Positions 1-64,000 of a stretch of 64,000 nucleotides of DNA are shown here, in pieces (within the stretch, counting starts at the first letter, position 1; each line of letters begins with the position of its first letter). This stretch comes from Nitrobacter sp. Nb-311A (GTDB lineage: Bacteria; Pseudomonadota; Alphaproteobacteria; Rhizobiales; Xanthobacteraceae), in assembly GCF_000152905.1 (NCBI RefSeq), contig NZ_CH672416.1:93398-157397 (forward strand), read 5' to 3'. Under the pieces are notes generated by a model, which was given only the letters and a program-made list of their open reading frames with translations, was not told where the DNA came from and did not search any database. Position numbers and translations under genes: made by a program.

Positions 1-1945
1 GCACATAGGTCGAATTCATGTTCCAGCGGTAGGTCTCGCTCGCAACGGTCTGGATCTTGCGCCAGTTGTCATCGCCCTTGAACACGTTGGCGTACTTCTT
101 TTTGAAGATTCTCGAGGTCACGTACTTCTTGATGAAGGCGTTGATCTCCTTCGAGGTCGGCCAGATGTCCTTCAGGTACACCGGCTTGCCGTCCTTGTCG
201 GTGCCCAGCGGCTCGCGGCTTAGATTCCTGGTCACCGAGCCCGCCAATGCATAGGCGACGACCAGCGGCGGGGAGGCGAGGTAATTCGCCTGCACGTCCG
301 GCGAAACCCGGCCCTCGAAATTACGGTTGCCGGACAGGACCGCGGCGGCGACGATACCGTTGTCGTTGACCGACTTTGAAATCTCCGGCGCCAGCGGCCC
401 GGAGTTGCCGATGCATGTGGTGCAGCCGAATCCGACCAGATTGAATCCCACCTTGTCGAGATCGAGCTGGAGCCCGGACGCCGCGAGATATTCGGCAACC
501 ACCTGGCTGCCCGGAGCCAGCGACGTTTTCACCCAGGGCTTCGCGGTCAGCCCCTTCGCTGCCGCCTTGCGCGCCAGCAGCCCGGCGGCCATCAGCACGC
601 TCGGATTGGATGTGTTGGTGCAAGAGGTGATTGCCGCGATCACCACGTCGCCATGTCCGAGATCAAAGTTGCGGCCCTCGACCGGGAAACGCGCCCCGGC
701 GTCGGTCTTCCGGTATTCGTCCACAAGCGCACCGGCGAAGCCGTCCGCGACCGCCGACAGCGCCTGCCGGCCCTCCGGTCGTTTCGGTCCCGCCAGCGAT
801 GGCGTCACCGTTCCAAGATCGAGCGTCAGCTTTTCGGTGAAGACCGGATCGGGCGAAGCGGCGCTGCGGAACAGGCCCTGCGCCTTGGCGTATTTCATCA
901 CCAGCGCGACACGGGCCGCCGTGCGGCCGGAGGTCTTGAGATAGTCGATGGTCGCCGCATCGACCGGAAAGAAGCCGCAGGTCGCGCCGTATTCCGGCGC
1001 CATGTTGGCGATGGTCGCCTTGTCCGCGACCGAGAGATGATCGAGGCCAGGTCCGTAGAACTCGACAAACTTACCGACGACGCCCTGCTTGCGCAGCATC
1101 TGGGTGACGGTGAGCACGAGGTCGGTGGCGGTGACACCTTCCTTGAGCGCGCCCTTGAGCTTGAATCCGACCACATCGGGCAGAAGCATCGACAGCGGCT
1201 GGCCCAGCATGGCGGCTTCCGCCTCAATACCGCCGACACCCCATCCCAACACGGCAAGACCGTTGACCATCGTTGTGTGGGAATCGGTGCCGAGCAGCGT
1301 ATCCGGATAAGCAACCTCGATGCTCGCGGTCTTTCTGCCGATCGTCAGCTTTTCCTTCCTCGTCCACACCGTCTGCGCCAGATATTCCAGATTGACCTGA
1401 TGACAGATGCCGGTGCCGGGCGGCACCACCGAGAAATTCGAGAATGCCTTCTGGCCCCATTTCAGGAACTCGTAGCGCTCCCGGTTCTGCCTGTATTCCT
1501 CCACCACGTTCTTGGCGAACGCCTTGTTGTCACCGAAGAAGTTCACGATCACGCTGTGGTCGATGACGAGATCGACCGGCACCAGCGGATTGATCTTCTC
1601 GGGCTTGCCGCCCAGATTTTGCATCGCATTGCGCATCGCCGCGAGATCGACCACCGCGGGGACGCCGGTGAAATCCTGCATCAATACGCGAGCTGGACGG
1701 AAAGCGATTTCGTGCTCGAGTCTGCGCTTCTTCAACCATTTGGCGAATGCGGCGATATTCTCCTTGGTCACCGAGCGGCCATCCTCGTTGCGCAGCAGAT
1801 TCTCCAAAAGAACCTTCATGGAATAGGGCAGCCGGGAGATGCCTTTGAGACCGTTTTTTTCCGCAGCCGGCAGACTGTAATAAGCATAGGTCTTGCCGCC
1901 GACTTTGAAGGTTTTCAGACATCTGTAGCTATCGAGCGAAGCCAT
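1..1945 (-). CDS. acnA: Aconitate hydratase, 5' part (runs off the window)
   Basis: Monomeric aconitase of the AcnA/IRP1 type, which isomerises citrate to isocitrate in the TCA cycle. About 648 of an expected ~900 residues are visible; the C-terminal swivel domain lies beyond base 1. The frame is open from the ATG at 1945 to the edge. The N-terminus starts MASLDSYRC. Cluster cysteines are visible as SCTNTSNP (Cys near residue 441) and GCTTCIGN (Cys near 507 and 510), close to the E. coli AcnA spacing. The last residues in the window read NSTYV, the family's conserved motif just before QNPPYF. It is transcribed away from ccmA, and the intergenic region holds a perfect CtrA-type box (2001-2016). 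Confidence 0.97.
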   Translation of the reverse strand, partial: MASLDSYRCLKTFKVGGKTYAYYSLPAAEKNGLKGISRLPYSMKVLLENLLRNEDGRSVTKENIAAFAKWLKKRRLEHEIAFRPARVLMQDFTGVPAVVDLAAMRNAMQNLGGKPEKINPLVPVDLVIDHSVIVNFFGDNKAFAKNVVEEYRQNRERYEFLKWGQKAFSNFSVVPPGTGICHQVNLEYLAQTVWTRKEKLTIGRKTASIEVAYPDTLLGTDSHTTMVNGLAVLGWGVGGIEAEAAMLGQPLSMLLPDVVGFKLKGALKEGVTATDLVLTVTQMLRKQGVVGKFVEFYGPGLDHLSVADKATIANMAPEYGATCGFFPVDAATIDYLKTSGRTAARVALVMKYAKAQGLFRSAASPDPVFTEKLTLDLGTVTPSLAGPKRPEGRQALSAVADGFAGALVDEYRKTDAGARFPVEGRNFDLGHGDVVIAAITSCTNTSNPSVLMAAGLLARKAAAKGLTAKPWVKTSLAPGSQVVAEYLAASGLQLDLDKVGFNLVGFGCTTCIGNSGPLAPEISKSVNDNGIVAAAVLSGNRNFEGRVSPDVQANYLASPPLVVAYALAGSVTRNLSREPLGTDKDGKPVYLKDIWPTSKEINAFIKKYVTSRIFKKKYANVFKGDDNWRKIQTVASETYRWNMNSTYV

Positions 1946-2000
1946 GTGGAGAATCCCGATTCAAAAAGTCTGGGGTACCGGCCGGTGAACCGTTAAGGTA

Positions 2001-2016
2001 TTAAGGCACCGTTAAC
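2001..2016. promoter_or_regulatory. CtrA-type binding box (perfect match)
   Basis: TTAA-GGCACCG-TTAAC matches the alphaproteobacterial CtrA consensus TTAA-N7-TTAAC at every defined base. It lies 56 bp upstream of the acnA start codon and 157 bp upstream of ccmA, so it could serve acnA. A further TTAA lies just before it at 1993-1996. Binding is inferred from sequence only. Confidence 0.4.
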
Positions 2017-2172
2017 ACACCGAATCCCCGGGGTTTCGTTGCGGCGCATTTTATGCTGCATCAAGTTCCAGGTTTTATAGAGTCTTTCCAGATCATCCGC
2101 CACGTCCGCAGTGCCTGTGCCCCGCCTTTCAGCCCTACACGGAAACGCGGCCGTTCCGCGAACAGGACCATC

Positions 2173-2775
2173 ATGAGACTTTCAGGGAACGGTTTGCGGT
2201 GCGTTAGGGGAGGCCGGGAGGTATTTTCCGGCCTTGATGTGACAGCGGAGTCGGGTCACGCGGTGGCGATCGTCGGCCCCAACGGCGCGGGGAAAACGTC
2301 CCTGCTGCGTCTGCTGGCCGGCCTGTTGGCGATGGCGGGCGGATCGATCGGACTTGAAGGCGGCGATCCCGAATTGACGCTGCCCGAGCAGGCACATTAC
2401 CTGGGCCATCGCGACGCTTTGAAACCTGCACTCACCGTCAGCGAGAACCTGTCTTTCTGGCGGAACTTCCTCGGCGGCGGAAAGCCGGGCGAATCGGATG
2501 CGCTCGCAGCGGTCGGGCTTGATCGTGTCGCACATCTGCCGGCGGCCTATCTCTCGGCGGGGCAGCGGCGGCGGCTGTCGATCGCACGGCTTCTGGCGGT
2601 CAAGCGTCCGGTCTGGCTGCTGGACGAACCAACATCGGCCCTCGACATCACCGGCCAGGCCGCCTTCGCCGCCATCATGACCGGCCATCTCGCGGGCGGT
2701 GGCATCATCCTGGCGGCAACCCATACGCCGCTCGGCATTGCCGTGCAGGAACTGCGGATCGGAGGCGCGGCGTGA
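2173..2775 (+). CDS. ccmA: Heme exporter ATP-binding protein CcmA
   Basis: ATPase of the CcmABCD complex, which releases holo-CcmE during System I cytochrome c maturation at the cytoplasmic membrane. The product has 200 residues, normal for the family. Walker A is GPNGAGKT (residues 35-42), the ABC signature is LSAGQ, and Walker B runs into [10 protein letters not shown]. The frame is open further upstream to 2053, but the ATG at 2173 gives the family-typical N-terminus MRLSGNGL. It is first in ccmABCDG; a palindromic repeat separates it from ccmB. Confidence 0.95.
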
Positions 2776-2810
2776 AGAGCTTGAGCAGGGTCGTTCAGCG
2801 GGGACTCCTG

Positions 2811-2943
2811 CCCTCTCCCCTTGTGGGAGAGGGTGCCGGAGCGAAGCGGAGGCGGGTGAGGGGTCAAGCATCGCGTTTCGGATCGACCCCTCACCCGGTT
2901 TCTCGCCACGCTCGAAACCACCCTCTCCCACAAGGGGAGAGGG
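2811..2943. repeat. Intergenic palindromic element between ccmA and ccmB
   Basis: The outer arms are a perfect 25-bp inverted repeat (2811-2835 and 2919-2943, beginning CCCTCTCCCCTTGTGGG). A second perfect 13-bp pair lies inside (2853-2865 and 2885-2897, CGGGTGAGGGGTC). This looks like the REP/RIME-like element scattered through Bradyrhizobiaceae genomes. It sits inside an operon and would form a long hairpin in the ccmAB transcript, which could attenuate or stabilise it. A related element is inside the gene at 7002-7898. Confidence 0.9.
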
Positions 2944-2968
2944 AACGAAAGCAAGGGAGGCCTTGCCG

Positions 2969-3637
2969 ATGACCGCCCTCGCCGCGCTGATCCGCCGGGA
3001 TGTTCGCGTCGCGCTGCGCGTCGGCGGCGGCGCTCTGATCGGCGTGCTGTTTTTCCTCATCGTCGTGGTGCTGATGCCGTTCGCGGTCGGCCCCGACCTC
3101 GCGCTTCTGAAAAAACTCGGCCCCGCCATTCTCTGGCTCGGCGCGCTGCTCGCAAGCCTGCTGACGCTCGATCGGCTGTTCACCGCCGATCATGAGGACG
3201 GCTCGCTCGACCTGATCGTCATGGGCCGAACGCCGCTGGAACTGGCTTGCGCCGCGAAGGCGCTGGCGCACTGGCTGGCGGTAGGGCTGCCGCTGGTAGC
3301 CGCAACGCCGATCCTGGGACTTCTGCTCAACCTTGACGCCATCGCGACCGGCGCCGTAGCGCTGACGCTTCTTGCAGGAACGCCCGCGCTCACTTTCACC
3401 GGAATGATCGGCGCCGCGCTCGCGGTCGTCCTGCGTCGCGGCGGTCTGCTGCTCTCGGTGCTGGTCCTTCCATTGTCGATTCCGGTGCTGATCTTCGGGG
3501 TCGCCGCCTCCAACGCGGCGGTGTCCGGCCCCTCGCCGTTCGGCACGCCGTTCTCGATTCTGTGCGCGCTGTCGCTGGCGAGTCTTGTGATCGGCCCTTT
3601 TGCCGCCGCCGCCAGTCTCCGGCACGGGTTGGATTGA
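2969..3637 (+). CDS. ccmB: Heme exporter permease CcmB
   Basis: Integral membrane subunit of the CcmABCD ABC-type complex for cytochrome c maturation. The product has 222 residues, the usual CcmB length, with about six hydrophobic segments. It begins MTALAALIRRDVRVALRVGGG and has the family-typical GALLASLLTLDRLF stretch near residue 65. The frame is open upstream through the palindromic repeat, but the ATG at 2969 is preceded by an AAGGGAGG ribosome site and gives the canonical start. Confidence 0.95.
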   Translation: MTALAALIRRDVRVALRVGGGALIGVLFFLIVVVLMPFAVGPDLALLKKLGPAILWLGALLASLLTLDRLFTADHEDGSLDLIVMGRTPLELACAAKALAHWLAVGLPLVAATPILGLLLNLDAIATGAVALTLLAGTPALTFTGMIGAALAVVLRRGGLLLSVLVLPLSIPVLIFGVAASNAAVSGPSPFGTPFSILCALSLASLVIGPFAAAASLRHGLD

Positions 3638-3741
3638 GGCCCAATTGAGGCCCAACATGCAGCCAATCAATTTTTGCTCAAGGACGAAACCGGACGCAAA
3701 TCCGCATTGCCTGGCGTAGCTCCGGCGACTATCAGTGAGCC

Positions 3742-4473
3742 ATGACCCTGATTGATCTTGCCAACCCGTCCCGGTTTCTTACCCTTGCCGGCCGGATTCT
3801 GCCGTGGCTCGTGGCCGTGACCGCGCTTGTGCTAGCGATCGGCCTGTACCAGTCCGCCATCGCGCCCGACGACTACCAGCAGGGCGCGACCGTGAAAATC
3901 ATGTTCATCCACGTTCCGAATGCATGGCTGTCGATGTTCGTGTGGGGCGTGATGAGCGTCGCCGCGCTGGGCACGCTGGTGTGGCGGCATCCGCTGGCCG
4001 ACGTCGCGGCCAAGACTGCCGCTCCGATCGGCGCAGCCTTCACATTTCTTGCCCTTTTGACCGGATCACTGTGGGGCCGACCGATGTGGGGCACCTATTG
4101 GGAGTGGGATGCGCGGCTGACCTCGGTGCTGATCCTGTTCCTGATGTATCTCGGCCTGATGGCGCTGTGGCGCGCGGTCGAGGACCCCTCACGCGCCGCG
4201 CGCGCCGCGGCGGTGCTGACGCTGGTCGGCTCTGTCAACATTCCGATCATCAAGTTCTCGGTCGATTGGTGGAATACGTTGCATCAGCCGGCTTCGGTGG
4301 TGCGCATGGGCGGCTCGACGCTCGACCGCGCCTTCCTCATTCCCCTCCTTGTGATGGCGATCGGATTCACCCTGCTGTTCCTGACGCTGCATATCGCGGC
4401 GATGCGGAATGAAATCCTGCGCCGGCGCGTACGCACCTTGCAGATGCTGCAAGCCAGCAAGTCGGCGGCGTGA
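3742..4473 (+). CDS. ccmC: Heme-handling protein CcmC
   Basis: Six-helix membrane protein that loads heme onto CcmE. The product has 243 residues. The tryptophan-rich heme-handling segment is [13 protein letters not shown] (residues 111-123). Candidate heme-ligand histidines flank it at FIHVP (H57) and LHQPAS (H181). It lies 104 bp after ccmB and its stop overlaps the ccmD start by 4 bp, which supports translational coupling. Confidence 0.96.
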
Positions 4474-4658
4474 CGACCATGACGCTCGGTCCCTATGCCG
4501 CGTTCATCGTGACGTCCTATGTATCTGTCGCAGCCGTGGTTGCGGCGCTCATTCTCTGGGTGATCATGGATTACCGCCGTCAGAGGGCGCGCCTGCGCGG
4601 CCTTGAAGCTGCGGGCGCCATCCGGCGTTCGGGGCGCAGCGCGGCGGACGTGCAATGA
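4470..4658 (+). CDS. ccmD: Small heme exporter subunit CcmD
   Basis: Single-span membrane protein that stabilises the CcmABC complex and helps release holo-CcmE. The product has 62 residues: a short periplasmic N-terminus ([12 protein letters not shown]), one transmembrane helix ([16 protein letters not shown]), and a basic cytoplasmic tail beginning [11 protein letters not shown]. It starts inside the ccmC stop (4-bp overlap) and its own stop overlaps ccmG by 4 bp. An internal ATG at 4479 is an alternative start. Confidence 0.92.
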
Positions 4659-5248
4659 CCGACCCCGCAATTCCGTCAGGTACACCGAAACGACGCTGGC
4701 TGATGGCGCTGCCGCTCGTGATCTTCGCCGCGCTGGCGCTCCTGTTCTGGTTTCGCCTCGGCGACAGCGACATTTCGCGAATCCCCTCGGCGCTGATCGG
4801 CCGTGCCGCGCCCAAAACGACGCTACCGCCGCTACCCGGCCTTATGGCGGACGGCAAGCCGACGCCGGGGATCGACCCCGCGACCTTCATGGGCAAGGTC
4901 AGTCTGGTCAATGTCTGGGCGTCCTGGTGCGTCCCCTGTCATAGCGAGGCGCCACTGTTGACCGAGTTCGCCAAGGACCAGCGCGTGCAATTCGTTGGCA
5001 TCAACTACAAGGACGCCCCCGACAACGCCCGCCGCTTTCTCGGGCGCTACGGCAATCCCTTCGACGTCGTCGGCGTCGACAGCAATGGCCGGGCCTCGAT
5101 CGAATGGGGTGTCTACGGCGTGCCCGAGACTTTCGTGGTCGCACGCGATGGGACCATCGCCTACAAGCTGGTCGGGGAAATCACGTCACAAAACATCGAA
5201 GCGGTGCTGAAGCCGGAAATCGAAAAGGCCCTGAAAGCGGGTTCTTGA
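4655..5248 (+). CDS. ccmG: Thiol:disulfide interchange protein CcmG/DsbE
   Basis: Membrane-anchored periplasmic thioredoxin-like reductase that keeps apocytochrome c CXXCH cysteines reduced for heme ligation. The product has 197 residues: an N-terminal anchor (residues 16-33), active site WCVPC (91-95), and the conserved cis-proline region [11 protein letters not shown], where the GVP motif is diagnostic of DsbE. It is the last gene of ccmABCDG. The remaining ccm genes (ccmE, F, H, I) are not in this window. Confidence 0.95.
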
Positions 5249-5293
5249 TCCGGCACTGCTCGTCGTTTTGGTCAACTTATGGACAAGTGATGA

Positions 5294-5896
5294 TCAGCCT
5301 TTGCTGATGTCCCCTTCGCTCGCATCGCTGGCCTCGAGCGTGGCGGGTTCGAGATGATAGCGTTTGGTCAGCGGCATCTGCATCATCGCGAAGATCATGG
5401 TGAGCGGGACCGCCCCGAAAACCTTGAAGTTGACCCAGAAATCCGTGCTCTGGGTGCGCCAGATGATCTCGTTCAGGACGGCCATCGCGAAAAAGAACAG
5501 CGCCCAGCGCAGCGTCAACAGCCGCCAGCCGCGCGGCGTCAGGTTGAACACCTGATCGAACATGATCGCGATGAAGGAGCGGCCGAACAGCAATCCGCCG
5601 CCGAGCACCGCCGCGAACAGGGCGTAGATGATTGTGGGCTTTACCTTGATGAAGGTCTCGTCATGCAGCACGAGGGTCAGCGTGCCGAACACGATGACGA
5701 TGACTCCCGTCACCAGCGCCATCAGCGGGATATGCCGCGTCACCGCATAGGACACGACCATCGCCGCCATGATCGCCACCATGAACGCAGCCGTTGCAAC
5801 GAACAGGCCAAACTTCGCATTGGCGGCGAAGAATACCAGCAGCGGACCCAGTTCGGTCGCGAGCTTGAAGAACGGGTGCGGTTGCTTCTTGTCCAT
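5294..5896 (-). CDS. ispZ: Septation protein A (YciB/IspZ family)
   Basis: Inner-membrane protein of the YciB family, linked to intracellular septation and envelope integrity. The product has 200 residues with about five membrane segments. Family hallmarks are the N-terminal [13 protein letters not shown], the central [17 protein letters not shown], and [20 protein letters not shown] near the C-terminus. Its ATG lies 2 bp after the ftsY stop, so the two are co-transcribed. It converges on ccmG with 45 bp between the stops and no clear terminator. Confidence 0.95.
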
Positions 5897-5898
5897 CG

Positions 5899-6846
5899 TC
5901 AGCCTTCGATCCCCGCCACCGCCCGCGCGAAATCGCGTGCGGTGAATGGCGCGAGGTCGTCCACCCCCTCGCCCACCCCAATGAAATGCACGGGCAGTTT
6001 ATGCTTCTCCGCGAGCGCCACCAGAATGCCGCCGCGCGCCGTACCGTCCAGCTTGGTCATCACGAGCCCGGTGACGCCGGCGGTGCGATGAAACGCCTCG
6101 ACCTGCGACAGCGCATTCTGTCCGACGGTGGCGTCGAGCACGAGCAGCACGACATGCGGAGCCGCCGCATCGACCCTGCGGATGACGCGAACCATCTTTT
6201 CCAGTTCGTTCATCAATTCCGCCTTGTTCTGCAGGCGGCCCGCGGTGTCGATCAGCAGCACATCGCGCTTCTCGTTCCGCGCCGCAGTCAGCGCGTTGAA
6301 CGCAAGACTGGCCGAATCCGACCCTTGCTCGCCCGCGATGACCGGCGATCCGGTGCGTTCGCCCCAAACCTTCAATTGCTCGATCGCCGCAGCCCGGAAC
6401 GTATCGCCGGCCGCCATCATCACCTTGCGGCCCTCCGCGGACAGTTTCGCCGCAAGCTTGCCGATGGTCGTTGTCTTGCCGGACCCGTTGACACCGACCA
6501 CCAGAATAACGAAGGGCGTGAATGTTCCGTCGATGACCAGCGGCCTCGCCACCGGCGCGAGGACTTTTTCCACTTCGGTGGCGACGACCGCCTTCACCTC
6601 GTCCGCGGAGATCGCCTTGTCGTAGCGGCCCTCGCCGACCGCCTCCGCGATGCGTTCGGCGACCGCGGCTCCAAGATCGGCGCGCAGCAGGACGTCCTCG
6701 ATATCATCGAGCATGGCGCGGTCGAGCTTGCGCTTGGTAACGAGATCGGCCACCGCGGTCCCAAGCGACGTCGAAGTCCGCTTGAGGCCGCCGGACAGTC
6801 TACGCCACCAGCTTTGTTTCGGTTTATCCTCGGTGCTGTCGTTCAT
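5899..6846 (-). CDS. ftsY: Signal recognition particle receptor FtsY
   Basis: SRP receptor GTPase that docks ribosome-nascent chains with SRP at the membrane. The product has 315 residues: helical N domain (about 25-100) and NG GTPase domain with G1 GVNGSGKTT (118-126), DTFRAAA, DTAGR and TKLDG motifs, ending with a [12 protein letters not shown] segment. The acidic N-terminal A domain is very short compared with E. coli, as is common in alphaproteobacteria. It is followed directly by the septation gene. Confidence 0.97.
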
Positions 6847-7001
6847 TGGGGAGGTGTGTTAGCCGTTTCGGCCTGCGAGCGAAAGGGTTGACTGCACGAT
6901 CCTCCCATAGGACTGGTGCGCAGAGATGAGCGACTTTCGGATTCGGACAATGTGATGCCCCTACAAAATGTGATGCGGCGATAACCAGAAATAAAGTGAC
7001 C

Positions 7002-7898
7002 ATGAACACGGCCCAGCCAACGCCGGAGGAAATCCAGGCCCGCGTGCTCCACCGCGACGGGTTGATGCTGGTGATCGACAAGCCGGCGGGCATCGCCGTC
7101 CATCGCGGCCCCAAGGGCGGCGCCAATCTCGAAGCCTCGTTCGACGCGCTGCGGTTCGGCCTGCCGCGGCCGCCGGTGCTGGCCCATCGGCTGGACCGCG
7201 ACACCTCGGGTTGTCTGGTGCTCGGACGCCACCGCAAGGCGACGGCCTCGCTCGGTCTGCTGTTCAAGCACGGCAAGATTTCAAAGACCTACTGGGCCGT
7301 GGTCGAAGGCGGTCCGACAGATGACGAGGGCACCATCGACATTCCGCTCGGGCGGATGAACGAAGAACGCGGCTGGTGGCAGAAGCCGGATCCGAACGGG
7401 TTGCCGTCGATCACGACATGGAAAGTGCTGGGGCGCGGCGTCCTCACTGCGGCCGGCGATCACTTCTCCCCTTCCCGTTGCGGGGAAGGGCCGGGAGTGG
7501 GGGCCAATGGTTTCGACATCCCAACAAATCACCCCCCTCCCCAACCCTCCCCCACAAGGGAGGAGGGAGCAGAAATACCGCCGAGCGATATTGACCGAAC
7601 AACATTATTGACCTGGCTCGCACTGGAGCCGATGACCGGCCGTACCCATCAACTGCGCGTCCATTGCGCGGCGATGGGCTGGCCGATCGTCGGCGACAGC
7701 ATCTACGGAACGCAGGCAAGTTTACGCCGCCTGCGAAACGAACAATACATCCCGCGTCTCGACGATCCGGGCCTGCATCTGCATGCGCGTGAAATCGCGG
7801 TTCCGCTGTCGAGGAACAAGCCGCCCGTCGTGGTCGCCGCGCCCGCGCCCGCGCATTTGCACGCGATGCTCAAAGCATGCGGTTGGGATGGGAAGTGA
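7002..7898 (+). CDS. RluA-family pseudouridine synthase with an in-frame repeat insertion
   Basis: Isomerises uridine to pseudouridine in rRNA or tRNA; the exact target cannot be read from sequence. The product has 298 residues. Motif II is HRLDRDTSG (62-70) with D65 as the catalytic aspartate. Motif III appears as GRTHQLRVHCAAMGWPIVGD (213-232). Residues about 152-197 are a Pro/Gly-rich stretch (SPSRCGEGPGVG, HPPPQPSPTREEG) that has no place in the family fold and corresponds exactly to a palindromic DNA repeat. Without it the protein would be about 250 residues, normal for the short RluA group. A GTG at 6996 is an alternative start. Confidence 0.9.
   Translation: MNTAQPTPEEIQARVLHRDGLMLVIDKPAGIAVHRGPKGGANLEASFDALRFGLPRPPVLAHRLDRDTSGCLVLGRHRKATASLGLLFKHGKISKTYWAVVEGGPTDDEGTIDIPLGRMNEERGWWQKPDPNGLPSITTWKVLGRGVLTAAGDHFSPSRCGEGPGVGANGFDIPTNHPPPQPSPTREEGAEIPPSDIDRTTLLTWLALEPMTGRTHQLRVHCAAMGWPIVGDSIYGTQASLRRLRNEQYIPRLDDPGLHLHAREIAVPLSRNKPPVVVAAPAPAHLHAMLKACGWDGK
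7465..7569. repeat. Palindromic element inserted in frame within a coding sequence
   Basis: Two hairpin-forming ends, CCCTTCCCGTTGCGGGGAAGGG on the left and CCCTCCCCCACAAGGGAGGAGGG on the right, bracket G-rich and C-rich inner arms (about 7484-7504 and 7530-7547). The layout resembles the element between ccmA and ccmB. It is translated as part of the pseudouridine synthase without frameshift or stop. Borders are approximate because no target duplication is obvious. Confidence 0.8.
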
Positions 7899-8195
7899 CC
7901 CAAGAGATGGGGACGACCGGCTCCCGACAGGAGCGCAGCGCCCGGCAGGATGGCTCCACGGGATCGGTTCGCGGGCGAAACCACGACAATTCACCTTGAA
8001 TCCGCCGCGTTCCTGCTTCATATGATAGCCGACCTTGCGAAGCTATCAGGTCACTGCGAGCCGCGTGTTCTGAGCCCGTTCGACGGTTTCTGGCTTGCCA
8101 CTTCAGCTAAAGTCAATAGACGCCCCAAACACGCGGGTGTCCACAGACACCACTGGCACGTTCCGGCTGATGTGGCCGGGGCGCCCAGTCGCATA

Positions 8196-9635
<1,440 letters not shown>

Positions 9636-9870
9636 CGTTTGCCATCCACTTGCGGCACGTCGAAAGGCGAAAGTCGATCCAGAATCGTTGCAGGGACTCC
9701 TGCCGGACGGATGCAAATGCTAGGATGGGACAGCCAGAGCAAGCAAGGAAGCAGCGTTTCCGCGCACCTCCAGCTCAAAAACATTGGAATCGATCGCATT
9801 CATGATTTTGGATCGCTCCGATCCATCATCATCGTGATCTCATGAACCGCCACTCGATCCGGAGAACCTT

Positions 9871-10152
9871 ATGGCGAAAGAAGAACTGATCCAGTTCGAA
9901 GGACTGGTCACCGAAATCCTGCCCGACGCCCGGTATCGGGTGCAACTCGATGCCGGGCACGAAATCGTTGCCTATACGGCCGGCAAGATGAAAAAGAATC
10001 GGATCAAGACGTTGGCCGGCGACCGCGTCACCATTGAGATGTCTCCTTACGATCTGGAAAAGGGCCGCCTGATCTTCCGGCACAAGGACGAGCGCCCCGG
10101 TGGTCCGCCGCGTGGCGCCCCGCCGCGCGGGGGTCAGTTTCGCCGCCGATAG
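9871..10152 (+). CDS. infA: Translation initiation factor IF-1, C-terminally extended form
   Basis: OB-fold factor that binds the ribosomal A site during initiation. The product has 93 residues. The first ~71 match IF-1 ([22 protein letters not shown], then [23 protein letters not shown]). A further ~20 residues form an Arg/Gly/Pro-rich tail ([17 protein letters not shown]) absent from classical 72-residue IF-1. This fits the second, extended infA copy found in many alphaproteobacteria. A GGAG ribosome site lies 9 bases before the ATG. Confidence 0.92.
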
Positions 10153-10405
10153 CTCCTTTCAGCTTGGAGAGGACCGCTCGCCGATAGGGACCCCAAGCCC
10201 GGCGAACTTCACCTTAAAAAATCCTGCACGTTAGGATTGTTTCGGGGCTTACCTTCGAATAATATAGGGTTAGCGATTTTCGGCCGGACGACATTAGCTA
10301 CCACCGGTACAGCCGGTTTAGACGCTGACGACCCTTCCAAAAATCCAATCTCACCAGCCCGCCAAACGCGGGCTTCGACATACGTACTTGATAAAGGGAC
10401 TACCC

Positions 10406-10618
10406 GTGAGCATGGGAACCGTGAAGTGGTTTAACGCAACCAAGGGCTACGGCTTCATTCAACCTGACGATGGCGGCAACGACGTGTTCGTTCACATCAG
10501 CGCGGTTGAGCGGGCCGGGCTCGGAACGCTGCGTGAAGGACAGAAGATCAGCTACGAAATCGTCGCTGATCGCCGTTCTGGAAAATCTTCAGCCGACAAT
10601 CTTCGCGCGGCTGGCTAA
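10406..10618 (+). CDS. Cold-shock protein, CspA family
   Basis: Single-stranded nucleic-acid-binding RNA chaperone of the CspA family, 70 residues, with RNP1 KGYGFIQ and RNP2 VFVHIS. I prefer the GTG at 10406 (product starting M-S-MGTVKWF) because an AAAGGGA ribosome site lies 7 bases before it; the ATG at 10412 is the alternative. The 253-bp gap back to infA leaves room for the long 5' leader typical of cold-shock mRNAs. A strong hairpin terminator follows. Confidence 0.95.
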
Positions 10619-10660
10619 GCAGCGCGCGTCTACGTCCTGTTGATAAAGATCACATCGAAA

Positions 10661-10696
10661 GAAAGGCCGCGTCCTCAGCGCGGCCTTTCTTGTTTT
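10661..10696 (+). terminator. Rho-independent terminator after the cold-shock gene
   Basis: An 11-bp perfect stem GAAAGGCCGCG / CGCGGCCTTTC (10661-10671 and 10679-10689) with a 7-base loop is followed by the T-rich run TTGTTTT. Confidence 0.9.
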
Positions 10697-10726
10697 ATGA
10701 CGATATCTTGAAGTGTTCACGCAACC

Positions 10727-11464
10727 TCAATTGGTCGGGCAGGGAGGGAAATTGCCAGACGGAGGCGTAGGATAGGTGACGCAGCTGAACTTGCGCGGGC
10801 GGGTATAAGTAGCGTCGCTCAGCGTGATGCCCGCCTTCGACATCACATAGCCGAGGATCGGCTTATAAAGATAGCTGACCTCGCTGAAGATGAGGTACTG
10901 ATTGGGGAGCACTTTGCCAGACGAATCCCGCGCGATGAGTCCTGAAGGAATGCCGACTGTCGACCCCGTGCCTCGCGGCGCTTTGCCCTTGCTCCATTGC
11001 ACCCGCGCCACCGAAGTCGCAGGATCGATATACAGCTCCGAAATCGTGGCCTGCACGGGTCCCGAGGGATAGGGCCACATGATGCCGTAGCTGGCAGCCA
11101 AAAAATTCGTCACGTCGGCATCGTTAACCCCCCTGGACTGCGAGGTGAGATCGGACAGTGTCCGCGCGACCAGCGTGACCTTGCGATTGACGGCCACGCC
11201 TGACGACACCTCGATGGTCCCGAACAGCATCACCAGCATCAGCGGCACGATGATCGCAAACTCGGTCGCTGCCGTGCCGCGCGAATCCCGCCGCAATGCT
11301 GCCGCCTTACCCCTGAGGCAAGACCAGATGCTGGAGCCATTTCCGTTCCGATCAAATCGGAACGAGACTCGAGACTTTTGTTCTGACGCGCCCTCTTCAC
11401 GCGAACCGGCATCCACTCCGCTCGAAAACGCCTTAGACATCGGCTTCACATTCTCAATTTGCAT
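10727..11464 (-). CDS. TadG/TadE-like minor pilin, larger member
   Basis: Pseudopilin-type component of the Flp/tad pilus. The product has 245 residues with a ~60-residue cytoplasmic lead, then a TadE-like signature: RGTAATEFAIIVPLMLVMLFG (the polar Thr/Glu before the hydrophobic helix) and a ~155-residue extracytoplasmic domain. The C-terminus has two cysteines (KFSCVTYP, FPPCPTN). An in-frame ATG at 11440 is an alternative start. It follows the smaller TadE-like gene at 11492 on the same strand and ends convergent to the cold-shock terminator. Confidence 0.82.
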   Translation of the reverse strand: MQIENVKPMSKAFSSGVDAGSREEGASEQKSRVSFRFDRNGNGSSIWSCLRGKAAALRRDSRGTAATEFAIIVPLMLVMLFGTIEVSSGVAVNRKVTLVARTLSDLTSQSRGVNDADVTNFLAASYGIMWPYPSGPVQATISELYIDPATSVARVQWSKGKAPRGTGSTVGIPSGLIARDSSGKVLPNQYLIFSEVSYLYKPILGYVMSKAGITLSDATYTRPRKFSCVTYPTPPSGNFPPCPTN

Positions 11465-11491
11465 ACGCGGCCGTTTCCTGCGTACCCATCA

Positions 11492-12055
11492 TCAGGATGA
11501 TGGCGTCGGAGCTGGATAGGGCTCGTTCTTGAAGGCGGCCGTCGCTGACAGCAGCCGCTCGCCGCTGCTCAGGTTGGCGATGTTGTAGCCAAGCCCCGTG
11601 ACGTATAGCGGCCACTTATAGAACAGCCGCACGACGACGATGTCTCCCGGGCCGCCGGGGTTGTATTTCGTGTTGGTGAAATCTTCGCCCGAGATCGGAT
11701 TGGAGATCTCCACGCTCCCGAAACCGGACGGATAACTCTGGACATCGACATAGATCTTGTTTTCACAATCGAACAGAATACCGGCGTACTTGCAGACGAT
11801 GTTGGTCTTGAAACTCTGCTTTGTGAGATCGGCGATCTGCGCCTGACCGGTCATGATCGTGCGCGCGGAGTCCTGCAAGGCGGTCTCAAGGCTCTGGCTC
11901 GCAAAAAACACCAGTCCTGTCTCGATGATCGCGAACAGCAGCGCGAAGAACATCGGCGCGACGAGCGCAAATTCAACCGCCGCGGACCCACCCTTATGGC
12001 CCTGAAAACGAGCGGCCATCCTTGCTGTGGCCTTGAAGCGGGGAAACGGCGACAT
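11492..12055 (-). CDS. tadE: TadE-like minor pilin, smaller member
   Basis: Pseudopilin of the tad pilus, 187 residues. After ~25 residues comes the TadE motif GGSAAVEFALVAPMFFALLFA, the pseudopilin cleavage and membrane region with its conserved Glu. The remaining extracytoplasmic domain includes two cysteines (NIVCKYAG, LFDCENK) likely to pair. The ATG at 12055 has an AAGGA ribosome site 7 bases upstream; a GTG at 12073 is an alternative. It probably shares a transcript with the 10727-11464 gene. Confidence 0.85.
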   Translation of the reverse strand: MSPFPRFKATARMAARFQGHKGGSAAVEFALVAPMFFALLFAIIETGLVFFASQSLETALQDSARTIMTGQAQIADLTKQSFKTNIVCKYAGILFDCENKIYVDVQSYPSGFGSVEISNPISGEDFTNTKYNPGGPGDIVVVRLFYKWPLYVTGLGYNIANLSSGERLLSATAAFKNEPYPAPTPSS

Positions 12056-12239
12056 CGTGAAATCCTTGCGCACGGCGGGATTTATCTACCGTCAAGGACT
12101 ACCCGAAACTGATTGTGGAAGTGTTTCGTCCGATAGGAGCAGAATGCCCCTCGCCGTATACCGGATATTAACTAATTCTGGATCGGTTTGGCAGGTGCTG
12201 CGCCGGCAGAGAGCCGGGAATCCCGCTGCCAATCGGCTT

Positions 12240-12731
12240 TTATTTTGTAGAGGCGTTGCCGGCCTGCGAACTCAGGTTGTTGGCCTGGTCCATTGTCGCC
12301 TTGAAGTAAGCGGTGCTGTCACCGAGGGTGACCCGCTTCTGACAAATCGGCATGCAGCTATAAGACTCACGCTCCAGGCCGCGATAGACCGTCACCACCT
12401 GATCGCTTGGCCCCTCGACCTGAATGACGCGATCCACCAAAATGCTGCCGGCACGGTCCATCGCAATCACATTGGTTGCGCCATAGCCCTTGCCAGTCAC
12501 GACAACAAGGCCGCCGGGCTGCAGGGTAACGTCGGCAATCAGCGGATTACCGACCACGATCGTCGCGATATGTCCGGGCAGCCTGACCAGCTTTGCCTGG
12601 TCGACATTGACCGAAATCGGCTCACTCGTCACCTCGGCGGGAGCCGCCACCGGACCCAGCAACATCACCGCTGCGAGCGACATGCCGATGACCGAAGCAC
12701 GCGAAGGGCCGTGCAGGGACTTGAACCACAT
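12240..12731 (-). CDS. Stand-alone pilus-formation N-domain protein (RcpA/CpaC N-terminal type)
   Basis: Secreted protein of 163 residues: a signal peptide (VIGMSLAAVMLLGPVAAPA), then a single ~75-residue domain of the kind found at the N-terminus of RcpA/CpaC secretins (VNVDQAKLVRLPGHIATIVVGNPLIADV, with GYGATNVIAMD later). The C-terminal part has two cysteines (SYSCMPICQK) and no secretin domain. The same domain occurs at residues ~55-130 of the CpaC at 15080. A good GGAG site lies 7 bases before the ATG. Probably periplasmic and pilus-related; a role as secretin partner or pilotin is inference. Confidence 0.8.
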   Translation of the reverse strand: MWFKSLHGPSRASVIGMSLAAVMLLGPVAAPAEVTSEPISVNVDQAKLVRLPGHIATIVVGNPLIADVTLQPGGLVVVTGKGYGATNVIAMDRAGSILVDRVIQVEGPSDQVVTVYRGLERESYSCMPICQKRVTLGDSTAYFKATMDQANNLSSQAGNASTK

Positions 12732-13126
12732 ACTCTACTCCGGAACGCATAGGGGCTGAAAAGGCGATGCCGACAGGGCCAGCCCACGACATGAAATCTG
12801 ACGTTAATTGATGAATGAACTGCAAACGCACGCAGGGACAAGCGCTGCCGGCGTCTTGATCCCGGACGGGTGAGCGATTTGCAAAAGCCGCCGCCGCTGA
12901 CATAAGGCGCGCTCGAACGCGGCTGTCGAGTCAAACGCATTTTTATAAATCTCCTTTAAATATAAATTCACCGTGAGACATACTCGGCTCGTTACGGCCG
13001 TATTTCTGCAATCGAATTAACTGCGCTGCAATTCTCCCCTCCTACGTTGATGGCATGGTCACGGTGCTGAGAACGCCGTTGGGACCAAGTGTAGTTCGAC
13101 AGCCACGTGAACACATGGAGCCAGTT
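12732..13126. promoter_or_regulatory. Divergent intergenic region between the RcpA-N gene and flp
   Basis: This 395-bp stretch has no convincing gene. It contains an A+T-rich patch around 12940-12970 (ATTTTTATAAATCTCC, then TTTAAATATAAATTC) that stands out from the surrounding high GC and is the likely place for divergent promoters of the pilin and the minus-strand pilus genes. No exact CtrA box was found here, only a TTAA at 13017. Confidence 0.4.
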
Positions 13127-13297
13127 ATGAAGAACCTTTTTTCGCGCTTTTTGAAGGATGAGTCCGGCGCGACCGCGATCGAATATGGCCTGATCGCCGC
13201 CGGCATTGCCGTCGCGATCATCACCGCGGTCAACACGCTCGGAACCTCGCTGAACACCACGTTCCAGAACGTCCAAGACGATCTTCACAAGAAGTAA
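13127..13297 (+). CDS. flp: Flp/PilA-type major pilin
   Basis: Structural subunit of the tad pilus, 56 residues. The short leader (MKNLFSRFLKDESG) is followed by the Flp signature ATAIEYGLIAAGIAVAIITAV, with conserved Glu-Tyr just after the prepilin peptidase cut site (G/A). The ATG at 13127 has a GGAG ribosome site; upstream in-frame starts (13055, 13115) would give an atypical N-terminus. It is directly followed by a terminator, so it is probably made at a higher level than the assembly genes. Confidence 0.96.
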   Translation: MKNLFSRFLKDESGATAIEYGLIAAGIAVAIITAVNTLGTSLNTTFQNVQDDLHKK

Positions 13298-13321
13298 GCG
13301 AAAGTCTTTCGTTTCGCGATC

Positions 13322-13352
13322 GAAAAGGTCCCGGTCTGCCGGGGCCTTTTCT
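13322..13352 (+). terminator. Rho-independent terminator after flp
   Basis: The hairpin AAAAGGTCCCGG / CCGGGGCCTTTT (one mismatch, short loop) ends in a T run. It separates the abundant pilin message from the downstream cpa genes. Confidence 0.8.
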
Positions 13353-13404
13353 GTTTCCGTGTCTGCTTCCCTTCCATTCGCGCACGAAAGCTGACAGGGC
13401 CGCC

Positions 13405-13548
13405 ATGATCATGTCCAAACCCTCCGTGCCCAAGAAACATTGTCCGCCCCATGATGAACCGACGCAACGGGCGATCCAGACTGTCTGCATGGCGCTGACC
13501 GTCGCCGTCATTGCGATCGTGGCCAGGATTATCGCTGTCTGGCCATGA
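13405..13548 (+). CDS. Small single-span membrane protein between flp and cpaA
   Basis: A 47-residue open frame starting MIMSKPSVPKKHCPPHDEP and ending in a hydrophobic helix (TVCMALTVAVIAIVARIIAV) followed by WP. The N-terminus is short and basic with His and Cys; the predicted topology is one membrane span. It lies between the pilin and the prepilin peptidase on the same strand, with only a weak AGGG ribosome site. Not a family I recognise; location suggests an accessory pilus peptide. An alternative start is the ATG at 13411. Confidence 0.55.
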   Translation: MIMSKPSVPKKHCPPHDEPTQRAIQTVCMALTVAVIAIVARIIAVWP

Positions 13549-13638
13549 CCTTTCCCGTTTCCAGAATGTTCACATCGACAGGATACGATCGGATCCCATG
13601 ACGGATCACGCCGTAAAGGAATCGGGACCGGCTATTCC

Positions 13639-14163
13639 ATGACCCTCGATATCGCACGATTGCTGTTGTTCCCCGCCTTGATGGCATTCGCGGCCGCGAG
13701 CGATCTGCTGACCATGACAATCTCGAACCGGGTCTCGCTGCTCTTGATAGCCGGCTTCCTCCTGCTGGCTCCCCTGAGCGGCATGGGGCTTCACGAGATG
13801 CTGTCCCATGCGGGAGCCGGGCTTGCGGTTCTCGTCGTGGCCTTCTCGTGCTTTGCGATGGGCTGGATCGGCGGCGGCGACGCCAAAGTGGCGGCGGCGT
13901 CCGCGCTCTGGTTCGGCTTCGGACATACGCTGGAGTACCTGGTCTATGCCTCGCTGTTCGGCGGAGCGCTGACGCTATTGCTGCTCCAGTTCCGGCAATG
14001 GCCCTTGCCGGCGTCGCTTTACAGTCAGGACTGGCTTCTCCGGCTGCACGGCAGGAATGCGGGAATTCCCTATGGAATCGCGCTCGCATTCGCCGCTTTG
14101 CTGATCTATCCGGAGACCGACTGGGTAAGTGCGGTCGATCTGACGCGCTTTGGCTTTCGGTGA
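13639..14163 (+). CDS. cpaA: Prepilin peptidase CpaA (type IV leader peptidase, A24)
   Basis: Integral membrane aspartyl protease that cleaves the leader of Flp and TadE/G pseudopilins. The product has 174 residues and several membrane helices. The two catalytic aspartates are in AASDLLTMTISN (about residue 21) and GGGDAKVAAA (the GxGD motif). It lacks the N-methylation domain, as usual for tad-type enzymes. Confidence 0.94.
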   Translation: MTLDIARLLLFPALMAFAAASDLLTMTISNRVSLLLIAGFLLLAPLSGMGLHEMLSHAGAGLAVLVVAFSCFAMGWIGGGDAKVAAASALWFGFGHTLEYLVYASLFGGALTLLLLQFRQWPLPASLYSQDWLLRLHGRNAGIPYGIALAFAALLIYPETDWVSAVDLTRFGFR

Positions 14164-14200
14164 CAGCAAGATCTCGTTAACGCGATTTAGATACGCCTCA

Positions 14201-14216
14201 TTAACCATGCTTTGAC
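14201..14216 (+). promoter_or_regulatory. CtrA-like box upstream of cpaB
   Basis: TTAA-CCATGCT-TTGAC differs from the CtrA consensus TTAA-N7-TTAAC at one base. It lies 65 bp before the cpaB ATG. CtrA activates pilA in Caulobacter, so cell-cycle control of the pilus is plausible but untested. Confidence 0.35.
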
Positions 14217-14281
14217 GAATAAATGTTCAACTCCCGTGACGGCGACGCAAGCGCCGCGCCGTAACGTGGAAATTCAAGCGC

Positions 14282-15064
14282 ATGAACACCGCACGCATCG
14301 TCGTCCTGACCATCGCAGTCGGCGCGGGCGGCCTCGCCGCCTACCTCGCGAGCGGATCTGACAAGAAACCTCAAATCGCTCAGACGGTACAACTTCCGAC
14401 TGTCGACGTCCTGGTTGCGAAATCCGACATTCAACTGGGCCAGACGGTCACCGCAAACGATGTGGCGTGGCAGACCTGGCCCGCGGATAGCGCCAGCAAC
14501 AGCTTCATTCGCCGTGACCGACGTCCGGACGCCACCACGCAACTCGCGGGGTCGATCGCCCGCTCGCCCTTCATCGCCGGAGAGCCCATTCGCGAACCCA
14601 AGCTCGTCAGCGCAAAAGGATCCGGCTTCATGGCCGCGATCCTGCCCACCGGGATGCGCGCGATCTCGACCGAAATTTCCCCGGAGACGGGAGCCGGCGG
14701 CTTCATACTGCCCAATGACCGCGTTGACGTGATCCTCTCGAGGCGGGACAGAAACGCCGATCATCCGAGCGGAGATTCCGTGAACTCGGAAACCATTCTC
14801 AGCAATGTGCGCGTCCTCGCGGTCGATCAGACCATCGAGGAGAAGAATGGACAAAAAGTCGTGGTTGGCAGGACCGCGACGCTCGAATTGAAACCCGAAC
14901 AGGCGGAGACGCTGGCGCGGTCGCGTCAGATGGGAACGCTATCGCTCGCGCTGCGCAGCCTCGCCGACGCCAATGCCCCGGAAAGCAACATCGATGATAG
15001 GAGGCGCGACAGTATCAGTGTCGTCCGTTACGGCGTTCCGACTCAGGTCACCGTGCAGAGGTAG
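14282..15064 (+). CDS. cpaB: Flp pilus assembly protein CpaB (RcpC)
   Basis: Periplasmic, membrane-anchored pilus assembly factor with an SAF domain, thought to interact with the secretin and peptidoglycan. The product has 260 residues: an N-terminal anchor (ARIVVLTIAVGAGGLAAYLA), a SAF domain (about 42-110, starting VDVLVAKSDIQLGQTV), and the RcpC domain with GAGGFILPNDRVDVIL. First of the cpaBCDEF-tadBC gene run. Confidence 0.95.
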   Translation: MNTARIVVLTIAVGAGGLAAYLASGSDKKPQIAQTVQLPTVDVLVAKSDIQLGQTVTANDVAWQTWPADSASNSFIRRDRRPDATTQLAGSIARSPFIAGEPIREPKLVSAKGSGFMAAILPTGMRAISTEISPETGAGGFILPNDRVDVILSRRDRNADHPSGDSVNSETILSNVRVLAVDQTIEEKNGQKVVVGRTATLELKPEQAETLARSRQMGTLSLALRSLADANAPESNIDDRRRDSISVVRYGVPTQVTVQR

Positions 15065-15079
15065 TTAAGGACGCCCGTC

Positions 15080-16579
15080 ATGGAATGGACAACAAAACCT
15101 ACATCAGTGCGGGCCTTCGTGACACGGTCACTCGCCTTCGCGGCAGTGGGCGCATTCACGCTGAATCCCGCGCTGGCGCCGGTGTTCGCGAGCGATTACC
15201 GCGTGTCTGCTGCGACGACCGGCGCAAAGATGCATACACAATCTCTTTCGCTCGGCATCGGCAAGTCGGTTGTGGTGGACCTGCCACGCGATGTGAAGGA
15301 CGTTCTGGTCGCCGACCCGAAAATCGCGAACGCCGTGGTGAGATCAGCGCAACGCGCTTACATCATCGGCGCGGCAGTCGGTCAAACCAACATCATCTTC
15401 TTTGACAGCAGCGGCCAGCAGATCTCGGCCTACGATATCGCGGTTACGCGCGATCTCAACGGCTTGCGCGCCGCGCTCAAGCAACTTCTGCCGAATGCCG
15501 CGATCAAGGTCGATGGTTTGGGTGACGGAGTCATGCTCTCGGGATGGGTGTCGAGCCCGATCGAGGCGCAACAGGCCGGGGATCTCGCCGCACGCCTCGC
15601 CGACGGCGTACAAAAAGTCGTCAACAATATCGCCGTGCGGGGCCGTGACCAGGTCATGCTCAAGGTCACGGTCGCAGAAGTCGCTCGCACCATCATCAAG
15701 CAGATGGGCATCGACCTCAGCGCCAATATGAACTACGGCACCGCGGTCGTGAACTTCAGCAATTCGAATCCGTTCACCGCTCTCGGCAGGCCGCTCGTAA
15801 GTGGAAACAACCTTAGCGGATCCGCCGGCCTGACCAACCTCCTGCCCGGGCAAGCCGGCTATCCCGGTGTGGTTCCGAGCGTGCAGGCCACGCTTCGCGC
15901 CATGGAAAGCGCAGGCGTGATCCGGACGCTCGCCGAGCCGAACCTCACGGCGATATCGGGGGAGTCGGCGACCTTCATCTCGGGAGGCGAGTTTCCCATT
16001 CCAGCCGGCTACTCATGCGATCCCGCCACCCGGGTCTGCCTGACGCAGATCAGATTCAAGAAGTTCGGCATCTCGCTGAATTTCACGCCGGTGGTGCTGA
16101 CCGAGGGCCGGATCAGCCTGCGGGTAATGACAGAGGTCTCGGAGCTGTCGACCGAGAACGCGATGACGATAACGCAGACGATCGGCAACTCGCTCACGGT
16201 ACCCTCAATAAGGACGCGGCGCGCGGAAACGACACTGGAGATTCCGTCCGGCGGCTCGATGGCCATGGCCGGTCTGATCCAGGAGCAGACCAAGCAAGCC
16301 ATCAACGGCTTGCCCGGACTCACCCAGTTGCCGGTCCTCGGGGCGCTGTTCCGCAGCCGCGACTATGTCAACGGGCAGACCGAGCTGGTGGTCCTTGTAA
16401 CGCCCTATGTGGTGCGCGCCGTCGCACAAAAGGATCTGTCGCGGCCCGATGACGGTTTCGCCGACGCATCCGATCCGCAGTCCGACCTCCTGGGCAGCAT
16501 CAACCGCATCTACGGCGCGCCGGGTCGTGTCGAACCAGCGCGTCATTATCGCGGCACCTACGGCTTCATCACCGACTGA
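15080..16579 (+). CDS. cpaC: Secretin CpaC (RcpA)
   Basis: Outer-membrane channel of the tad pilus, 499 residues. Signal peptide (about 15-37), pilus-formation N domain (about 55-130, GKSVVVDLPRDVKDVLVADP), BON/N1-like segment (about 150-195), then the secretin domain (about 265-440) with VPSVQATLRAMESAGVIRTL and QTELVVLVTPYVV. It follows cpaB with a 15-bp gap. Confidence 0.96.
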   Translation: MEWTTKPTSVRAFVTRSLAFAAVGAFTLNPALAPVFASDYRVSAATTGAKMHTQSLSLGIGKSVVVDLPRDVKDVLVADPKIANAVVRSAQRAYIIGAAVGQTNIIFFDSSGQQISAYDIAVTRDLNGLRAALKQLLPNAAIKVDGLGDGVMLSGWVSSPIEAQQAGDLAARLADGVQKVVNNIAVRGRDQVMLKVTVAEVARTIIKQMGIDLSANMNYGTAVVNFSNSNPFTALGRPLVSGNNLSGSAGLTNLLPGQAGYPGVVPSVQATLRAMESAGVIRTLAEPNLTAISGESATFISGGEFPIPAGYSCDPATRVCLTQIRFKKFGISLNFTPVVLTEGRISLRVMTEVSELSTENAMTITQTIGNSLTVPSIRTRRAETTLEIPSGGSMAMAGLIQEQTKQAINGLPGLTQLPVLGALFRSRDYVNGQTELVVLVTPYVVRAVAQKDLSRPDDGFADASDPQSDLLGSINRIYGAPGRVEPARHYRGTYGFITD

Positions 16580-16599
16580 GGCGGGCAAGGAACGAAACG

Positions 16600-17337
16600 A
16601 TGACATCCGTAGATTCCGCCGAACGCCGTAACCTGCGCGTGGCCGTCATCGTCGCCGGCCTCGCTGCCGCGCTGGGTGCCTGCACCCATACGGATCGGGT
16701 GAGCACAACCGCGAGCATTCCAAACGATTATCGTTTGCGGCATCCCATCGCGATCCAGGAGGCCGATCGGACCGTCAATATCTTCGTCGGCAACACACGA
16801 GGCGGCCTGACGGCCGCGCAGCGTGCGGATGTCATCGGACTTGCGAGCGTCTGGCTCCGCGAGGGCACCGGCGCCATCATCGCCGAGGTGCCGGCGGAAA
16901 CCAGGAATGCCCGAGCGGCGGCAAGTTCATTCAAGGAAGTGCGTTCGCTGTTGACCGCAGCCGGCGTGCCACCGCGCGGGATCATCGTCCGGCACTACAA
17001 CCCCGCCGATCCGCGCCTGTTCGCAACCATTCGCCTGACCTATCCGCGAATCGCCGCCGTGGCAGGCCCCTGCGGTGTCTGGCCGGACGACCTCGGTCCC
17101 TCGATCAAAAACAGGGGCTATCTCGACAACAAGCCTTACTGGAATTTCGGGTGCGCCACTCAGCGCAACCTCGCATCGATGATCGACAATCCATCGGACC
17201 TAGTCCAGCCGAGGCCCGAAACTCCGCCCTATACGGCTCGTCGCACCGAAGGTTTCGAAAAGTATCGTAAGGGCTTGACCACCACGACGGACTATCCCGA
17301 AGCCGAAAAAGCCAAACTCAGCGACACAGGCAAATGA
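16600..17337 (+). CDS. cpaD: Pilus assembly lipoprotein CpaD
   Basis: Outer-membrane-associated factor of the tad pilus, 245 residues. The signal region ends in a lipobox (AAALGACTH, Cys about 27). The CpaD core holds YRLRHPIAIQEADRTVNIFVG, a central GIIVRHYNPADP segment and NFGCATQRNLASMIDNPSDLVQPR near the C-terminus, all family hallmarks. Its stop overlaps the cpaE start by 4 bp. Confidence 0.94.
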   Translation: MTSVDSAERRNLRVAVIVAGLAAALGACTHTDRVSTTASIPNDYRLRHPIAIQEADRTVNIFVGNTRGGLTAAQRADVIGLASVWLREGTGAIIAEVPAETRNARAAASSFKEVRSLLTAAGVPPRGIIVRHYNPADPRLFATIRLTYPRIAAVAGPCGVWPDDLGPSIKNRGYLDNKPYWNFGCATQRNLASMIDNPSDLVQPRPETPPYTARRTEGFEKYRKGLTTTTDYPEAEKAKLSDTGK

Positions 17338-18599
17338 TCAGTCACGCTCGCCAGGACGCAGACTCGACCACATCCCCTTCGCCGGGGGCGGAGGATCATA
17401 TTGCACCGGCGCCGCGTGTATCGGTGCAGGCATTTTGCGAGACCATGGACACGGCCACGGCCGTTCAAGCCGCCGGCGAGGATCGGCGGCTGGCCAAGGC
17501 TCACCTCAAGATCCAGATGGGCGGCATGGCCGCTGCCGTGGAGGCCTATCGCTCGGCGCCGACACCGAACGTCATCATTCTCGAAGCCGACGAGCGCGGC
17601 GACATCCTGGCAGCGCTCGACCACCTTGCAACCGTGTGCGACGCAGGCACGCGCGTTATCGTGATCGGCCGCGTCAACGACGTGACGCTGTATCGCGAAT
17701 TGGTCAAGCGCGGCGTCAGCGACTACGTCATCGCGCCGGCGGCTCCCATCGACATCGTCCGCTCCGTTTGCGGCCTGTTTTCAGCCCCGGAAGCCAAAGC
17801 GGTCGGCCGGGTCATCGCAATTGCCGGCGCCAAGGGCGGCGTCGGCGCCTCAACGATCGCCCACAATGTCGCCTGGGCGATTGCACGCGATCTGGCGCTC
17901 GATTCCGTCGTCGCCGACCTCGATCTCGCTTTCGGTACCGCTGGGCTGGACTTTAATCAGGATCCACCTCAAGGAATCGCCGACGCCGTCTTTTCGCCGG
18001 ACCGCATCGATACCGCCTTCGTCGATCGCCTGTTGTCGAAATGCACCGACCACCTGAGCCTGCTCGCCGCGCCAGCGACGCTGGACCGCATCTATGACTT
18101 CGGGGTGGAGGCATTCGATTCGACCCTCGATACGCTGCGCGCGACGATGCCCTGCATCGTTCTCGATATTCCGCATCAATGGTCGGGCTGGACCAGGCGA
18201 GCCCTGATCGGAGCGGATGATATCCTCATCGCCGCGACACCAGATCTCGCCAGCCTACGCAACACAAAGAACCTGTTCGACCTGCTCAAGGCGGCGCGGC
18301 CGAACGACCGGCCTCCGCTCTATTGCCTCAACCAGGTCGGCGTTCCGAAGCGGCCGGAGATCAGCGCCAATGAATTCGCCAAGGCCATTGAAAGCCAACC
18401 GATCGTCAGCGTCCCGTTCGACCCGCAGATGTTCGGATCGGCCGCGAACAACGGCCAGATGATCGCGGAAATCGCGCCGAACCATCGCATTGCCGAAATG
18501 TTTCTGCAGCTCGCTCAACGCCTGACCGGCCGCGGCGAAGCAAAGAAGCCGAGAAAATCGTTCCTGCCGCCATTCATCGAGAAGTTGCGGGCAAAGTAA
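17334..18599 (+). CDS. cpaE: Pilus localisation ATPase CpaE (TadZ)
   Basis: MinD/ParA-like ATPase that positions the pilus machine at the pole. The product has 421 residues: an atypical receiver-like N-terminal domain (about 40-145, VIILEADERGDILAALDHL) and a P-loop ATPase domain with a deviant Walker A, AKGGVGASTIAHN (about 164-176), and VVADLDLAFGTAGLDF. The start overlaps cpaD (ATGA). Confidence 0.95.
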   Translation: MISHARQDADSTTSPSPGAEDHIAPAPRVSVQAFCETMDTATAVQAAGEDRRLAKAHLKIQMGGMAAAVEAYRSAPTPNVIILEADERGDILAALDHLATVCDAGTRVIVIGRVNDVTLYRELVKRGVSDYVIAPAAPIDIVRSVCGLFSAPEAKAVGRVIAIAGAKGGVGASTIAHNVAWAIARDLALDSVVADLDLAFGTAGLDFNQDPPQGIADAVFSPDRIDTAFVDRLLSKCTDHLSLLAAPATLDRIYDFGVEAFDSTLDTLRATMPCIVLDIPHQWSGWTRRALIGADDILIAATPDLASLRNTKNLFDLLKAARPNDRPPLYCLNQVGVPKRPEISANEFAKAIESQPIVSVPFDPQMFGSAANNGQMIAEIAPNHRIAEMFLQLAQRLTGRGEAKKPRKSFLPPFIEKLRAK

Positions 18600-18620
18600 G
18601 TCATTGCGTGGAGTACCGTC

Positions 18621-20087
<1,467 letters not shown>

Positions 20088-20099
20088 GGACGCACGCTC

Positions 20100-21074
20100 A
20101 TGAACTTGCAGACCCTGGCATTGGGATTCATGGCTGCAACCGCGGTGGGCGGCGTCGCGTGGGTTTTCCTGTATCCGGCGCTGTCGGGGGAGATGAAGGC
20201 GGAGAAGCGCCGGGCCGCGTTCGCACGGACCACCCCCGCTATCCGACAAGTCGACAGAGCCCAGCGCTCGCGCCGCGAGCAGATCGAAGGTTCGTTGCGG
20301 GAAATCGAGCAACGCCAGAAACGCGACAGAAAACTCACCCTCAACCACCGCATCGCACAGGCGGGGTTGTCATGGTCGAAAGAGAAGTTTCTGATCGTTT
20401 CCGGCGTTCTCGCCATGATCTGCTTTTCCGTTCCCATGATCTTGGGAGCCGGGCCGCTTGCTGCGGCCGGCCTGGCATTCGCTGCGGGCTTCGGTGTGCC
20501 GCGTTGGCTGCTCGGATTCCTCAAGCAGCGCCGGGAAACCGCATTCCTGCGCGCCCTCCCCGACGCGGTGGACGTGATCGTCCGCGGCATCAAGGCCGGC
20601 TTGCCTCTCTTCGAATCCCTCAAGGTCGTTGTGGCCGATTCACCGGAGCCGTTGAAAAGCGAATTCGCCGCGATCATCGAGACCCAGGCCGTCGGCATGC
20701 CGCTCGGTGAGGCCTGTTCGCGTCTGTACGAGCGGATGCCTGTTCCCGAAGCGAACTTCTTCGGTATCGTGATCGCGATTCAGCAAAAATCCGGCGGCAA
20801 CCTTTCTGAAGCTCTCGGCAACCTGTCCAAGGTGCTGCGGGACCGCAAGAAGATGGCAGAAAAAATCAAGGCGGTGTCGACGGAAGCCAAGGCGTCGGCC
20901 GCAATCATCGGCTCGCTACCGCCGATCGTCATGCTGCTGGTCTATCTATCCACGCCGGACTACATCGCGCTGCTGTGGACTCATCCTACCGGGCGGCTGA
21001 TGCTGGCCGGCTCCGCGTTGTGGATGTCAGCCGGCATCCTCGTGATGAGGAAAATGATCAACTTCGACTTCTGA
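20100..21074 (+). CDS. tadB: Pilus platform protein TadB
   Basis: Inner-membrane platform of the tad pilus; works with CpaF and TadC. The product has 324 residues, with membrane segments at the N-terminus, around 95-135 and near the C-terminus. The T2SF domain (about 165-290) includes LPDAVDVIVRGIKAGLPLFE and QQKSGGNLSEALGNLSKVLRDR. It lies 12 bp after cpaF. Confidence 0.95.
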   Translation: MNLQTLALGFMAATAVGGVAWVFLYPALSGEMKAEKRRAAFARTTPAIRQVDRAQRSRREQIEGSLREIEQRQKRDRKLTLNHRIAQAGLSWSKEKFLIVSGVLAMICFSVPMILGAGPLAAAGLAFAAGFGVPRWLLGFLKQRRETAFLRALPDAVDVIVRGIKAGLPLFESLKVVVADSPEPLKSEFAAIIETQAVGMPLGEACSRLYERMPVPEANFFGIVIAIQQKSGGNLSEALGNLSKVLRDRKKMAEKIKAVSTEAKASAAIIGSLPPIVMLLVYLSTPDYIALLWTHPTGRLMLAGSALWMSAGILVMRKMINFDF

Positions 21075-21083
21075 CGGTGCAGC

Positions 21084-22061
21084 ATGCTCGACATCCTGAT
21101 CGAGAAATTTCACGATCCACAGTTTATGACGATGGTTCTTGCGGCGATTGCCGCCAGCGCGACCGTCTACACGTTGATAACGCCTTTTTTTGCGGCGGAT
21201 GGTCTTACCAAGCGAATGAAGGCCGTCGCCAGCGAGAGGGAGCGCATTCGCCAGCGCGAGCGCGAGCGGCTCTCGAAATCCGAAAAGGTCTCTCTTCGGC
21301 AGGCGCCGAAGCAGTTTGTCTCGAAGATCGTGGAGGATCTCAATCTTGGAAAGTGGGTGGCACAGGAGGCCGCCCGCGAGAAGCTCGTCATGGCGGGATA
21401 TCGCGGTCAGGCCCCTTACGTCACTTTCCTGTTCTTCCGCATGGTGACCCCGATCGTCATGCTGATTGGAGCGATCGCCTATGTTTTTCTGCTATCGCAC
21501 ACGCAGCAACCCACCCATGTCAAGATCGGCATCTGCATCGGTGCGACATTCTTCGGCCTGCAGGCGCCGATGCTGTTTCTGAAGAACGCCATTACGAAGC
21601 GCCAGCTCTCGATCAAACGGGCTTTTCCGGACGCGCTCGACCTGCTGCTGATCTGCCTTGAATCCGGCATGTCCATCGAAGTCGCCTTCCGCAAGGTCAG
21701 CACGGAGATCGGCAACCAGTCGGTCGCGCTGGCGGAGGAGTTTACTCTGACCACGGCGGAACTGTCATACCTTCAGGACCGCAAAATCGCCTATGAAAAT
21801 CTGGCGAACCGCACCGGTGTGGAAGGTGTGAAATCCGTATGTCTCGCGCTCCAGCAGTCAGAGCGCTACGGCACCCCGCTCGCGCAAAGCCTTCGCGTGA
21901 TGGCGCAGGAAAATCGTGACATGCGCATGACCGAAGCCGAGAAGAAGGCAGCCGCTCTGCCGCCCAAGCTGACGGTCCCGATGATCGTGTTCTTCCTGCC
22001 CGTTCTATTCGTGGTCATTCTCGGACCGACCGGAATCAAGATCGCCGCGCAAATGCACTGA
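21084..22061 (+). CDS. tadC: Pilus platform protein TadC
   Basis: Second inner-membrane platform protein, partner of TadB. The product has 325 residues; a basic cytoplasmic stretch (about 45-95) follows the first helix. The T2SF domain (about 180-300) reads FPDALDLLLICLESGMSIE and later QQSERYGTPLAQSLRVMAQE. It is followed by a dispersed repeat and by tadD on the other strand. Confidence 0.95.
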   Translation: MLDILIEKFHDPQFMTMVLAAIAASATVYTLITPFFAADGLTKRMKAVASERERIRQRERERLSKSEKVSLRQAPKQFVSKIVEDLNLGKWVAQEAAREKLVMAGYRGQAPYVTFLFFRMVTPIVMLIGAIAYVFLLSHTQQPTHVKIGICIGATFFGLQAPMLFLKNAITKRQLSIKRAFPDALDLLLICLESGMSIEVAFRKVSTEIGNQSVALAEEFTLTTAELSYLQDRKIAYENLANRTGVEGVKSVCLALQQSERYGTPLAQSLRVMAQENRDMRMTEAEKKAAALPPKLTVPMIVFFLPVLFVVILGPTGIKIAAQMH

Positions 22062-22083
22062 GACTTGCAAATCGGCGGCTTAT

Positions 22084-22170
22084 TGCGCTTTCGGGCAAGG
22101 CATGTCCTCAGGCTTGACCCGAGGATGGAGTCCGGGTTCGCGTGCAGAGAACGCGTCACATCAAAATCAT
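22084..22170 (+). repeat. Dispersed repeat, family 1, copy A (tadC-tadD gap)
   Basis: Contains the core CATGTCCTCAGGCTTGACCC, then GAGGATGGAGTCCGG, GTTCGCGTGCAGAG and AACGCGTCA. Related copies lie at 23221-23308 (opposite strand) and 33597-33680 (same strand). The core CCTCAGGCTTGACCCGAGG is itself an imperfect palindrome. I recognise it as a common intergenic repeat in Bradyrhizobiaceae. Confidence 0.8.
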
Positions 22171-22204
22171 CGAGCCTCGCTTCTGATTCCGTTGGAAGCG
22201 AAGT

Positions 22205-23053
22205 CTATGAGACCGATCCGTCCAGCCGCGGATGGCTTTCCGCCCGTGACCTGCGGGAGTCCTGACCGACAACGTCAGCCGCACCGGCCCGCACGCTGGC
22301 GCCGCGCCCGAGCATCTGCTTCAGATAGGCCACGTTCGCCGCGGCTTCGTCGACGGGCAGATCAGCCTTCACAATACCTTCAGCTTCGTCGAACCGCCCC
22401 TGCAATCCAACGACCAGCGCCAAATTCTGCCGGATCCGGCTATCAACCGGAGCACCGGCGTAAGCGCGACGCAACGTCTCCTCCGCTTTCGGCAGCTCCT
22501 TGGTCAGGATATAGGACATGCCGAGATTGGACAGCACCGAGGGCTCGTCGGGCCTGATCCTGAGCGCGCTCGCGTAATAGCGGCGCGCATCCTCGTGACG
22601 GCCGAGCTTGTCGAGCGTAGTCCCCTGGACGGAAAGAATCCGCCAGTCCGGATTTGCCGGTGTATGCGCCCGGCTGAGAACATCGAAGGCCTGTTGCGAC
22701 TGCCCGTTATCAGCCAATGCCCGGCCCCAGCCGGCAAGCACCGCCTTGTTGCCCGGATTCAGGATCGCGGCGCGTTCCAGCACCGCAACCGCCTGCGCGC
22801 GCTGCCCGATGGCGCGCAATGCCTGTCCGTATTTCAACCCCGCCTCGGCATCCTTGGGATTGGCGCGAAACCGCTCGCCATAAACTTCGACGGCGCGATG
22901 AGGATCGGCTCCTGAATGCTTTTCGGCTCTGGCGCCGAGCGAGCCGGTGACATCGGACATGCCGGCGGTCTGGCAGCCCGCGAGGCCGGCCGCCAACATT
23001 GCCGTTATGGTTGTGGAGGCGAAAAGCCTTGCAAGACACGACTGCTGACGCAT
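22205..23053 (-). CDS. tadD: TPR lipoprotein TadD
   Basis: Outer-membrane pilotin-like lipoprotein of the tad pilus. The product has 282 residues, with a signal peptide ending in a lipobox (MLAAGLAGCQT, Cys about 27). Tetratricopeptide repeats run from about residue 55 to 220 (YGQALRAIGQRAQAVAVLER, AGWGRALADNGQSQQAFDVL, YYASALRIRPDEPSVLSNLG). It is on the opposite strand to cpaB-tadC and sits between inverted copies of a dispersed repeat. The ATG at 23053 is preferred; a TTG at 23071 is also in frame. Confidence 0.92.
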   Translation of the reverse strand: MRQQSCLARLFASTTITAMLAAGLAGCQTAGMSDVTGSLGARAEKHSGADPHRAVEVYGERFRANPKDAEAGLKYGQALRAIGQRAQAVAVLERAAILNPGNKAVLAGWGRALADNGQSQQAFDVLSRAHTPANPDWRILSVQGTTLDKLGRHEDARRYYASALRIRPDEPSVLSNLGMSYILTKELPKAEETLRRAYAGAPVDSRIRQNLALVVGLQGRFDEAEGIVKADLPVDEAAANVAYLKQMLGRGASVRAGAADVVGQDSRRSRAESHPRLDGSVS

Positions 23054-23117
23054 GGCACTTTTCACTCGCAATTGCTGGCCGATCGAAAGTCGGCGGCTTC
23101 AGCAATAGACTGTTAAC

Positions 23118-23133
23118 CCTAACGTCTGGTTAA
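23118..23133 (-). promoter_or_regulatory. CtrA-like box upstream of tadD
   Basis: Read on the minus strand, TTAA-CCAGACG-TTAGG differs from the consensus TTAA-N7-TTAAC at two bases (one within the TTAA half-site). It lies 64 bp before the tadD ATG. An additional TTAAC overlaps on the same strand. Together with the box upstream of cpaB it hints at common control. Confidence 0.3.
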
Positions 23134-23220
23134 CTACTCCGACGGGTACCGGCGCCGCTTCCGATTAAGCGCTCTCTCATTTGAGTCTTTCACTGCTTCA
23201 CGAAAACGGTGAAAAACTCT

Positions 23221-23308
23221 AGCCTTTGATTCGATGCGTTTTCCGCACGCGAACCGGACTCCATCATCGGGTCAGACCCGAGGACATGCTTCGCTCGAAA
23301 GCGCTATA
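23221..23308 (-). repeat. Dispersed repeat, family 1, copy B (upstream of the aminopeptidase)
   Basis: The reverse complement reads GCGAAGCATGTCCTCGGGTC, then TGACCCGATGATGGAGTCCGG, GTTCGCGTGCGG and AAAACGCATCG, clearly matching copies A and C. It ends 20 bp before the aminopeptidase start codon, so it occupies that gene's leader or promoter region. Confidence 0.8.
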
Positions 23309-23328
23309 ACGGACAGAGGTCACTCACC

Positions 23329-24711
23329 ATGCATCCCGCGTTTGCGACCTCGTCAGCCGAGGAGGCTGTTCCGATCACCTTTGTCTCCAGGACAGCTTGG
23401 GAAGCGGCCAGCGCGATGCCCGACGGTCCTGCTCGCCGGTTTGCCGAGACGAGCGGCTTTCTGGCCAAGTCGGGGCAATATCTCGCGCTGCCTGCGGACA
23501 ACGGCGACATCTCACACGTTCTCTTCGGACTTGGCGAGGAATCAGACCAAACGCGCGATCCGTTCCTCGCCGGAAAGCTGCCGGGGCTATTGCCGCCAGG
23601 AACCTTCCGTTTTGCCAATGCGCCGCACGATATCCATCTCGCAACGCTGGCGTTCGCGCTCGGCAACTATCGCTTCGATCGATACCGCAAGGCCGACGCA
23701 CCCAAAGCGCGTCTGGTGCCGCCCGATGGCGTCGACATCGCGGCAATCTCGAGGACGGCCGAGGCGGTATCGCTTGCACGCGACCTGATCAATACGCCCG
23801 CCAACGACATGGGACCGGAGGAGCTTGCGGCCGCCGCCCAGAATCTCGCGCGGCGTTTCGATGCGGAATTCAGCTGCGTCGTCGGCGACGATCTAAGGCA
23901 ACGGAATTTTCCGCTGATCCATGCGGTCGGCATGGCCTCGCCGCGCGCGCCGCGCCTGATCGATTTCACCTGGGGTGATCCCACCCATCCGAAGGTCACG
24001 CTGGTCGGTAAAGGCGTCTGCTTCGACACTGGCGGCGTCGATCTCAAAACGGCCAGCGGCATGCAGATCATGAAGAAGGACATGGGCGGCGCGGCCAATG
24101 TGCTGGCGCTGGCGCTGACGGTGATGGATGCGAAGCTGAAAGTGCGGTTGCGCGTGCTGATCCCGGCGGTCGAGAACGCCGTGGCCGGCAACGCGTTTCG
24201 GCCGCTCGACATCTTTCCGTCGCGCAAGGGCTTGAGCGTGGAGATCGGCAACACCGATGCCGAGGGCCGGCTGGTCCTCGCCGACGCGCTGGCGTTGGCG
24301 GACGAGGAGAAGCCCGATCTTCTGATCGATCTAGGGACCCTCACCGGCGCGGCGCGCGTGGCGCTGGGGCCGGATGTTCCGCCATTCTATACGGGCGACG
24401 AAAAGCTCGCGCTCGATGTCGCGCGCTGCGCACAGGCCGAAAACGATCCGCTGTGGCGGCTGCCGCTATGGCCTGCCTACGATAGATGGCTCGATTCCAA
24501 GGTCGCCGACATCAACAATGCGCCATCGGGCGGCTTTGCCGGCTCGATCGTTTGCGCGCTGTTCCTGCAACGCTTCGTCGCGGCGACGAAGAGCTGGCTT
24601 CATGTCGATATCTACGGCTGGACGCCGTCGGCCAAGCCGGCGCGGCCCGAGGGCGGCGAATGCCAGGCCGCGCGCGCCCTCTTCAGACTATTGAGCGAAC
24701 GCTATGGATGA
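23329..24711 (+). CDS. M17 leucyl aminopeptidase family protein
   Basis: Cytosolic di-metal aminopeptidase that trims N-terminal residues of peptides. The product has 460 residues. Metal and catalytic residues are visible in LVGKGVCFDTGGVDLK (Lys and Asp, about 224-240), MKKDMGGAANVL (Asp) and NTDAEGRLVLADAL (Asp, Glu and Arg, about 306-320). It overlaps the next gene by 8 bp, tying it to a murein-type hydrolase; a role in peptide or muropeptide salvage is inference. Confidence 0.95.
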   Translation: MHPAFATSSAEEAVPITFVSRTAWEAASAMPDGPARRFAETSGFLAKSGQYLALPADNGDISHVLFGLGEESDQTRDPFLAGKLPGLLPPGTFRFANAPHDIHLATLAFALGNYRFDRYRKADAPKARLVPPDGVDIAAISRTAEAVSLARDLINTPANDMGPEELAAAAQNLARRFDAEFSCVVGDDLRQRNFPLIHAVGMASPRAPRLIDFTWGDPTHPKVTLVGKGVCFDTGGVDLKTASGMQIMKKDMGGAANVLALALTVMDAKLKVRLRVLIPAVENAVAGNAFRPLDIFPSRKGLSVEIGNTDAEGRLVLADALALADEEKPDLLIDLGTLTGAARVALGPDVPPFYTGDEKLALDVARCAQAENDPLWRLPLWPAYDRWLDSKVADINNAPSGGFAGSIVCALFLQRFVAATKSWLHVDIYGWTPSAKPARPEGGECQAARALFRLLSERYG

Positions 24712-25546
24712 TCCGCGCCTGACGCCGGCACGGCCGGAGATTGCCGCCCGCCACCTCGAAGGCAGGGTCAGGGCGAAGCGATTCGTTGACGGGGAGGAAT
24801 GGGAGGTTGTCGAAGCGGTGGCGCCCCTGCAGCGCGAGCCTGCACCGGATGCGATGCTCCAGACCCAGGCGCTGCGCGGCGAGCGGGTCACGATCTACGA
24901 CCACAGCGCTGAAGGCTGGGCCTGGGGCCAGTTGAACGACGACGGCTATGTGGGCTGGCTCCCGGACCGCGCGCTCGCCAAGCCTGGCGCGGCGCAGACG
25001 CACAAGGTCGTCACCTTGCGGACGTTTGCGTTTCCCGGACCGTCGATCAAGCTGCCGCCGACCGAGACGCTGTCGCTCGGCGTCCGGCTGACCGTCCAGC
25101 GCCATGACAGCGGCTTCGCCGTCACTGATGATCGTCTGTACATCCCCGCCAACCATGCCGCCCCGCTCGATCATGCCGCCGCCGATTTCGTCACGGTCGC
25201 CGAAATGTTTGTCGGAACGCCGTATCTGTGGGGCGGCAAGACCAGCCTCGGCATCGACTGTTCCGGCCTTGTGCAGATCGCGCTCAACGCATCCGGCATC
25301 GCTTGTCCGCGCGACAGCGACATGCAGGAAGCAGCGCTGGGCCGCACGCTGTCTCCGCAGGAGGCGCAACAGCCGCGGCGCGGTGATCTGATGTTCTGGA
25401 AAGGACACGTCGCCATCGTCCGGAACGCGACCACGCTGGTCCACGCCAACGCCTATCACATGGCGACGGCGATCGAAGGCATTCACGACGCGATCACCCG
25501 CATCAAGATGGCGGGAAACGACTTAACCAGCATAAAGCGGATGTAA
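24704..25546 (+). CDS. SH3-NlpC/P60 cysteine hydrolase
   Basis: Cysteine peptidase of the NlpC/P60 clan, usually cleaving gamma-D-Glu-diaminopimelate bonds in peptidoglycan peptides. The product has 280 residues: SH3b-like region (about 50-150, GERVTIYDHSAEGWAWGQL) and NlpC/P60 domain (about 160-275), with catalytic Cys in GIDCSGLVQ (about 186), His in KGHVAIV (about 234) and a third polar residue in LVHANAYH. No signal peptide is visible, so a cytoplasmic role in recycling is possible. Translationally coupled to the aminopeptidase. Confidence 0.92.
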   Translation: MDDPRLTPARPEIAARHLEGRVRAKRFVDGEEWEVVEAVAPLQREPAPDAMLQTQALRGERVTIYDHSAEGWAWGQLNDDGYVGWLPDRALAKPGAAQTHKVVTLRTFAFPGPSIKLPPTETLSLGVRLTVQRHDSGFAVTDDRLYIPANHAAPLDHAAADFVTVAEMFVGTPYLWGGKTSLGIDCSGLVQIALNASGIACPRDSDMQEAALGRTLSPQEAQQPRRGDLMFWKGHVAIVRNATTLVHANAYHMATAIEGIHDAITRIKMAGNDLTSIKRM

Positions 25547-25571
25547 CAGCAGTTGTGTCCCGGACGAGGTC

Positions 25572-27203
25572 TCAGGCTTCCGCGCCGTTCGCGGTCTCCA
25601 GCCGGAAGGCCGCGGCGAACAGCGCGCGGGTGTAATCCGATTTCGGATTCTTGAACAACTCCGACGCCGGTCCTTCCTCGACCACCTTGCCCTGGCGCAT
25701 CACGATGAGGTGGCTGGCAAGAGAGGCGACCACGCGCAAGTCGTGGGAAATGAACATGTAGGTCAGGTCGCGCTTGCGCTGCAACTCACGCAGGAGATCG
25801 ACCATCTGCGCCTGAAACAGCATGTCGAGCGCGCTGGTCGGCTCGTCCAGGACGACGAAATTCGGCTCCAGCACCACGGCGCGCGCGATGCTGATACGCT
25901 GGCGCTGGCCGCCGGAGAATTCGTGCGGATAGCGGAAGCGCGTCGCCGGATCGAGCCCGACATCGGTCAGCGCCTTGACCACCCGGGTCTCTCGTTCCGC
26001 GTCGGATAGCTGTCTCTGATGCACGCTCAAGCCTTCAGCGACGATGTCGCCGACCGACATCCGCGGACTCAAGGCCCCGAACGGGTCCTGAAACACGATC
26101 TGCATGTCGCGGCGGAACGGCCGCATCTGCTTGAAACGCAGTCCCTGGATGTTCTTGCCGAGGAAAACGATCGGGCCATCCGAAGAGATCAGCCGCAGGA
26201 GCGCCAGCCCGAGCGTGGTCTTGCCCGATCCGGATTCGCCGACGACGCCGAGCGTCTCGCCCTTACGGACCTTCAGAGTCACGCCGTCCACCGCCTTGAT
26301 GTAGCCAACCGCTTTGCGCAAGAGCCCGCGCCGGATCGGAAACCAGACCTTGAGCTCGTCGGCCGCGATCACGACGGGCGATTCCGGGCGCGGCGGCGCC
26401 GGGTCTGGCTTCGGCTCCGCGGCCAGCAGTTCGCGCGTATAGGGATGCCGCGGCGATTCAAAAACCTCCTCGACCGGTCCCTGCTCGACGATCTTGCCGC
26501 CGTTCATGACGCAAACGCGGTCGGCGATGCGGCGGACAATGCCGAGATCGTGCGTGATGAACAAAAGACTCATGCCGAGCCGGGCACGGATATCCGCCAA
26601 CAGGGCCAGGATCTGCGCCTGCACCGTGACGTCGAGCGCGGTAGTCGGCTCGTCCGCGATGAGAAGATCGGGTTCGTTGGCGAGCGCCATCGCGATCATC
26701 ACGCGCTGGCGCTGACCGCCCGATAACTGGTGCGGATAGCTGGCAAGGCGGGTTTCCGGCTCGGGAATACCGACCTGCGTCAGCAATTCCAGCGTCCGCT
26801 GCCGCGCCGCCGCGCCGCGAACCCCGCCGTGGAGCAGTAATATCTCGCCGATCTGCGCTTCGATGGTGTGCAGCGGATTGAGCGAGGTCATCGGCTCCTG
26901 GAAAATGATCGAGATGTCATTGCCGCGAATGCTCCTGATGTCGCGCTCGGCTAGGCTCAGCAACTCGCGCCCCTTGAAGCGGACGTTGCCGCTAGGGTGC
27001 GATGCGGCCGGATAGGGCAACAGCTTCAGAATCGAGAGTGCGCTGACGGATTTCCCGGAACCGGATTCGCCGACCAGCGCCACACACTCGCCACGCTTGA
27101 TGTCGAACGAAATGCGATCGACGGCGACCGACTGTCCGCTGCCATGATGAAACGCAACGGACAGGTCGCGAACGTCGAGCAGCGGCTGATTGATGGCGTC
27201 CAT
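25572..27203 (-). CDS. yejF: ABC transporter, fused double ATPase (YejF type)
   Basis: Energises a peptide/microcin C/muropeptide-type importer at the cytoplasmic face. The product has 543 residues with two ABC domains. The first (about 10-265) has [27 protein letters not shown] and [12 protein letters not shown]. The second (about 285-530) has [30 protein letters not shown] and [12 protein letters not shown]. It is the last gene of the five-gene yej run on the minus strand. Confidence 0.95.
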
Positions 27204-27211
27204 CCGGGATC

Positions 27212-28390
27212 TTACCTGAACGTCTTGCGCGGATCGAAAGCGTCACGCACGGCTTCGCCGATGAAGATCAAAAGCGACAGCATGATCGCGAGCGAGAAAA
27301 ATCCGGTGAAGCCGAGCCATGGCGCCTGCACGTTGGCCTTGCCCTGCGCCAGCATTTCGCCCAGCGACGGCGAACCAGGCGGCAGTCCGAAGCCAAGAAA
27401 ATCGAGCGCGGTCAGGGTCATCACCGACGACGACACGATAAACGGCAGGAACGTCATGGTCGCGACCATGGCGTTCGGCAGAAGATGGCGGAACATGATG
27501 GTCGCGTTCGACACGCCGAGCGCCCGCGCCGCCGTGATGTATTCGAAGTTGCGGCCACGCAGGAATTCGGCGCGCACCAGACCGACCAGCGACACCCACG
27601 AGAACAGCAGCAGGATTCCGAGCAGCACGAAGAAGCCCGGCACCAGGATCGACGACAGGATCAGGAGCAGATAGAGCGACGGAATCGCGGTCCAGACTTC
27701 GATGAAGCGCTGAAAGCCGAGATCGATCCAACCGCCGAAATAGCCCTGTACGCCGCCGGCCGCGATCCCGATGATCGACGAGACGATGGTCAGGCAAAGT
27801 CCGAACAGCACCGAAATCCGGAATCCGTAGATCAGCCGCGCCACCACGTCGCGGCCCTGATCGTCGGTCCCGAGCCAGTTGTACTCAAGGTCGCGGCAGC
27901 CTGTGAGATGCTTCCGCTGCACCACATCCTTGCATTCCGCCTCGGTCAGCAGCCAGGTCGGTTTCGAGGGCGCAGGCGTCGGCAGATCGAGGTTGTGGGT
28001 GTCGTAGGAATAGCGGATCGGCGGCCAGATGACGGTGCCGCCCTTGTCCGCGATCAGCTTCTGAAGATACGGATCGCGATAATCGGCAGCTGTTTCGAAG
28101 TCGCCTCCGAACGCGGTTTCCGGATAGGTCACGAACGCCGGAAAATAGAAATGTCCGTCGACGCGGATCAGGAAAGGCCGGTCGTTGGCGATCAATTCCG
28201 CGAACAACGAGACGACGAACAGGATCAGGAATATCCAGAGCGACCAGTAACCGCGCCGGTTGGATTTGAAGTTCTGCCAGCGCCGGCGATTGAGCGGCGA
28301 CAAGCGCAACGGATGACGTCCCGGAAGCACCGCTTCACCGAGCGGCGCCGCGACATCGGCCTCGACAGGCTTTGGCAACGTCACCGCCAT
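27212..28390 (-). CDS. yejE: ABC transporter permease (YejE type)
   Basis: Membrane permease of the oligopeptide-type importer. The product has 392 residues: a cytoplasmic N-terminus, one helix (about 42-60), a large periplasmic loop (about 65-170) characteristic of YejE, then the DppC-like core with the EAA motif region (EFLRGRNFEYITAARALG). The chosen ATG overlaps the yejB stop (TGATG). An upstream in-frame start at 28432 would run deep into yejB. Confidence 0.94.
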   Translation of the reverse strand: MAVTLPKPVEADVAAPLGEAVLPGRHPLRLSPLNRRRWQNFKSNRRGYWSLWIFLILFVVSLFAELIANDRPFLIRVDGHFYFPAFVTYPETAFGGDFETAADYRDPYLQKLIADKGGTVIWPPIRYSYDTHNLDLPTPAPSKPTWLLTEAECKDVVQRKHLTGCRDLEYNWLGTDDQGRDVVARLIYGFRISVLFGLCLTIVSSIIGIAAGGVQGYFGGWIDLGFQRFIEVWTAIPSLYLLLILSSILVPGFFVLLGILLLFSWVSLVGLVRAEFLRGRNFEYITAARALGVSNATIMFRHLLPNAMVATMTFLPFIVSSSVMTLTALDFLGFGLPPGSPSLGEMLAQGKANVQAPWLGFTGFFSLAIMLSLLIFIGEAVRDAFDPRKTFR

Positions 28391-29499
28391 CAGACCTCCC
28401 GCGCCTCGAAGTCGATTCGCGGGTCGATCCACATGTACGTCAGGTCGGAAATCAGGTTCACCACAAGCCCGACCAGCGAAAAGATGAACAACGTTCCAAA
28501 CACAACCGGATAGTCGCGATTGAGCACGCTCTCAAAACCGAGCAGCCCGAGCCCATCGAGCGAGAAGATGGTTTCGATCAGAAGCGAACCTGAAAAGAAA
28601 GCGTGGACGAACGCGCCTGGAAATCCAGCGATGACGATCAGCATGGCGTTGCGGAATATGTGATTGTAAAGCACCTGTCGCTCGCTGCAACCCTTTGCAC
28701 GCGCCGTCATCACGTACTGTTTGCGGATCTCGTCGAGAAACGAATTCTTGGTCAGCAATGTCATGGTGGCGAAGGCGCCGAGCGCCATCGAGATGATGGG
28801 CAGCGTCAGATGCCAGAAATAGTCGACGATTTTCCAGTACCAGGGAAACTGGCTCCAACCGTCCGACGTCAATCCGCGCAAGGGAAAGATGCTGAAGAAC
28901 GATCCGCCGGCGAACAGGATAATGAGCAGGATCGCAAACAGAAAGCCGGGTATCGCAAAGCCGACAATAATCACCGCCGAGGTCCAGGTATCAAACCGCG
29001 ATCCGTCCCTGACCGCTTTGCGGATTCCGAGCGGGATCGAAATCAGGTAGGTCAGAAGCGTCATCCAGATGCCGAGCGACATCGAGACCGGCAGCTTTTC
29101 CTTGATGAGCTGGATCACGGTGGTGTCGCGGAAGTAGCTCTTGCCGAAGTCGAAGCGGGAGAAATTCCACAGCATCAACAGAAAGCGTTCGGGCGCCGGC
29201 TTGTCAAAGCCGAACTGCTTTTCGAGGCTCTTGATGAAGGCGGGATCGAGCCCCTGAGCACCACGGTATTTCGAGTTGACGGCGTCGGACGACGCGCCAA
29301 CCCGGCCACGCGCGCCGAAGTCACCGCCGGACGAGCCGGAAATGCGCGACATCCCGCTGGTGTCCGAACCGCTCAATTGCGCGATCACCCGCTCGACCGG
29401 ACCGCCCGGCGCGAACTGCACCACGACGAACGACACGAACAGAATGCCCAGCAAAGTGGGAATCATCAGCAGAATGCGGCGGGCGATATAGGCGGCCAT
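28390..29499 (-). CDS. yejB: ABC transporter permease (YejB type)
   Basis: First permease of the importer, DppB-like. The product has 369 residues, starting MAAYIARRILLMIPTLLGIL. A ~70-residue insertion after the first helix (GSDTSGMSRISGSSGGD and beyond) is typical of YejB. The EAA region reads DEIRKQYVMTARAKGCSERQ. It starts 3 bp after the solute-binding protein stop and overlaps yejE by one base. Confidence 0.95.
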   Translation of the reverse strand: MAAYIARRILLMIPTLLGILFVSFVVVQFAPGGPVERVIAQLSGSDTSGMSRISGSSGGDFGARGRVGASSDAVNSKYRGAQGLDPAFIKSLEKQFGFDKPAPERFLLMLWNFSRFDFGKSYFRDTTVIQLIKEKLPVSMSLGIWMTLLTYLISIPLGIRKAVRDGSRFDTWTSAVIIVGFAIPGFLFAILLIILFAGGSFFSIFPLRGLTSDGWSQFPWYWKIVDYFWHLTLPIISMALGAFATMTLLTKNSFLDEIRKQYVMTARAKGCSERQVLYNHIFRNAMLIVIAGFPGAFVHAFFSGSLLIETIFSLDGLGLLGFESVLNRDYPVVFGTLFIFSLVGLVVNLISDLTYMWIDPRIDFEAREV

Positions 29500-29502
29500 G
29501 CT

Positions 29503-31362
29503 TTACTTCGCCTGCTCCGACCACCAGATGTCAGGCGCCTTGACGCCGAGATATTTCGGCAGTTTCGGCGGATGGGCGAACACATCCCAATAAGCCAGCC
29601 GGTGCGCGTTCGAATACCATTGCGGCACCCAGTAACGGCCAGCGCGGATGACGCGATCCAGCGCGCGCGCCGCGAACACCAGCCTGGCGCGCGTGTCGGC
29701 GGCGATCACCTGCTCCATCAGCGAGTCGACAGCGGGATCAGAAATCCCGGCGAGGTTGTTCGATCCCTTGGTCTCTGCCGCCCGCGAGGAAAAGAACGGC
29801 CGTAGCGAGTCGCCCGGAACGGTCGAGAAACCGAAACGCTCGATCATCATGTCGAAATCAAAGTCGTCGCGCCGCGCCCGCGCCTGAACCGGGTCGACAA
29901 GCCGCAGCGTCGCCTCGATCCCGAGTGTCTGCAGATTCTTGATATAGGGCATATGATGAGCCTGAAAGGACGGCTCATCGAGCAGGAACTCGACGCGGAA
30001 GGGCTCGCCGTGCGGCGTCATCCGCTTCCCGGCCTCGATGTCAAAGCCCGCATCTTTGAGCAGCCGCGCGGCGCGGCGCAACAGCTTGCGGTCCTGCCCC
30101 GAGCCGTCGGACACCGGCGGCACGAACGGCATTCCGAACACCTCATCCGGAACCTTGCCGCGGAACGGCTCCAGCAGCGCCGCTTCCTCCGGCGACGGCA
30201 AGCCGCTCGCCATCAGGTCGGAGTTCTGGAACGGCGACACCGTCCGCACATAGGCGCCGTACATGATGGACTTGTTGGTCCATTCGAAATCGAAAGCGCA
30301 GCCGAGCGCCTCCCGCACACGCGGATCCCTGAACTTGTCGCGGCGGGTATTGATGAACCAGCCCTGCGCGCCCGACGGCGTCTCGTCCCGCAACTCTTCG
30401 CGCTTGACCCGGCCTTCGGTCAGCGCCGGGAAATCGTAACGGGTGTTCCAGATCCGCGACGTGAACTCTTCCCGGAACAGATAGCTCCGCCCGGTGAAGC
30501 CTTCAAAAGCCACATCGCGATCGCGGTAGAAATCGAATCGCACAGTATCGAAATTGTAACTGCCGCGGCAGACCGGAAGATCCGCGCCCCACCAATCCTT
30601 AACCCGATCGAATTCGATAAAACGATTCGCCTCGAACCGGCCGACCTTGTAGGGCCCGCTGCCGAGCGGCACATCGAGCGTCGATTCCTCGAACGGATGC
30701 GCGGTGTAGTAGGCTTGCGAAAAGATGGGCAGACCGGCGACGAACGGCGGCACATCGCGCCCGCGTTTCGGTGCAAATCTAACGACCAGAGTCGCGTCGC
30801 CGGTCGCTTCCGCGCTCACCATGTCGCGCATCTGCTGCGTGATCAACGGATGGCCTTTGGTCTTCAAAATCGTCAGAGAGAAGGCGGCATCGCGCGCGGT
30901 CAATTTTTGCCCGTCATGAAACCGCGCTTCCGGCCGCATCGTGAACTTGTAGGTCAATCCGTCCGCCGAGATACGCACCGACTTCGCGGCCATGCCATAC
31001 ATCGCATCCGGCTCGTCGCCGGCGCGCGCCATCAGCGACGTGAACGTCATCTCCATCCCTTGCGCGCCGTCCCCCTTCAGAATGAAGGCGTTCAGCGAGT
31101 TGAAGGTCTGAAACGATTGATTGAAGGCGCGACTCGACGGAATGGTCGAGAACAAACCGCCTTTCGGCGCGTCGGGATTGACGTAATCGAAGTGGTGAAA
31201 ATCCGCAGGGTATTTCAGGTCACCGAACGCCGACATGCCATGGGATTCGAGGCCGGATTCGGTTTCCGCGCCGTTCGCGGCAGTGGCGACATCCGGCCGC
31301 AACAATGCTGCGCCTGCCGCACCGATCCCGAGAGCGATCACCTGCCGGCGGCTGGGCTGCGT
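29503..31362 (-). CDS. Extracellular solute-binding protein, family 5 (YejA-like, second copy)
   Basis: Periplasmic binding protein for the Yej importer. The product has 619 residues with a twin-arginine-like signal (SRRQVIALGIGAAGAALL). SBP_bac_5 hallmarks include YVNPDAPKGGLFS, DGLTYKFTMRPEARFHDGQ and GSGPYKVGRFE. The ATG at 31362 has a perfect AGGAGG 9 bases upstream; a TTG at 31383 in frame is unlikely. It is a diverged tandem paralogue of the next gene. Confidence 0.93.
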   Translation of the reverse strand, partial: TQPSRRQVIALGIGAAGAALLRPDVATAANGAETESGLESHGMSAFGDLKYPADFHHFDYVNPDAPKGGLFSTIPSSRAFNQSFQTFNSLNAFILKGDGAQGMEMTFTSLMARAGDEPDAMYGMAAKSVRISADGLTYKFTMRPEARFHDGQKLTARDAAFSLTILKTKGHPLITQQMRDMVSAEATGDATLVVRFAPKRGRDVPPFVAGLPIFSQAYYTAHPFEESTLDVPLGSGPYKVGRFEANRFIEFDRVKDWWGADLPVCRGSYNFDTVRFDFYRDRDVAFEGFTGRSYLFREEFTSRIWNTRYDFPALTEGRVKREELRDETPSGAQGWFINTRRDKFRDPRVREALGCAFDFEWTNKSIMYGAYVRTVSPFQNSDLMASGLPSPEEAALLEPFRGKVPDEVFGMPFVPPVSDGSGQDRKLLRRAARLLKDAGFDIEAGKRMTPHGEPFRVEFLLDEPSFQAHHMPYIKNLQTLGIEATLRLVDPVQARARRDDFDFDMMIERFGFSTVPGDSLRPFFSSRAAETKGSNNLAGISDPAVDSLMEQVIAADTRARLVFAARALDRVIRAGRYWVPQWYSNAHRLAYWDVFAHPPKLPKYLGVKAPDIWWSEQAK

Positions 31363-31379
31363 CATCCGCGCGACCCTCC

Positions 31380-33284
31380 TCAAGATCGCTTACCGACCTT
31401 GGCCGCCTTGTCGGCGTCGTACCACCACAGCGCCGGAAAGGCGTCGAGACCGTACTTCGGCATCTCGGCCGGCCGGCCGAATCGATTCCAACGGGCGGTG
31501 CGATGGAACGGATAGGTGAATTGCGGCACCACATAGTGATTCCACAACAGCACCCGGTCGAGCGCTTTGGTTGCGGCGACCAGATCGGCGCGGTCTGTGG
31601 CGAAGATCACGCGCTCGATCAATTTGTCGATAGCAGGATTCTTGATGCCGACCACATTGCGCGAGCCCGGCATATCGGCTGCGTGCGAGCCCCAGTACTC
31701 CCGCTGTTCATTGCCGGGCGACAGCGATTCAATCCAGAGATTGACGACCACATCGAAGTCCCAGCTGCGCATCCGGTTCTCGTATTGCGTCGAATCGACG
31801 GTGCGGACGGTGACGGTGATGCCCATGCGCTCCAGCGACGGCTTGAAGAACAGCATGATGCGCTCAGCGCTCGGAGACTCCGACAGTAATTCCAGTTCGA
31901 ATGGCTTGCCGGTCTTGCCGTCCACCAGCTTATGGTCACGCACCTCATATCCCGCTTCCTTGAAGAGCTTCATGCCCTCGCGCAGGTTGTTGCGAACCGC
32001 TTCGGAATTGCCGCCGACCGGATTGCTGTAAGGCGTGGTGAACACTTCGGGCGGCACCTCAGTGCGAACGGTCTCGAGGATTTCCAACTCCTTGCCTTCG
32101 GGCAAGCCGCTTGATGCCAGTTCGGTGCCCTCGAAATAGCTACTGATGCGCTTGTACTGACCGTAGAACAATTGCTTGTTCATTTCCTCGAAATTGAACG
32201 CGAAGTTCAGCGCCCGCCGCACGCGAGGATCCCTGAACTTGTCGCGGCGGTTGTTAAGAGCGAACGCCTGCATCACGCCCGAATTGCGGTTGGGAAATTC
32301 CTCCAGAATGACGCGGCCGTCCTTCACCGCCGGAAAATCGTAAGCCGTGGCCCAGTTCTTGGCGCTGTTTTCCATGCGCCAGTCGACCTGATCGCCCTTG
32401 AAGGCTTCGAGCGCGACCGTACCGTCGCGGAAATATTCATAACGCAGTTCATCGAAGTTGTGTCGGCCGATGTTGATGTTGAGGTCTCGGCCCCAATAAT
32501 CCTTGACCCGCTCCAGCGTCACCGAGCGCGCCGCTTCAAAACTCTTGATCCTGTAGGGGCCGCTGCCGAGCGGCGGCTCCAGCGTGGTCGCGGAAATGTC
32601 CCGTTTGACGCCTGCATCATTGGTGCCTTCCCACCAGTGCTTCGGAAGCACTATCAACTGTCCGACGATTTGCGGCAGTTCGCGGTTGCCCGGCGCATCG
32701 AAGGTGAAGGTCACGTCCCGCTCGCCGGTCTTTTCGGCTTTCACAACGTGGCGGTAATAAGCTGCATAGAACGGACCATGCTTTTTCAGCGTGTTGAACG
32801 AGAAAATCACGTCATCCGGCGTCACCGGCTTGCCGTCATGCCACTTCGCCCCGGCGCGCAGCCGGTGAGTCACGAAAGAGAAATCATCAGGGTAACTAAT
32901 GAACTCTGCCAGCGCGCCGTACTCCGTCGCGACCTCGTCCAGCGACTGAAACGTCAGTGATTCATAGATCAGCCCGACTTCCGACGCGATCGAGCCCTTC
33001 ACGCCCGACACAACAAGGTTGAAATTGTCGAACGTGCCGCCCATCCCGATCTGCCGCGCCATGCCGCCCTTGGGCGCGTGTGGATTGACATAATCGAAAT
33101 GCTTGAAGCCTTCCGGATACTTCACCTCACCGAACAGCGAAAGCCCGTGCCGCCATTTGAGGCCAGCGGGTTTGACCTGCGCATGGGCCGTCCGAATCGA
33201 TGAAGCGCCGGTCAAGACTTGGATCGCCGGAGCGGCTGCGATCAGGGCACCGCCGTGAAGAAGACGTCGTCGTGTGAAGGCCAA
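31380..33284 (-). CDS. Extracellular solute-binding protein, family 5 (YejA-like, first copy)
   Basis: Periplasmic binding protein, 634 residues, first gene of the five-gene importer operon. A twin-arginine signal (FTRRRLLHGGALIAAAPA) is followed by SBP_bac_5 segments: FDYVNPHAPKGGMARQIG, AGAKWHDGKPVTPDDVIFSF and EPPLGSGPYRIKSFE. It shares motif order with its downstream neighbour but is clearly diverged, suggesting two ligand ranges feeding one permease. Confidence 0.93.
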   Translation of the reverse strand: MAFTRRRLLHGGALIAAAPAIQVLTGASSIRTAHAQVKPAGLKWRHGLSLFGEVKYPEGFKHFDYVNPHAPKGGMARQIGMGGTFDNFNLVVSGVKGSIASEVGLIYESLTFQSLDEVATEYGALAEFISYPDDFSFVTHRLRAGAKWHDGKPVTPDDVIFSFNTLKKHGPFYAAYYRHVVKAEKTGERDVTFTFDAPGNRELPQIVGQLIVLPKHWWEGTNDAGVKRDISATTLEPPLGSGPYRIKSFEAARSVTLERVKDYWGRDLNINIGRHNFDELRYEYFRDGTVALEAFKGDQVDWRMENSAKNWATAYDFPAVKDGRVILEEFPNRNSGVMQAFALNNRRDKFRDPRVRRALNFAFNFEEMNKQLFYGQYKRISSYFEGTELASSGLPEGKELEILETVRTEVPPEVFTTPYSNPVGGNSEAVRNNLREGMKLFKEAGYEVRDHKLVDGKTGKPFELELLSESPSAERIMLFFKPSLERMGITVTVRTVDSTQYENRMRSWDFDVVVNLWIESLSPGNEQREYWGSHAADMPGSRNVVGIKNPAIDKLIERVIFATDRADLVAATKALDRVLLWNHYVVPQFTYPFHRTARWNRFGRPAEMPKYGLDAFPALWWYDADKAAKVGKRS

Positions 33285-33596
33285 TGCGGGTATCCCTAGA
33301 GGTTATCAGGCGAGCGAGCGCATGATGCGCCAAAGTGCGATCGGCTGGCGATGATCACGCGCATTCTCAATCCTCGAGCGCAGTCGACCCAAGATCGCTG
33401 TTCGCGCTCTGGACCCAACTTGAAGCACTGTTTCGGCCGATTATGTCGGTTTTCGGGGATGATGCCACCCCACCTCTCGAACTTGTGCGGCGAACCCGCC
33501 GATTGAGTGTGGGCAACGGCGAGATGAGCGACTTTGAAAACTCTCACCAATGTTTGGCAACAGTAAACCAAGTGACTTGTGGCATCCGGCGGCAAC
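33285..33596. other. Gene-free interval upstream of the importer operon
   Basis: No supported gene is visible in this 312-bp interval. It should carry the promoter of the minus-strand importer operon, but I see no clear -35/-10 pair. It ends in a dispersed repeat adjoining cycM. Confidence 0.4.
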
Positions 33597-33680
33597 TATA
33601 GCGAGCGAAGCATGTCCTCGGCTTGACCCGAAAATGGATGACCCGCTCGCGTGAGAAAACGCGTCAGGATAACAATCTAG
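33597..33680 (+). repeat. Dispersed repeat, family 1, copy C (abuts the cycM stop)
   Basis: Reads GCGAGCGAAGCATGTCCTCG, then GCTTGACCCGAAAATGGATGA, CTCGCGTGAGAAAACGCGTC. It matches copies A and B. Its right end reaches the cycM stop codon (33677-33679), so the repeat appears to form the 3' boundary of that gene. Confidence 0.8.
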
Positions 33681-34231
33681 GGTTGGTCGGAATTCTTGCG
33701 CAGATAGGCAATGAGGTCGGCACGGTCGCTGTCCTTCGGAACGCCGGCAAACGACATCGCCGTGCCGGGGATATATTCCTTCGGATTGGTCAGGAACTTG
33801 TCCAGTTCATCGAGCGTCCAGGTGCCGCCCTTGGCCTTCATGGCAGCCGAGAAATTAAAGTCACGACCCTTGCCGCGAGGCTCGCCGACAATGCCATAGA
33901 GGTTGGGACCGACGCGGTTCGGGCCGCCCTTCTCAAGGGTATGGCAGGCGGCACACTTCTTGGCGACGACGGCGCCGTTCTCGGCCGAAGCGGCTTGCAG
34001 CCTCTTCACCAGCGATATCGCCGCCGCGACGTCGGCTTCCTTACTCGACGCCGCCGGCTTGTCATCCTTGTGAGCAGCGTCCTTATGAACCGCGTCCGCC
34101 TTTTCCTTGACCTCGATTTTATAGCCAGGCTTCGCAGGCACATGCGGCGCGAAGATCGCCCGGGCAACTAAATTCATGACCAGCAGCACGAGGCAGGTGC
34201 CGAGAACCGCGCCAAGAAATTTATTGATCAT
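33677..34231 (-). CDS. cycM: Membrane-anchored cytochrome c (CycM type)
   Basis: Carries electrons from the bc1 complex to cytochrome aa3 oxidase in the Bradyrhizobium model. The product has 184 residues, equal to B. japonicum CycM as I recall it. An uncleaved N-terminal anchor (about 6-27), a Lys/Asp/Ala-rich linker (about 40-75), then class I cytochrome c with CAACH (93-97), RVGPNLYGIVG and the Met ligand in GTAMSFAG. The ATG at 34231 is chosen because upstream in-frame codons (to 34354) lack a signal or anchor. It depends on the ccm genes at 2-5 kb for heme attachment. Confidence 0.94.
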   Translation of the reverse strand: MINKFLGAVLGTCLVLLVMNLVARAIFAPHVPAKPGYKIEVKEKADAVHKDAAHKDDKPAASSKEADVAAAISLVKRLQAASAENGAVVAKKCAACHTLEKGGPNRVGPNLYGIVGEPRGKGRDFNFSAAMKAKGGTWTLDELDKFLTNPKEYIPGTAMSFAGVPKDSDRADLIAYLRKNSDQP

Positions 34232-34406
34232 CGAGGGAGTCCATCTACGGCAAGGCTCCACGCTCGAAAGTCGACCGCACGGCCGGCTCAACGACCACGG
34301 ACCGGCCTCGCGGAGGCGGCAAATCGAGATAACGGTTTGCCGGCGTTCTGACAACCCGTATAAATGCCGCAGATTTTAAGAACTGCGTCAATTCTTTCCC
34401 CGACCG

Positions 34407-35174
34407 ATGACCGAAACCCGCACCCTCGTGCTGATACCCGCCCGCATGGCCGCGAGCCGACTTCCAGGCAAACCGTTGCTGGATATCGGCGGCCTGCCGA
34501 TGGTCGTCCATGTCATGCGGCGAGCCGAAGCCGCAGGCATCGGACGCGTCGCCGTCGCCACCGACACTCGCGACATCGCGGCCGCCGTGACGGCCCACGG
34601 CGGCGAGGCCGTCATGACGCGCGCCGATCATCCGTCCGGGTCCGACCGCGTTTTCGAGGCGCTGGGCAAACTCGATCCCGAAGGCGGCATCGATACAATC
34701 GTCAACCTTCAGGGCGACTTCCCTACGATAGGTCCCAGCACCATCCGCGACGTGTTGAAGCCGCTGGCCGATCCAGCGGTCGATATCGCAACGCTGGCCG
34801 CCGAAATCCATACCGAGGAAGAAGCCACCAACCCGAATGTGGTCAAGGCCATAGGGTCTCCGGTCGGCGCGCAGCGGCTGCGCGCGCTTTATTTCACGCG
34901 CGCCACCGCCCCCTATGGCGAGGGCCCGCGCTACCATCATGTCGGTCTTTACGCTTATCGCCGCGAGGCCTTGCAGCGCTTCGTCGCACTGCCGCCCTCG
35001 CCTCTCGAGCAGCAGGAACGGCTCGAACAGCTGCGGGCGCTGGAAGGCGGAATGCGGATCGACATCATGATCGTGGACGACGTGCCGCGGGGCGTCGATA
35101 CCGCGGCCGACCTCGAAACCGCCCGCCAGCTCATCGCCGATTCGGCCCCTGGCGAACATCCGGGGCGCTGGTAG
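34407..35174 (+). CDS. kdsB: 3-deoxy-manno-octulosonate cytidylyltransferase
   Basis: Activates KDO as CMP-KDO for the lipopolysaccharide inner core, in the cytoplasm. The product has 255 residues. The nucleotide-binding start is [18 protein letters not shown] (about 7-24). Other family motifs are [27 protein letters not shown] and [16 protein letters not shown]. It starts 175 bp from the divergent cycM start and lies 8 bp before pheA. Confidence 0.96.
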
Positions 35175-35182
35175 AACACCTG

Positions 35183-36043
35183 ATGACCAAGATCATGAAA
35201 ATCGTATTCCAGGGCGAGCCCGGCGCGAACTCCCATATCGCCATCGCCGAAGCCTATCCCGATGCCGAACCGTTGCCTTGCGCGACCTTCGAGGACGCGC
35301 TCGCCGCAATCGCGTCCGGCGAAGCCGACCTCGGCATGATCCCGATCGAGAATTCGGTAGCCGGCCGCGTCGCCGACATTCATCACCTGCTGCCGCAATC
35401 CGGGCTGTTCATCGTCGGCGAATACTTTCTGCCGGTCCGCCATCAACTGGTGGCGCCGCGCGGAGCGACGCTCGCGGGCATCAAGACCGTCGAAAGTCAC
35501 GTTCACGCGCTCGGACAATGCCGGCGGATCATCCGCAAGCTTGGTATCCGGCCGATCGTCTCAGGCGACACCGCCGGAGCCGCCCGTCTTGTCGCCGAAC
35601 GCGGCGACCCCAGCTGCGCGGCGATCGCTTCGCGTCTGGCCTCGCAAATCCATCATCTCGACATTCTTGCCGAGAACGTCGAGGACGAAGACCATAACAC
35701 CACGCGTTTCGTGGTGCTCGCGCGAGAGGCCAACTGGGCGCAGCAAGGATCCGGGCCGCTGGTCACCAGTTTCGTCTTCCGGGTGCGCAATCTGCCGGCC
35801 GCGCTCTATAAAGCGATGGGAGGCTTTGCCACCAACAGCGTCAACATGACCAAGCTCGAAAGTTATATGGTCGATGGCAATTTCTTCGCCACACAGTTCT
35901 ATGCGGATGTCGAGGGCCATCCGAACGATCGCGGCCTCGCATTTGCGCTGGAGGAGCTGAAGTTCTTTTCCAAGGAGCTTCGCATTATGGGCGTTTATCC
36001 GGCCCATCCGTTCCGCGCGACCTTTCGCGAACAGGCGGATTAA
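35183..36043 (+). CDS. pheA: Prephenate dehydratase
   Basis: Converts prephenate to phenylpyruvate for phenylalanine synthesis. The product has 286 residues: a catalytic PDT domain (about 5-185) with IPIENSVAGRV and the NTTRFVVL active-site motif, followed by an ACT regulatory domain (about 198-275, FRVRNLPAALYKAMGGFA, MTKLES). It lacks a chorismate mutase domain. An ATG 12 bases further in is an alternative start. Confidence 0.96.
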   Translation: MTKIMKIVFQGEPGANSHIAIAEAYPDAEPLPCATFEDALAAIASGEADLGMIPIENSVAGRVADIHHLLPQSGLFIVGEYFLPVRHQLVAPRGATLAGIKTVESHVHALGQCRRIIRKLGIRPIVSGDTAGAARLVAERGDPSCAAIASRLASQIHHLDILAENVEDEDHNTTRFVVLAREANWAQQGSGPLVTSFVFRVRNLPAALYKAMGGFATNSVNMTKLESYMVDGNFFATQFYADVEGHPNDRGLAFALEELKFFSKELRIMGVYPAHPFRATFREQAD

Positions 36044-36371
36044 CCAGGTTTTGGGCGCTTCGCCACTTTTTGAATTGGGCAGCATTCTACAATACTCACT
36101 GAATATGCACCATCCCAACGCCCGAGAATCTTATTTAATGAATGAATTCAATGCATGATCCGCTTTATGGCAACCCACTTTATGGCGCGCATGAGCATTA
36201 CTCCCCTATATTTTTAGAGATGATGGGCTACTTCCCAACCCAGGCGTGACCAATAATGGGCTACTTTGGTGGGAATGCCGTGCCGCGAATAGCGGGCCGC
36301 TTCCGGCGTTTGTCCGGCAGGACACCGTAACGCGGGCACGGCGAGACAGAAGCAGTGGAGTTTCACGAGCC
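36044..36371. other. A+T-richer gap between pheA and metF
   Basis: No gene is supported in this 328-bp gap. Base composition drops (for example GAGAATCTTATTTAATGAAT and CCCCTATATTTTTAGAG). There are short direct repeats: ATGGGCTACTT at 36223 and 36256, and CTTTATGGC twice near 36162-36182. I found no recognisable SAM-II or other methionine riboswitch. It may be foreign or relic sequence. Confidence 0.4.
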
Positions 36372-37286
36372 ATGACTGACGCTTTCGCTCCGGCTCATAA
36401 CGACCCTGGCGCGCGGAAAAGACCCACGATCTCGTTCGAATTCTTTCCGCCCAAGACCGAGGAGATGGAGCGCAGCCTGTGGAGCACCATTACCCGCCTC
36501 GCGCCTCTTGATCCGAGCTTTGTCTCCGTGACTTACGGCGCCGGCGGCTCGACCCGCGAGCGCACCCATTCCACCATCGCGCGCATCCTGTCGGAGACCC
36601 GGCTTCGTCCCGCGGCGCATCTTACCTGTGTCGGCGCGCCGCGCGGAGAGATCGATGAGATTGTCAGCCGCTATCGCGATATCGGCGTCCGTCATATCGT
36701 CGCGCTGCGCGGGGACCCACCGGGCGGCATCGGCACGGCCTATAGCACCCACCCCGAAGGCTATCGCAGTTCGACCGACCTCGTCGCCGGCATCAAGCGG
36801 CGGCATGGCGACATCGAGATTTCCGTCTCGGCCTATCCCGAGAAGCACCCCGAGAGTCCCGATATCGATACCGACATCGATATCCTCAAGGCCAAGGTCG
36901 ATGCCGGCGCGACTCGCGCCATCACCCAGGTCTTTTTCGACAACGACCTCTACCTTCGCTATCTCGATCGCGTCCGCGCGCGCGGCATCGAGATTCCGAT
37001 CGTGCCGGGCATCATGCCGATGCACAACTTCAAGCAGGCAAGAACCTTCGTGACCAGGGCGGGCACCACGGTTCCAGCCTGGCTCGCCGAGAAATTCGAC
37101 GGCCTCGATGAGGATCCGGAAACGCGCAAGCTGATCGCGGCCACGGTCGCGGCCGGTCAGGTCCAGAAGCTCGCCAAGCGCGGTGTCGATACGTTCCATT
37201 TCTACACCATGAACCGCGCCGACCTGGTGTTTGCGATTTGCCATCTGCTCGGCATCCGGCCCGATGCCGCCCGGAAGGCGGCGTGA
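36372..37286 (+). CDS. metF: Methylenetetrahydrofolate reductase
   Basis: FAD enzyme that reduces 5,10-methylene-THF to 5-methyl-THF, the methyl donor for MetH. The product has 304 residues. Hallmarks: [18 protein letters not shown] (about 21-38, with the catalytic Glu), [29 protein letters not shown] and [14 protein letters not shown]. The frame is open upstream to 36246, but the ATG at 36372 gives a family-normal start. metH follows at 61 bp. Confidence 0.95.
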
Positions 37287-37347
37287 TCTTAATCCTCCTC
37301 CCAAAGACACAGATGCCCGCGACAAGCGCGGGCGTGACGATCGCAGG

Positions 37348-40300
37348 ATGACACGCGTGACAAACAGCTCGAATCCCATCGCCGACAAGTTTCGCGCCCT
37401 CGCACGCGAGCGCATTCTGGTGCTCGACGGCGCCATGGGCACCATGATCCAGGATCGAGGGTTCGATGAAGCCGCGTTTCGCGGCGAGCGATTCAAGGAT
37501 TTTCACCGCGACGTGCGCGGCAACAACGACCTGCTCATCCTCACCCAGCCGCAAGCGATCGAGGACATTCACACGCAGTATCTGCGCGCCGGCGCCGACC
37601 TTGTCGCCACCAACACGTTTTCATCGACCTCGATCGCGCAGGCCGACTATGACATGGCGGATCTGGTCTACGACCTCAACCGCGAGGGCGCGAGGCTCGC
37701 GCGCTCGGCCGCGGAGAAAGTCAGCGCCGAGGACGGCAAGCCGCGCTTCGTTGTCGGCGCTATCGGCCCGACCAACCGCACCGCGTCGATCTCGCCGGAC
37801 GTCGCAAATCCCGGCTATCGGGCGGTCACCTTCGACGACCTGCGCAAGGCCTATGGCGAGCAGATCAACGGACTGCTCGACGGTGGCGCCGATCTGTTGC
37901 TGGTCGAAACCATCTTCGACACGCTGAACGCCAAGGCGGCGCTCTATGCCATCGCCGAAATCGGCGAGCAGCGCGGCATCGATATTCCGGTGATGATCTC
38001 GGGAACCATCACCGACAAGTCCGGCCGCCTGCTCTCGGGCCAGTTGCCCGAAGCGTTCTGGCACTCGGTGCGGCACGCGGGGCCGATCACCATCGGCTTC
38101 AACTGCGCGCTCGGCGCGGAAGACCTGCGCGCGCACGTCGCCGAGATCGGCCGCGTCGCCGATACCTTGGTGTGCGCCTATCCGAATGCGGGCCTTCCCA
38201 ACGAGTTCGGCCAGTACGACGAAAGCCCCGATTACATGGCGCGGCTGATCGGCGAGTTCGCGCAAACCGGCCTCGTCAACGTCGTCGGCGGCTGCTGCGG
38301 CACCACGCCGGATCATATCGCGGCCATCGCCGCCGCGGTCGCGCCGCACAAGCCGCGCGTCGTGCCGGTGATCGCGCCGCGGCTGCGGCTGTCGGGACTG
38401 GAGCCGTTCTCGCTGACCTCCGACATTCCCTTCGTCAATGTCGGCGAGCGCACCAACGTCACCGGCTCGGCCAGATTCCGCAACCTGATCAAGGCTGGCG
38501 ATTATGCCGCCGCCCTCGACGTGGCGCGCAACCAGGTCGAGAACGGCGCCCAGATCATCGACGTCAACATGGACGAGGGTCTGCTGGATTCGGAAGCGGC
38601 GATGGTCACCTTCCTCAACCTGATCGCGGCGGAGCCGGATATCGCCCGCGTGCCGGTGATGGTCGATTCCTCGAAATTCTCGGTGATCGAAGCCGGGCTG
38701 AAATGCCTGCAGGGCAAGCCGGTGGTGAACTCGATCTCGCTCAAGGAAGGCGAGGAGAAATTCCTGCACGAGGCGCGGATCGCCCGCCGCCACGGCGCGG
38801 CGGTCGTGGTGATGGCGTTCGACGAGACCGGTCAGGCCGATACCTGCCAGCGCAAGATGGAAATCTGCAAGCGCGCCTACGACATCCTCGTCGAACAGGT
38901 CGGCTTTCCTCCGGAAGACATCATCTTCGATCCCAACGTCTTCGCCATCGCGACGGGCCTGGAAGAGCACAACAACTACGGCGTCGACTTCATCGAGGCG
39001 ACGCGCTGGATCCGCCAGAATCTTCCTCACGCGCATATCTCGGGCGGCGTCTCCAACCTGTCGTTCTCGTTCCGCGGCAACGAGCCGGTGCGCGAGGCGA
39101 TGCACTCGGTGTTCCTCTATCACGCCATCAAGGCCGGCATGGACATGGGCATCGTCAATGCCGGGCAGATGGTCATCTATGACGACATCGATCCGGAGCT
39201 TCGGCAGGTTTGCGAGGATGTGGTCCTCAACCGCGATCCCGACGCAGGCGAACGGCTGCTCAATCTCGCGGAAAAATTCCGCGGGCAAGGCAGGCAGGCC
39301 AAGGAAGCCGATCTGTCCTGGCGCGAATGGCCGGTGGAGAAACGCTTAAGCCACGCGCTGGTCAACGGCATCACCGAATATATCGAGCAGGACACCGAGG
39401 AAGCGCGGCAAAGCGCCGATCGTCCGCTGTCGGTGATCGAAGGGCCGCTGATGGCCGGCATGAACGTGGTCGGCGACCTGTTCGGCGACGGCAAGATGTT
39501 CCTGCCGCAGGTGGTGAAGTCGGCGCGGGTGATGAAGCAGGCGGTCGCCTATCTGATGCCGTTCATGGAAGAGGAAAAGGCGCGCAATCAGGCCGCCGGC
39601 ATCGAGGGCGCGGGCAGCACCTCCGCCGGCAAGATCCTGCTCGCCACCGTCAAGGGCGACGTCCACGATATCGGCAAGAACATCGTCGGCATCGTGCTCC
39701 AGTGCAACAACTACGAGGTGATCGATCTCGGCGTGATGGTGCCGGCCGCCAAGATCATCGAGACGGCGAAGGCCGAGAAGGCCGATATCGTCGGTCTCTC
39801 CGGCCTGATCACGCCGTCGCTGGACGAGATGGGCTATTTCGCGGCGGAGCTTGAGCGTCAGGGCCTCAACCTGCCGCTCCTGATCGGCGGCGCGACCACC
39901 AGCCGCGTCCATACCGCCGTGAAGATCGATCCCAACTATCGCAACGGTCCGGTGATCCATGTCAACGACGCCAGCCGCGCCGTCGGCGTCGTCGCCTCGC
40001 TGATGTCGCCGGAGCGGCGCGAGGCTTACGCGGCCGGCGTGCGCGCCGAATACGCCAAGATTTCCGCGGCGCATTTCCGCGCCCAGCAGGACAAGAAACG
40101 GCTGCCGCTCGCGACGGCGCGCGCCAATGCCGTGCCGATCGACTGGAGCAGCTACCGTCCGGTCAAGCCTACATTCCTCGGAACCAAAGCCTTCACGGAC
40201 TATCCGCTGGAGGAACTGGTGGAGGTGATCGACTGGACCCCGTTCTTCCAGGTGTGGGAGCTGGCGGGGCGCTTTCCGGCGATCCTCGACGACAAGGTGG

Positions 40301-41229
40301 TGGGCGAAACCGCGCGCGCCCTCTATGACGACGCGCGCAAGATGCTGGATCGGATCGTCACGGAGAAATGGTTCACGGCCTCCGGCGTGATCGGCTTCTG
40401 GCCCGCCAACCGCATCGGCGACGATATCGCCGTCTACGGCGACGAGAGCCGCACCACGCAAATCGCGACCTATCACACCCTGCGCCAGCAACTGGAAAAA
40501 CGCGAGGGCCGTCACAACGCCGCACTGGCGGACTTCATCGCGCCGAAGGAGACCGGCATCGCCGACTATATCGGCGGCTTCGCCGTCACCGCCGGACTCG
40601 GCGAGGACGAAATCGCGGCACGCTTCAAGAACGCCAATGACGACTACTCGTCCATCCTGGTGAAGGCCCTGGCCGACCGCCTCGCGGAAGCCTTCGCCGA
40701 ACGGATGCATCAGCGCGTGCGCACGGAATTCTGGGGCTACGCGCCGGATGAGGCGCTGACCAACGATCAGCTCATCCGGGAAGAATATGTCGGCATCCGT
40801 CCCGCGCCCGGCTATCCCGCACAGCCCGACCATACCGAGAAGGCCACGCTGTTTCGCCTGCTGGATGCGACGCGCGCGACCGGAGTCGAACTGACCGAGA
40901 GCTTCGCGATGTGGCCCGGCTCCTCGGTCTCCGGTCTCTACTACAGCCATCCCGAAAGCCAGTATTTCGGCGTCGGCAAGATCGAACGCGATCAGGTCGA
41001 GGACTATGCCGCGCGCAAGGGGATGGAGGTCGCCGAGATCGAGCGCTGGCTGGCGTCGATCCTCAACTATATTCCGGGTCAGGATCTTTCCGGCCAGTCC
41101 GGACAGCCCGCCGCGACGCCGGTGCCCGCGCCCGCCAACGACGTTTCCGCCGAGGCCGCCGATCATCCGCCGGGCTGCCAATGCGCGGTCCATATGCAGC
41201 TCCGCAAAACCACGGCGCGGGCAAGCTGA
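37348..41229 (+). CDS. metH: Cobalamin-dependent methionine synthase
   Basis: Transfers methyl from 5-methyl-THF to homocysteine via cobalamin. One polypeptide of 1293 residues carries all four modules: homocysteine domain (about 15-335, Zn cysteines in [10 protein letters not shown] and [11 protein letters not shown]), pterin domain (about 365-630, [15 protein letters not shown]), cobalamin domain (about 670-890, DVHDIGKN at about 771 with the lower ligand His) and activation domain (about 940-1260, [13 protein letters not shown]). The C-terminus has an unusual tail with [12 protein letters not shown]. The ATG at 37348 is chosen; the frame is open upstream into metF. Confidence 0.97.
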
Positions 41230-41231
41230 TC

Positions 41232-41654
41232 GTGGACGCATCCGCGATCGCCGCCGCACTGCTCGAGTCACCCGCGGATGCGATCATCGCCACCGACCGC
41301 AACGGCACGATCACGTTCTGGAATCCGGGCGCGGTCAGGATTTTCGGCCACAGCGCGGATGAGGCGGCCGGCCAGTCGCTTGATCTGATCATTCCGGAAA
41401 ACCAGCGCGCCCGGCATTGGGCCGGATATCGCGAGGTGATGCTGACCGGGCAGAGCCGCTACAGCGGCGGCGACGTGCTCGCCGTTCCCGCGCTTCACAA
41501 GGACGGAAGGCGGATCTCGCTCGAGTTCACCATCGTGCCGCTGACGGACGCGAGCGGCCGCATCACCGGGCTGGTGTCGATGCTGCGTGACGTCACCGCC
41601 CGTTTTGAGGAAATCCGGCAACTGCGCAGGGGGGTGACGGTCGCGCAGGGTTAA
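41232..41654 (+). CDS. Small PAS-domain protein
   Basis: A single-PAS protein of 140 residues. The PAS/PAC core (about 8-125) reads [60 protein letters not shown] and [11 protein letters not shown]. No kinase, GGDEF or HTH output follows, so it must act through a partner or as a simple ligand sensor. The GTG at 41232, 2 bp after the metH stop, is my preferred start; an ATG at 41181 within metH is possible. Likely co-transcribed with metFH. Confidence 0.85.
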
Positions 41655-43207
41655 CCGACCTGGTCAGGAATGTCGTCAGGCCCGGCGGACGCCGACGGAG
41701 TTGTCTCTGCCTCGCCGCTCGCCAGCACGCCACGCACCGCCGCCGCCCACCCCTTGAGCTTCCGGGTCCGTGTCACAACGCTCATGGCTGGCTTGAAACG
41801 GCGATCGAGTTGCCAGTTGTCGGCGAATCGCGATGGCTCCGGATAAACGCCCGCGGACAACCCCGCGAGGTAGGCCGCACCCAACGCCGTGGTCTCCTGA
41901 ATGACGGGCCGATCGACCGGCGCATCGAGCAGATCGGCGAGGCGCTGCATGGTCCAGCTAGAGGCCGTCATGCCGCCGTCGACGCGCAAAACGGTATGTG
42001 CGGCACCAGCGCCCGACCAATCGGCGCGCATTGCGTCCCAAAGATCAAACGTCTGGTAGCAGACGCTTTCCAGCGCCGCATGAGCAAGTTCCGCCGCCCC
42101 GGTGTTACGGGTCAGTCCGAACAGCGCGCCGCGCACGTTCGGATTCCAGTACGGCGCCCCCATCCCGACGAAGGCCGGCACAAGATACACGGATTGGGCA
42201 GGATCGGACTGCTCGGCCAGCGCCCCCGTCTCCGAAGCGTTCTTGATGACACCAAGGCCGTCCCGCAGCCACTGCACCGCCGAGCCGGCGACGAAGATCG
42301 ATCCTTCCAGCGCGTAAGTGCGCTCGCCATTCAATTGATAGGCGATCGTCGTCAGCAGCTTGTTGTTTGAGACAACCGGCGTCGCGCCGGTGTTGAGCAG
42401 CGCAAAGCAGCCGGTGCCGTAGGTCGATTTGATCATTCCGGAGGTAAAACACGCCTGCCCCACCATCGCCGCCTGCTGGTCACCGGCGATGCCCCGGATC
42501 GGGATCGGCGCGCCGAACAACTCCGGGGCGCTGTCGCCGAAATGCGCGGACGAATCCTTCACCTCCGGCAGCATCGCGCGCGGTACCTGGAGAACATCCA
42601 AAAGTTCGTCGTCCCACTGCCCGGTGTGAATGTTGAACAGCAGCGTGCGCGACGCATTGGTGGCATCGGTCGCGTGCACCTTGCCGCCGGTCAGCCGCCA
42701 CAAGAGGTAGCTGTCCACAGTGCCGAACAGCAGCTCCCCACGCAGCGCTCGCGCGCGCGCGCCGGGCACGGAATCGAGTATCCAGGCGACCTTGGTGCCG
42801 GAAAAATAGGGATCGATGATCAAACCGGTTTTCGCCGATATCGCGGGCTCATGGCCCCCGGCCTTCAGCCGCGCGCAGATATCCGCGGTGCGCCGGTCCT
42901 GCCATACGATGGCGCGATGCACGGCCTTTCCGTTGGTACGGTCCCAAACCACCGTGGTTTCCCGCTGGTTGGTGATGCCGATGGCGGCGATGTCCTTGGG
43001 CGTGACGCCCGCCTTCTCCATCGCCTGCCGGCAGGTCGCAACGGTCGAGTTCCAGATGTCTTCCGGCTCGTGCTCGACCCAGCCCGACGCTGGAAACTGC
43101 TGCGGGAATTCCCGCTGCGCGATCGCGGCGATGGAGATGTCGGCGCGAAACACGATGGCTCGGGACGATGTGGTGCCCTGATCGATGGCGAGAATGTGAG
43201 TTACCAT
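41651..43207 (-). CDS. glpK: Glycerol kinase
   Basis: Phosphorylates glycerol to glycerol 3-phosphate. The product has 518 residues. FGGY-family motifs: [16 protein letters not shown] (about 5-20), [28 protein letters not shown] and [20 protein letters not shown]. The C-terminus carries ~20 extra Ser/Ala/Asp-rich residues. The ATG at 43207 gives the canonical start. No glpD, glpF or glpR is adjacent. Its stop overlaps the end of the PAS gene by 4 bp on the opposite strand. Confidence 0.96.
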
Positions 43208-43438
43208 GGATTTCTTCTCGAACGCGCGGACTTGTTGAGCCGCGGCGCCATGTGAGCGGGGGAGAGGCAAGCGGATTGCCCATCCAAGGTCAAGTTTGTG
43301 CCTTCGTTTTGATTCACGCTTGCCCCGGCGAGAGGATAAAATGCCGGCACGGCTTCCATCCGACACCGGGCAGAAGCGCCCGATCAAGAGCAAACCGCAC
43401 TCGTTGCCCATGATTATTCAGCAACCGAAAGACCCTCG

Positions 43439-43807
43439 ATGATAAAGATGATTCTGGCCGGCTCCCTGTTCGCGATCGCAACGGCCTCCGCTCAAGCAAC
43501 GCCTCCGACCCAGCAAACGCCATCGGCGGAGACCCGGAAGGGTCTGGTGACGGTCGTCAACCGGCTCAACGGCACAATTGCAATCCGGGAGGAGCAGGAC
43601 GACAAGGGTAAGGAGAAAGACGATAAGGAGAAGGATAAGGAAAAAAATAAAGATAAAGCCGACGCCGAAGGCACGACCACGCAGTACAAGATCGACCACA
43701 AGCTGTCGGAATCGGTACATGCCGGCGACAAGGTGAAGTTTTCCGTCAGGGACAGCGGCGGTCCCAAAACCAATACCGGAACCATCACCAAAATCGAGGC
43801 GGATTAG
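43439..43807 (+). CDS. CusF-like periplasmic protein with a charged Lys/Asp/Glu tract
   Basis: A 122-residue secreted protein. Signal peptide (about 1-19, ILAGSLFAIATASAQA), then a small OB-like pattern similar to CusF/copper-binding proteins: GLVTVVNRLNGTIAIREEQ and a final HAGDKVKFSVRDSG and TGTITKIEA. Between the halves is a highly charged stretch (about 53-74, DDKGKEKDDKEKDKEKNKD), coded by A-rich codons unlike its neighbours. CusF's metal-binding His/Met/Trp set is not obvious, so metal binding is uncertain. Confidence 0.7.
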   Translation: MIKMILAGSLFAIATASAQATPPTQQTPSAETRKGLVTVVNRLNGTIAIREEQDDKGKEKDDKEKDKEKNKDKADAEGTTTQYKIDHKLSESVHAGDKVKFSVRDSGGPKTNTGTITKIEAD

Positions 43808-43870
43808 CGGGAAGCCTATTGTCGTAGAACCTTTCCGTTTCTGACGGAATCAGAAGCGGAAGGGCTCCAG

Positions 43871-43968
43871 AGCATGATCCCGAAAAGCGGAAACCGGTTT
43901 TCGGAAAAGATCATGATGCTCAAACAAAAAAGCGACGAGTCTGATTCAACGCAGTTGAAACAGACTCT
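43871..43968 (+). repeat. Dispersed repeat, family 2, copy 1 (downstream of aroC)
   Basis: Begins AGCATGATCCCGAAAAGCGG, continues with the palindromic core AAACCGGTTTTCGG and AAGATCATG, and ends in a second inverted repeat AGTCTGATTCAACG / GTTGAAACAGACT. A nearly identical copy lies in opposite orientation at 48305-48403. It lies 16 bp from the aroC stop and may serve as terminator-like hairpins. Confidence 0.88.
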
Positions 43969-43984
43969 GGCGGCGGCGATGACG

Positions 43985-45094
43985 TCAGCGCGTGCCGACC
44001 TGACCGCGATGACGCAAGAAGTGATCGGCCAGCACGCAAGCGACCATGGCCTCCCCCACCGGCACCGCGCGGATGCCGACGCAAGGGTCGTGGCGGCCTT
44101 TGGTGAAGATGTCTGTTTCCGCGCCGTTGCGATCGACGGTCTTGCGCGGCGACAGGATCGACGAGGTCGGCTTCACCGCGAACCGCGCCACGACGGGCTG
44201 GCCGGTGGATATGCCGCCGAGAATGCCGCCGGCGTGGTTGGAGGTGAACACCGGACCGTGGCTGCCCATATTGTTGGACGAAGGACTGCGCATCTCGTCG
44301 GCATTCTCTTCACCGGTCAGCGCGGCGGCACCAAAGCCAGCGCCGATTTCGACGCCCTTGACAGCGTTGATGCTCATCAGCGCGCTCGCGAGGTCGCCGT
44401 CGAGCTTGGCGTAGATCGGCGCGCCTAGTCCTGCCGGCACCCCTTCGGCCACCACCTCGATCACGGCGCCGATCGATGAACCACTCTTGCGGATGCCATC
44501 GAGATAGCTCTCGAAGAATGCAGCCTTGTCCCTATCGGGACAGAAGAACGGATTTCTCGCAATCTCGTCCCAATCCCATTTCTCGCGGTCGATCTTGTGC
44601 GGACCCATCTGCACCAGCGCGCCGCGCACGGTCATATTGGGGACGACCTTGCGCGCTATGGCGCCGGCCGCGACCCGCATCGCGGTCTCACGCGCGGAGG
44701 AGCGCCCGCCGCCGCGAAAGTCGCGGATGCCGTACTTCGCCTCATAGGTGAAATCGGCATGGCCAGGGCGAAACTTGTCCTTGATGTCGGAATAATCTTT
44801 CGAACGCTGGTCAGCGTTCTCGATCAGAAGTCCGATCGGTGTCCCCGTCGTCACCTGCTCGCCGGTCTCGGGATCCGCCATCACACCCGACAGTATCTTC
44901 ACCGCATCCGGCTCCTGCCGCTGCGTCGTGAAACGCGACTGGCCAGGACGGCGGCGGTCGAGATCACGCTGGATCTCCTCGACCTTCAGCGGCAGCAGCG
45001 GCGGGCAACCGTCGACCACGCAGCCGATCGCAACCCCGTGGCTCTCGCCGAAGGTCGTAACGCGAAACAGATGACCGAAAGTATTGTGGGACAT
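43985..45094 (-). CDS. aroC: Chorismate synthase
   Basis: FMN-dependent last step of the shikimate pathway, making chorismate. The product has 369 residues. Family motifs: [17 protein letters not shown] (about 4-20), [52 protein letters not shown] and [17 protein letters not shown]. The ATG at 45094 gives the classical MSHNTFG start; the frame is open to 45163. Confidence 0.97.
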
Positions 45095-45238
45095 CAATAA
45101 TCCGAAGCGCGAAATCGCTCTTTCTCGTAGCGGCATGTTGTGAAAATCGCAACACTCGCCCATCTGCCTCCAACCGCCGCTGCTTGTCAGAGGTGGCGGC
45201 GGGGCGGGAATGGAGTGTGAGGGAGGCGCTTAAGCTCC

Positions 45239-45293
45239 TCGCCCGCCCCCGCTTTGGTCGGAGGCTCTCTCCCGCTCGGGGCGAGGGAAAACG
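45239..45293. repeat. Possible degenerate palindromic element
   Basis: The stretch between aroC and the phosphatase contains CTCCTCGCCCGCCCC and GCTCTCTCCCGCTCGGGGCGAGGG, which resemble one arm of the palindromic element at 2811 and 7465. The pairing is imperfect, so this may be a decayed copy or chance GC-rich sequence. Confidence 0.35.
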
Positions 45294-45308
45294 GATGCAC
45301 TGTCCAGG

Positions 45309-45902
45309 TCAGCTATGCTTGGCCAAGCCCTCGTCGCCGAGCACATACACCGCGCCCTGCTCGATGCGCAGGCTGGCGGCCGCTCGCGCCGTCTGCAGGC
45401 CCAGCACGACCATCAGCGCCCGCGCCGTGCCGCTATGCGCAACCGCAACGGTGGCTGACCTCAGCGAATGATACCAGTCGCGCAACCGCGAGGTGGCTGA
45501 GGCGTAGCTTTCGCCACCCGGCGGCGCCACGCTCCATTTATCAGCCTCACGGGCGGCAAAAATATCGGGATTGGCGGCCTTCATCTCCGCCAGGGTCAAG
45601 CCTTCCCAATGGCCATAACCAACCTCGCGCAGCCGGTCGTCGACGGAATAATCATGAGGCGGCAGGTCCAATACGCCACGCATCAGTTCCATGGTGCCGC
45701 GCGCGCGGACGAGCGGGCTGGTGACGAAGCCCAACTCGAAGGGGTCACGACCCTCGCGCGCGAGCAGTTCGCGCAAAATATCCCCCGCTTTCGTCGCCTC
45801 GACGCGGCCGAGATCATTGAGCGGAATGTCCTGCAGGCCCTGGAAGCGGCCAAGGGTGTTCCATTCGGTCTTGCCGTGACGGATATAATAAATGGTCGGC
45901 AT
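45309..45902 (-). CDS. Histidine phosphatase family protein (phosphoglycerate mutase-like)
   Basis: Branch-1 histidine phosphatase, 197 residues. Catalytic RHG is in YYIRHGKTEWN (about 5-15). Further core residues are SPLVRARGTMEL (second Arg), the Glu in REVGYGHWEG and the second His in VAHSGTARAL. Substrate cannot be read; homologues in this family include cobalamin-pathway and general small-molecule phosphatases. It lies on the aroC strand, 214 bp upstream of it. Confidence 0.9.
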   Translation of the reverse strand: MPTIYYIRHGKTEWNTLGRFQGLQDIPLNDLGRVEATKAGDILRELLAREGRDPFELGFVTSPLVRARGTMELMRGVLDLPPHDYSVDDRLREVGYGHWEGLTLAEMKAANPDIFAAREADKWSVAPPGGESYASATSRLRDWYHSLRSATVAVAHSGTARALMVVLGLQTARAAASLRIEQGAVYVLGDEGLAKHS

Positions 45903-46527
45903 ATCAAGGGCGGCCGGGACGACCGATGGAAATCAACGAAGTCATTCCACGTTTTCGCACTGCAATGCTGTGAGGCCATGGATGCCCGACATGGGGCCGG
46001 ACATGACGGCGATAGTGGCGCGACATATACACTATTTGGTTCAGCGGAATACAGAGGCGGTGACCTGTTCGCCGGCCGATATCGCATCCAGGACACGCAC
46101 GAGGCGGCCCCATTTTCCGCAGCGCGCGTTTTTAGGTCATCGGCGCGCCGCGATATCACTACCCATTCGCAACTTCCCGTACTAAAATAAAAGCTGGGAA
46201 ATTTCGAAAACTTTGCAAAAATGGTCCAATATTGTCCCGACCGAATCGTGGAACTGCAAACCTCGTTGACTGGCTCAAACATCGCTTCCCAAGCCCGTTA
46301 CGGCTGGGCAACATGGTAGAGCATTTGCCCGCGTTTCTGACCACGATCTCGGCGAGCGGACCGCGAAGCTGATGGACGATCCAGGGAATCTTGAGGAAAA
46401 TTGCCGGGCGGCCAAGCCCTAGCTGTAGCGGCCGGAGCGACACGCCGCATCATACAACAGTTGCAATGAATCCAAATGTCGCTCGATAGTGTACTCAGCC
46501 GCCTATATAGGCAGTTCGGGGGCCGCA
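45903..46527. other. Long gap upstream of luxR with relic-like sequence
   Basis: No gene is supported in this 625-bp gap. The segment 46140-46260 is distinctly A+T-richer (for example ACTAAAATAAAAGCTGGG, TTCGAAAACTTTGCAAAAATGG). A short frame around 46200-46370 encodes a plausible-looking peptide (VDWLKHRFPSPLRLGNMVE) but has no start or ribosome site, so I read it as a relic at best. Promoters for the phosphatase and luxR must lie here. Confidence 0.4.
46501..46512. promoter_or_regulatory. Perfect palindrome in the luxR leader
   Basis: GCCTATATAGGC is a perfect 12-bp palindrome, 15 bases before the luxR ATG. It could be an operator or include a -10-like TATATA, though the spacing to the start codon is tight for a promoter. 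Confidence 0.4.
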
Positions 46528-47253
46528 ATGTCGCGACGGACGCTGGACGATACCTTAACTTGCATCACGAGACTCGATAAGGCCTCGTCCCCGGCACAGA
46601 TAGCTGATGTCGTTATTGACGTCGCGCGGCCATTTGGCTTTTCGCATGTGCTCGCAGGCATCATTCCCGTCCCGGGGATGAGTGCAGAGCAGCAAATTTC
46701 AAATGTCGTTCTGCATCGGTGGCCGAAAGCGTGGAGCGAGCGCTATTTCACGCAAGGTTACCTTTTCGATGATCCTACCATCCAAAGGGTCAACACTTCC
46801 ACGGAACCCTTTCTATGGTCCGAGCTCGAACCATCGTATCGAAACACACCGGCGCCGACGCGCGTCATGGGAGAGGCGCGCGAGTTTAATCTCGGGTGCG
46901 GATTCACGGTTCCGATGATTACCCTCGACGGTCAAGCCGCCGGTTTCTCCCTGGCCAGTGAGCGTGCCGACGTCCCCCCCAAGGTGCGGCGACAGCTGCA
47001 ACTGATCGCCATGCACGCTTTCGCGCGAGCCCTCGCGCAAAAATATAACCCGGCCCCCGTGAATTTGACTCCGCGAGAAATGGATATCCTGCAGTGGATG
47101 GCGGAAGGAAAAAGTGATTGGGAGATCGGTGTTATTCTCAAGGTGTCGGAACATTTCGTCGACAAGATCGCACGCCAGCTTCGCGCCAAGCTGAACGCCA
47201 CGAACCGCACCCAGACCGCCGCGACGGCGCTCCGACATAACCTTATCCGATAG
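46528..47253 (+). CDS. LuxR-family quorum-sensing regulator
   Basis: Acyl-homoserine-lactone-responsive transcription factor. The product has 241 residues: autoinducer-binding domain (about 15-165) with the conserved WPKAWSERYFTQGYLFDDP (about 65-84, Trp, Tyr and Asp of the ligand pocket) and a LuxR HTH (about 178-238, LTPREMDILQWMAEGKSDWEIG). The ATG at 46528 has a G-rich ribosome site; a GTG at 46489 is an alternative. It closely resembles the BjaR/RpaR/NwiR group in layout and adjoins its cognate synthase. Confidence 0.95.
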   Translation: MSRRTLDDTLTCITRLDKASSPAQIADVVIDVARPFGFSHVLAGIIPVPGMSAEQQISNVVLHRWPKAWSERYFTQGYLFDDPTIQRVNTSTEPFLWSELEPSYRNTPAPTRVMGEAREFNLGCGFTVPMITLDGQAAGFSLASERADVPPKVRRQLQLIAMHAFARALAQKYNPAPVNLTPREMDILQWMAEGKSDWEIGVILKVSEHFVDKIARQLRAKLNATNRTQTAATALRHNLIR

Positions 47254-47255
47254 GT

Positions 47256-47278
47256 CAAGGTACGGATTCGCGTACTTG
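47256..47278. promoter_or_regulatory. Candidate lux box between luxR and luxI
   Basis: Imperfect inverted repeat CAAGGTACG-GATTCG-CGTACTTG (arms 47256-47264 and 47271-47278), starting 2 bp after the luxR stop and ending 55 bp before the luxI start. Length and symmetry fit a LuxR-type operator at about -40 of a luxI promoter. A second, shorter palindrome CTAAC-TCGAC-GTTAG lies at 47299-47313. Confidence 0.55.
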
Positions 47279-47333
47279 TTCATCGACCCTTCTTCGCCCT
47301 AACTCGACGTTAGATATGGGCGGAGAAGTTCAA

Positions 47334-47966
47334 ATGATTCACATCGTAACGGCTGAGAATATTGGTGCCTATCAGGACGAGATGGAGCAGGCTTATCGGC
47401 TGCGTCACAATGTCTTTGTCGATGAAATGGGTTGGGAAGATCTGCGCAAACCTGACGGCCGGGAGATCGACCAGTTTGACGACGGGCGCGCGCTCCACAT
47501 GCTCTACATCGAAAACGATCGCGTCCTTGGATATCAACGGATGTTACCGTCGATGCGTCCGCACCTCCTCACGGAAGTGCTTCCGCATTTGTGCGAAGGC
47601 GATTTCCCTGTCGGACCGCATATTTGGGAATGGACGCGCTATTGCGTGACACGGGAACATCGCGACCGCGGACGCATTCTGAGCCCGGCCGGCAACCAGC
47701 TTTTGTCGTCTATCGTTGAATGGGGCCTGGCGAGCGGCGTCAATAAGATCATCATCGAGATGAACCCGTTGTGGCTTCTTCGCTTGGTGCAATTGAATTT
47801 TCGGGTGACGCCCCTCGGATTGCCGCAGCAGATCGGGAAGGACTCGATTATTGCCGTTACTGCGGCGTTTGACCGGCGCACGCTGAAAAAACTTCAGGAA
47901 ATGCGAGGCAACGTCGCCCCGGCCATTGTCGCCCAACCTGAAGCCGATCAGCGACTTCGTGCCTAG
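47334..47966 (+). CDS. Acyl-homoserine-lactone synthase, LuxI family
   Basis: Makes the quorum-sensing signal from S-adenosylmethionine and an acyl donor. The product has 210 residues. LuxI invariants are visible: YRLRHNVFVDEMGW (Arg, Phe, Trp), REIDQFDDGRALHMLY (two Asp), RVLGYQRM and GPHIWEWTRYCVT (Glu, Arg). The start MIHIVTAENIG is chosen with GGAG 8 bases upstream; an ATG at 47316 is in frame. It resembles BjaI/RpaI/NwiI, so the acyl group may be branched, aryl or unsaturated; this cannot be read from sequence. Confidence 0.95.
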   Translation: MIHIVTAENIGAYQDEMEQAYRLRHNVFVDEMGWEDLRKPDGREIDQFDDGRALHMLYIENDRVLGYQRMLPSMRPHLLTEVLPHLCEGDFPVGPHIWEWTRYCVTREHRDRGRILSPAGNQLLSSIVEWGLASGVNKIIIEMNPLWLLRLVQLNFRVTPLGLPQQIGKDSIIAVTAAFDRRTLKKLQEMRGNVAPAIVAQPEADQRLRA

Positions 47967-48062
47967 CCGACAGATTCAGGCCCGGTTCGGCGCCGGATGC
48001 TCGGCGGATTCGATCACCGGCAACCATCTTTCATGACCAATACGCGTTGGAGCGGCACGACA

Positions 48063-48269
48063 ATGTTAATACGTCTCGAAAGATACGTTGCGGTTGAGCA
48101 ATTGATCGATGACGCCTGGGAAATGTCCCGGCAACTCGATCTCGGCCTTGTGAAACTCCTCCTGGAAATGGCGAAACTTGAACTTTATGAGGAGATGCAG
48201 GCCGCGATCGGTTCAAACGAGATCAAGCGTTCGGAAAAGCGAGCGGGCGCCCGCCGACAGCTGCAGTAG
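48063..48269 (+). CDS. Small helical protein downstream of luxI, unknown function
   Basis: A 68-residue protein, 96 bp after luxI on the same strand. After MLIRLERYVAVEQLIDDA it is almost entirely amphipathic helix (WEMSRQLDLGLVKLLLEMAKLELYEEMQ) and ends in a basic tail (RSEKRAGARRQLQ). No signal, membrane span or known motif. A GGAG lies 10 bases before the ATG at 48063; ATGs at 48033 and 47997 are alternatives. It sits inside the repeat-bounded quorum-sensing island. I do not recognise the family. Confidence 0.6.
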   Translation: MLIRLERYVAVEQLIDDAWEMSRQLDLGLVKLLLEMAKLELYEEMQAAIGSNEIKRSEKRAGARRQLQ

Positions 48270-48304
48270 CGCCGAAAAGTAACCAATGTCGGGATTTCGC
48301 GGCT

Positions 48305-48403
48305 AGAGTCTGTTTCAACTGCGTTGAATCAGACTCGCCGCTTATCTTTTGGTTCGAGCATGATCTTATCCGAAAACCGGTTTCCACTTTTCGGGATCAT
48401 GCT
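48305..48403 (-). repeat. Dispersed repeat, family 2, copy 2 (after the luxI cassette)
   Basis: The reverse complement begins AGCATGATCCCGAAAAGTGG, has the AAACCGGTTTTCGG core and ends AGTCTGATTCAACG / GTTGAAACAGACTCT. It is about 90% identical to 43871-43968 but on the other strand, so the pair forms long inverted repeats about 4.3 kb apart. The gap from 48270 to the J protein stop at 48578 otherwise holds no gene. Confidence 0.88.
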
Positions 48404-48577
48404 TTAATGGGCCGCGAAACAAAACGCCCTTCACCGAAGTGAACAACGTGGCCCAGTTAAGGGTGGCCCAGTTAAGGAAAGGCTCTCTCACAGGGTGTTC
48501 AGCATCATGATCGCGCGACAGCCAGACGGAGATCCCGGCCAAGCCATCGCGTGATCAGATTCGCTGCCGCACACACG

Positions 48578-49519
48578 CTAACCAAGATCGCGGCGGGGAT
48601 TGTAGGAGTGCGCGTCACGCCACTTCTCCATGAGCGCCTCAAGCTCGGCGTCATTGCCGTCGGGCAGAACGATTCGCGTCGTAACGAATAGATCGCCGGA
48701 GGTTCCGCCCTTCGGGATACCCTTGCCCTTGAGGCGGAAGGTGCGGCCACCCGAAGTATTTCTCGGGATCGACAGTTCAACCGCGCCCCCGAGCGTCGGC
48801 ACCCGCACCTTGCTGCCCAGCACCGCCTCATAGAGCGTAATCGGCAGTTCGGCGCGCAAATCGCCCCCGTCGACCTTGAAGAACGGATGCGGGGCGACCG
48901 TCACCGTGATCAGGAGATCGCCGGGACGGTGCCCGGGCACGGTGTCGCCCTGTCCTCTCAGACGGATTTGCTGGTCCGAAGTGACGCCGGCCGGAATCTT
49001 GACATTAAGTTCCTTGCCGCTGGGCAGACGGATGCGTTTCTCGCCACCCTTGACCGACTCCTCGAGCGATACTGTCATAGCGACGTTGAGATCGAGATCA
49101 GGTGTACCGAACGTGCTGGCCTCGAAATCAAACGCCTGCGCGCCCGGCCGGCGTCCTCGCGCGGCGCCGCCGAACATGCTGTTGAGGATATCCTCGAACC
49201 CGCCGTCAGAGCCCGAACCGCCGCCGCGAAAGCCCCCGAAACCACCCCCCGGCCGCGCGCCTGCGTGGCCGCCGCCTGGGAACCCCTGAAAACGCGGTTT
49301 GCCGTCTGCGTCGATCTCGCCGCGGTCGAACTGCTTGCGCCTGACCTCGTCGCCCAGGATTTCATTGGCGGAATTCACCTCCGCGAACCGTTCGGCAGCC
49401 TTGGGATCGTTCTTGTTAGCATCGGGATGGTGCTTTTTCGCAAGCCTGCGAAAGGCACTTTTGATCGCCGCGGCGCTAGCGCCCCGCTGCACCCCCAAGA
49501 CCTCATAGGGGTCGCGCAT
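48578..49519 (-). CDS. DnaJ-class co-chaperone (CbpA/DnaJ C-terminal type, no zinc finger)
   Basis: J-domain protein that stimulates an Hsp70 ATPase. The product has 313 residues: J domain (about 1-70, DPYEVLGVQRGAS and HPD in KKHHPDANKND), Gly/Phe-rich linker (about 85-125, GGGFGGFRGGGSGS), then the two-lobed DnaJ C-terminal domain (VSLEESVKGGEKRIRLPSG to SGDLFVTTRIVLP). It lacks the CXXCXGXG zinc repeats of true DnaJ. The ATG at 49519 has a strong AAGGAGA site; an earlier start at 49549 is unlikely. Confidence 0.95.
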   Translation of the reverse strand: MRDPYEVLGVQRGASAAAIKSAFRRLAKKHHPDANKNDPKAAERFAEVNSANEILGDEVRRKQFDRGEIDADGKPRFQGFPGGGHAGARPGGGFGGFRGGGSGSDGGFEDILNSMFGGAARGRRPGAQAFDFEASTFGTPDLDLNVAMTVSLEESVKGGEKRIRLPSGKELNVKIPAGVTSDQQIRLRGQGDTVPGHRPGDLLITVTVAPHPFFKVDGGDLRAELPITLYEAVLGSKVRVPTLGGAVELSIPRNTSGGRTFRLKGKGIPKGGTSGDLFVTTRIVLPDGNDAELEALMEKWRDAHSYNPRRDLG

Positions 49520-49637
49520 CCGTAACGTCTCCTTCAGGAATCTGGACAATGGGCCCCCTGACCCACGTGTCCATCATTTGGGGTATCCGTGGCATTTTTG
49601 CAACGAGATGGTTCAGCTATTCGTAGCTGCCACTCTA

Positions 49638-50117
49638 TTAGCTTCGCCAGGGTTTGAGAGAGTGGATTTCCCACTGGCCGCCGCGGGCCCTGCACGCGGC
49701 GCCCTGCAACCAACTTTCGGACTTTCCGTTAACGTAACTCGCCAAAAAATCACGGCAGGTGCGTCCCTCGGCAGTATAGGCCTGTGCCAGCGGCGTCACC
49801 GAGCCGCGCGCACCGGTCGAGGGGTTTTCCCACGGCTGGCTCGTATCCTTGTTCCCTTTGGTCAGCACGTCGGAGGCGGCCGTCCGCGCAAAAGCGAGAT
49901 CGGTATCCGTCGGACCTGGACGTGCCGGCGCGGCGATCGAGCCGGTGGCATCGCCATCTCTCATCTGCGCGAAAGCCGCTTCATTCCGTGCCAGACTGCA
50001 GCCTCCGGTCGCCGCGCCGATGATAATCGCCGCCGCAATGGCGGCGAAAGGTCTGATCTCGGATAGGCCAACGTGCAGACGTGCCCTATACAGGTTTGCC
50101 CTGTATAAGGACCGCAA
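49638..50117 (-). CDS. Surface-antigen-type lipoprotein (RT0821/Lpp0805-like)
   Basis: Small secreted protein, about 159 residues from a TTG at 50117; a GTG at 50186 is also in frame but overlaps divergent pdxH, so the start is uncertain. A hydrophobic signal with a lipobox ([16 protein letters not shown]) precedes a C-terminal domain with the 17-kDa surface-antigen pattern: [28 protein letters not shown] and [13 protein letters not shown]. Function is unknown; likely outer-membrane associated. Confidence 0.75.
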
Positions 50118-50159
50118 TGGACTCTCAACGGCAGACCGGCGCAACCTGTGGACCCCCGT

Positions 50160-50801
50160 ATGAACGACACCCCGGACATCAAGCACACAAGCGAGTTAAC
50201 GTCCGGTGATTTCACGGAAGCCCACGATCCTTTTGCCCTCTTCGCGACATGGCTCGCGGAAGCCGTTGCGTCGGAATTGAACGACCCCGACGCCATGGCG
50301 CTCGCGACCACGGATGCTGACGGCCTGCCCGATGTGCGCATGGTGCTGATGAAGGGTTTCGATGCCGCGGGCTTCGTGTTCTACAGCCACATCGCCAGCG
50401 CCAAGGGCCGAGAACTCGCCGCAAACCCGAAAGCGGCGCTTTTATTTCACTGGAAATCGCTGCGCCGGCAGGTCCGCGTGCGCGGGCCTGTAACGCCCGT
50501 TACCGATGCAGAGGCCGACGCCTACTTCGCCACCCGCCCGAAGCAGGCGCAGATCGGCGCCTGGGCCAGCAAGCAGTCACAGCCGCTCGAAAGCCGTTTT
50601 GCGTTCGAGCAGGCGATTGCAAAAGAAGCGACAAGATATGCCATTGGCGCCGTGCCGCGGCCGCCTGGCTGGAGTGGCTGGCGGATCACGCCCATGCAGT
50701 TCGAATTCTGGCACGATCGTCCCTTCCGCCTGCACGACCGCATTGAATTCCGCCGTCCCGCGCTCGACGCGCCGTGGACCAAGACAAGGCTGTATCCATG
50801 A
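50160..50801 (+). CDS. pdxH: Pyridoxamine 5'-phosphate oxidase
   Basis: FMN enzyme that makes pyridoxal 5'-phosphate. The product has 213 residues. Hallmarks: [21 protein letters not shown] (about 62-82), [21 protein letters not shown]-like [15 protein letters not shown], and the C-terminal [19 protein letters not shown]. The ATG at 50160 is chosen; a GTG at 50148 is possible. Its stop overlaps the next gene's start (ATGA). Confidence 0.96.
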
Positions 50802-51589
50802 CCCCCGACAAGGCAAACCCGCGAACCGAGATGGCGGCGGTGGCCGACCCCCACGCGCCCCGCCGCACACTGCTGCTCACCGGCGCAAGTCGCGGCATCG
50901 GCCACGCGACCGTAATCCGGTTTTCCAGCGCCGGCTGGCGCGTCATCACCTGTTCGCGACATCCGTTCCCGGAGCAATGCCCGTGGGACGCCGGCCCCGA
51001 GGACCACATTCAGGTCGATCTGTCCGACCCCGACAATACAATGGCGGCGATCCAGGAAATCCGCTCGCGCCTCGAAGGCGGCAAGCTGCACGCGCTGGTC
51101 AACAATGCCGCGATCTCGCCAAAGGGCGAAGGCGGCGCGCGGCTCGGCTCACTGAACACCGACATGGAGACCTGGGAAAAGGTCTTTCGCGTCAACTTCA
51201 TGGCGCCGATCATGCTGGCGCGCGGGCTAATTGGAGAACTCAAGGCCGCGAGAGGCTCGATCGTGAACGTCACCTCGATCGCCGGCTCGCGTGTGCATCC
51301 GTTCGCCGGCGCGGCCTATGCGACCTCGAAGGCGGCGCTGGCTTCGCTGACCCGCGAGATGGCGGCGGATTTCGGCCGCATCGGCGTACGCGTCAACGCC
51401 ATCGCACCGGGCGAGATCGACACCTCGATCCTGTCGCCCGGCACCGAGAAGATCGTCCAGCGTCAGATCCCCCTGCGCCGCCTCGGCACGCCGGACGAAG
51501 TCTCAAAAATCGTCTACGTGCTGTGCACGGAGACGAGTTCATACGTCAACGGCGCGGAGATCCACATCAACGGCGGCCAACACGTATAG
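50798..51589 (+). CDS. Short-chain dehydrogenase/reductase
   Basis: Classical SDR, 263 residues. Rossmann motif TGASRGIG (about 29-36), NNAAISP (about 104-110), catalytic Ser in VNVTSIAGS, and YATSKAALA (YxxxK). Substrate unknown. It overlaps pdxH by 4 bp, so the two are co-translated; a link to vitamin B6 metabolism is inference from position only. Confidence 0.92.
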
Positions 51590-51712
51590 AGCAGACGCTT
51601 ACAAAGCATCACCCGTGAATCATCATTCCGGAACCGCATAGCGGCTTTGGAATCCACCGCTCCCGCCATGAAGTTCGAGCTGACGCCAAATCGCTCGTCC
51701 AGCATGAAGAAT

Positions 51713-51946
51713 TCACTCCGCGCAAGATCTTCGTGACGGCGTTCGCGCCATCGGCGCAGCGAGATCCGCGCTCGAGCAATCGTCGTCGTTCTCACCGTCG
51801 AGCAACGCAGCACCGCAATGCCGGCATGTGCGTCTGGCAGCCGACGAAAAATTCACGCCCGCATTGTCCGCACCGAAGCTGCGCAACCGTTGATAGCTGC
51901 GAAAATCGAGGACATTGCGATCCCTCGTTACGACTTTCTCAACCAT
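51713..51946 (-). CDS. Small CxxC protein of unknown function
   Basis: A 77-residue protein starting MVEKVVTRDRNVLDF with GGAG 6 bases before the ATG at 51946. It contains RRTCRHCGAALLDGE and a third cysteine in DDDCSS, so one CxxC pair is certain, but a full zinc ribbon (two pairs) is not present. No membrane segment. It lies alone between the SDR (opposite strand) and corA. Coding status rests on the start signal and the plausible composition. Confidence 0.5.
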   Translation of the reverse strand: MVEKVVTRDRNVLDFRSYQRLRSFGADNAGVNFSSAARRTCRHCGAALLDGENDDDCSSADLAAPMARTPSRRSCAE

Positions 51947-52076
51947 TGTAACTCCCGAGATTTCACACACGGGTTATGGCAGCAATTTTTCTTGGAAAGC
52001 GTTCAGGTGAACACTCAAATTTTACGAGGAAAATTGTGACAGGCTCCATCGCAGGGACAGTGCGCGAGAGTTGGTT

Positions 52077-53057
52077 CTATAACCACTTTTTCCATTTAAA
52101 GATCATGTAGGGCAGCACCGCAGCGATCACCATCATGGTGAGCGCGAATGGATAGCCGTGCGACCAGCCCAGCTCCGGCATTATCTTGAAATTCATGCCG
52201 TAGATCGAGGCGATCAGCGTCGGCGGCATAAGCACCACAGCCATTACCGAAAACAGTTTGATGATGTTGTTCTGCTCGAGATTGACAACTCCGAGCATTG
52301 CATCGAGCACGAATGTGATCTTGTTCGATAGATAAGAGGCGTGATCGGAAAGCGAGGCGACGTCGCGCTGCATCGTTTTGAGCTGAGCGCGCATATCCTT
52401 GGACCATTTGACGCTATTGGATTCGGTGGCGACGAAGGTGACGAGACGACCTATCGAAACCAGGCTCTCGCGGACTTTCGAGGTGAGATCGCCCTTGCGG
52501 CCGATTACGATCAGGATTTCGGAATAGCGCTTGGCATGGCCGGCGCGCGCGGATTCGTTCGGCTCGAAAATATCGTGGCTGACTTGATCGATATCGGCGC
52601 CGGCGCGCTCCAGAATGTCGGCGCAACGATCGATCATGGCATCGAGCAATTCGAGCAATACCCCTTCGCCGGTCAAACCCTGCGCAGCAGCGCGGGCAAG
52701 CTTGTTCTCCACCAGCGTGAACGGCTTTGGCGCGTCGTAGCGCACGGTGACAAGACGATGATTGGTGAGGATGAACGTGACGGGGGTGATGCTGGGGCGG
52801 TCGGTTTCGCTGCCGCACATCAGGCTGGCCGTCATGTAGCGCGCGCCGTTCTCGACATAGAGGCGGCTGGAAATCTCGATCTCCTGCATGTCCTCCCGGG
52901 TCGGCACCGCGACCCCCGCGAGCCGCTCCACGGCGCGATCCTCGCCCGGCGTCGGCTTCTCAAGATCGATCCACACCGCATTGTCAGGCAGCGCGGCGGC
53001 ATCGACCGGGCCGGTCTTTCGTAGCGCGGTGCCATCCGGCGCAAAGATCGAGAGCAT
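52077..53057 (-). CDS. corA: Magnesium/divalent metal transporter CorA
   Basis: Pentameric Mg2+ channel of the cytoplasmic membrane. The product has 326 residues: an acidic/helical cytoplasmic domain, the long stalk helix (about 200-280), and two C-terminal membrane helices with the signature YGMNFKIMPEL (GMN). It ends in a basic motif, FKWKKWL. The ATG at 53057 has a strong GGAGGGG site; an upstream start at 53087 is less likely. Confidence 0.95.
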   Translation of the reverse strand: MLSIFAPDGTALRKTGPVDAAALPDNAVWIDLEKPTPGEDRAVERLAGVAVPTREDMQEIEISSRLYVENGARYMTASLMCGSETDRPSITPVTFILTNHRLVTVRYDAPKPFTLVENKLARAAAQGLTGEGVLLELLDAMIDRCADILERAGADIDQVSHDIFEPNESARAGHAKRYSEILIVIGRKGDLTSKVRESLVSIGRLVTFVATESNSVKWSKDMRAQLKTMQRDVASLSDHASYLSNKITFVLDAMLGVVNLEQNNIIKLFSVMAVVLMPPTLIASIYGMNFKIMPELGWSHGYPFALTMMVIAAVLPYMIFKWKKWL

Positions 53058-53557
53058 GGCCCCTCCAGAATGACGGCACGGACTCAAGGCGTGGACACGA
53101 ACAATCTGAAGTGACGCTCATGAAGGGAATTTGACGTTCGCCAGCTATTTGTAGCGAGCCGGCAAACGAAGTTGAAAGTCTGGTAGAGCGTCTGGTGGCC
53201 GATTGATCCCCGCCTTTGCAAGGGCTTCCGCCACAACGGAATGCAAATACTGGAATCGGAACCGGTCGGGGTAATTTGGTAACCAGGCAAAGAGCCGGCG
53301 CGGGAGAGGATGCTGTTTATTCACGTCCGCGCGCGCGAAACGAGCAATCGTACCCCTCCTGCCCCCGCCTTGAAAATGCTGCGCGACCCATCGCGGATCG
53401 ATATTTGCGGCAAAAATACCACAGGCACGGGTCTGCGTAGGGACAGAGGATTCTAAGTGCTGGAATTCGAGGGAATTTCGACAATAATGCCTTCCGAGGA
53501 TTCTTGGACTCTCGGGCGCAAGTTACCAGAATTTCAGTGGGCATTTGGAAAACAACG
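53058..53557. other. 500-bp gap between corA and the L,D-transpeptidase
   Basis: No gene is supported. It separates two divergent genes and must hold both promoters. Low-quality frames here lack start signals. No riboswitch that I recognise (for example an Mg-box) is visible upstream of corA. Confidence 0.4.
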
Positions 53558-54223
53558 ATGTCGTCTCTTCGGGTTAAACTTGGGATTCTCGCCGCGGGCC
53601 TGATGCTGTCGGGCTGCATGCAGGCGACGCACTACGAGGCCGCCAACATCAACAACTTCAAGCCGCGCGACAAGGAGCTGTTATCCAGGGCCTCCTACAC
53701 GAAAACGCCGGTTGCCGCCCCGTTCCGCCGCGCGATCGTCGATTATCACCGCAAGGAAGCGCCGGGTTCGATCCTGGTCGATTCCGACAATCACTACCTC
53801 TACTACGTGCTCGATAACGGCAAGGCGATCCGTTACGGCGTCACCGTTGGCGAGGAAGCCTTGGCGTTCTCCGGCATCGCAAGGGTCGGCAACAAGCGCG
53901 AATGGCCGGACTGGATTCCGACGGCCGACATTCACAAGCGCATGGGGGGACTGCCGTCACGCGTGGCGGGCGGGCCGGATAACCCCCTTGGGGCGCGAGC
54001 GCTGTACCTTTATCAGGGCAACAAGGACACGTTGTTCCGGATCCACGGCACCAACCAGCCTGAATATATCGGCACCTCGATCTCCTCGGGTTGCATTCGC
54101 ATGACCAACGAGGACGCCATCGATCTCTATGATCGCGTCAAGGTGGGAGCAGTGGTGGTGGTGCTTGAGCCCAAACACAGCGCGAAGCTGGCGTCGTGGA
54201 ATGGTGGCGGCAACCTTAACTGA
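53558..54223 (+). CDS. L,D-transpeptidase (YkuD/ErfK type) lipoprotein
   Basis: Cross-links peptidoglycan or attaches proteins to it in the periplasm. The product has 221 residues: a lipoprotein signal (LGILAAGLMLSGCMQ, Cys about 20) and a YkuD domain (about 75-205) with SILVDSDNHYLYYVLDNGKA, RIHGTNQPEYIG and the catalytic SSGCIRMTNEDAIDLY (His and Cys). The ATG at 53558 gives the lipoprotein start; the frame is open to 53504. Confidence 0.94.
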   Translation: MSSLRVKLGILAAGLMLSGCMQATHYEAANINNFKPRDKELLSRASYTKTPVAAPFRRAIVDYHRKEAPGSILVDSDNHYLYYVLDNGKAIRYGVTVGEEALAFSGIARVGNKREWPDWIPTADIHKRMGGLPSRVAGGPDNPLGARALYLYQGNKDTLFRIHGTNQPEYIGTSISSGCIRMTNEDAIDLYDRVKVGAVVVVLEPKHSAKLASWNGGGNLN

Positions 54224-54245
54224 TCGAACCGATCCCTCGATCTGC

Positions 54246-54273
54246 AAAGCGCCGGTTCTCCGGCGCTTTTTTT
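54246..54273 (+). terminator. Rho-independent terminator after the L,D-transpeptidase
   Basis: A 10-bp perfect stem AAAGCGCCGG / CCGGCGCTTT with a TTCT loop is followed by a run of T. Confidence 0.93.
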
Positions 54274-54419
54274 GTCCCTCCCCAGCGTGGGTCCATGCCG
54301 CCTCTGATAGAATTAAAGACACTTCCCAGGTTTTGTTTCGAGGCCGCGGCTTCATGCGAACCGGCGGCCATTCTCGGGGCGACCCCAGGATAGGCTTTCG
54401 AAGAACCTACGGGTCGCAA

Positions 54420-55544
54420 TCAATCGAACAGCAACCTCAGGAACGGGGGAAGGTCGTTGCGGGATCCGCGCGTGCGTTTTGCAGAGTGAGTGACTGAACG
54501 CCACGTTGAATGTTTTGAAGCCGACGACTTCGGCGAATCCCTCGCAACCTTGGCCGCCGCGTCGGCGGCCGCAGGCCGCTTCCGAGGTTCAGGCACAACC
54601 TTCGCCGACATGGCCGCTTCAGATCCGGCTTGCGAGACAGCGCGAGACACCGCCCCGCGCTCCCGAACCGCTGCAGACGCCTTGCCGTCTTCTTCCCCCA
54701 TTTCGTGCCGCGACGCCTGGGCCGGGCGTTCGGCGGGCAGCAATGGCCCGATCGCGGTCACGGGATCACGAATCTCCCAGTGACAGATCCGGTAGCCGTT
54801 GCGGCGCTGAATCAGGTCGAGGTGAATGTGGTTCTCGTGATAGCCATCCGATCCAGGCCCCAGCACCGTCGTGAAACGCGCGCAAACCGAGCCCAGCACC
54901 TTCTCGCGCAGATCGCGCTCCACCGCCCGATCCGTCAGATCGATCGTCCGTCCGTTCGCGAGCCTGAGCCCACCCACGTCGAGCGCATTGGCGCGGCCGT
55001 GTTCGGATAACTTTGCTTTGATGACACGATTGCGGCCCCGGCATTCAAACGAGTCGAGATTGTCGAGTTCGCTGACCCGGGTGCCCAGCCCCTCGGCCAG
55101 CGGCGCCAGGTCGCTTCGAATCCACTCTGCCACCGCGGACGCCATTTTGCAGCGCAGGGTGGCGGCAGGCTTGACCGCAACCCGGCTACCGTCGGGCAAC
55201 ACCACGGCTTCAAGCCGGACCAGATCGTCACCGGCGCACGCGCCCGGCCCCGTGATCGCGGGAACGCTCGGGGCGATGGCAACCAAATCGGTCAACGCCA
55301 GGCGACAGGGAGAAGGCGACGGCGTAATCTCAGGCGTCGCGCCGCTACTTTCGCCTGTATGCTCGCTACCCTTGCCGTCGGACGCCAGCGCGGCGGCCGG
55401 ACGAGGCTGTGGCAAGGGGGGCCTGCTCCCGGCCAATGCCATCGGCGACATGAAGAGGGCTACGAACGCCGCCATAGCCAATCGGTCGCGGCCTGCACGG
55501 GCAGACGGCCGTTTGCGGCGTGCAAGTCCCGCGTTAGATTTCAT
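54420..55544 (-). CDS. Extensin-like protein with LAS metallopeptidase motifs
   Basis: Secreted protein of 374 residues: signal peptide (about 20-38, LAMAAFVALFMSPMALA), a Pro/Ser-rich linker, and an extensin-like C-terminal domain (about 85-255). That domain carries SEHGRANALDVGG, matching the SxHxxxxAxD zinc motif of LAS-type peptidases (MepA/VanY group), and HENHIHLDL with the expected HxH. The last ~100 residues form a basic, low-complexity tail. A cell-wall peptidase role is inferred. It lies downstream of, and convergent to, the L,D-transpeptidase. Confidence 0.88.
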   Translation of the reverse strand: MKSNAGLARRKRPSARAGRDRLAMAAFVALFMSPMALAGSRPPLPQPRPAAALASDGKGSEHTGESSGATPEITPSPSPCRLALTDLVAIAPSVPAITGPGACAGDDLVRLEAVVLPDGSRVAVKPAATLRCKMASAVAEWIRSDLAPLAEGLGTRVSELDNLDSFECRGRNRVIKAKLSEHGRANALDVGGLRLANGRTIDLTDRAVERDLREKVLGSVCARFTTVLGPGSDGYHENHIHLDLIQRRNGYRICHWEIRDPVTAIGPLLPAERPAQASRHEMGEEDGKASAAVRERGAVSRAVSQAGSEAAMSAKVVPEPRKRPAAADAAAKVARDSPKSSASKHSTWRSVTHSAKRTRGSRNDLPPFLRLLFD

Positions 55545-55599
55545 GCCGCTCCCCGCGAGACAAAGATAATCCCTGACGCGAATCAACAGGAACGTTCGA

Positions 55600-57222
55600 A
55601 TGCTGGGCTTGATGCAAGACTGGCCTCTGCTGTGTCATCGGATCATCGATCATGCAGCGAAGATTCATGGCGGACGCGAGGTGGTCACGCGATCGGTCGA
55701 AGGCCCGATCCACCGGACCAATTACGCCGAGATTCGCGGCCGCGCTCTGAAACTGGCGCAGCGGCTTGATCGCCAAGGCATCCGGCTGGGAGACCGTGTC
55801 GCCACCGTCGCATGGAATACCTGGCGTCATCTCGAGGCCTGGTACGGCATCATGGGGATCGGCGCCGTGTGCCATACCGTCAATCCCCGGCTGTTTCCGG
55901 ATCAGATCGCCTGGATCATCAACCATGCCGAAGATCGCATCGTGATGACCGACATCACTTTCATCCCGATCCTGGAACGGATCGCCGACAAGCTGCCGGG
56001 CGTGGAGCGCTATGTCGTTCTTACCCACGAGGCTCACATGCCGCGGACCGCGCTGAGAAATGCGGTCGCATATGAAAGCTGGATCGCGGAAGCTGACGGC
56101 GACTTTGCCTGGAAGATATTCGACGAAAATACCGCCGCGGCGATGTGCTACACATCGGGAACAACGGGCGATCCGAAAGGCGTGTTGTATTCGCATCGCT
56201 CCAATGTGTTGCATTCGATGATTGTCAACAGCGCCGACGCGGTGGGCGCGGCATCGAAGGATACAATGCTACCGGTGGTGCCGTTGTTCCATGCCAACAG
56301 TTGGGGGGTCGCATTCTCTGCGCCATCCATGGGCACAAAGCTGGTGCTGCCCGGTGCCAAGCTTGACGGCGCATCGGTGTACGAACTGCTCTCGAGCGAG
56401 AAGGTCACGTTCACGGCGGGCGTTCCCACCGTGTGGCTGATGCTTCTGCAACATATGAAGACAAACAACCTCAAGCTGCCGGACCTCAAGGTCGTGATCT
56501 GCGGCGGGTCGGCGATGCCGCGCTCTATGATCAAGGCTTTCGACGACATGGGCATCGAGGTTCGCCACGCCTGGGGTATGACGGAGATGTCGCCGCGCGG
56601 CACAGTCGGTGCGTTGCAAGGCCGGTTCAGCCACCTCAAGGGAGACGCCAAGCTCGATAGGCTGCAAATGCAGGGATACGCGCCGTTCATGGTCGAAATG
56701 AAGATCACCGACGACGCCGGCAACGAACTGCCGTGGGACGGCAAGACTCCCGGCCGGCTCAAGGTGCGAGGGCCCGCGATCGCCGGCGCCTACTATCGCG
56801 TCAATGACAATATCCTTGACGAGCAAGGCTTCTTCGATACCGGCGACGTTGCCACCCTTGACGAGTACGGCTACATGCGGATCACGGACCGATCGAAGGA
56901 TGTGATCAAGTCTGGAGGCGAATGGATTTCGTCGATCGATCTGGAGAATCTCGCGATTGGACATCCCAAGGTCTCGGAAGCCGCCGTAATCGGGATACAC
57001 CATCCGAAGTGGGGCGAACGCCCGCTCTTGATCCTCCAGGTCAGGGAGGGCGAGAGCGTGACGCGCGACGAAATTCTCGACTTCATGGACGGCAAGATCG
57101 CCAAGTGGTGGTTGCCTGACGACATCGCATTCGTCGACAGCATTCCCCACACCGCCACCGGAAAGATTCTGAAAACGGCGCTACGCGAGCGGTTCAGGGG
57201 TTACAGCTTTCCTGGAGCATGA
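55600..57222 (+). CDS. Fatty acyl-CoA synthetase (AMP-binding)
   Basis: Adenylate-forming acyl-CoA ligase, 540 residues. Motifs: YTSGTTGDPKGVLYSHRS (about 185-202, P-loop), HAWGMTEMSPRGTVG, DTGDVATLDEYGYMRITDRSKD (about 408-430) and the C-terminal lysine region PHTATGKILKTALRE. Chain length preference cannot be read; similarity is to medium/long-chain enzymes. AGGAA lies 8 bases before the ATG. It is divergent from the extensin-like gene. Confidence 0.94.
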   Translation: MLGLMQDWPLLCHRIIDHAAKIHGGREVVTRSVEGPIHRTNYAEIRGRALKLAQRLDRQGIRLGDRVATVAWNTWRHLEAWYGIMGIGAVCHTVNPRLFPDQIAWIINHAEDRIVMTDITFIPILERIADKLPGVERYVVLTHEAHMPRTALRNAVAYESWIAEADGDFAWKIFDENTAAAMCYTSGTTGDPKGVLYSHRSNVLHSMIVNSADAVGAASKDTMLPVVPLFHANSWGVAFSAPSMGTKLVLPGAKLDGASVYELLSSEKVTFTAGVPTVWLMLLQHMKTNNLKLPDLKVVICGGSAMPRSMIKAFDDMGIEVRHAWGMTEMSPRGTVGALQGRFSHLKGDAKLDRLQMQGYAPFMVEMKITDDAGNELPWDGKTPGRLKVRGPAIAGAYYRVNDNILDEQGFFDTGDVATLDEYGYMRITDRSKDVIKSGGEWISSIDLENLAIGHPKVSEAAVIGIHHPKWGERPLLILQVREGESVTRDEILDFMDGKIAKWWLPDDIAFVDSIPHTATGKILKTALRERFRGYSFPGA

Positions 57223-57250
57223 TCCGATCAAGTTGGATCAGACCATGCTC
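57215..57250. repeat. Palindromic repeat at the acyl-CoA synthetase / pirin junction
   Basis: GAGCATGATCC (57215-57225) and GGATCA-GAC-CATGCTC (57235-57250) form an imperfect hairpin overlapping the synthetase stop codon. It resembles a shortened form of the family 2 repeats and lies between two convergent genes, where it may act as a bidirectional terminator. Confidence 0.65.
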
Positions 57251-57270
57251 GAAGTTACCGTCTGGTCGTG

Positions 57271-58152
57271 TCAGGCGTCGGTTCCGACCGGCTCCAGAGT
57301 GCCGAAACGGCCGCTCTGGAAATCGATCATGGCCTGGCGGATTTCGCCCTCCGTATTCATGACGAAGGGACCGCGCATCACCACCGGCTCGTCGATCGGC
57401 GCGCCGGACAGGATCAGCACCGAGGCATCACCATTGGCCTCGATGGTCACCTCGCCGCCGCTGCGGTCGAGCAACGCGAACTGCGCCTCACCGGCGATCT
57501 CGCTGCCGTTCACCAGCACCGTGCCCTTGAGCACCACCACCGCAACGGTGTGGCCGTCGCGCGGATTGAAAGTCACGGCGCCATTGCGGTTGAGCTTCAC
57601 GTCGTAGATATCAATCGGCGTAAAGGTCTTCGCCGGCCCTTTCCTGCCGCCGAACTCACCCGCGATGACCCGCAGCTTGCCGGCACCCTCCGGCAGATCG
57701 ACCGCCGGAATGTCGGCGTCGAGCAAGGTCTGGTAGCCGGGATCGGCGTTCTTGTCCTTCGCCGGAAGGTTGACCCAGAGCTGCACCATCTCCAGCGCGC
57801 CGCCCTTCTTCGTAAAGGTGCGGGAGTGGAACTCCTCGTGCAGGATACCCGAAGCAGCCGTCATCCATTGCACGTCGCCCGGTCCGATCAAGCCGCCGTT
57901 ACCGGTGGAATCACGGTGCTCGACCTCACCCTGATAGACAATGGTAACGGTCTCGAAGCCGCGGTGCGGATGAACGCCAACGCCACGCGGCTGCTCCGCC
58001 GGGGTGAAATCCGCCGGCCCGGCATAGTCCAGCAGCAGGAACGGGCTGAGGTGGTCGCCGTGGCTGGCGTGCGAAAACAGCGAGCGGACCGGAAACCCGT
58101 CGCCCACCCAATGCTGCCGGGGGGCACTGAAAACACCGAGAACCTTTCGCAT
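57271..58152 (-). CDS. Pirin family protein
   Basis: Bicupin metal protein, 293 residues. Metal-binding motifs are in the N-terminal cupin: VGVHPHRGFETVTIVYQGE (about 60-78, His residues), HRDSTGNGG and GILHEEFHSR. Homologues act as quercetin dioxygenases or redox regulators; substrate unknown here. The frame is open to 58233, but the ATG at 58152 gives the typical MRKVLGVF start. Divergent from the LysR gene at 58265, its probable regulator. Confidence 0.93.
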   Translation of the reverse strand: MRKVLGVFSAPRQHWVGDGFPVRSLFSHASHGDHLSPFLLLDYAGPADFTPAEQPRGVGVHPHRGFETVTIVYQGEVEHRDSTGNGGLIGPGDVQWMTAASGILHEEFHSRTFTKKGGALEMVQLWVNLPAKDKNADPGYQTLLDADIPAVDLPEGAGKLRVIAGEFGGRKGPAKTFTPIDIYDVKLNRNGAVTFNPRDGHTVAVVVLKGTVLVNGSEIAGEAQFALLDRSGGEVTIEANGDASVLILSGAPIDEPVVMRGPFVMNTEGEIRQAMIDFQSGRFGTLEPVGTDA

Positions 58153-58264
58153 GATGAACCTCCTTGGCTCGGCCGGACTGGCCGCCTGTTGCAATGGAGG
58201 ATATGAACGAGACAAACGTCCGGGTAGCTGCAATATCGCGCCTCACTGTCCTATAATCGAGACA

Positions 58265-59194
58265 ATGATGCAGGACCTCAACGACCTCTATTATTTCGTG
58301 CAGGTTGTCGATCACGGTGGTTTCGCCGCCGCCGCCCGCGCGCTTGGGATGCCGCGCTCGCGGCTGAGCCGCCGCATCGCAGCTCTGGAGGAGCGGCTGG
58401 GGGTGCGGCTGATCCAGCGCTCGACCCGGCGCTTCAGCGTCACCGAGATCGGGCAGGATTACTACCGTCATTGCGTTGCAATGCTGGTGGAAGCCGATGC
58501 GGCGCAAGAATTGATCGACCGTTCGCGCAGCAGACCGCAGGGCATCGTGAGGGTTAGTTGTCCACCACCGCTGCTTTACTTTCAGGTCGGCGAAATGGTC
58601 GCTCGCTTCATGGCTGAGTGTCCGGACGTCGAGGTGCATCTCGAAAGCACGCCGCGCCGTGTCGACGTAATCGCGGAAGGTATCGACATCGCGCTGCGCG
58701 TGCGTTTTCCGCCGCTGGAAGACAACGATCTGGTGATGCGCGTGCTGGCCGAGAGCACGCAGCGGCTGGTGGCAAGCCCGGCCCTGCTGAAGGGACTGCG
58801 CCAGCCTCCTATTCCCGCCGATCTTGCCGCGCTTCCCAGCATCGGCTGGGGGCCGCCGCATCAGCGTCAGGAATGGTGCCTCGACGGCCCCGACCAGGCA
58901 ACCGCGCTGATTCCCCATGCACCGCGCCTTATCACCGGGGACATGGTGGCGTTGCGCTTCGCGGCCCTGCGCGGCATCGGCGTCGGGCAGTTTCCGACCA
59001 TGGTTGTGGAGGCCGACCTCGACAGCGGCGCCCTACTTGATGTGCTGCCGCAATGGCGGCCGCGCGCCGGCATTATCCACGCCGTGTTCTCGTCGCGGCG
59101 CGGGCTGTTGCCCTCGGTGCGGGCGCTGCTGGACTTTCTGGCTGCTGAGTTCGCCGCTTTGACGGAAGCGAACAGCGTTTCGCCAGGGAAGTAA
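58265..59194 (+). CDS. LysR-family transcriptional regulator
   Basis: One-component regulator, 309 residues: N-terminal winged HTH (about 1-62, DLYYFVQVVDHGGFAAAARAL, SRLSRRIAALEERLGVRLIQR) and a substrate-binding effector domain (about 90-300). It belongs to the CrgA/AaeR-like group by its layout. Divergent from the pirin gene with a 112-bp gap, the usual place for its own operator. A second ATG three bases in is equally possible. Confidence 0.94.
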   Translation: MMQDLNDLYYFVQVVDHGGFAAAARALGMPRSRLSRRIAALEERLGVRLIQRSTRRFSVTEIGQDYYRHCVAMLVEADAAQELIDRSRSRPQGIVRVSCPPPLLYFQVGEMVARFMAECPDVEVHLESTPRRVDVIAEGIDIALRVRFPPLEDNDLVMRVLAESTQRLVASPALLKGLRQPPIPADLAALPSIGWGPPHQRQEWCLDGPDQATALIPHAPRLITGDMVALRFAALRGIGVGQFPTMVVEADLDSGALLDVLPQWRPRAGIIHAVFSSRRGLLPSVRALLDFLAAEFAALTEANSVSPGK

Positions 59195-59243
59195 ATAAGG
59201 TAGGTGATCCACGCAATCGTCCCCGCCGCAACGGAACGCTCCG

Positions 59244-60098
59244 ATGGCCCGCAGGTTTTCCGCACGCTATCAATCCGAACCGTTTTCCGCGCTGGCGACC
59301 TGGGCGCGGCGGCTTGCGGTGTTCTCGGCGGTCGCGACGCTGGTGTCCATTGCGGCGGTAAGGTTTGGCATCCTTGAGAGCAAACCCGCGCTCGCGACCT
59401 TGTTGGGCGCGCTCGCCTGCGCCGGACTGTCGGTCCTTGTGGCGTCCGCAGGCCTTGTAGCGTTGTGGCGGGATGGCTCACGCGGCATAGGCCGTATCCT
59501 GACGGCGCTGCTGCTGAACGTGCTGATCCTTGCCTATCCGGCATACCTCGCCGTGAAATATCGCAACCTGCCGCCGATCCACGATATCACCACCGATCCG
59601 ATCAACCCGCCTCACTTCGACGCATTGACGCGGCTGCGCGGTATCGACGGCGCCAACTCCGCCGTCTACGCCGGTCTTTATTCCGCCAAACAGCAGCGTG
59701 TGGCCTATCCCGCGATCGAGCCGGTGGAATTGGACCTGACGGCTCAGCACGCCTTCGACATCGTCCGGCGGCTCGTCGCGCGGCGCAAATGGCTGGTGAT
59801 CGACGAACGCCCGCCGCAGCCGCCAGCGCAGTCCGGCCATATCGAGGCTGTGGCGAGAACGCCGGTCATGGGTTTTCGCGAAGACGTGGTGATCCGCATC
59901 ACGCCGAACGAGGACGGGTCCCGCGTCGATATCCGCTCCTCGTCGCGTTACTTCGAGCACGATCTCGGCAGCAACGCCGCGCGCGTCAGCAGTCTGATTG
60001 ACGACATCAACATCGCTGCCGAAAATATTGTCGAGAAGCCGGTGAAGGAGCCACCGATGCCGGTCAAGCCGTCCGCCAGAGGCGCGGGCAAGCGATAG
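59244..60098 (+). CDS. DUF1499 membrane protein
   Basis: A 284-residue protein: three N-terminal membrane helices (about 20-105), then a DUF1499 domain (about 112-260) with IHDITTDPINPPHFDAL and RIDIRSSSRYFEHDLG-like VDIRSSSRYFEHDLGSNAARV. The C-terminal tail is basic. Function is unknown. It faces the metallo-hydrolase gene with only 3 bp between stops. Confidence 0.9.
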   Translation: MARRFSARYQSEPFSALATWARRLAVFSAVATLVSIAAVRFGILESKPALATLLGALACAGLSVLVASAGLVALWRDGSRGIGRILTALLLNVLILAYPAYLAVKYRNLPPIHDITTDPINPPHFDALTRLRGIDGANSAVYAGLYSAKQQRVAYPAIEPVELDLTAQHAFDIVRRLVARRKWLVIDERPPQPPAQSGHIEAVARTPVMGFREDVVIRITPNEDGSRVDIRSSSRYFEHDLGSNAARVSSLIDDINIAAENIVEKPVKEPPMPVKPSARGAGKR

Positions 60099-60101
60099 AG
60101 C

Positions 60102-61019
60102 TCACGTCAGCCGGTAACGTCCTTCGATGACGGGATCGCCATCGGTGTGTACGAGGCCGCGCGCCACCAGATTCTCCAGATGCGCAAGCACCGAATAGCC
60201 GGCGGCGCCCGTCAAGCGCGCATCGAGGCCGATATAGATCGCGCGGACCAAAGTCGGGATATCGGCCTCGCCTTTCGCCAATCGATGCAGGATCGAAGCC
60301 TCGCGCGCCCGGCGATGCCGCGCAAGGAAGCGCACGAAGCGGGGCGCATCCCGGATCTCCGGGCCATGACCGGAAAAATACAATTGCTCGTCGCGCTGCG
60401 AGAGCTTCTCCAGCGAGGCCATGTAGTCCACCATCGACCCGTCCGGCGGCGCCACGATCGAGGTGGACCAGCCCATGACGTGGTCGCCGGCGAAAAGAAT
60501 CCCCCGTTCCCTCCACGCAAACGCCATATGGTTCGCGGTGTGTCCCGGCGTGCTCACCGCTTCCAGCGCCCATTCGTCACCCATGACGGCGTCGCCATTG
60601 TGAAGCCGAACATCCGGCACAAAATCGCGATCAGCGCCGAATTCCGGATTGTGCTTTTCGCTCTCAAACCGTGGCCGCGAAGCACGATGCGGCCCCTCGG
60701 CATAAACCTGCGCGCCCGTGGCAGCCTTGATGCGCGCGGCATTGGACGAATGATCCTTGTGGGTGTGGGTGACGAAGATATGCGTCACGGTCTCGCCTCT
60801 CACCGCGTCGAGCAACGCCCGCGCATGAGCCTCGCTGTCAGGTCCGGGATCGATGATCGCGACCTTGCCGCGTCCGACAATGTAGCTCACCGTTCCCGTG
60901 AAGGTGAAAGGACCGGGATTATCGCACAGCACGCGACGGACCCCAGGCACGACCTCCTCGGCCAAACCCGGCCTCAGCGGAAAGTCACGGTTGAAGGGAA
61001 TGTCTTCGGTGTCGGGCAT
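60102..61019 (-). CDS. Metallo-beta-lactamase fold hydrolase
   Basis: Zn-dependent hydrolase of the MBL fold, related to the LACTB2/beta-lactamase-like group, 305 residues. Zinc motif HTHKDHS (about 109-115), later ligands in TPGHTANHMAF, LFAGDHVMG and SGHGPEIRD. A winged-helix-like C-terminal segment (about 230-300) is typical of the LACTB2 group. Substrate unknown. The ATG at 61019 is chosen; the frame is open to 61163. Confidence 0.92.
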   Translation of the reverse strand: MPDTEDIPFNRDFPLRPGLAEEVVPGVRRVLCDNPGPFTFTGTVSYIVGRGKVAIIDPGPDSEAHARALLDAVRGETVTHIFVTHTHKDHSSNAARIKAATGAQVYAEGPHRASRPRFESEKHNPEFGADRDFVPDVRLHNGDAVMGDEWALEAVSTPGHTANHMAFAWRERGILFAGDHVMGWSTSIVAPPDGSMVDYMASLEKLSQRDEQLYFSGHGPEIRDAPRFVRFLARHRRAREASILHRLAKGEADIPTLVRAIYIGLDARLTGAAGYSVLAHLENLVARGLVHTDGDPVIEGRYRLT

Positions 61020-61168
61020 GCTATGCTTTGAGTCCACTTTTGTCTCGGATGAAACACAGCGCGTAACGATACGCTGCTGATCCGGGACCGTTGCGAAGTC
61101 GGTGCTTGCAGCGGCCCCGACTCTGCGAAGCAGCGCAAGGGCGCTGCATCGCGTCCGGGACACGACCT

Positions 61169-62383
61169 TCAGCAGAACGCCGGAATGCCGGTGATGGCGC
61201 GGCCCAGCACCAGCGCATGGACGTCGTGGGTGCCTTCATACGTATTGACGGCTTCAAGGTTGGCGGCGTGGCGCATCACATGATACTCGATCTGAATGCC
61301 GTTGCCGCCGTGCATATCGCGCGCGGCCCGCGCGATATCGAGCGCCTTGCCGCAATTGTTGCGTTTGATGATCGAGATCATCTCGGGCGTCATCTTGCCC
61401 TCGTCCATCAGCCGCCCGACGCGCAGGCTGCCTTGAAGCCCAAGCGCGATCTCGGTCTGCATGTCCGCGAGTTTCTTCTGCACCAGTTGCGCCGCCGCCA
61501 GCGGACGGCCGAACTGCTTTCGCTCGAGCACGTACTTCCGCGCGCGGTGCATGCAGTCTTCGGCCGCGCCCATCACGCCCCATGAAATGCCGTAGCGCGC
61601 GCGGTTCAGGCAGCCGAACGGACCTTTCAGTCCCGACACGTTCGGCAGCAGGCTTTCTTCCGGCACCACCACGCCATCCATCACGATCTCGCCGGTGACC
61701 GACGCCCGCAAGCTGAGCTTGCCGCCGATCTTCGGAGCGGACAGGCCCTTCATTCCCTTTTCCAGCACGAAGCCGCGGATCTGGTTGTCATGCGCCGCCG
61801 ACCTGGCCCAGACCACGAACAGATCCGCGATCGGCGCGTTGGAAATCCACGTCTTCGAACCGGTCAGCCGATAGCCGTCCGACACCTTCTCGGCGCGGCT
61901 TTTCATGCCGCCGGGGTCGGAACCGGCGTCCGGTTCGGTCAGGCCGAAACAACCGACCCATTCACCGGTTGCAAGCTTCGGCAAATATTTCTTGCGCTGA
62001 TTCTCGTCGCCATAAGCATAGATCGGATACATCACCAGCGACGACTGCACCGAATTCATCGAGCGGTAGCCGGAGTCCACACGCTCGATTTCCCGCGCGA
62101 CGAGACCGTAGGCCACATAGCTGGCGTCAGCACAACCATACTCCTGCGGAAGAGTGATGCCGTTCAGACCGAGTTCGCCCATTTCATTGAATATCTCGCG
62201 GTCGGTCTTGTCTTCCTGATAGGCTTTGACGATGCGCGGCAACAACTTGTCCTGCGCATACGCATGAGCGGTGTCGCGGATCATGCGTTCATCTTCGGTC
62301 AGTTGATCATCCAGCCTGAGCGGATCGTCCCACTGGAAACTGACCGGCGCGGGCTTGTCCTTGCCTTGCGGACGAACGCTCAT
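61169..62383 (-). CDS. gcdH: Glutaryl-CoA dehydrogenase
   Basis: Flavoprotein that oxidatively decarboxylates glutaryl-CoA to crotonyl-CoA in lysine/tryptophan catabolism. The product has 404 residues. Motifs: [17 protein letters not shown] (FAD/substrate), [19 protein letters not shown], and the catalytic Glu in [20 protein letters not shown], the pattern that separates GCDH from other acyl-CoA dehydrogenases. An AAAGGA site precedes the ATG at 62383. No electron-transfer flavoprotein genes are nearby. Confidence 0.93.
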
Positions 62384-62470
62384 GACAATCCTTTCGCGTG
62401 TTTCGGATACCGCTATCGGCAAAGCCACAATCGCTGAAAGTATAACCGTAATTCGACGCTGCAACCACCG

Positions 62471-63547
62471 TCAGCTGTCAAGACGTTCATTCGAAACGAT
62501 CTCGATGCCGAAACCGGAGAGTCCCTTGTAGTCGTACGCCGACGAGGTCAGATGTCGGATGGACGTGACCCCGAGATCGCGCAGGATTTGCGCGCCGACG
62601 CCAACCTCCCGCCACTGCCTGTTGCGATCAGCTTCGGCCGACCCATCTTCGGGGAGCGGCGCCACCGGCACGCCGGCGGCGCCGTCCCTCAGATAGACCA
62701 GCACGCCGCGCCCGGCCGTCCTGAAGTGCTCGAGCACCCTCTCCATGCGCTTCGGTCCTGCGAAGATATCGCGCACGATATTCGACTTGTGGAAGCGGGT
62801 CAGGATATTCTTGCCGTCGCCGATGCCGTTATAGACGAACGCAACGTGGGCTATGGAATCGAACGGCGAGCGATACGCGTAGCCCTGCAGCGGCCCGATC
62901 GGGCTGTCGATTGCAAATTCGGAGACCCGCTCGATCAGCTTCTCGCGCGCCTGACGATACGCGATGATATCGGCGATGGTCACGTGCTTGAGCGAGTGCG
63001 CATCAGCGAACCCAGCCACCCGCTCGCCTTTCATCACCGTGCCGTCGTCGTTCATCAGCTCGCTGATGACGCCGACCGGCGGCAGGCCCGCCAGCTTGCA
63101 GAGATCGATTGCCGCCTCGGTATGACCGGCGCGCAGCAGCACGCCGCCGTTGCGTGCAATCAGAGGGAAGATGTGGCCGGGTCTGGCGAAGTCGCTTGCG
63201 CCGGAGTTCGGATTGGCGAGCGCCCGGCAGCAGGATGCTCGCTGTTCGGCGGAAATGCCGGTGCCGCCGTCCGGCTTGTAATCGACCGAGACGGTGAAGG
63301 CCGTGGTATGATTGGATTCGTTATGCGCGACCATCGGATCGAGCCGCAGCCGTTGCGCATTCTCCGTGGTGATCGGCGCGCAAACGATGCCGGACGTATG
63401 CCGTATCACAAACGCCATTTTCTCCGCGGTGCAGAGCGAGGCCGCGACGATCAGATCGCCCTCCCCCTCGCGATCCTCATCGTCGGTGACCACGACGATT
63501 TCGCCGTTCGCAAAAGCCTGAATGACTTCCGGTATCGGATGGGGCAT
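62471..63547 (-). CDS. ribB: 3,4-dihydroxy-2-butanone 4-phosphate synthase with a degenerate RibA half
   Basis: Converts ribulose 5-phosphate to DHBP for riboflavin synthesis. The product has 358 residues. The RibB domain (about 1-200) is intact: DDEDREGEGDLIVAA, HTSGIVCAPIT, RPGHIFPL and GHTEAAIDLCKLAG. The C-terminal half (about 208-355) keeps the GTP cyclohydrolase II outline (FRTAGRGVLVYLRDG, ILRDLGVTSIRHLTSS) but lacks the three zinc cysteines of active RibA. So it likely acts as RibB only, with RibA supplied elsewhere. Confidence 0.92.
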   Translation of the reverse strand: MPHPIPEVIQAFANGEIVVVTDDEDREGEGDLIVAASLCTAEKMAFVIRHTSGIVCAPITTENAQRLRLDPMVAHNESNHTTAFTVSVDYKPDGGTGISAEQRASCCRALANPNSGASDFARPGHIFPLIARNGGVLLRAGHTEAAIDLCKLAGLPPVGVISELMNDDGTVMKGERVAGFADAHSLKHVTIADIIAYRQAREKLIERVSEFAIDSPIGPLQGYAYRSPFDSIAHVAFVYNGIGDGKNILTRFHKSNIVRDIFAGPKRMERVLEHFRTAGRGVLVYLRDGAAGVPVAPLPEDGSAEADRNRQWREVGVGAQILRDLGVTSIRHLTSSAYDYKGLSGFGIEIVSNERLDS

Positions 63548-63686
63548 CGGTCCGCGCGTTCCCGTTTAATGGAAGCTCCGTATGACGCAGAGCAGGCGGC
63601 GGCGCAACCGACGCGGTCCGCAAAAGCTGCCCACGACCATGCCATCATATAGTGATCCGGCGCGGTGAATGCGGCAACGGGATCGG

Positions 63687-64000
63687 CTAGGGCAGCACCT
63701 CCCGGCGCTCTTTCAGGAGGGCGTCGGTCTCTGCGCGCTTGTCGGCCAGCAATCCGTTTTCGGCAGCCTCGATCGCCGCAAACAGCTCTTGCGCATCGGT
63801 CAGGCGGGTTACCGTCACATAGTCCGCGCCAGCGACATATTGATCCTCGACGTCCGACAGCCGATCCGCCGTCGAGATAATCTTCGCGGTCGGGTTCAGC
63901 GAACGAACGTGGCGGACGAGCTTTTCATTATTGGCGCCCTTGAGCAGCGAATCCGGCACGCTGAGAATAATGATCTCGGCGCTGCCGACCCCGGCGTGAA
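63687..64000 (-). CDS. C-terminal part of a TrkA-N/RCK domain protein (antiporter type), partial
   Basis: The frame enters from the right edge and stops at 63687; 104 residues are visible. They read as the second half of a TrkA-N (RCK) nucleotide-binding domain: GSAEIIILSVPDSLLKGANN, VRSLNPTAKIISTADRL and EDQYVAGADYVTVTRL, then a helical tail (KRAETDALLKERREVLP). This matches the cytoplasmic end of KefB-like cation:proton antiporters. The membrane part lies outside the window. Confidence 0.8.
   Translation of the reverse strand, partial: HAGVGSAEIIILSVPDSLLKGANNEKLVRHVRSLNPTAKIISTADRLSDVEDQYVAGADYVTVTRLTDAQELFAAIEAAENGLLADKRAETDALLKERREVLP

Follow-up and report, generated by a model that had tools for sequence, protein, structure and literature searches.

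A palindromic repeat translated in frame within a predicted RluA-type pseudouridine synthase of Nitrobacter, at a turn that looks like a recurrent landing place for repeats

Introduction

Rickettsia palindromic elements (RPEs) are about 100 bp long. They are dispersed palindromes translated in frame within conserved proteins, and one of them lies inside the tRNA pseudouridine synthase B gene of R. conorii, as described in the accessible text of PMC3733652. The same text places REPs inside ORFs for DnaE2, DNA polymerase I and tRNA pseudouridine synthases A and B in several bacteria, and describes recB of two Xanthomonas in which a REP was inserted at about one site. GTAG/CGTC REPs are characterized there as short palindromes, often in inverted pairs and mostly intergenic, with some located within ORFs. 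From the bacterial family of the host studied here, Bradyrhizobium japonicum has two intergenic REP families, Br-REP1 and Br-REP2 (accessible text of PMC5082802).

Here we analyzed a 64,000-nucleotide stretch of Nitrobacter sp. Nb-311A (the window), in which an earlier note had reported an in-frame palindrome within an RluA-type gene. That observation is confirmed. Events of this kind are known, because RPEs and REPs within ORFs have already been published (PMC3733652, accessible text); the Rickettsia precedent proposed in the note is thus right in kind and too narrow, as the published REPs lie in ORFs of other bacteria. Judged by description, the repeat has the general features of RPE-type coding palindromes, being dispersed and in frame in conserved proteins. 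It differs in that RPEs belong to the genus Rickettsia (PMC3733652, accessible text), whereas the turn studied here is filled across many genera. Unlike the GTAG/CGTC REPs as defined in that text, the Nitrobacter element runs from CTCCCC to GGGAGC without either tag, and no full-length Y1_Tnp domain was found in nine Nitrobacter genomes. The consensus sequences of Br-REP1 and Br-REP2 given in the accessible part of PMC5082802 are, by eye, unrelated to the element. In open-licence PMC text (figures excluded), we found no account of this repeat family, nor of one turn being filled again and again in different genera, and the consensus strings occurred in one unrelated paper alone.

Results

The host gene and its expanded loop

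The gene that carries the repeat has the following features in the window:

7002–7898, + strand: predicted RluA-type pseudouridine synthase gene with the repeat inside (P0001; ORF and PF00849)
7185–7211, + strand: HRLDRDTSG motif, intact (translated sequence)
7638–7667, + strand: GRTHQLRVHC motif, intact (translated sequence)

In the source genome (G000, 4.1 Mb) the gene lies on contig C11, divergent from a neighbor that looks ftsY-like by eye. P0001 has 298 residues, with an alternative GTG start at 6996. PF00849 (PseudoU_synth_2) matched residues 23–224 with 105 bits against a cutoff of 26.8 (E 5.5e-30), and this match together with the HRLDxxTSG motif identifies P0001 as a probable RluA-type pseudouridine synthase. 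The curated cutoff of TIGR00005 (NCBIfam) was missed by P0001 (160.5 vs 192.7); an insert-free relative, L012, which is partial at its N end, was also under it (176.4). The translated ORF is uninterrupted across the repeat, and both enzyme motifs are kept, as the earlier note had stated. We take the HRLDRDTSG motif to be catalytic, and the enzyme presumably remains active. A 12-residue extension follows IYG at P0001 residues ~237–249 (window about 7710–7750) in seven of the eight Nitrobacter orthologues read, and is missing in G008.

Comparison with orthologues and an AlphaFold2 model of P0001 defined the region around the repeat:

7410–7448, + strand: beta strand preceding the loop, residues 137–149 (AlphaFold2 model, pLDDT 82 at residues 141–150)
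7437–7607, + strand: expanded loop, residues 146–202 (orthologue comparison)
7599–7625, + strand: beta strand following the loop, residues 200–208 (AlphaFold2 model, low confidence)

The loop of P0001 measures 57 aa. In the shortest orthologues, which are also the commonest, it has 3 aa, and the net gain of 54 bears out the proposed insertion; most orthologues read have a loop of 3 to 8 residues. Within the P0001 loop, 27 nt 5' of the element and 37 nt 3' of it are non-element DNA. The model, built with 30 close relatives, had a mean pLDDT of 49 and fell below 50 at residues 152–198, and it was used for the two flanking strands alone. When solved RluA, RluC and RluD chains were aligned to an insert-free orthologue, they had at most one extra residue at this turn. 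The low-confidence model and the short turn of the solved relatives both place the repeat between two strands. We infer that the loop is disordered and lies at the surface.

A 107-bp palindromic element

A profile made from 27 copies outside the gene gave the element borders; the window copy matches profile positions 2–108 of 109. The borders given before, 7465–7569, differ from these by at most 1 bp.

7464–7570, + strand: palindromic element, 107 bp (profile from 27 copies outside the gene, 66.9 bits)
7463–7504, + strand: left arm, containing a small hairpin at 7469–7476 / 7483–7490 (borders from other copies)
7505–7529, + strand: spacer separating the arms (comparison with other copies)
7530–7571, + strand: right arm, inverted relative to the left arm, with hairpin 7545–7553 / 7559–7567

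The element encodes P0001 residues about 155–190, starts with CTCCCC and finishes with GGGAGC. Both small hairpins were detected as inverted repeats in the sequence, and own-genome BLAST showed that the right arm resembles other copies in the source genome. Arm-to-arm pairing was not among the inverted repeats reported by the repeat search of the window copy; it is proposed because of the RNA fold and the comparison with better-preserved copies. Folded as RNA, 7458–7572 reaches −60.1 kcal/mol; relative to 200 dinucleotide shuffles, this is a z of −4.49.

Own-genome BLAST with the 105-bp query returned nine matches, and a query near a better-preserved copy returned 43 at E ≤ 1. These 43 matches and the 66.9-bit match to outside copies support the earlier proposal of a dispersed palindromic repeat. 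With two inverted palindromic units, a spacer and many copies (the copy number being that of first-look candidates), the element has the makeup of a BIME-like REP pair. In 27 other genomes of the family, the common form of copies outside the rluA-type gene is CTCCCCTCCCCCTTGCGGGGAGGGGTCGGGGGTGGGGGTC, a spacer of ~25 nt, and CACCCCCCACCCCAACCCTCCCCCGCAAGGGGGGAGGGAGC. The 27 profile copies are the best matches outside the gene to one Bradyrhizobium rluA copy, and because they were chosen in this way their likeness to each other is partly selected. Stops are absent from 133 of their 162 frames, against a mean of 96.9 (sd 6.1, maximum 115) in 500 mononucleotide shuffles, and the element is therefore easily translated. 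No terminal GTAG or CGTC tag was seen by eye in 25 copies compared with the definition in the accessible text of PMC3733652. Rfam at gathering score gave no matches in the window, L160, L165 or L166.

PF01797 (RAYT) matched the source genome as fragments alone, covering 60–121 and 1–37 of 121 positions, and had no match at E ≤ 0.001 in the eight other Nitrobacter genomes. With no full-length Y1_Tnp domain found in the nine genomes, a RAYT was set aside as the mobilizer of the repeat. Elsewhere in the window, at 2811–2833 (+) and 2921–2943 (−), lies a palindrome that is related to the element yet distinct from it, present as an inverted pair (CCCTCTCCCCTTGTGGGAGAGGG, followed by a GCGGGTGAGGGG tail); by eye it appears to be intergenic, beside a membrane-protein gene.

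We then compared the profile with 60 loop inserts of at least 12 residues, a set collected from earlier orthologue searches rather than at random, which omits duplicates (L105, L111), frame-broken genes (L073, L074) and the contig-split genes of G238 and G246. Scores reached at least 10 bits in 43 of the 60 and at least 20 bits in 36, the latter spread over 13 genus codes plus the doubtful L289, whose genome has 8% contamination. None of 1200 mononucleotide-shuffled inserts was reported by the profile at E ≤ 10. The remaining 17 inserts fell below 10 bits, and L009, L260 and L264 had no match. In group g10, L009 and L260 are long Ala/Gly/Pro-rich loops at the same turn, without similarity to the repeat profile. 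A hairpin-stem score measured against shuffles gave p < 0.01 for 3 of 52 inserts and p < 0.05 for 15 of 52; it proved too weak as a test for GC-rich inserts, and the profile test was used instead.

One could suppose that the loop is a low-complexity, GC-rich codon expansion merely resembling the repeat, as the two g10 loops without a repeat match and the weak stem scores (p 0.11 for the window copy) might suggest. The 66.9-bit match of the window copy to copies outside the gene, with 0 of 1200 shuffles reported, speaks against this. For the window copy we regard codon expansion as refuted by the profile test, and we give the idea almost no credence in general.

Copies within other proteins

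The earlier note had suggested a genome search for copies in coding sequences: among 20 matched stretches inspected in G000, at least three are in frame in conserved genes, namely the P0001 gene, dnaE2 (NF004225) and polA (NF004397). dnaE2 holds an element copy, and polA a single arm at L200 ~1501–1537 (G000:C11:34786–34822). The aligned stretch of G000 PolA exceeds the matched part of its family profile by 97 residues. Other genomes contributed 27 sampled copies, of which at least three are in frame, in HrpB, GlyS and ThiC (hrpB, glyS, thiC); these were placed between domains by domain borders rather than by orthologue alignment.

Judged by eye, the dnaE2 linker contains main-type repeats in G000, G005, G003, G007 and G002, some of them eroded or with a second palindrome, and the linker is short in seven relatives, a count that leaves out L234. 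From these sequences, the linker appears to be a second recurrent target. Also by eye, the linkers of G001 and G006 (L224, L225) contain an unrelated, in-frame palindrome pair of the CGTC type, and that of Bradyrhizobium G031 (L226) contains another in-frame palindrome unrelated to the main type.

Distribution of the loop insert

An orthologue is present at E ≤ 1e-42 in at least 355 of 391 genomes of the family. With an insert-free query, the matches listed for 160 orthologue genomes included 148 in a single piece. Extra residues numbered between 0 and 7 in 133 of these and between 8 and 14 in another 14; one match was shorter. In four of the 14 (L250–L253) the extra residues are outside the loop. 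At least eight of the 12 non-single-piece genomes listed have a loop insert (G129, G080, G083, G237, G238, G246, G280, G314). The Bradyrhizobium loops are a partial sample, drawn from among the matches listed.

The nine Nitrobacter genomes include five long inserts, two 14-residue loops (G002, G005) and a 3-residue turn in G008; G007 had no orthologue among the matches listed. In G002 and G005 the 14-residue loop finishes much as the longer inserts do, and we read these two loops as probable deletion scars. Proline-rich segments in repeat-free orthologues, which the earlier note had named as evidence against insertion, were found as decay alone: the inserts of G001, G003, G004 and G006 are eroded and score 21–45 bits.

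All 16 g28 genomes among the matches listed contain the insert, and 13 of the genes are open. In G238 and G246, also of g28, the gene is split across two contigs, with the repeat on the 3' piece. A 3' tail is shared by 10 of 13 aligned g28 inserts. The gene is broken in frame within the repeat at L074 (G118, g28) and at L073 (G259), either by real loss or by sequencing error in the hairpin. In G025 the gene is split near the loop, which is short.

The earlier picture of a single insertion in one Nitrobacter does not hold, as the same turn contains repeats of several types in other genera.

Weak protein constraint and conserved arms

In five groups pN/pS was 0.60–0.81 for inserts and 0.04–0.15 for flanks, so the protein encoded by the insert is weakly constrained. 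L047, L053 and L057 were omitted from this set owing to a codon offset and kept in the g28 arm comparison. There (13 genomes, 78 pairs), fourfold sites differ by 0.254 per site, compared with 0.058 and 0.041 for the two arms, 0.276 for the spacer and 0.321 for the tail; three of the rows compared are codon-offset, and flank pS without those rows is 0.337. The g28 arms are less diverged than fourfold sites and are therefore held at the DNA level, either through conversion among copies or because the element itself is constrained. When spacers of rluA and genomic copies were compared in order to tell conversion from descent, the spacer was located in only 3 of 11 g28 rluA rows.

Whole-insert pS is also below flank pS in g28, in one g58 pair (0.041 vs 0.252) and in one g3 pair (0.164 vs 0.451). 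The order is reversed for four Bradyrhizobium (0.343 vs 0.266) and for Nitrobacter (0.451 vs 0.280), so inserts are not less diverged in every group. The Nitrobacter insert is decaying while its reading frame stays intact. First-look repeat candidates, a proxy for copy number, were counted among the matches listed: in g58 the median was 71 in carriers and 31 in non-carriers (p 0.0019, n 7 and 31), and in g3 it was 39 vs 28, which is not significant (p 0.09). G324 and G339 are absent from the carrier comparison. The divergence and the candidate counts are easier to reconcile with pressure from insertion, combined with tolerance, than with a function specific to this gene.

Such a function might be exerted at the RNA level, with the hairpin kept to slow translation, for example, or to regulate its own mRNA. 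The strong fold (z −4.49) is consistent with this, as is the conservation of the g28 arms beyond fourfold sites. Against it, the loop is short in most orthologues read, the Nitrobacter gene is still open with an eroded repeat, and copies outside the gene, which were chosen for similarity, look equally conserved by eye. We consider an RNA-level role quite improbable.

Recurrence, types and orientation at one turn

On a tree of 125 orthologue rows, built with the loop excluded, the fewest changes between loops of at least 12 aa and shorter ones number 22. The count does not say which changes were gains and which were losses, and support is below 80 on 46 of the 122 inner branches. Carriers and non-carriers are neighbors on supported branches in L055 and L281 (98), L052 and L024+L252 (100), and L058 and L016 (97). 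The tree omits six duplicates and all but 24 of 80 named loci; the named loci lean to the short state because the picking alignment had an insert-free first row.

Besides the main type, inserts translate to TSPLAGEV, TSPWRGEV, HPSPEGGG and others, with TSPxxGEV in g58 and g3. The inserts of L007, L055 and L067 are in phase 1, and that of L052 gains 6.8 bits when scored on the minus strand. G001 and G006 are tree neighbors (support 89) that differ at 18 of 123 fourfold sites; their inserts align over 111 of 177 columns, 87 of them identical, and were read as different types. In L049 (G230) and L050 (G136) a second palindrome-like stretch is nested in frame in the left arm (GCCTGCCCCGGACTTGATCCGGGG in L049).

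Where the two strands differ by 10 bits or more in score, which is so for 26 inserts from nine lineages, orientation and codon phase are always the same. Random tolerated insertion does not predict this. Either insertion is directed to one base and one orientation, or some inserts are older than they look.

The second possibility leads to a single ancient insertion that dates from the ancestor of the family and was passed down vertically with many losses, its arms refreshed by genomic conversion; it partly overlaps with our preferred explanation, repeated insertion or refilling at a tolerant turn. An old insert would explain the 26 of 26 in shared orientation and phase, the insert in 16 of 16 listed g28 genomes with its shared 3' tail in 10 of 13 aligned, and the scar-like 14-residue loops of G002 and G005. 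It would also need many returns to the short turn, and it sits poorly with several element types, such as TSPxxGEV in g58 and g3, with the phase 1 inserts L007, L055 and L067, and with the minus-strand L052. We therefore think a single ancient insertion rather unlikely.

Discussion

The explanation we prefer, with considerable confidence, is a mobile, largely stop-free palindrome that was inserted and tolerated in a beta-hairpin turn. The element would be non-autonomous, ~107 bp long, with two inverted REP-like arms of ~40 bp, a spacer of ~25–28 nt and few stops. It inserted into codons of the beta-hairpin turn in the RluA-type pseudouridine synthase. The gene has stayed open, with a Pro/Gly/Arg-rich loop, because the net insertion was in frame and the turn is tolerant of extra residues. 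Across the family the turn would be hit or refilled again and again. In some lineages the arms stay near consensus, probably through conversion between copies or through constraint on the element; in Nitrobacter the insert decays, presumably as a neutral spacer, or is deleted to leave what we read as a scar.

A more specific version, which we put forward tentatively and with some doubt, is that the turn is a preferred, oriented site of integration and exchange, where the base is fixed and element types are swapped, homogenized with genomic copies and erased to scars. If true, a single protein loop would keep a continuous log of how active repeats have been in the family.

The event is ordinary in kind and unusual in its recurrence at one site. 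Most reports of palindromes in frame describe isolated examples or list them; in the present data, one enzyme turn and, apparently, one DnaE2 linker are occupied time and again by several repeat types in different lineages. Repeats seem to have landed in this turn repeatedly and become protein there. It may offer a natural replicate series for following how mobile DNA becomes protein and how fast it decays, and for telling random, tolerance-filtered insertion from site-directed insertion.
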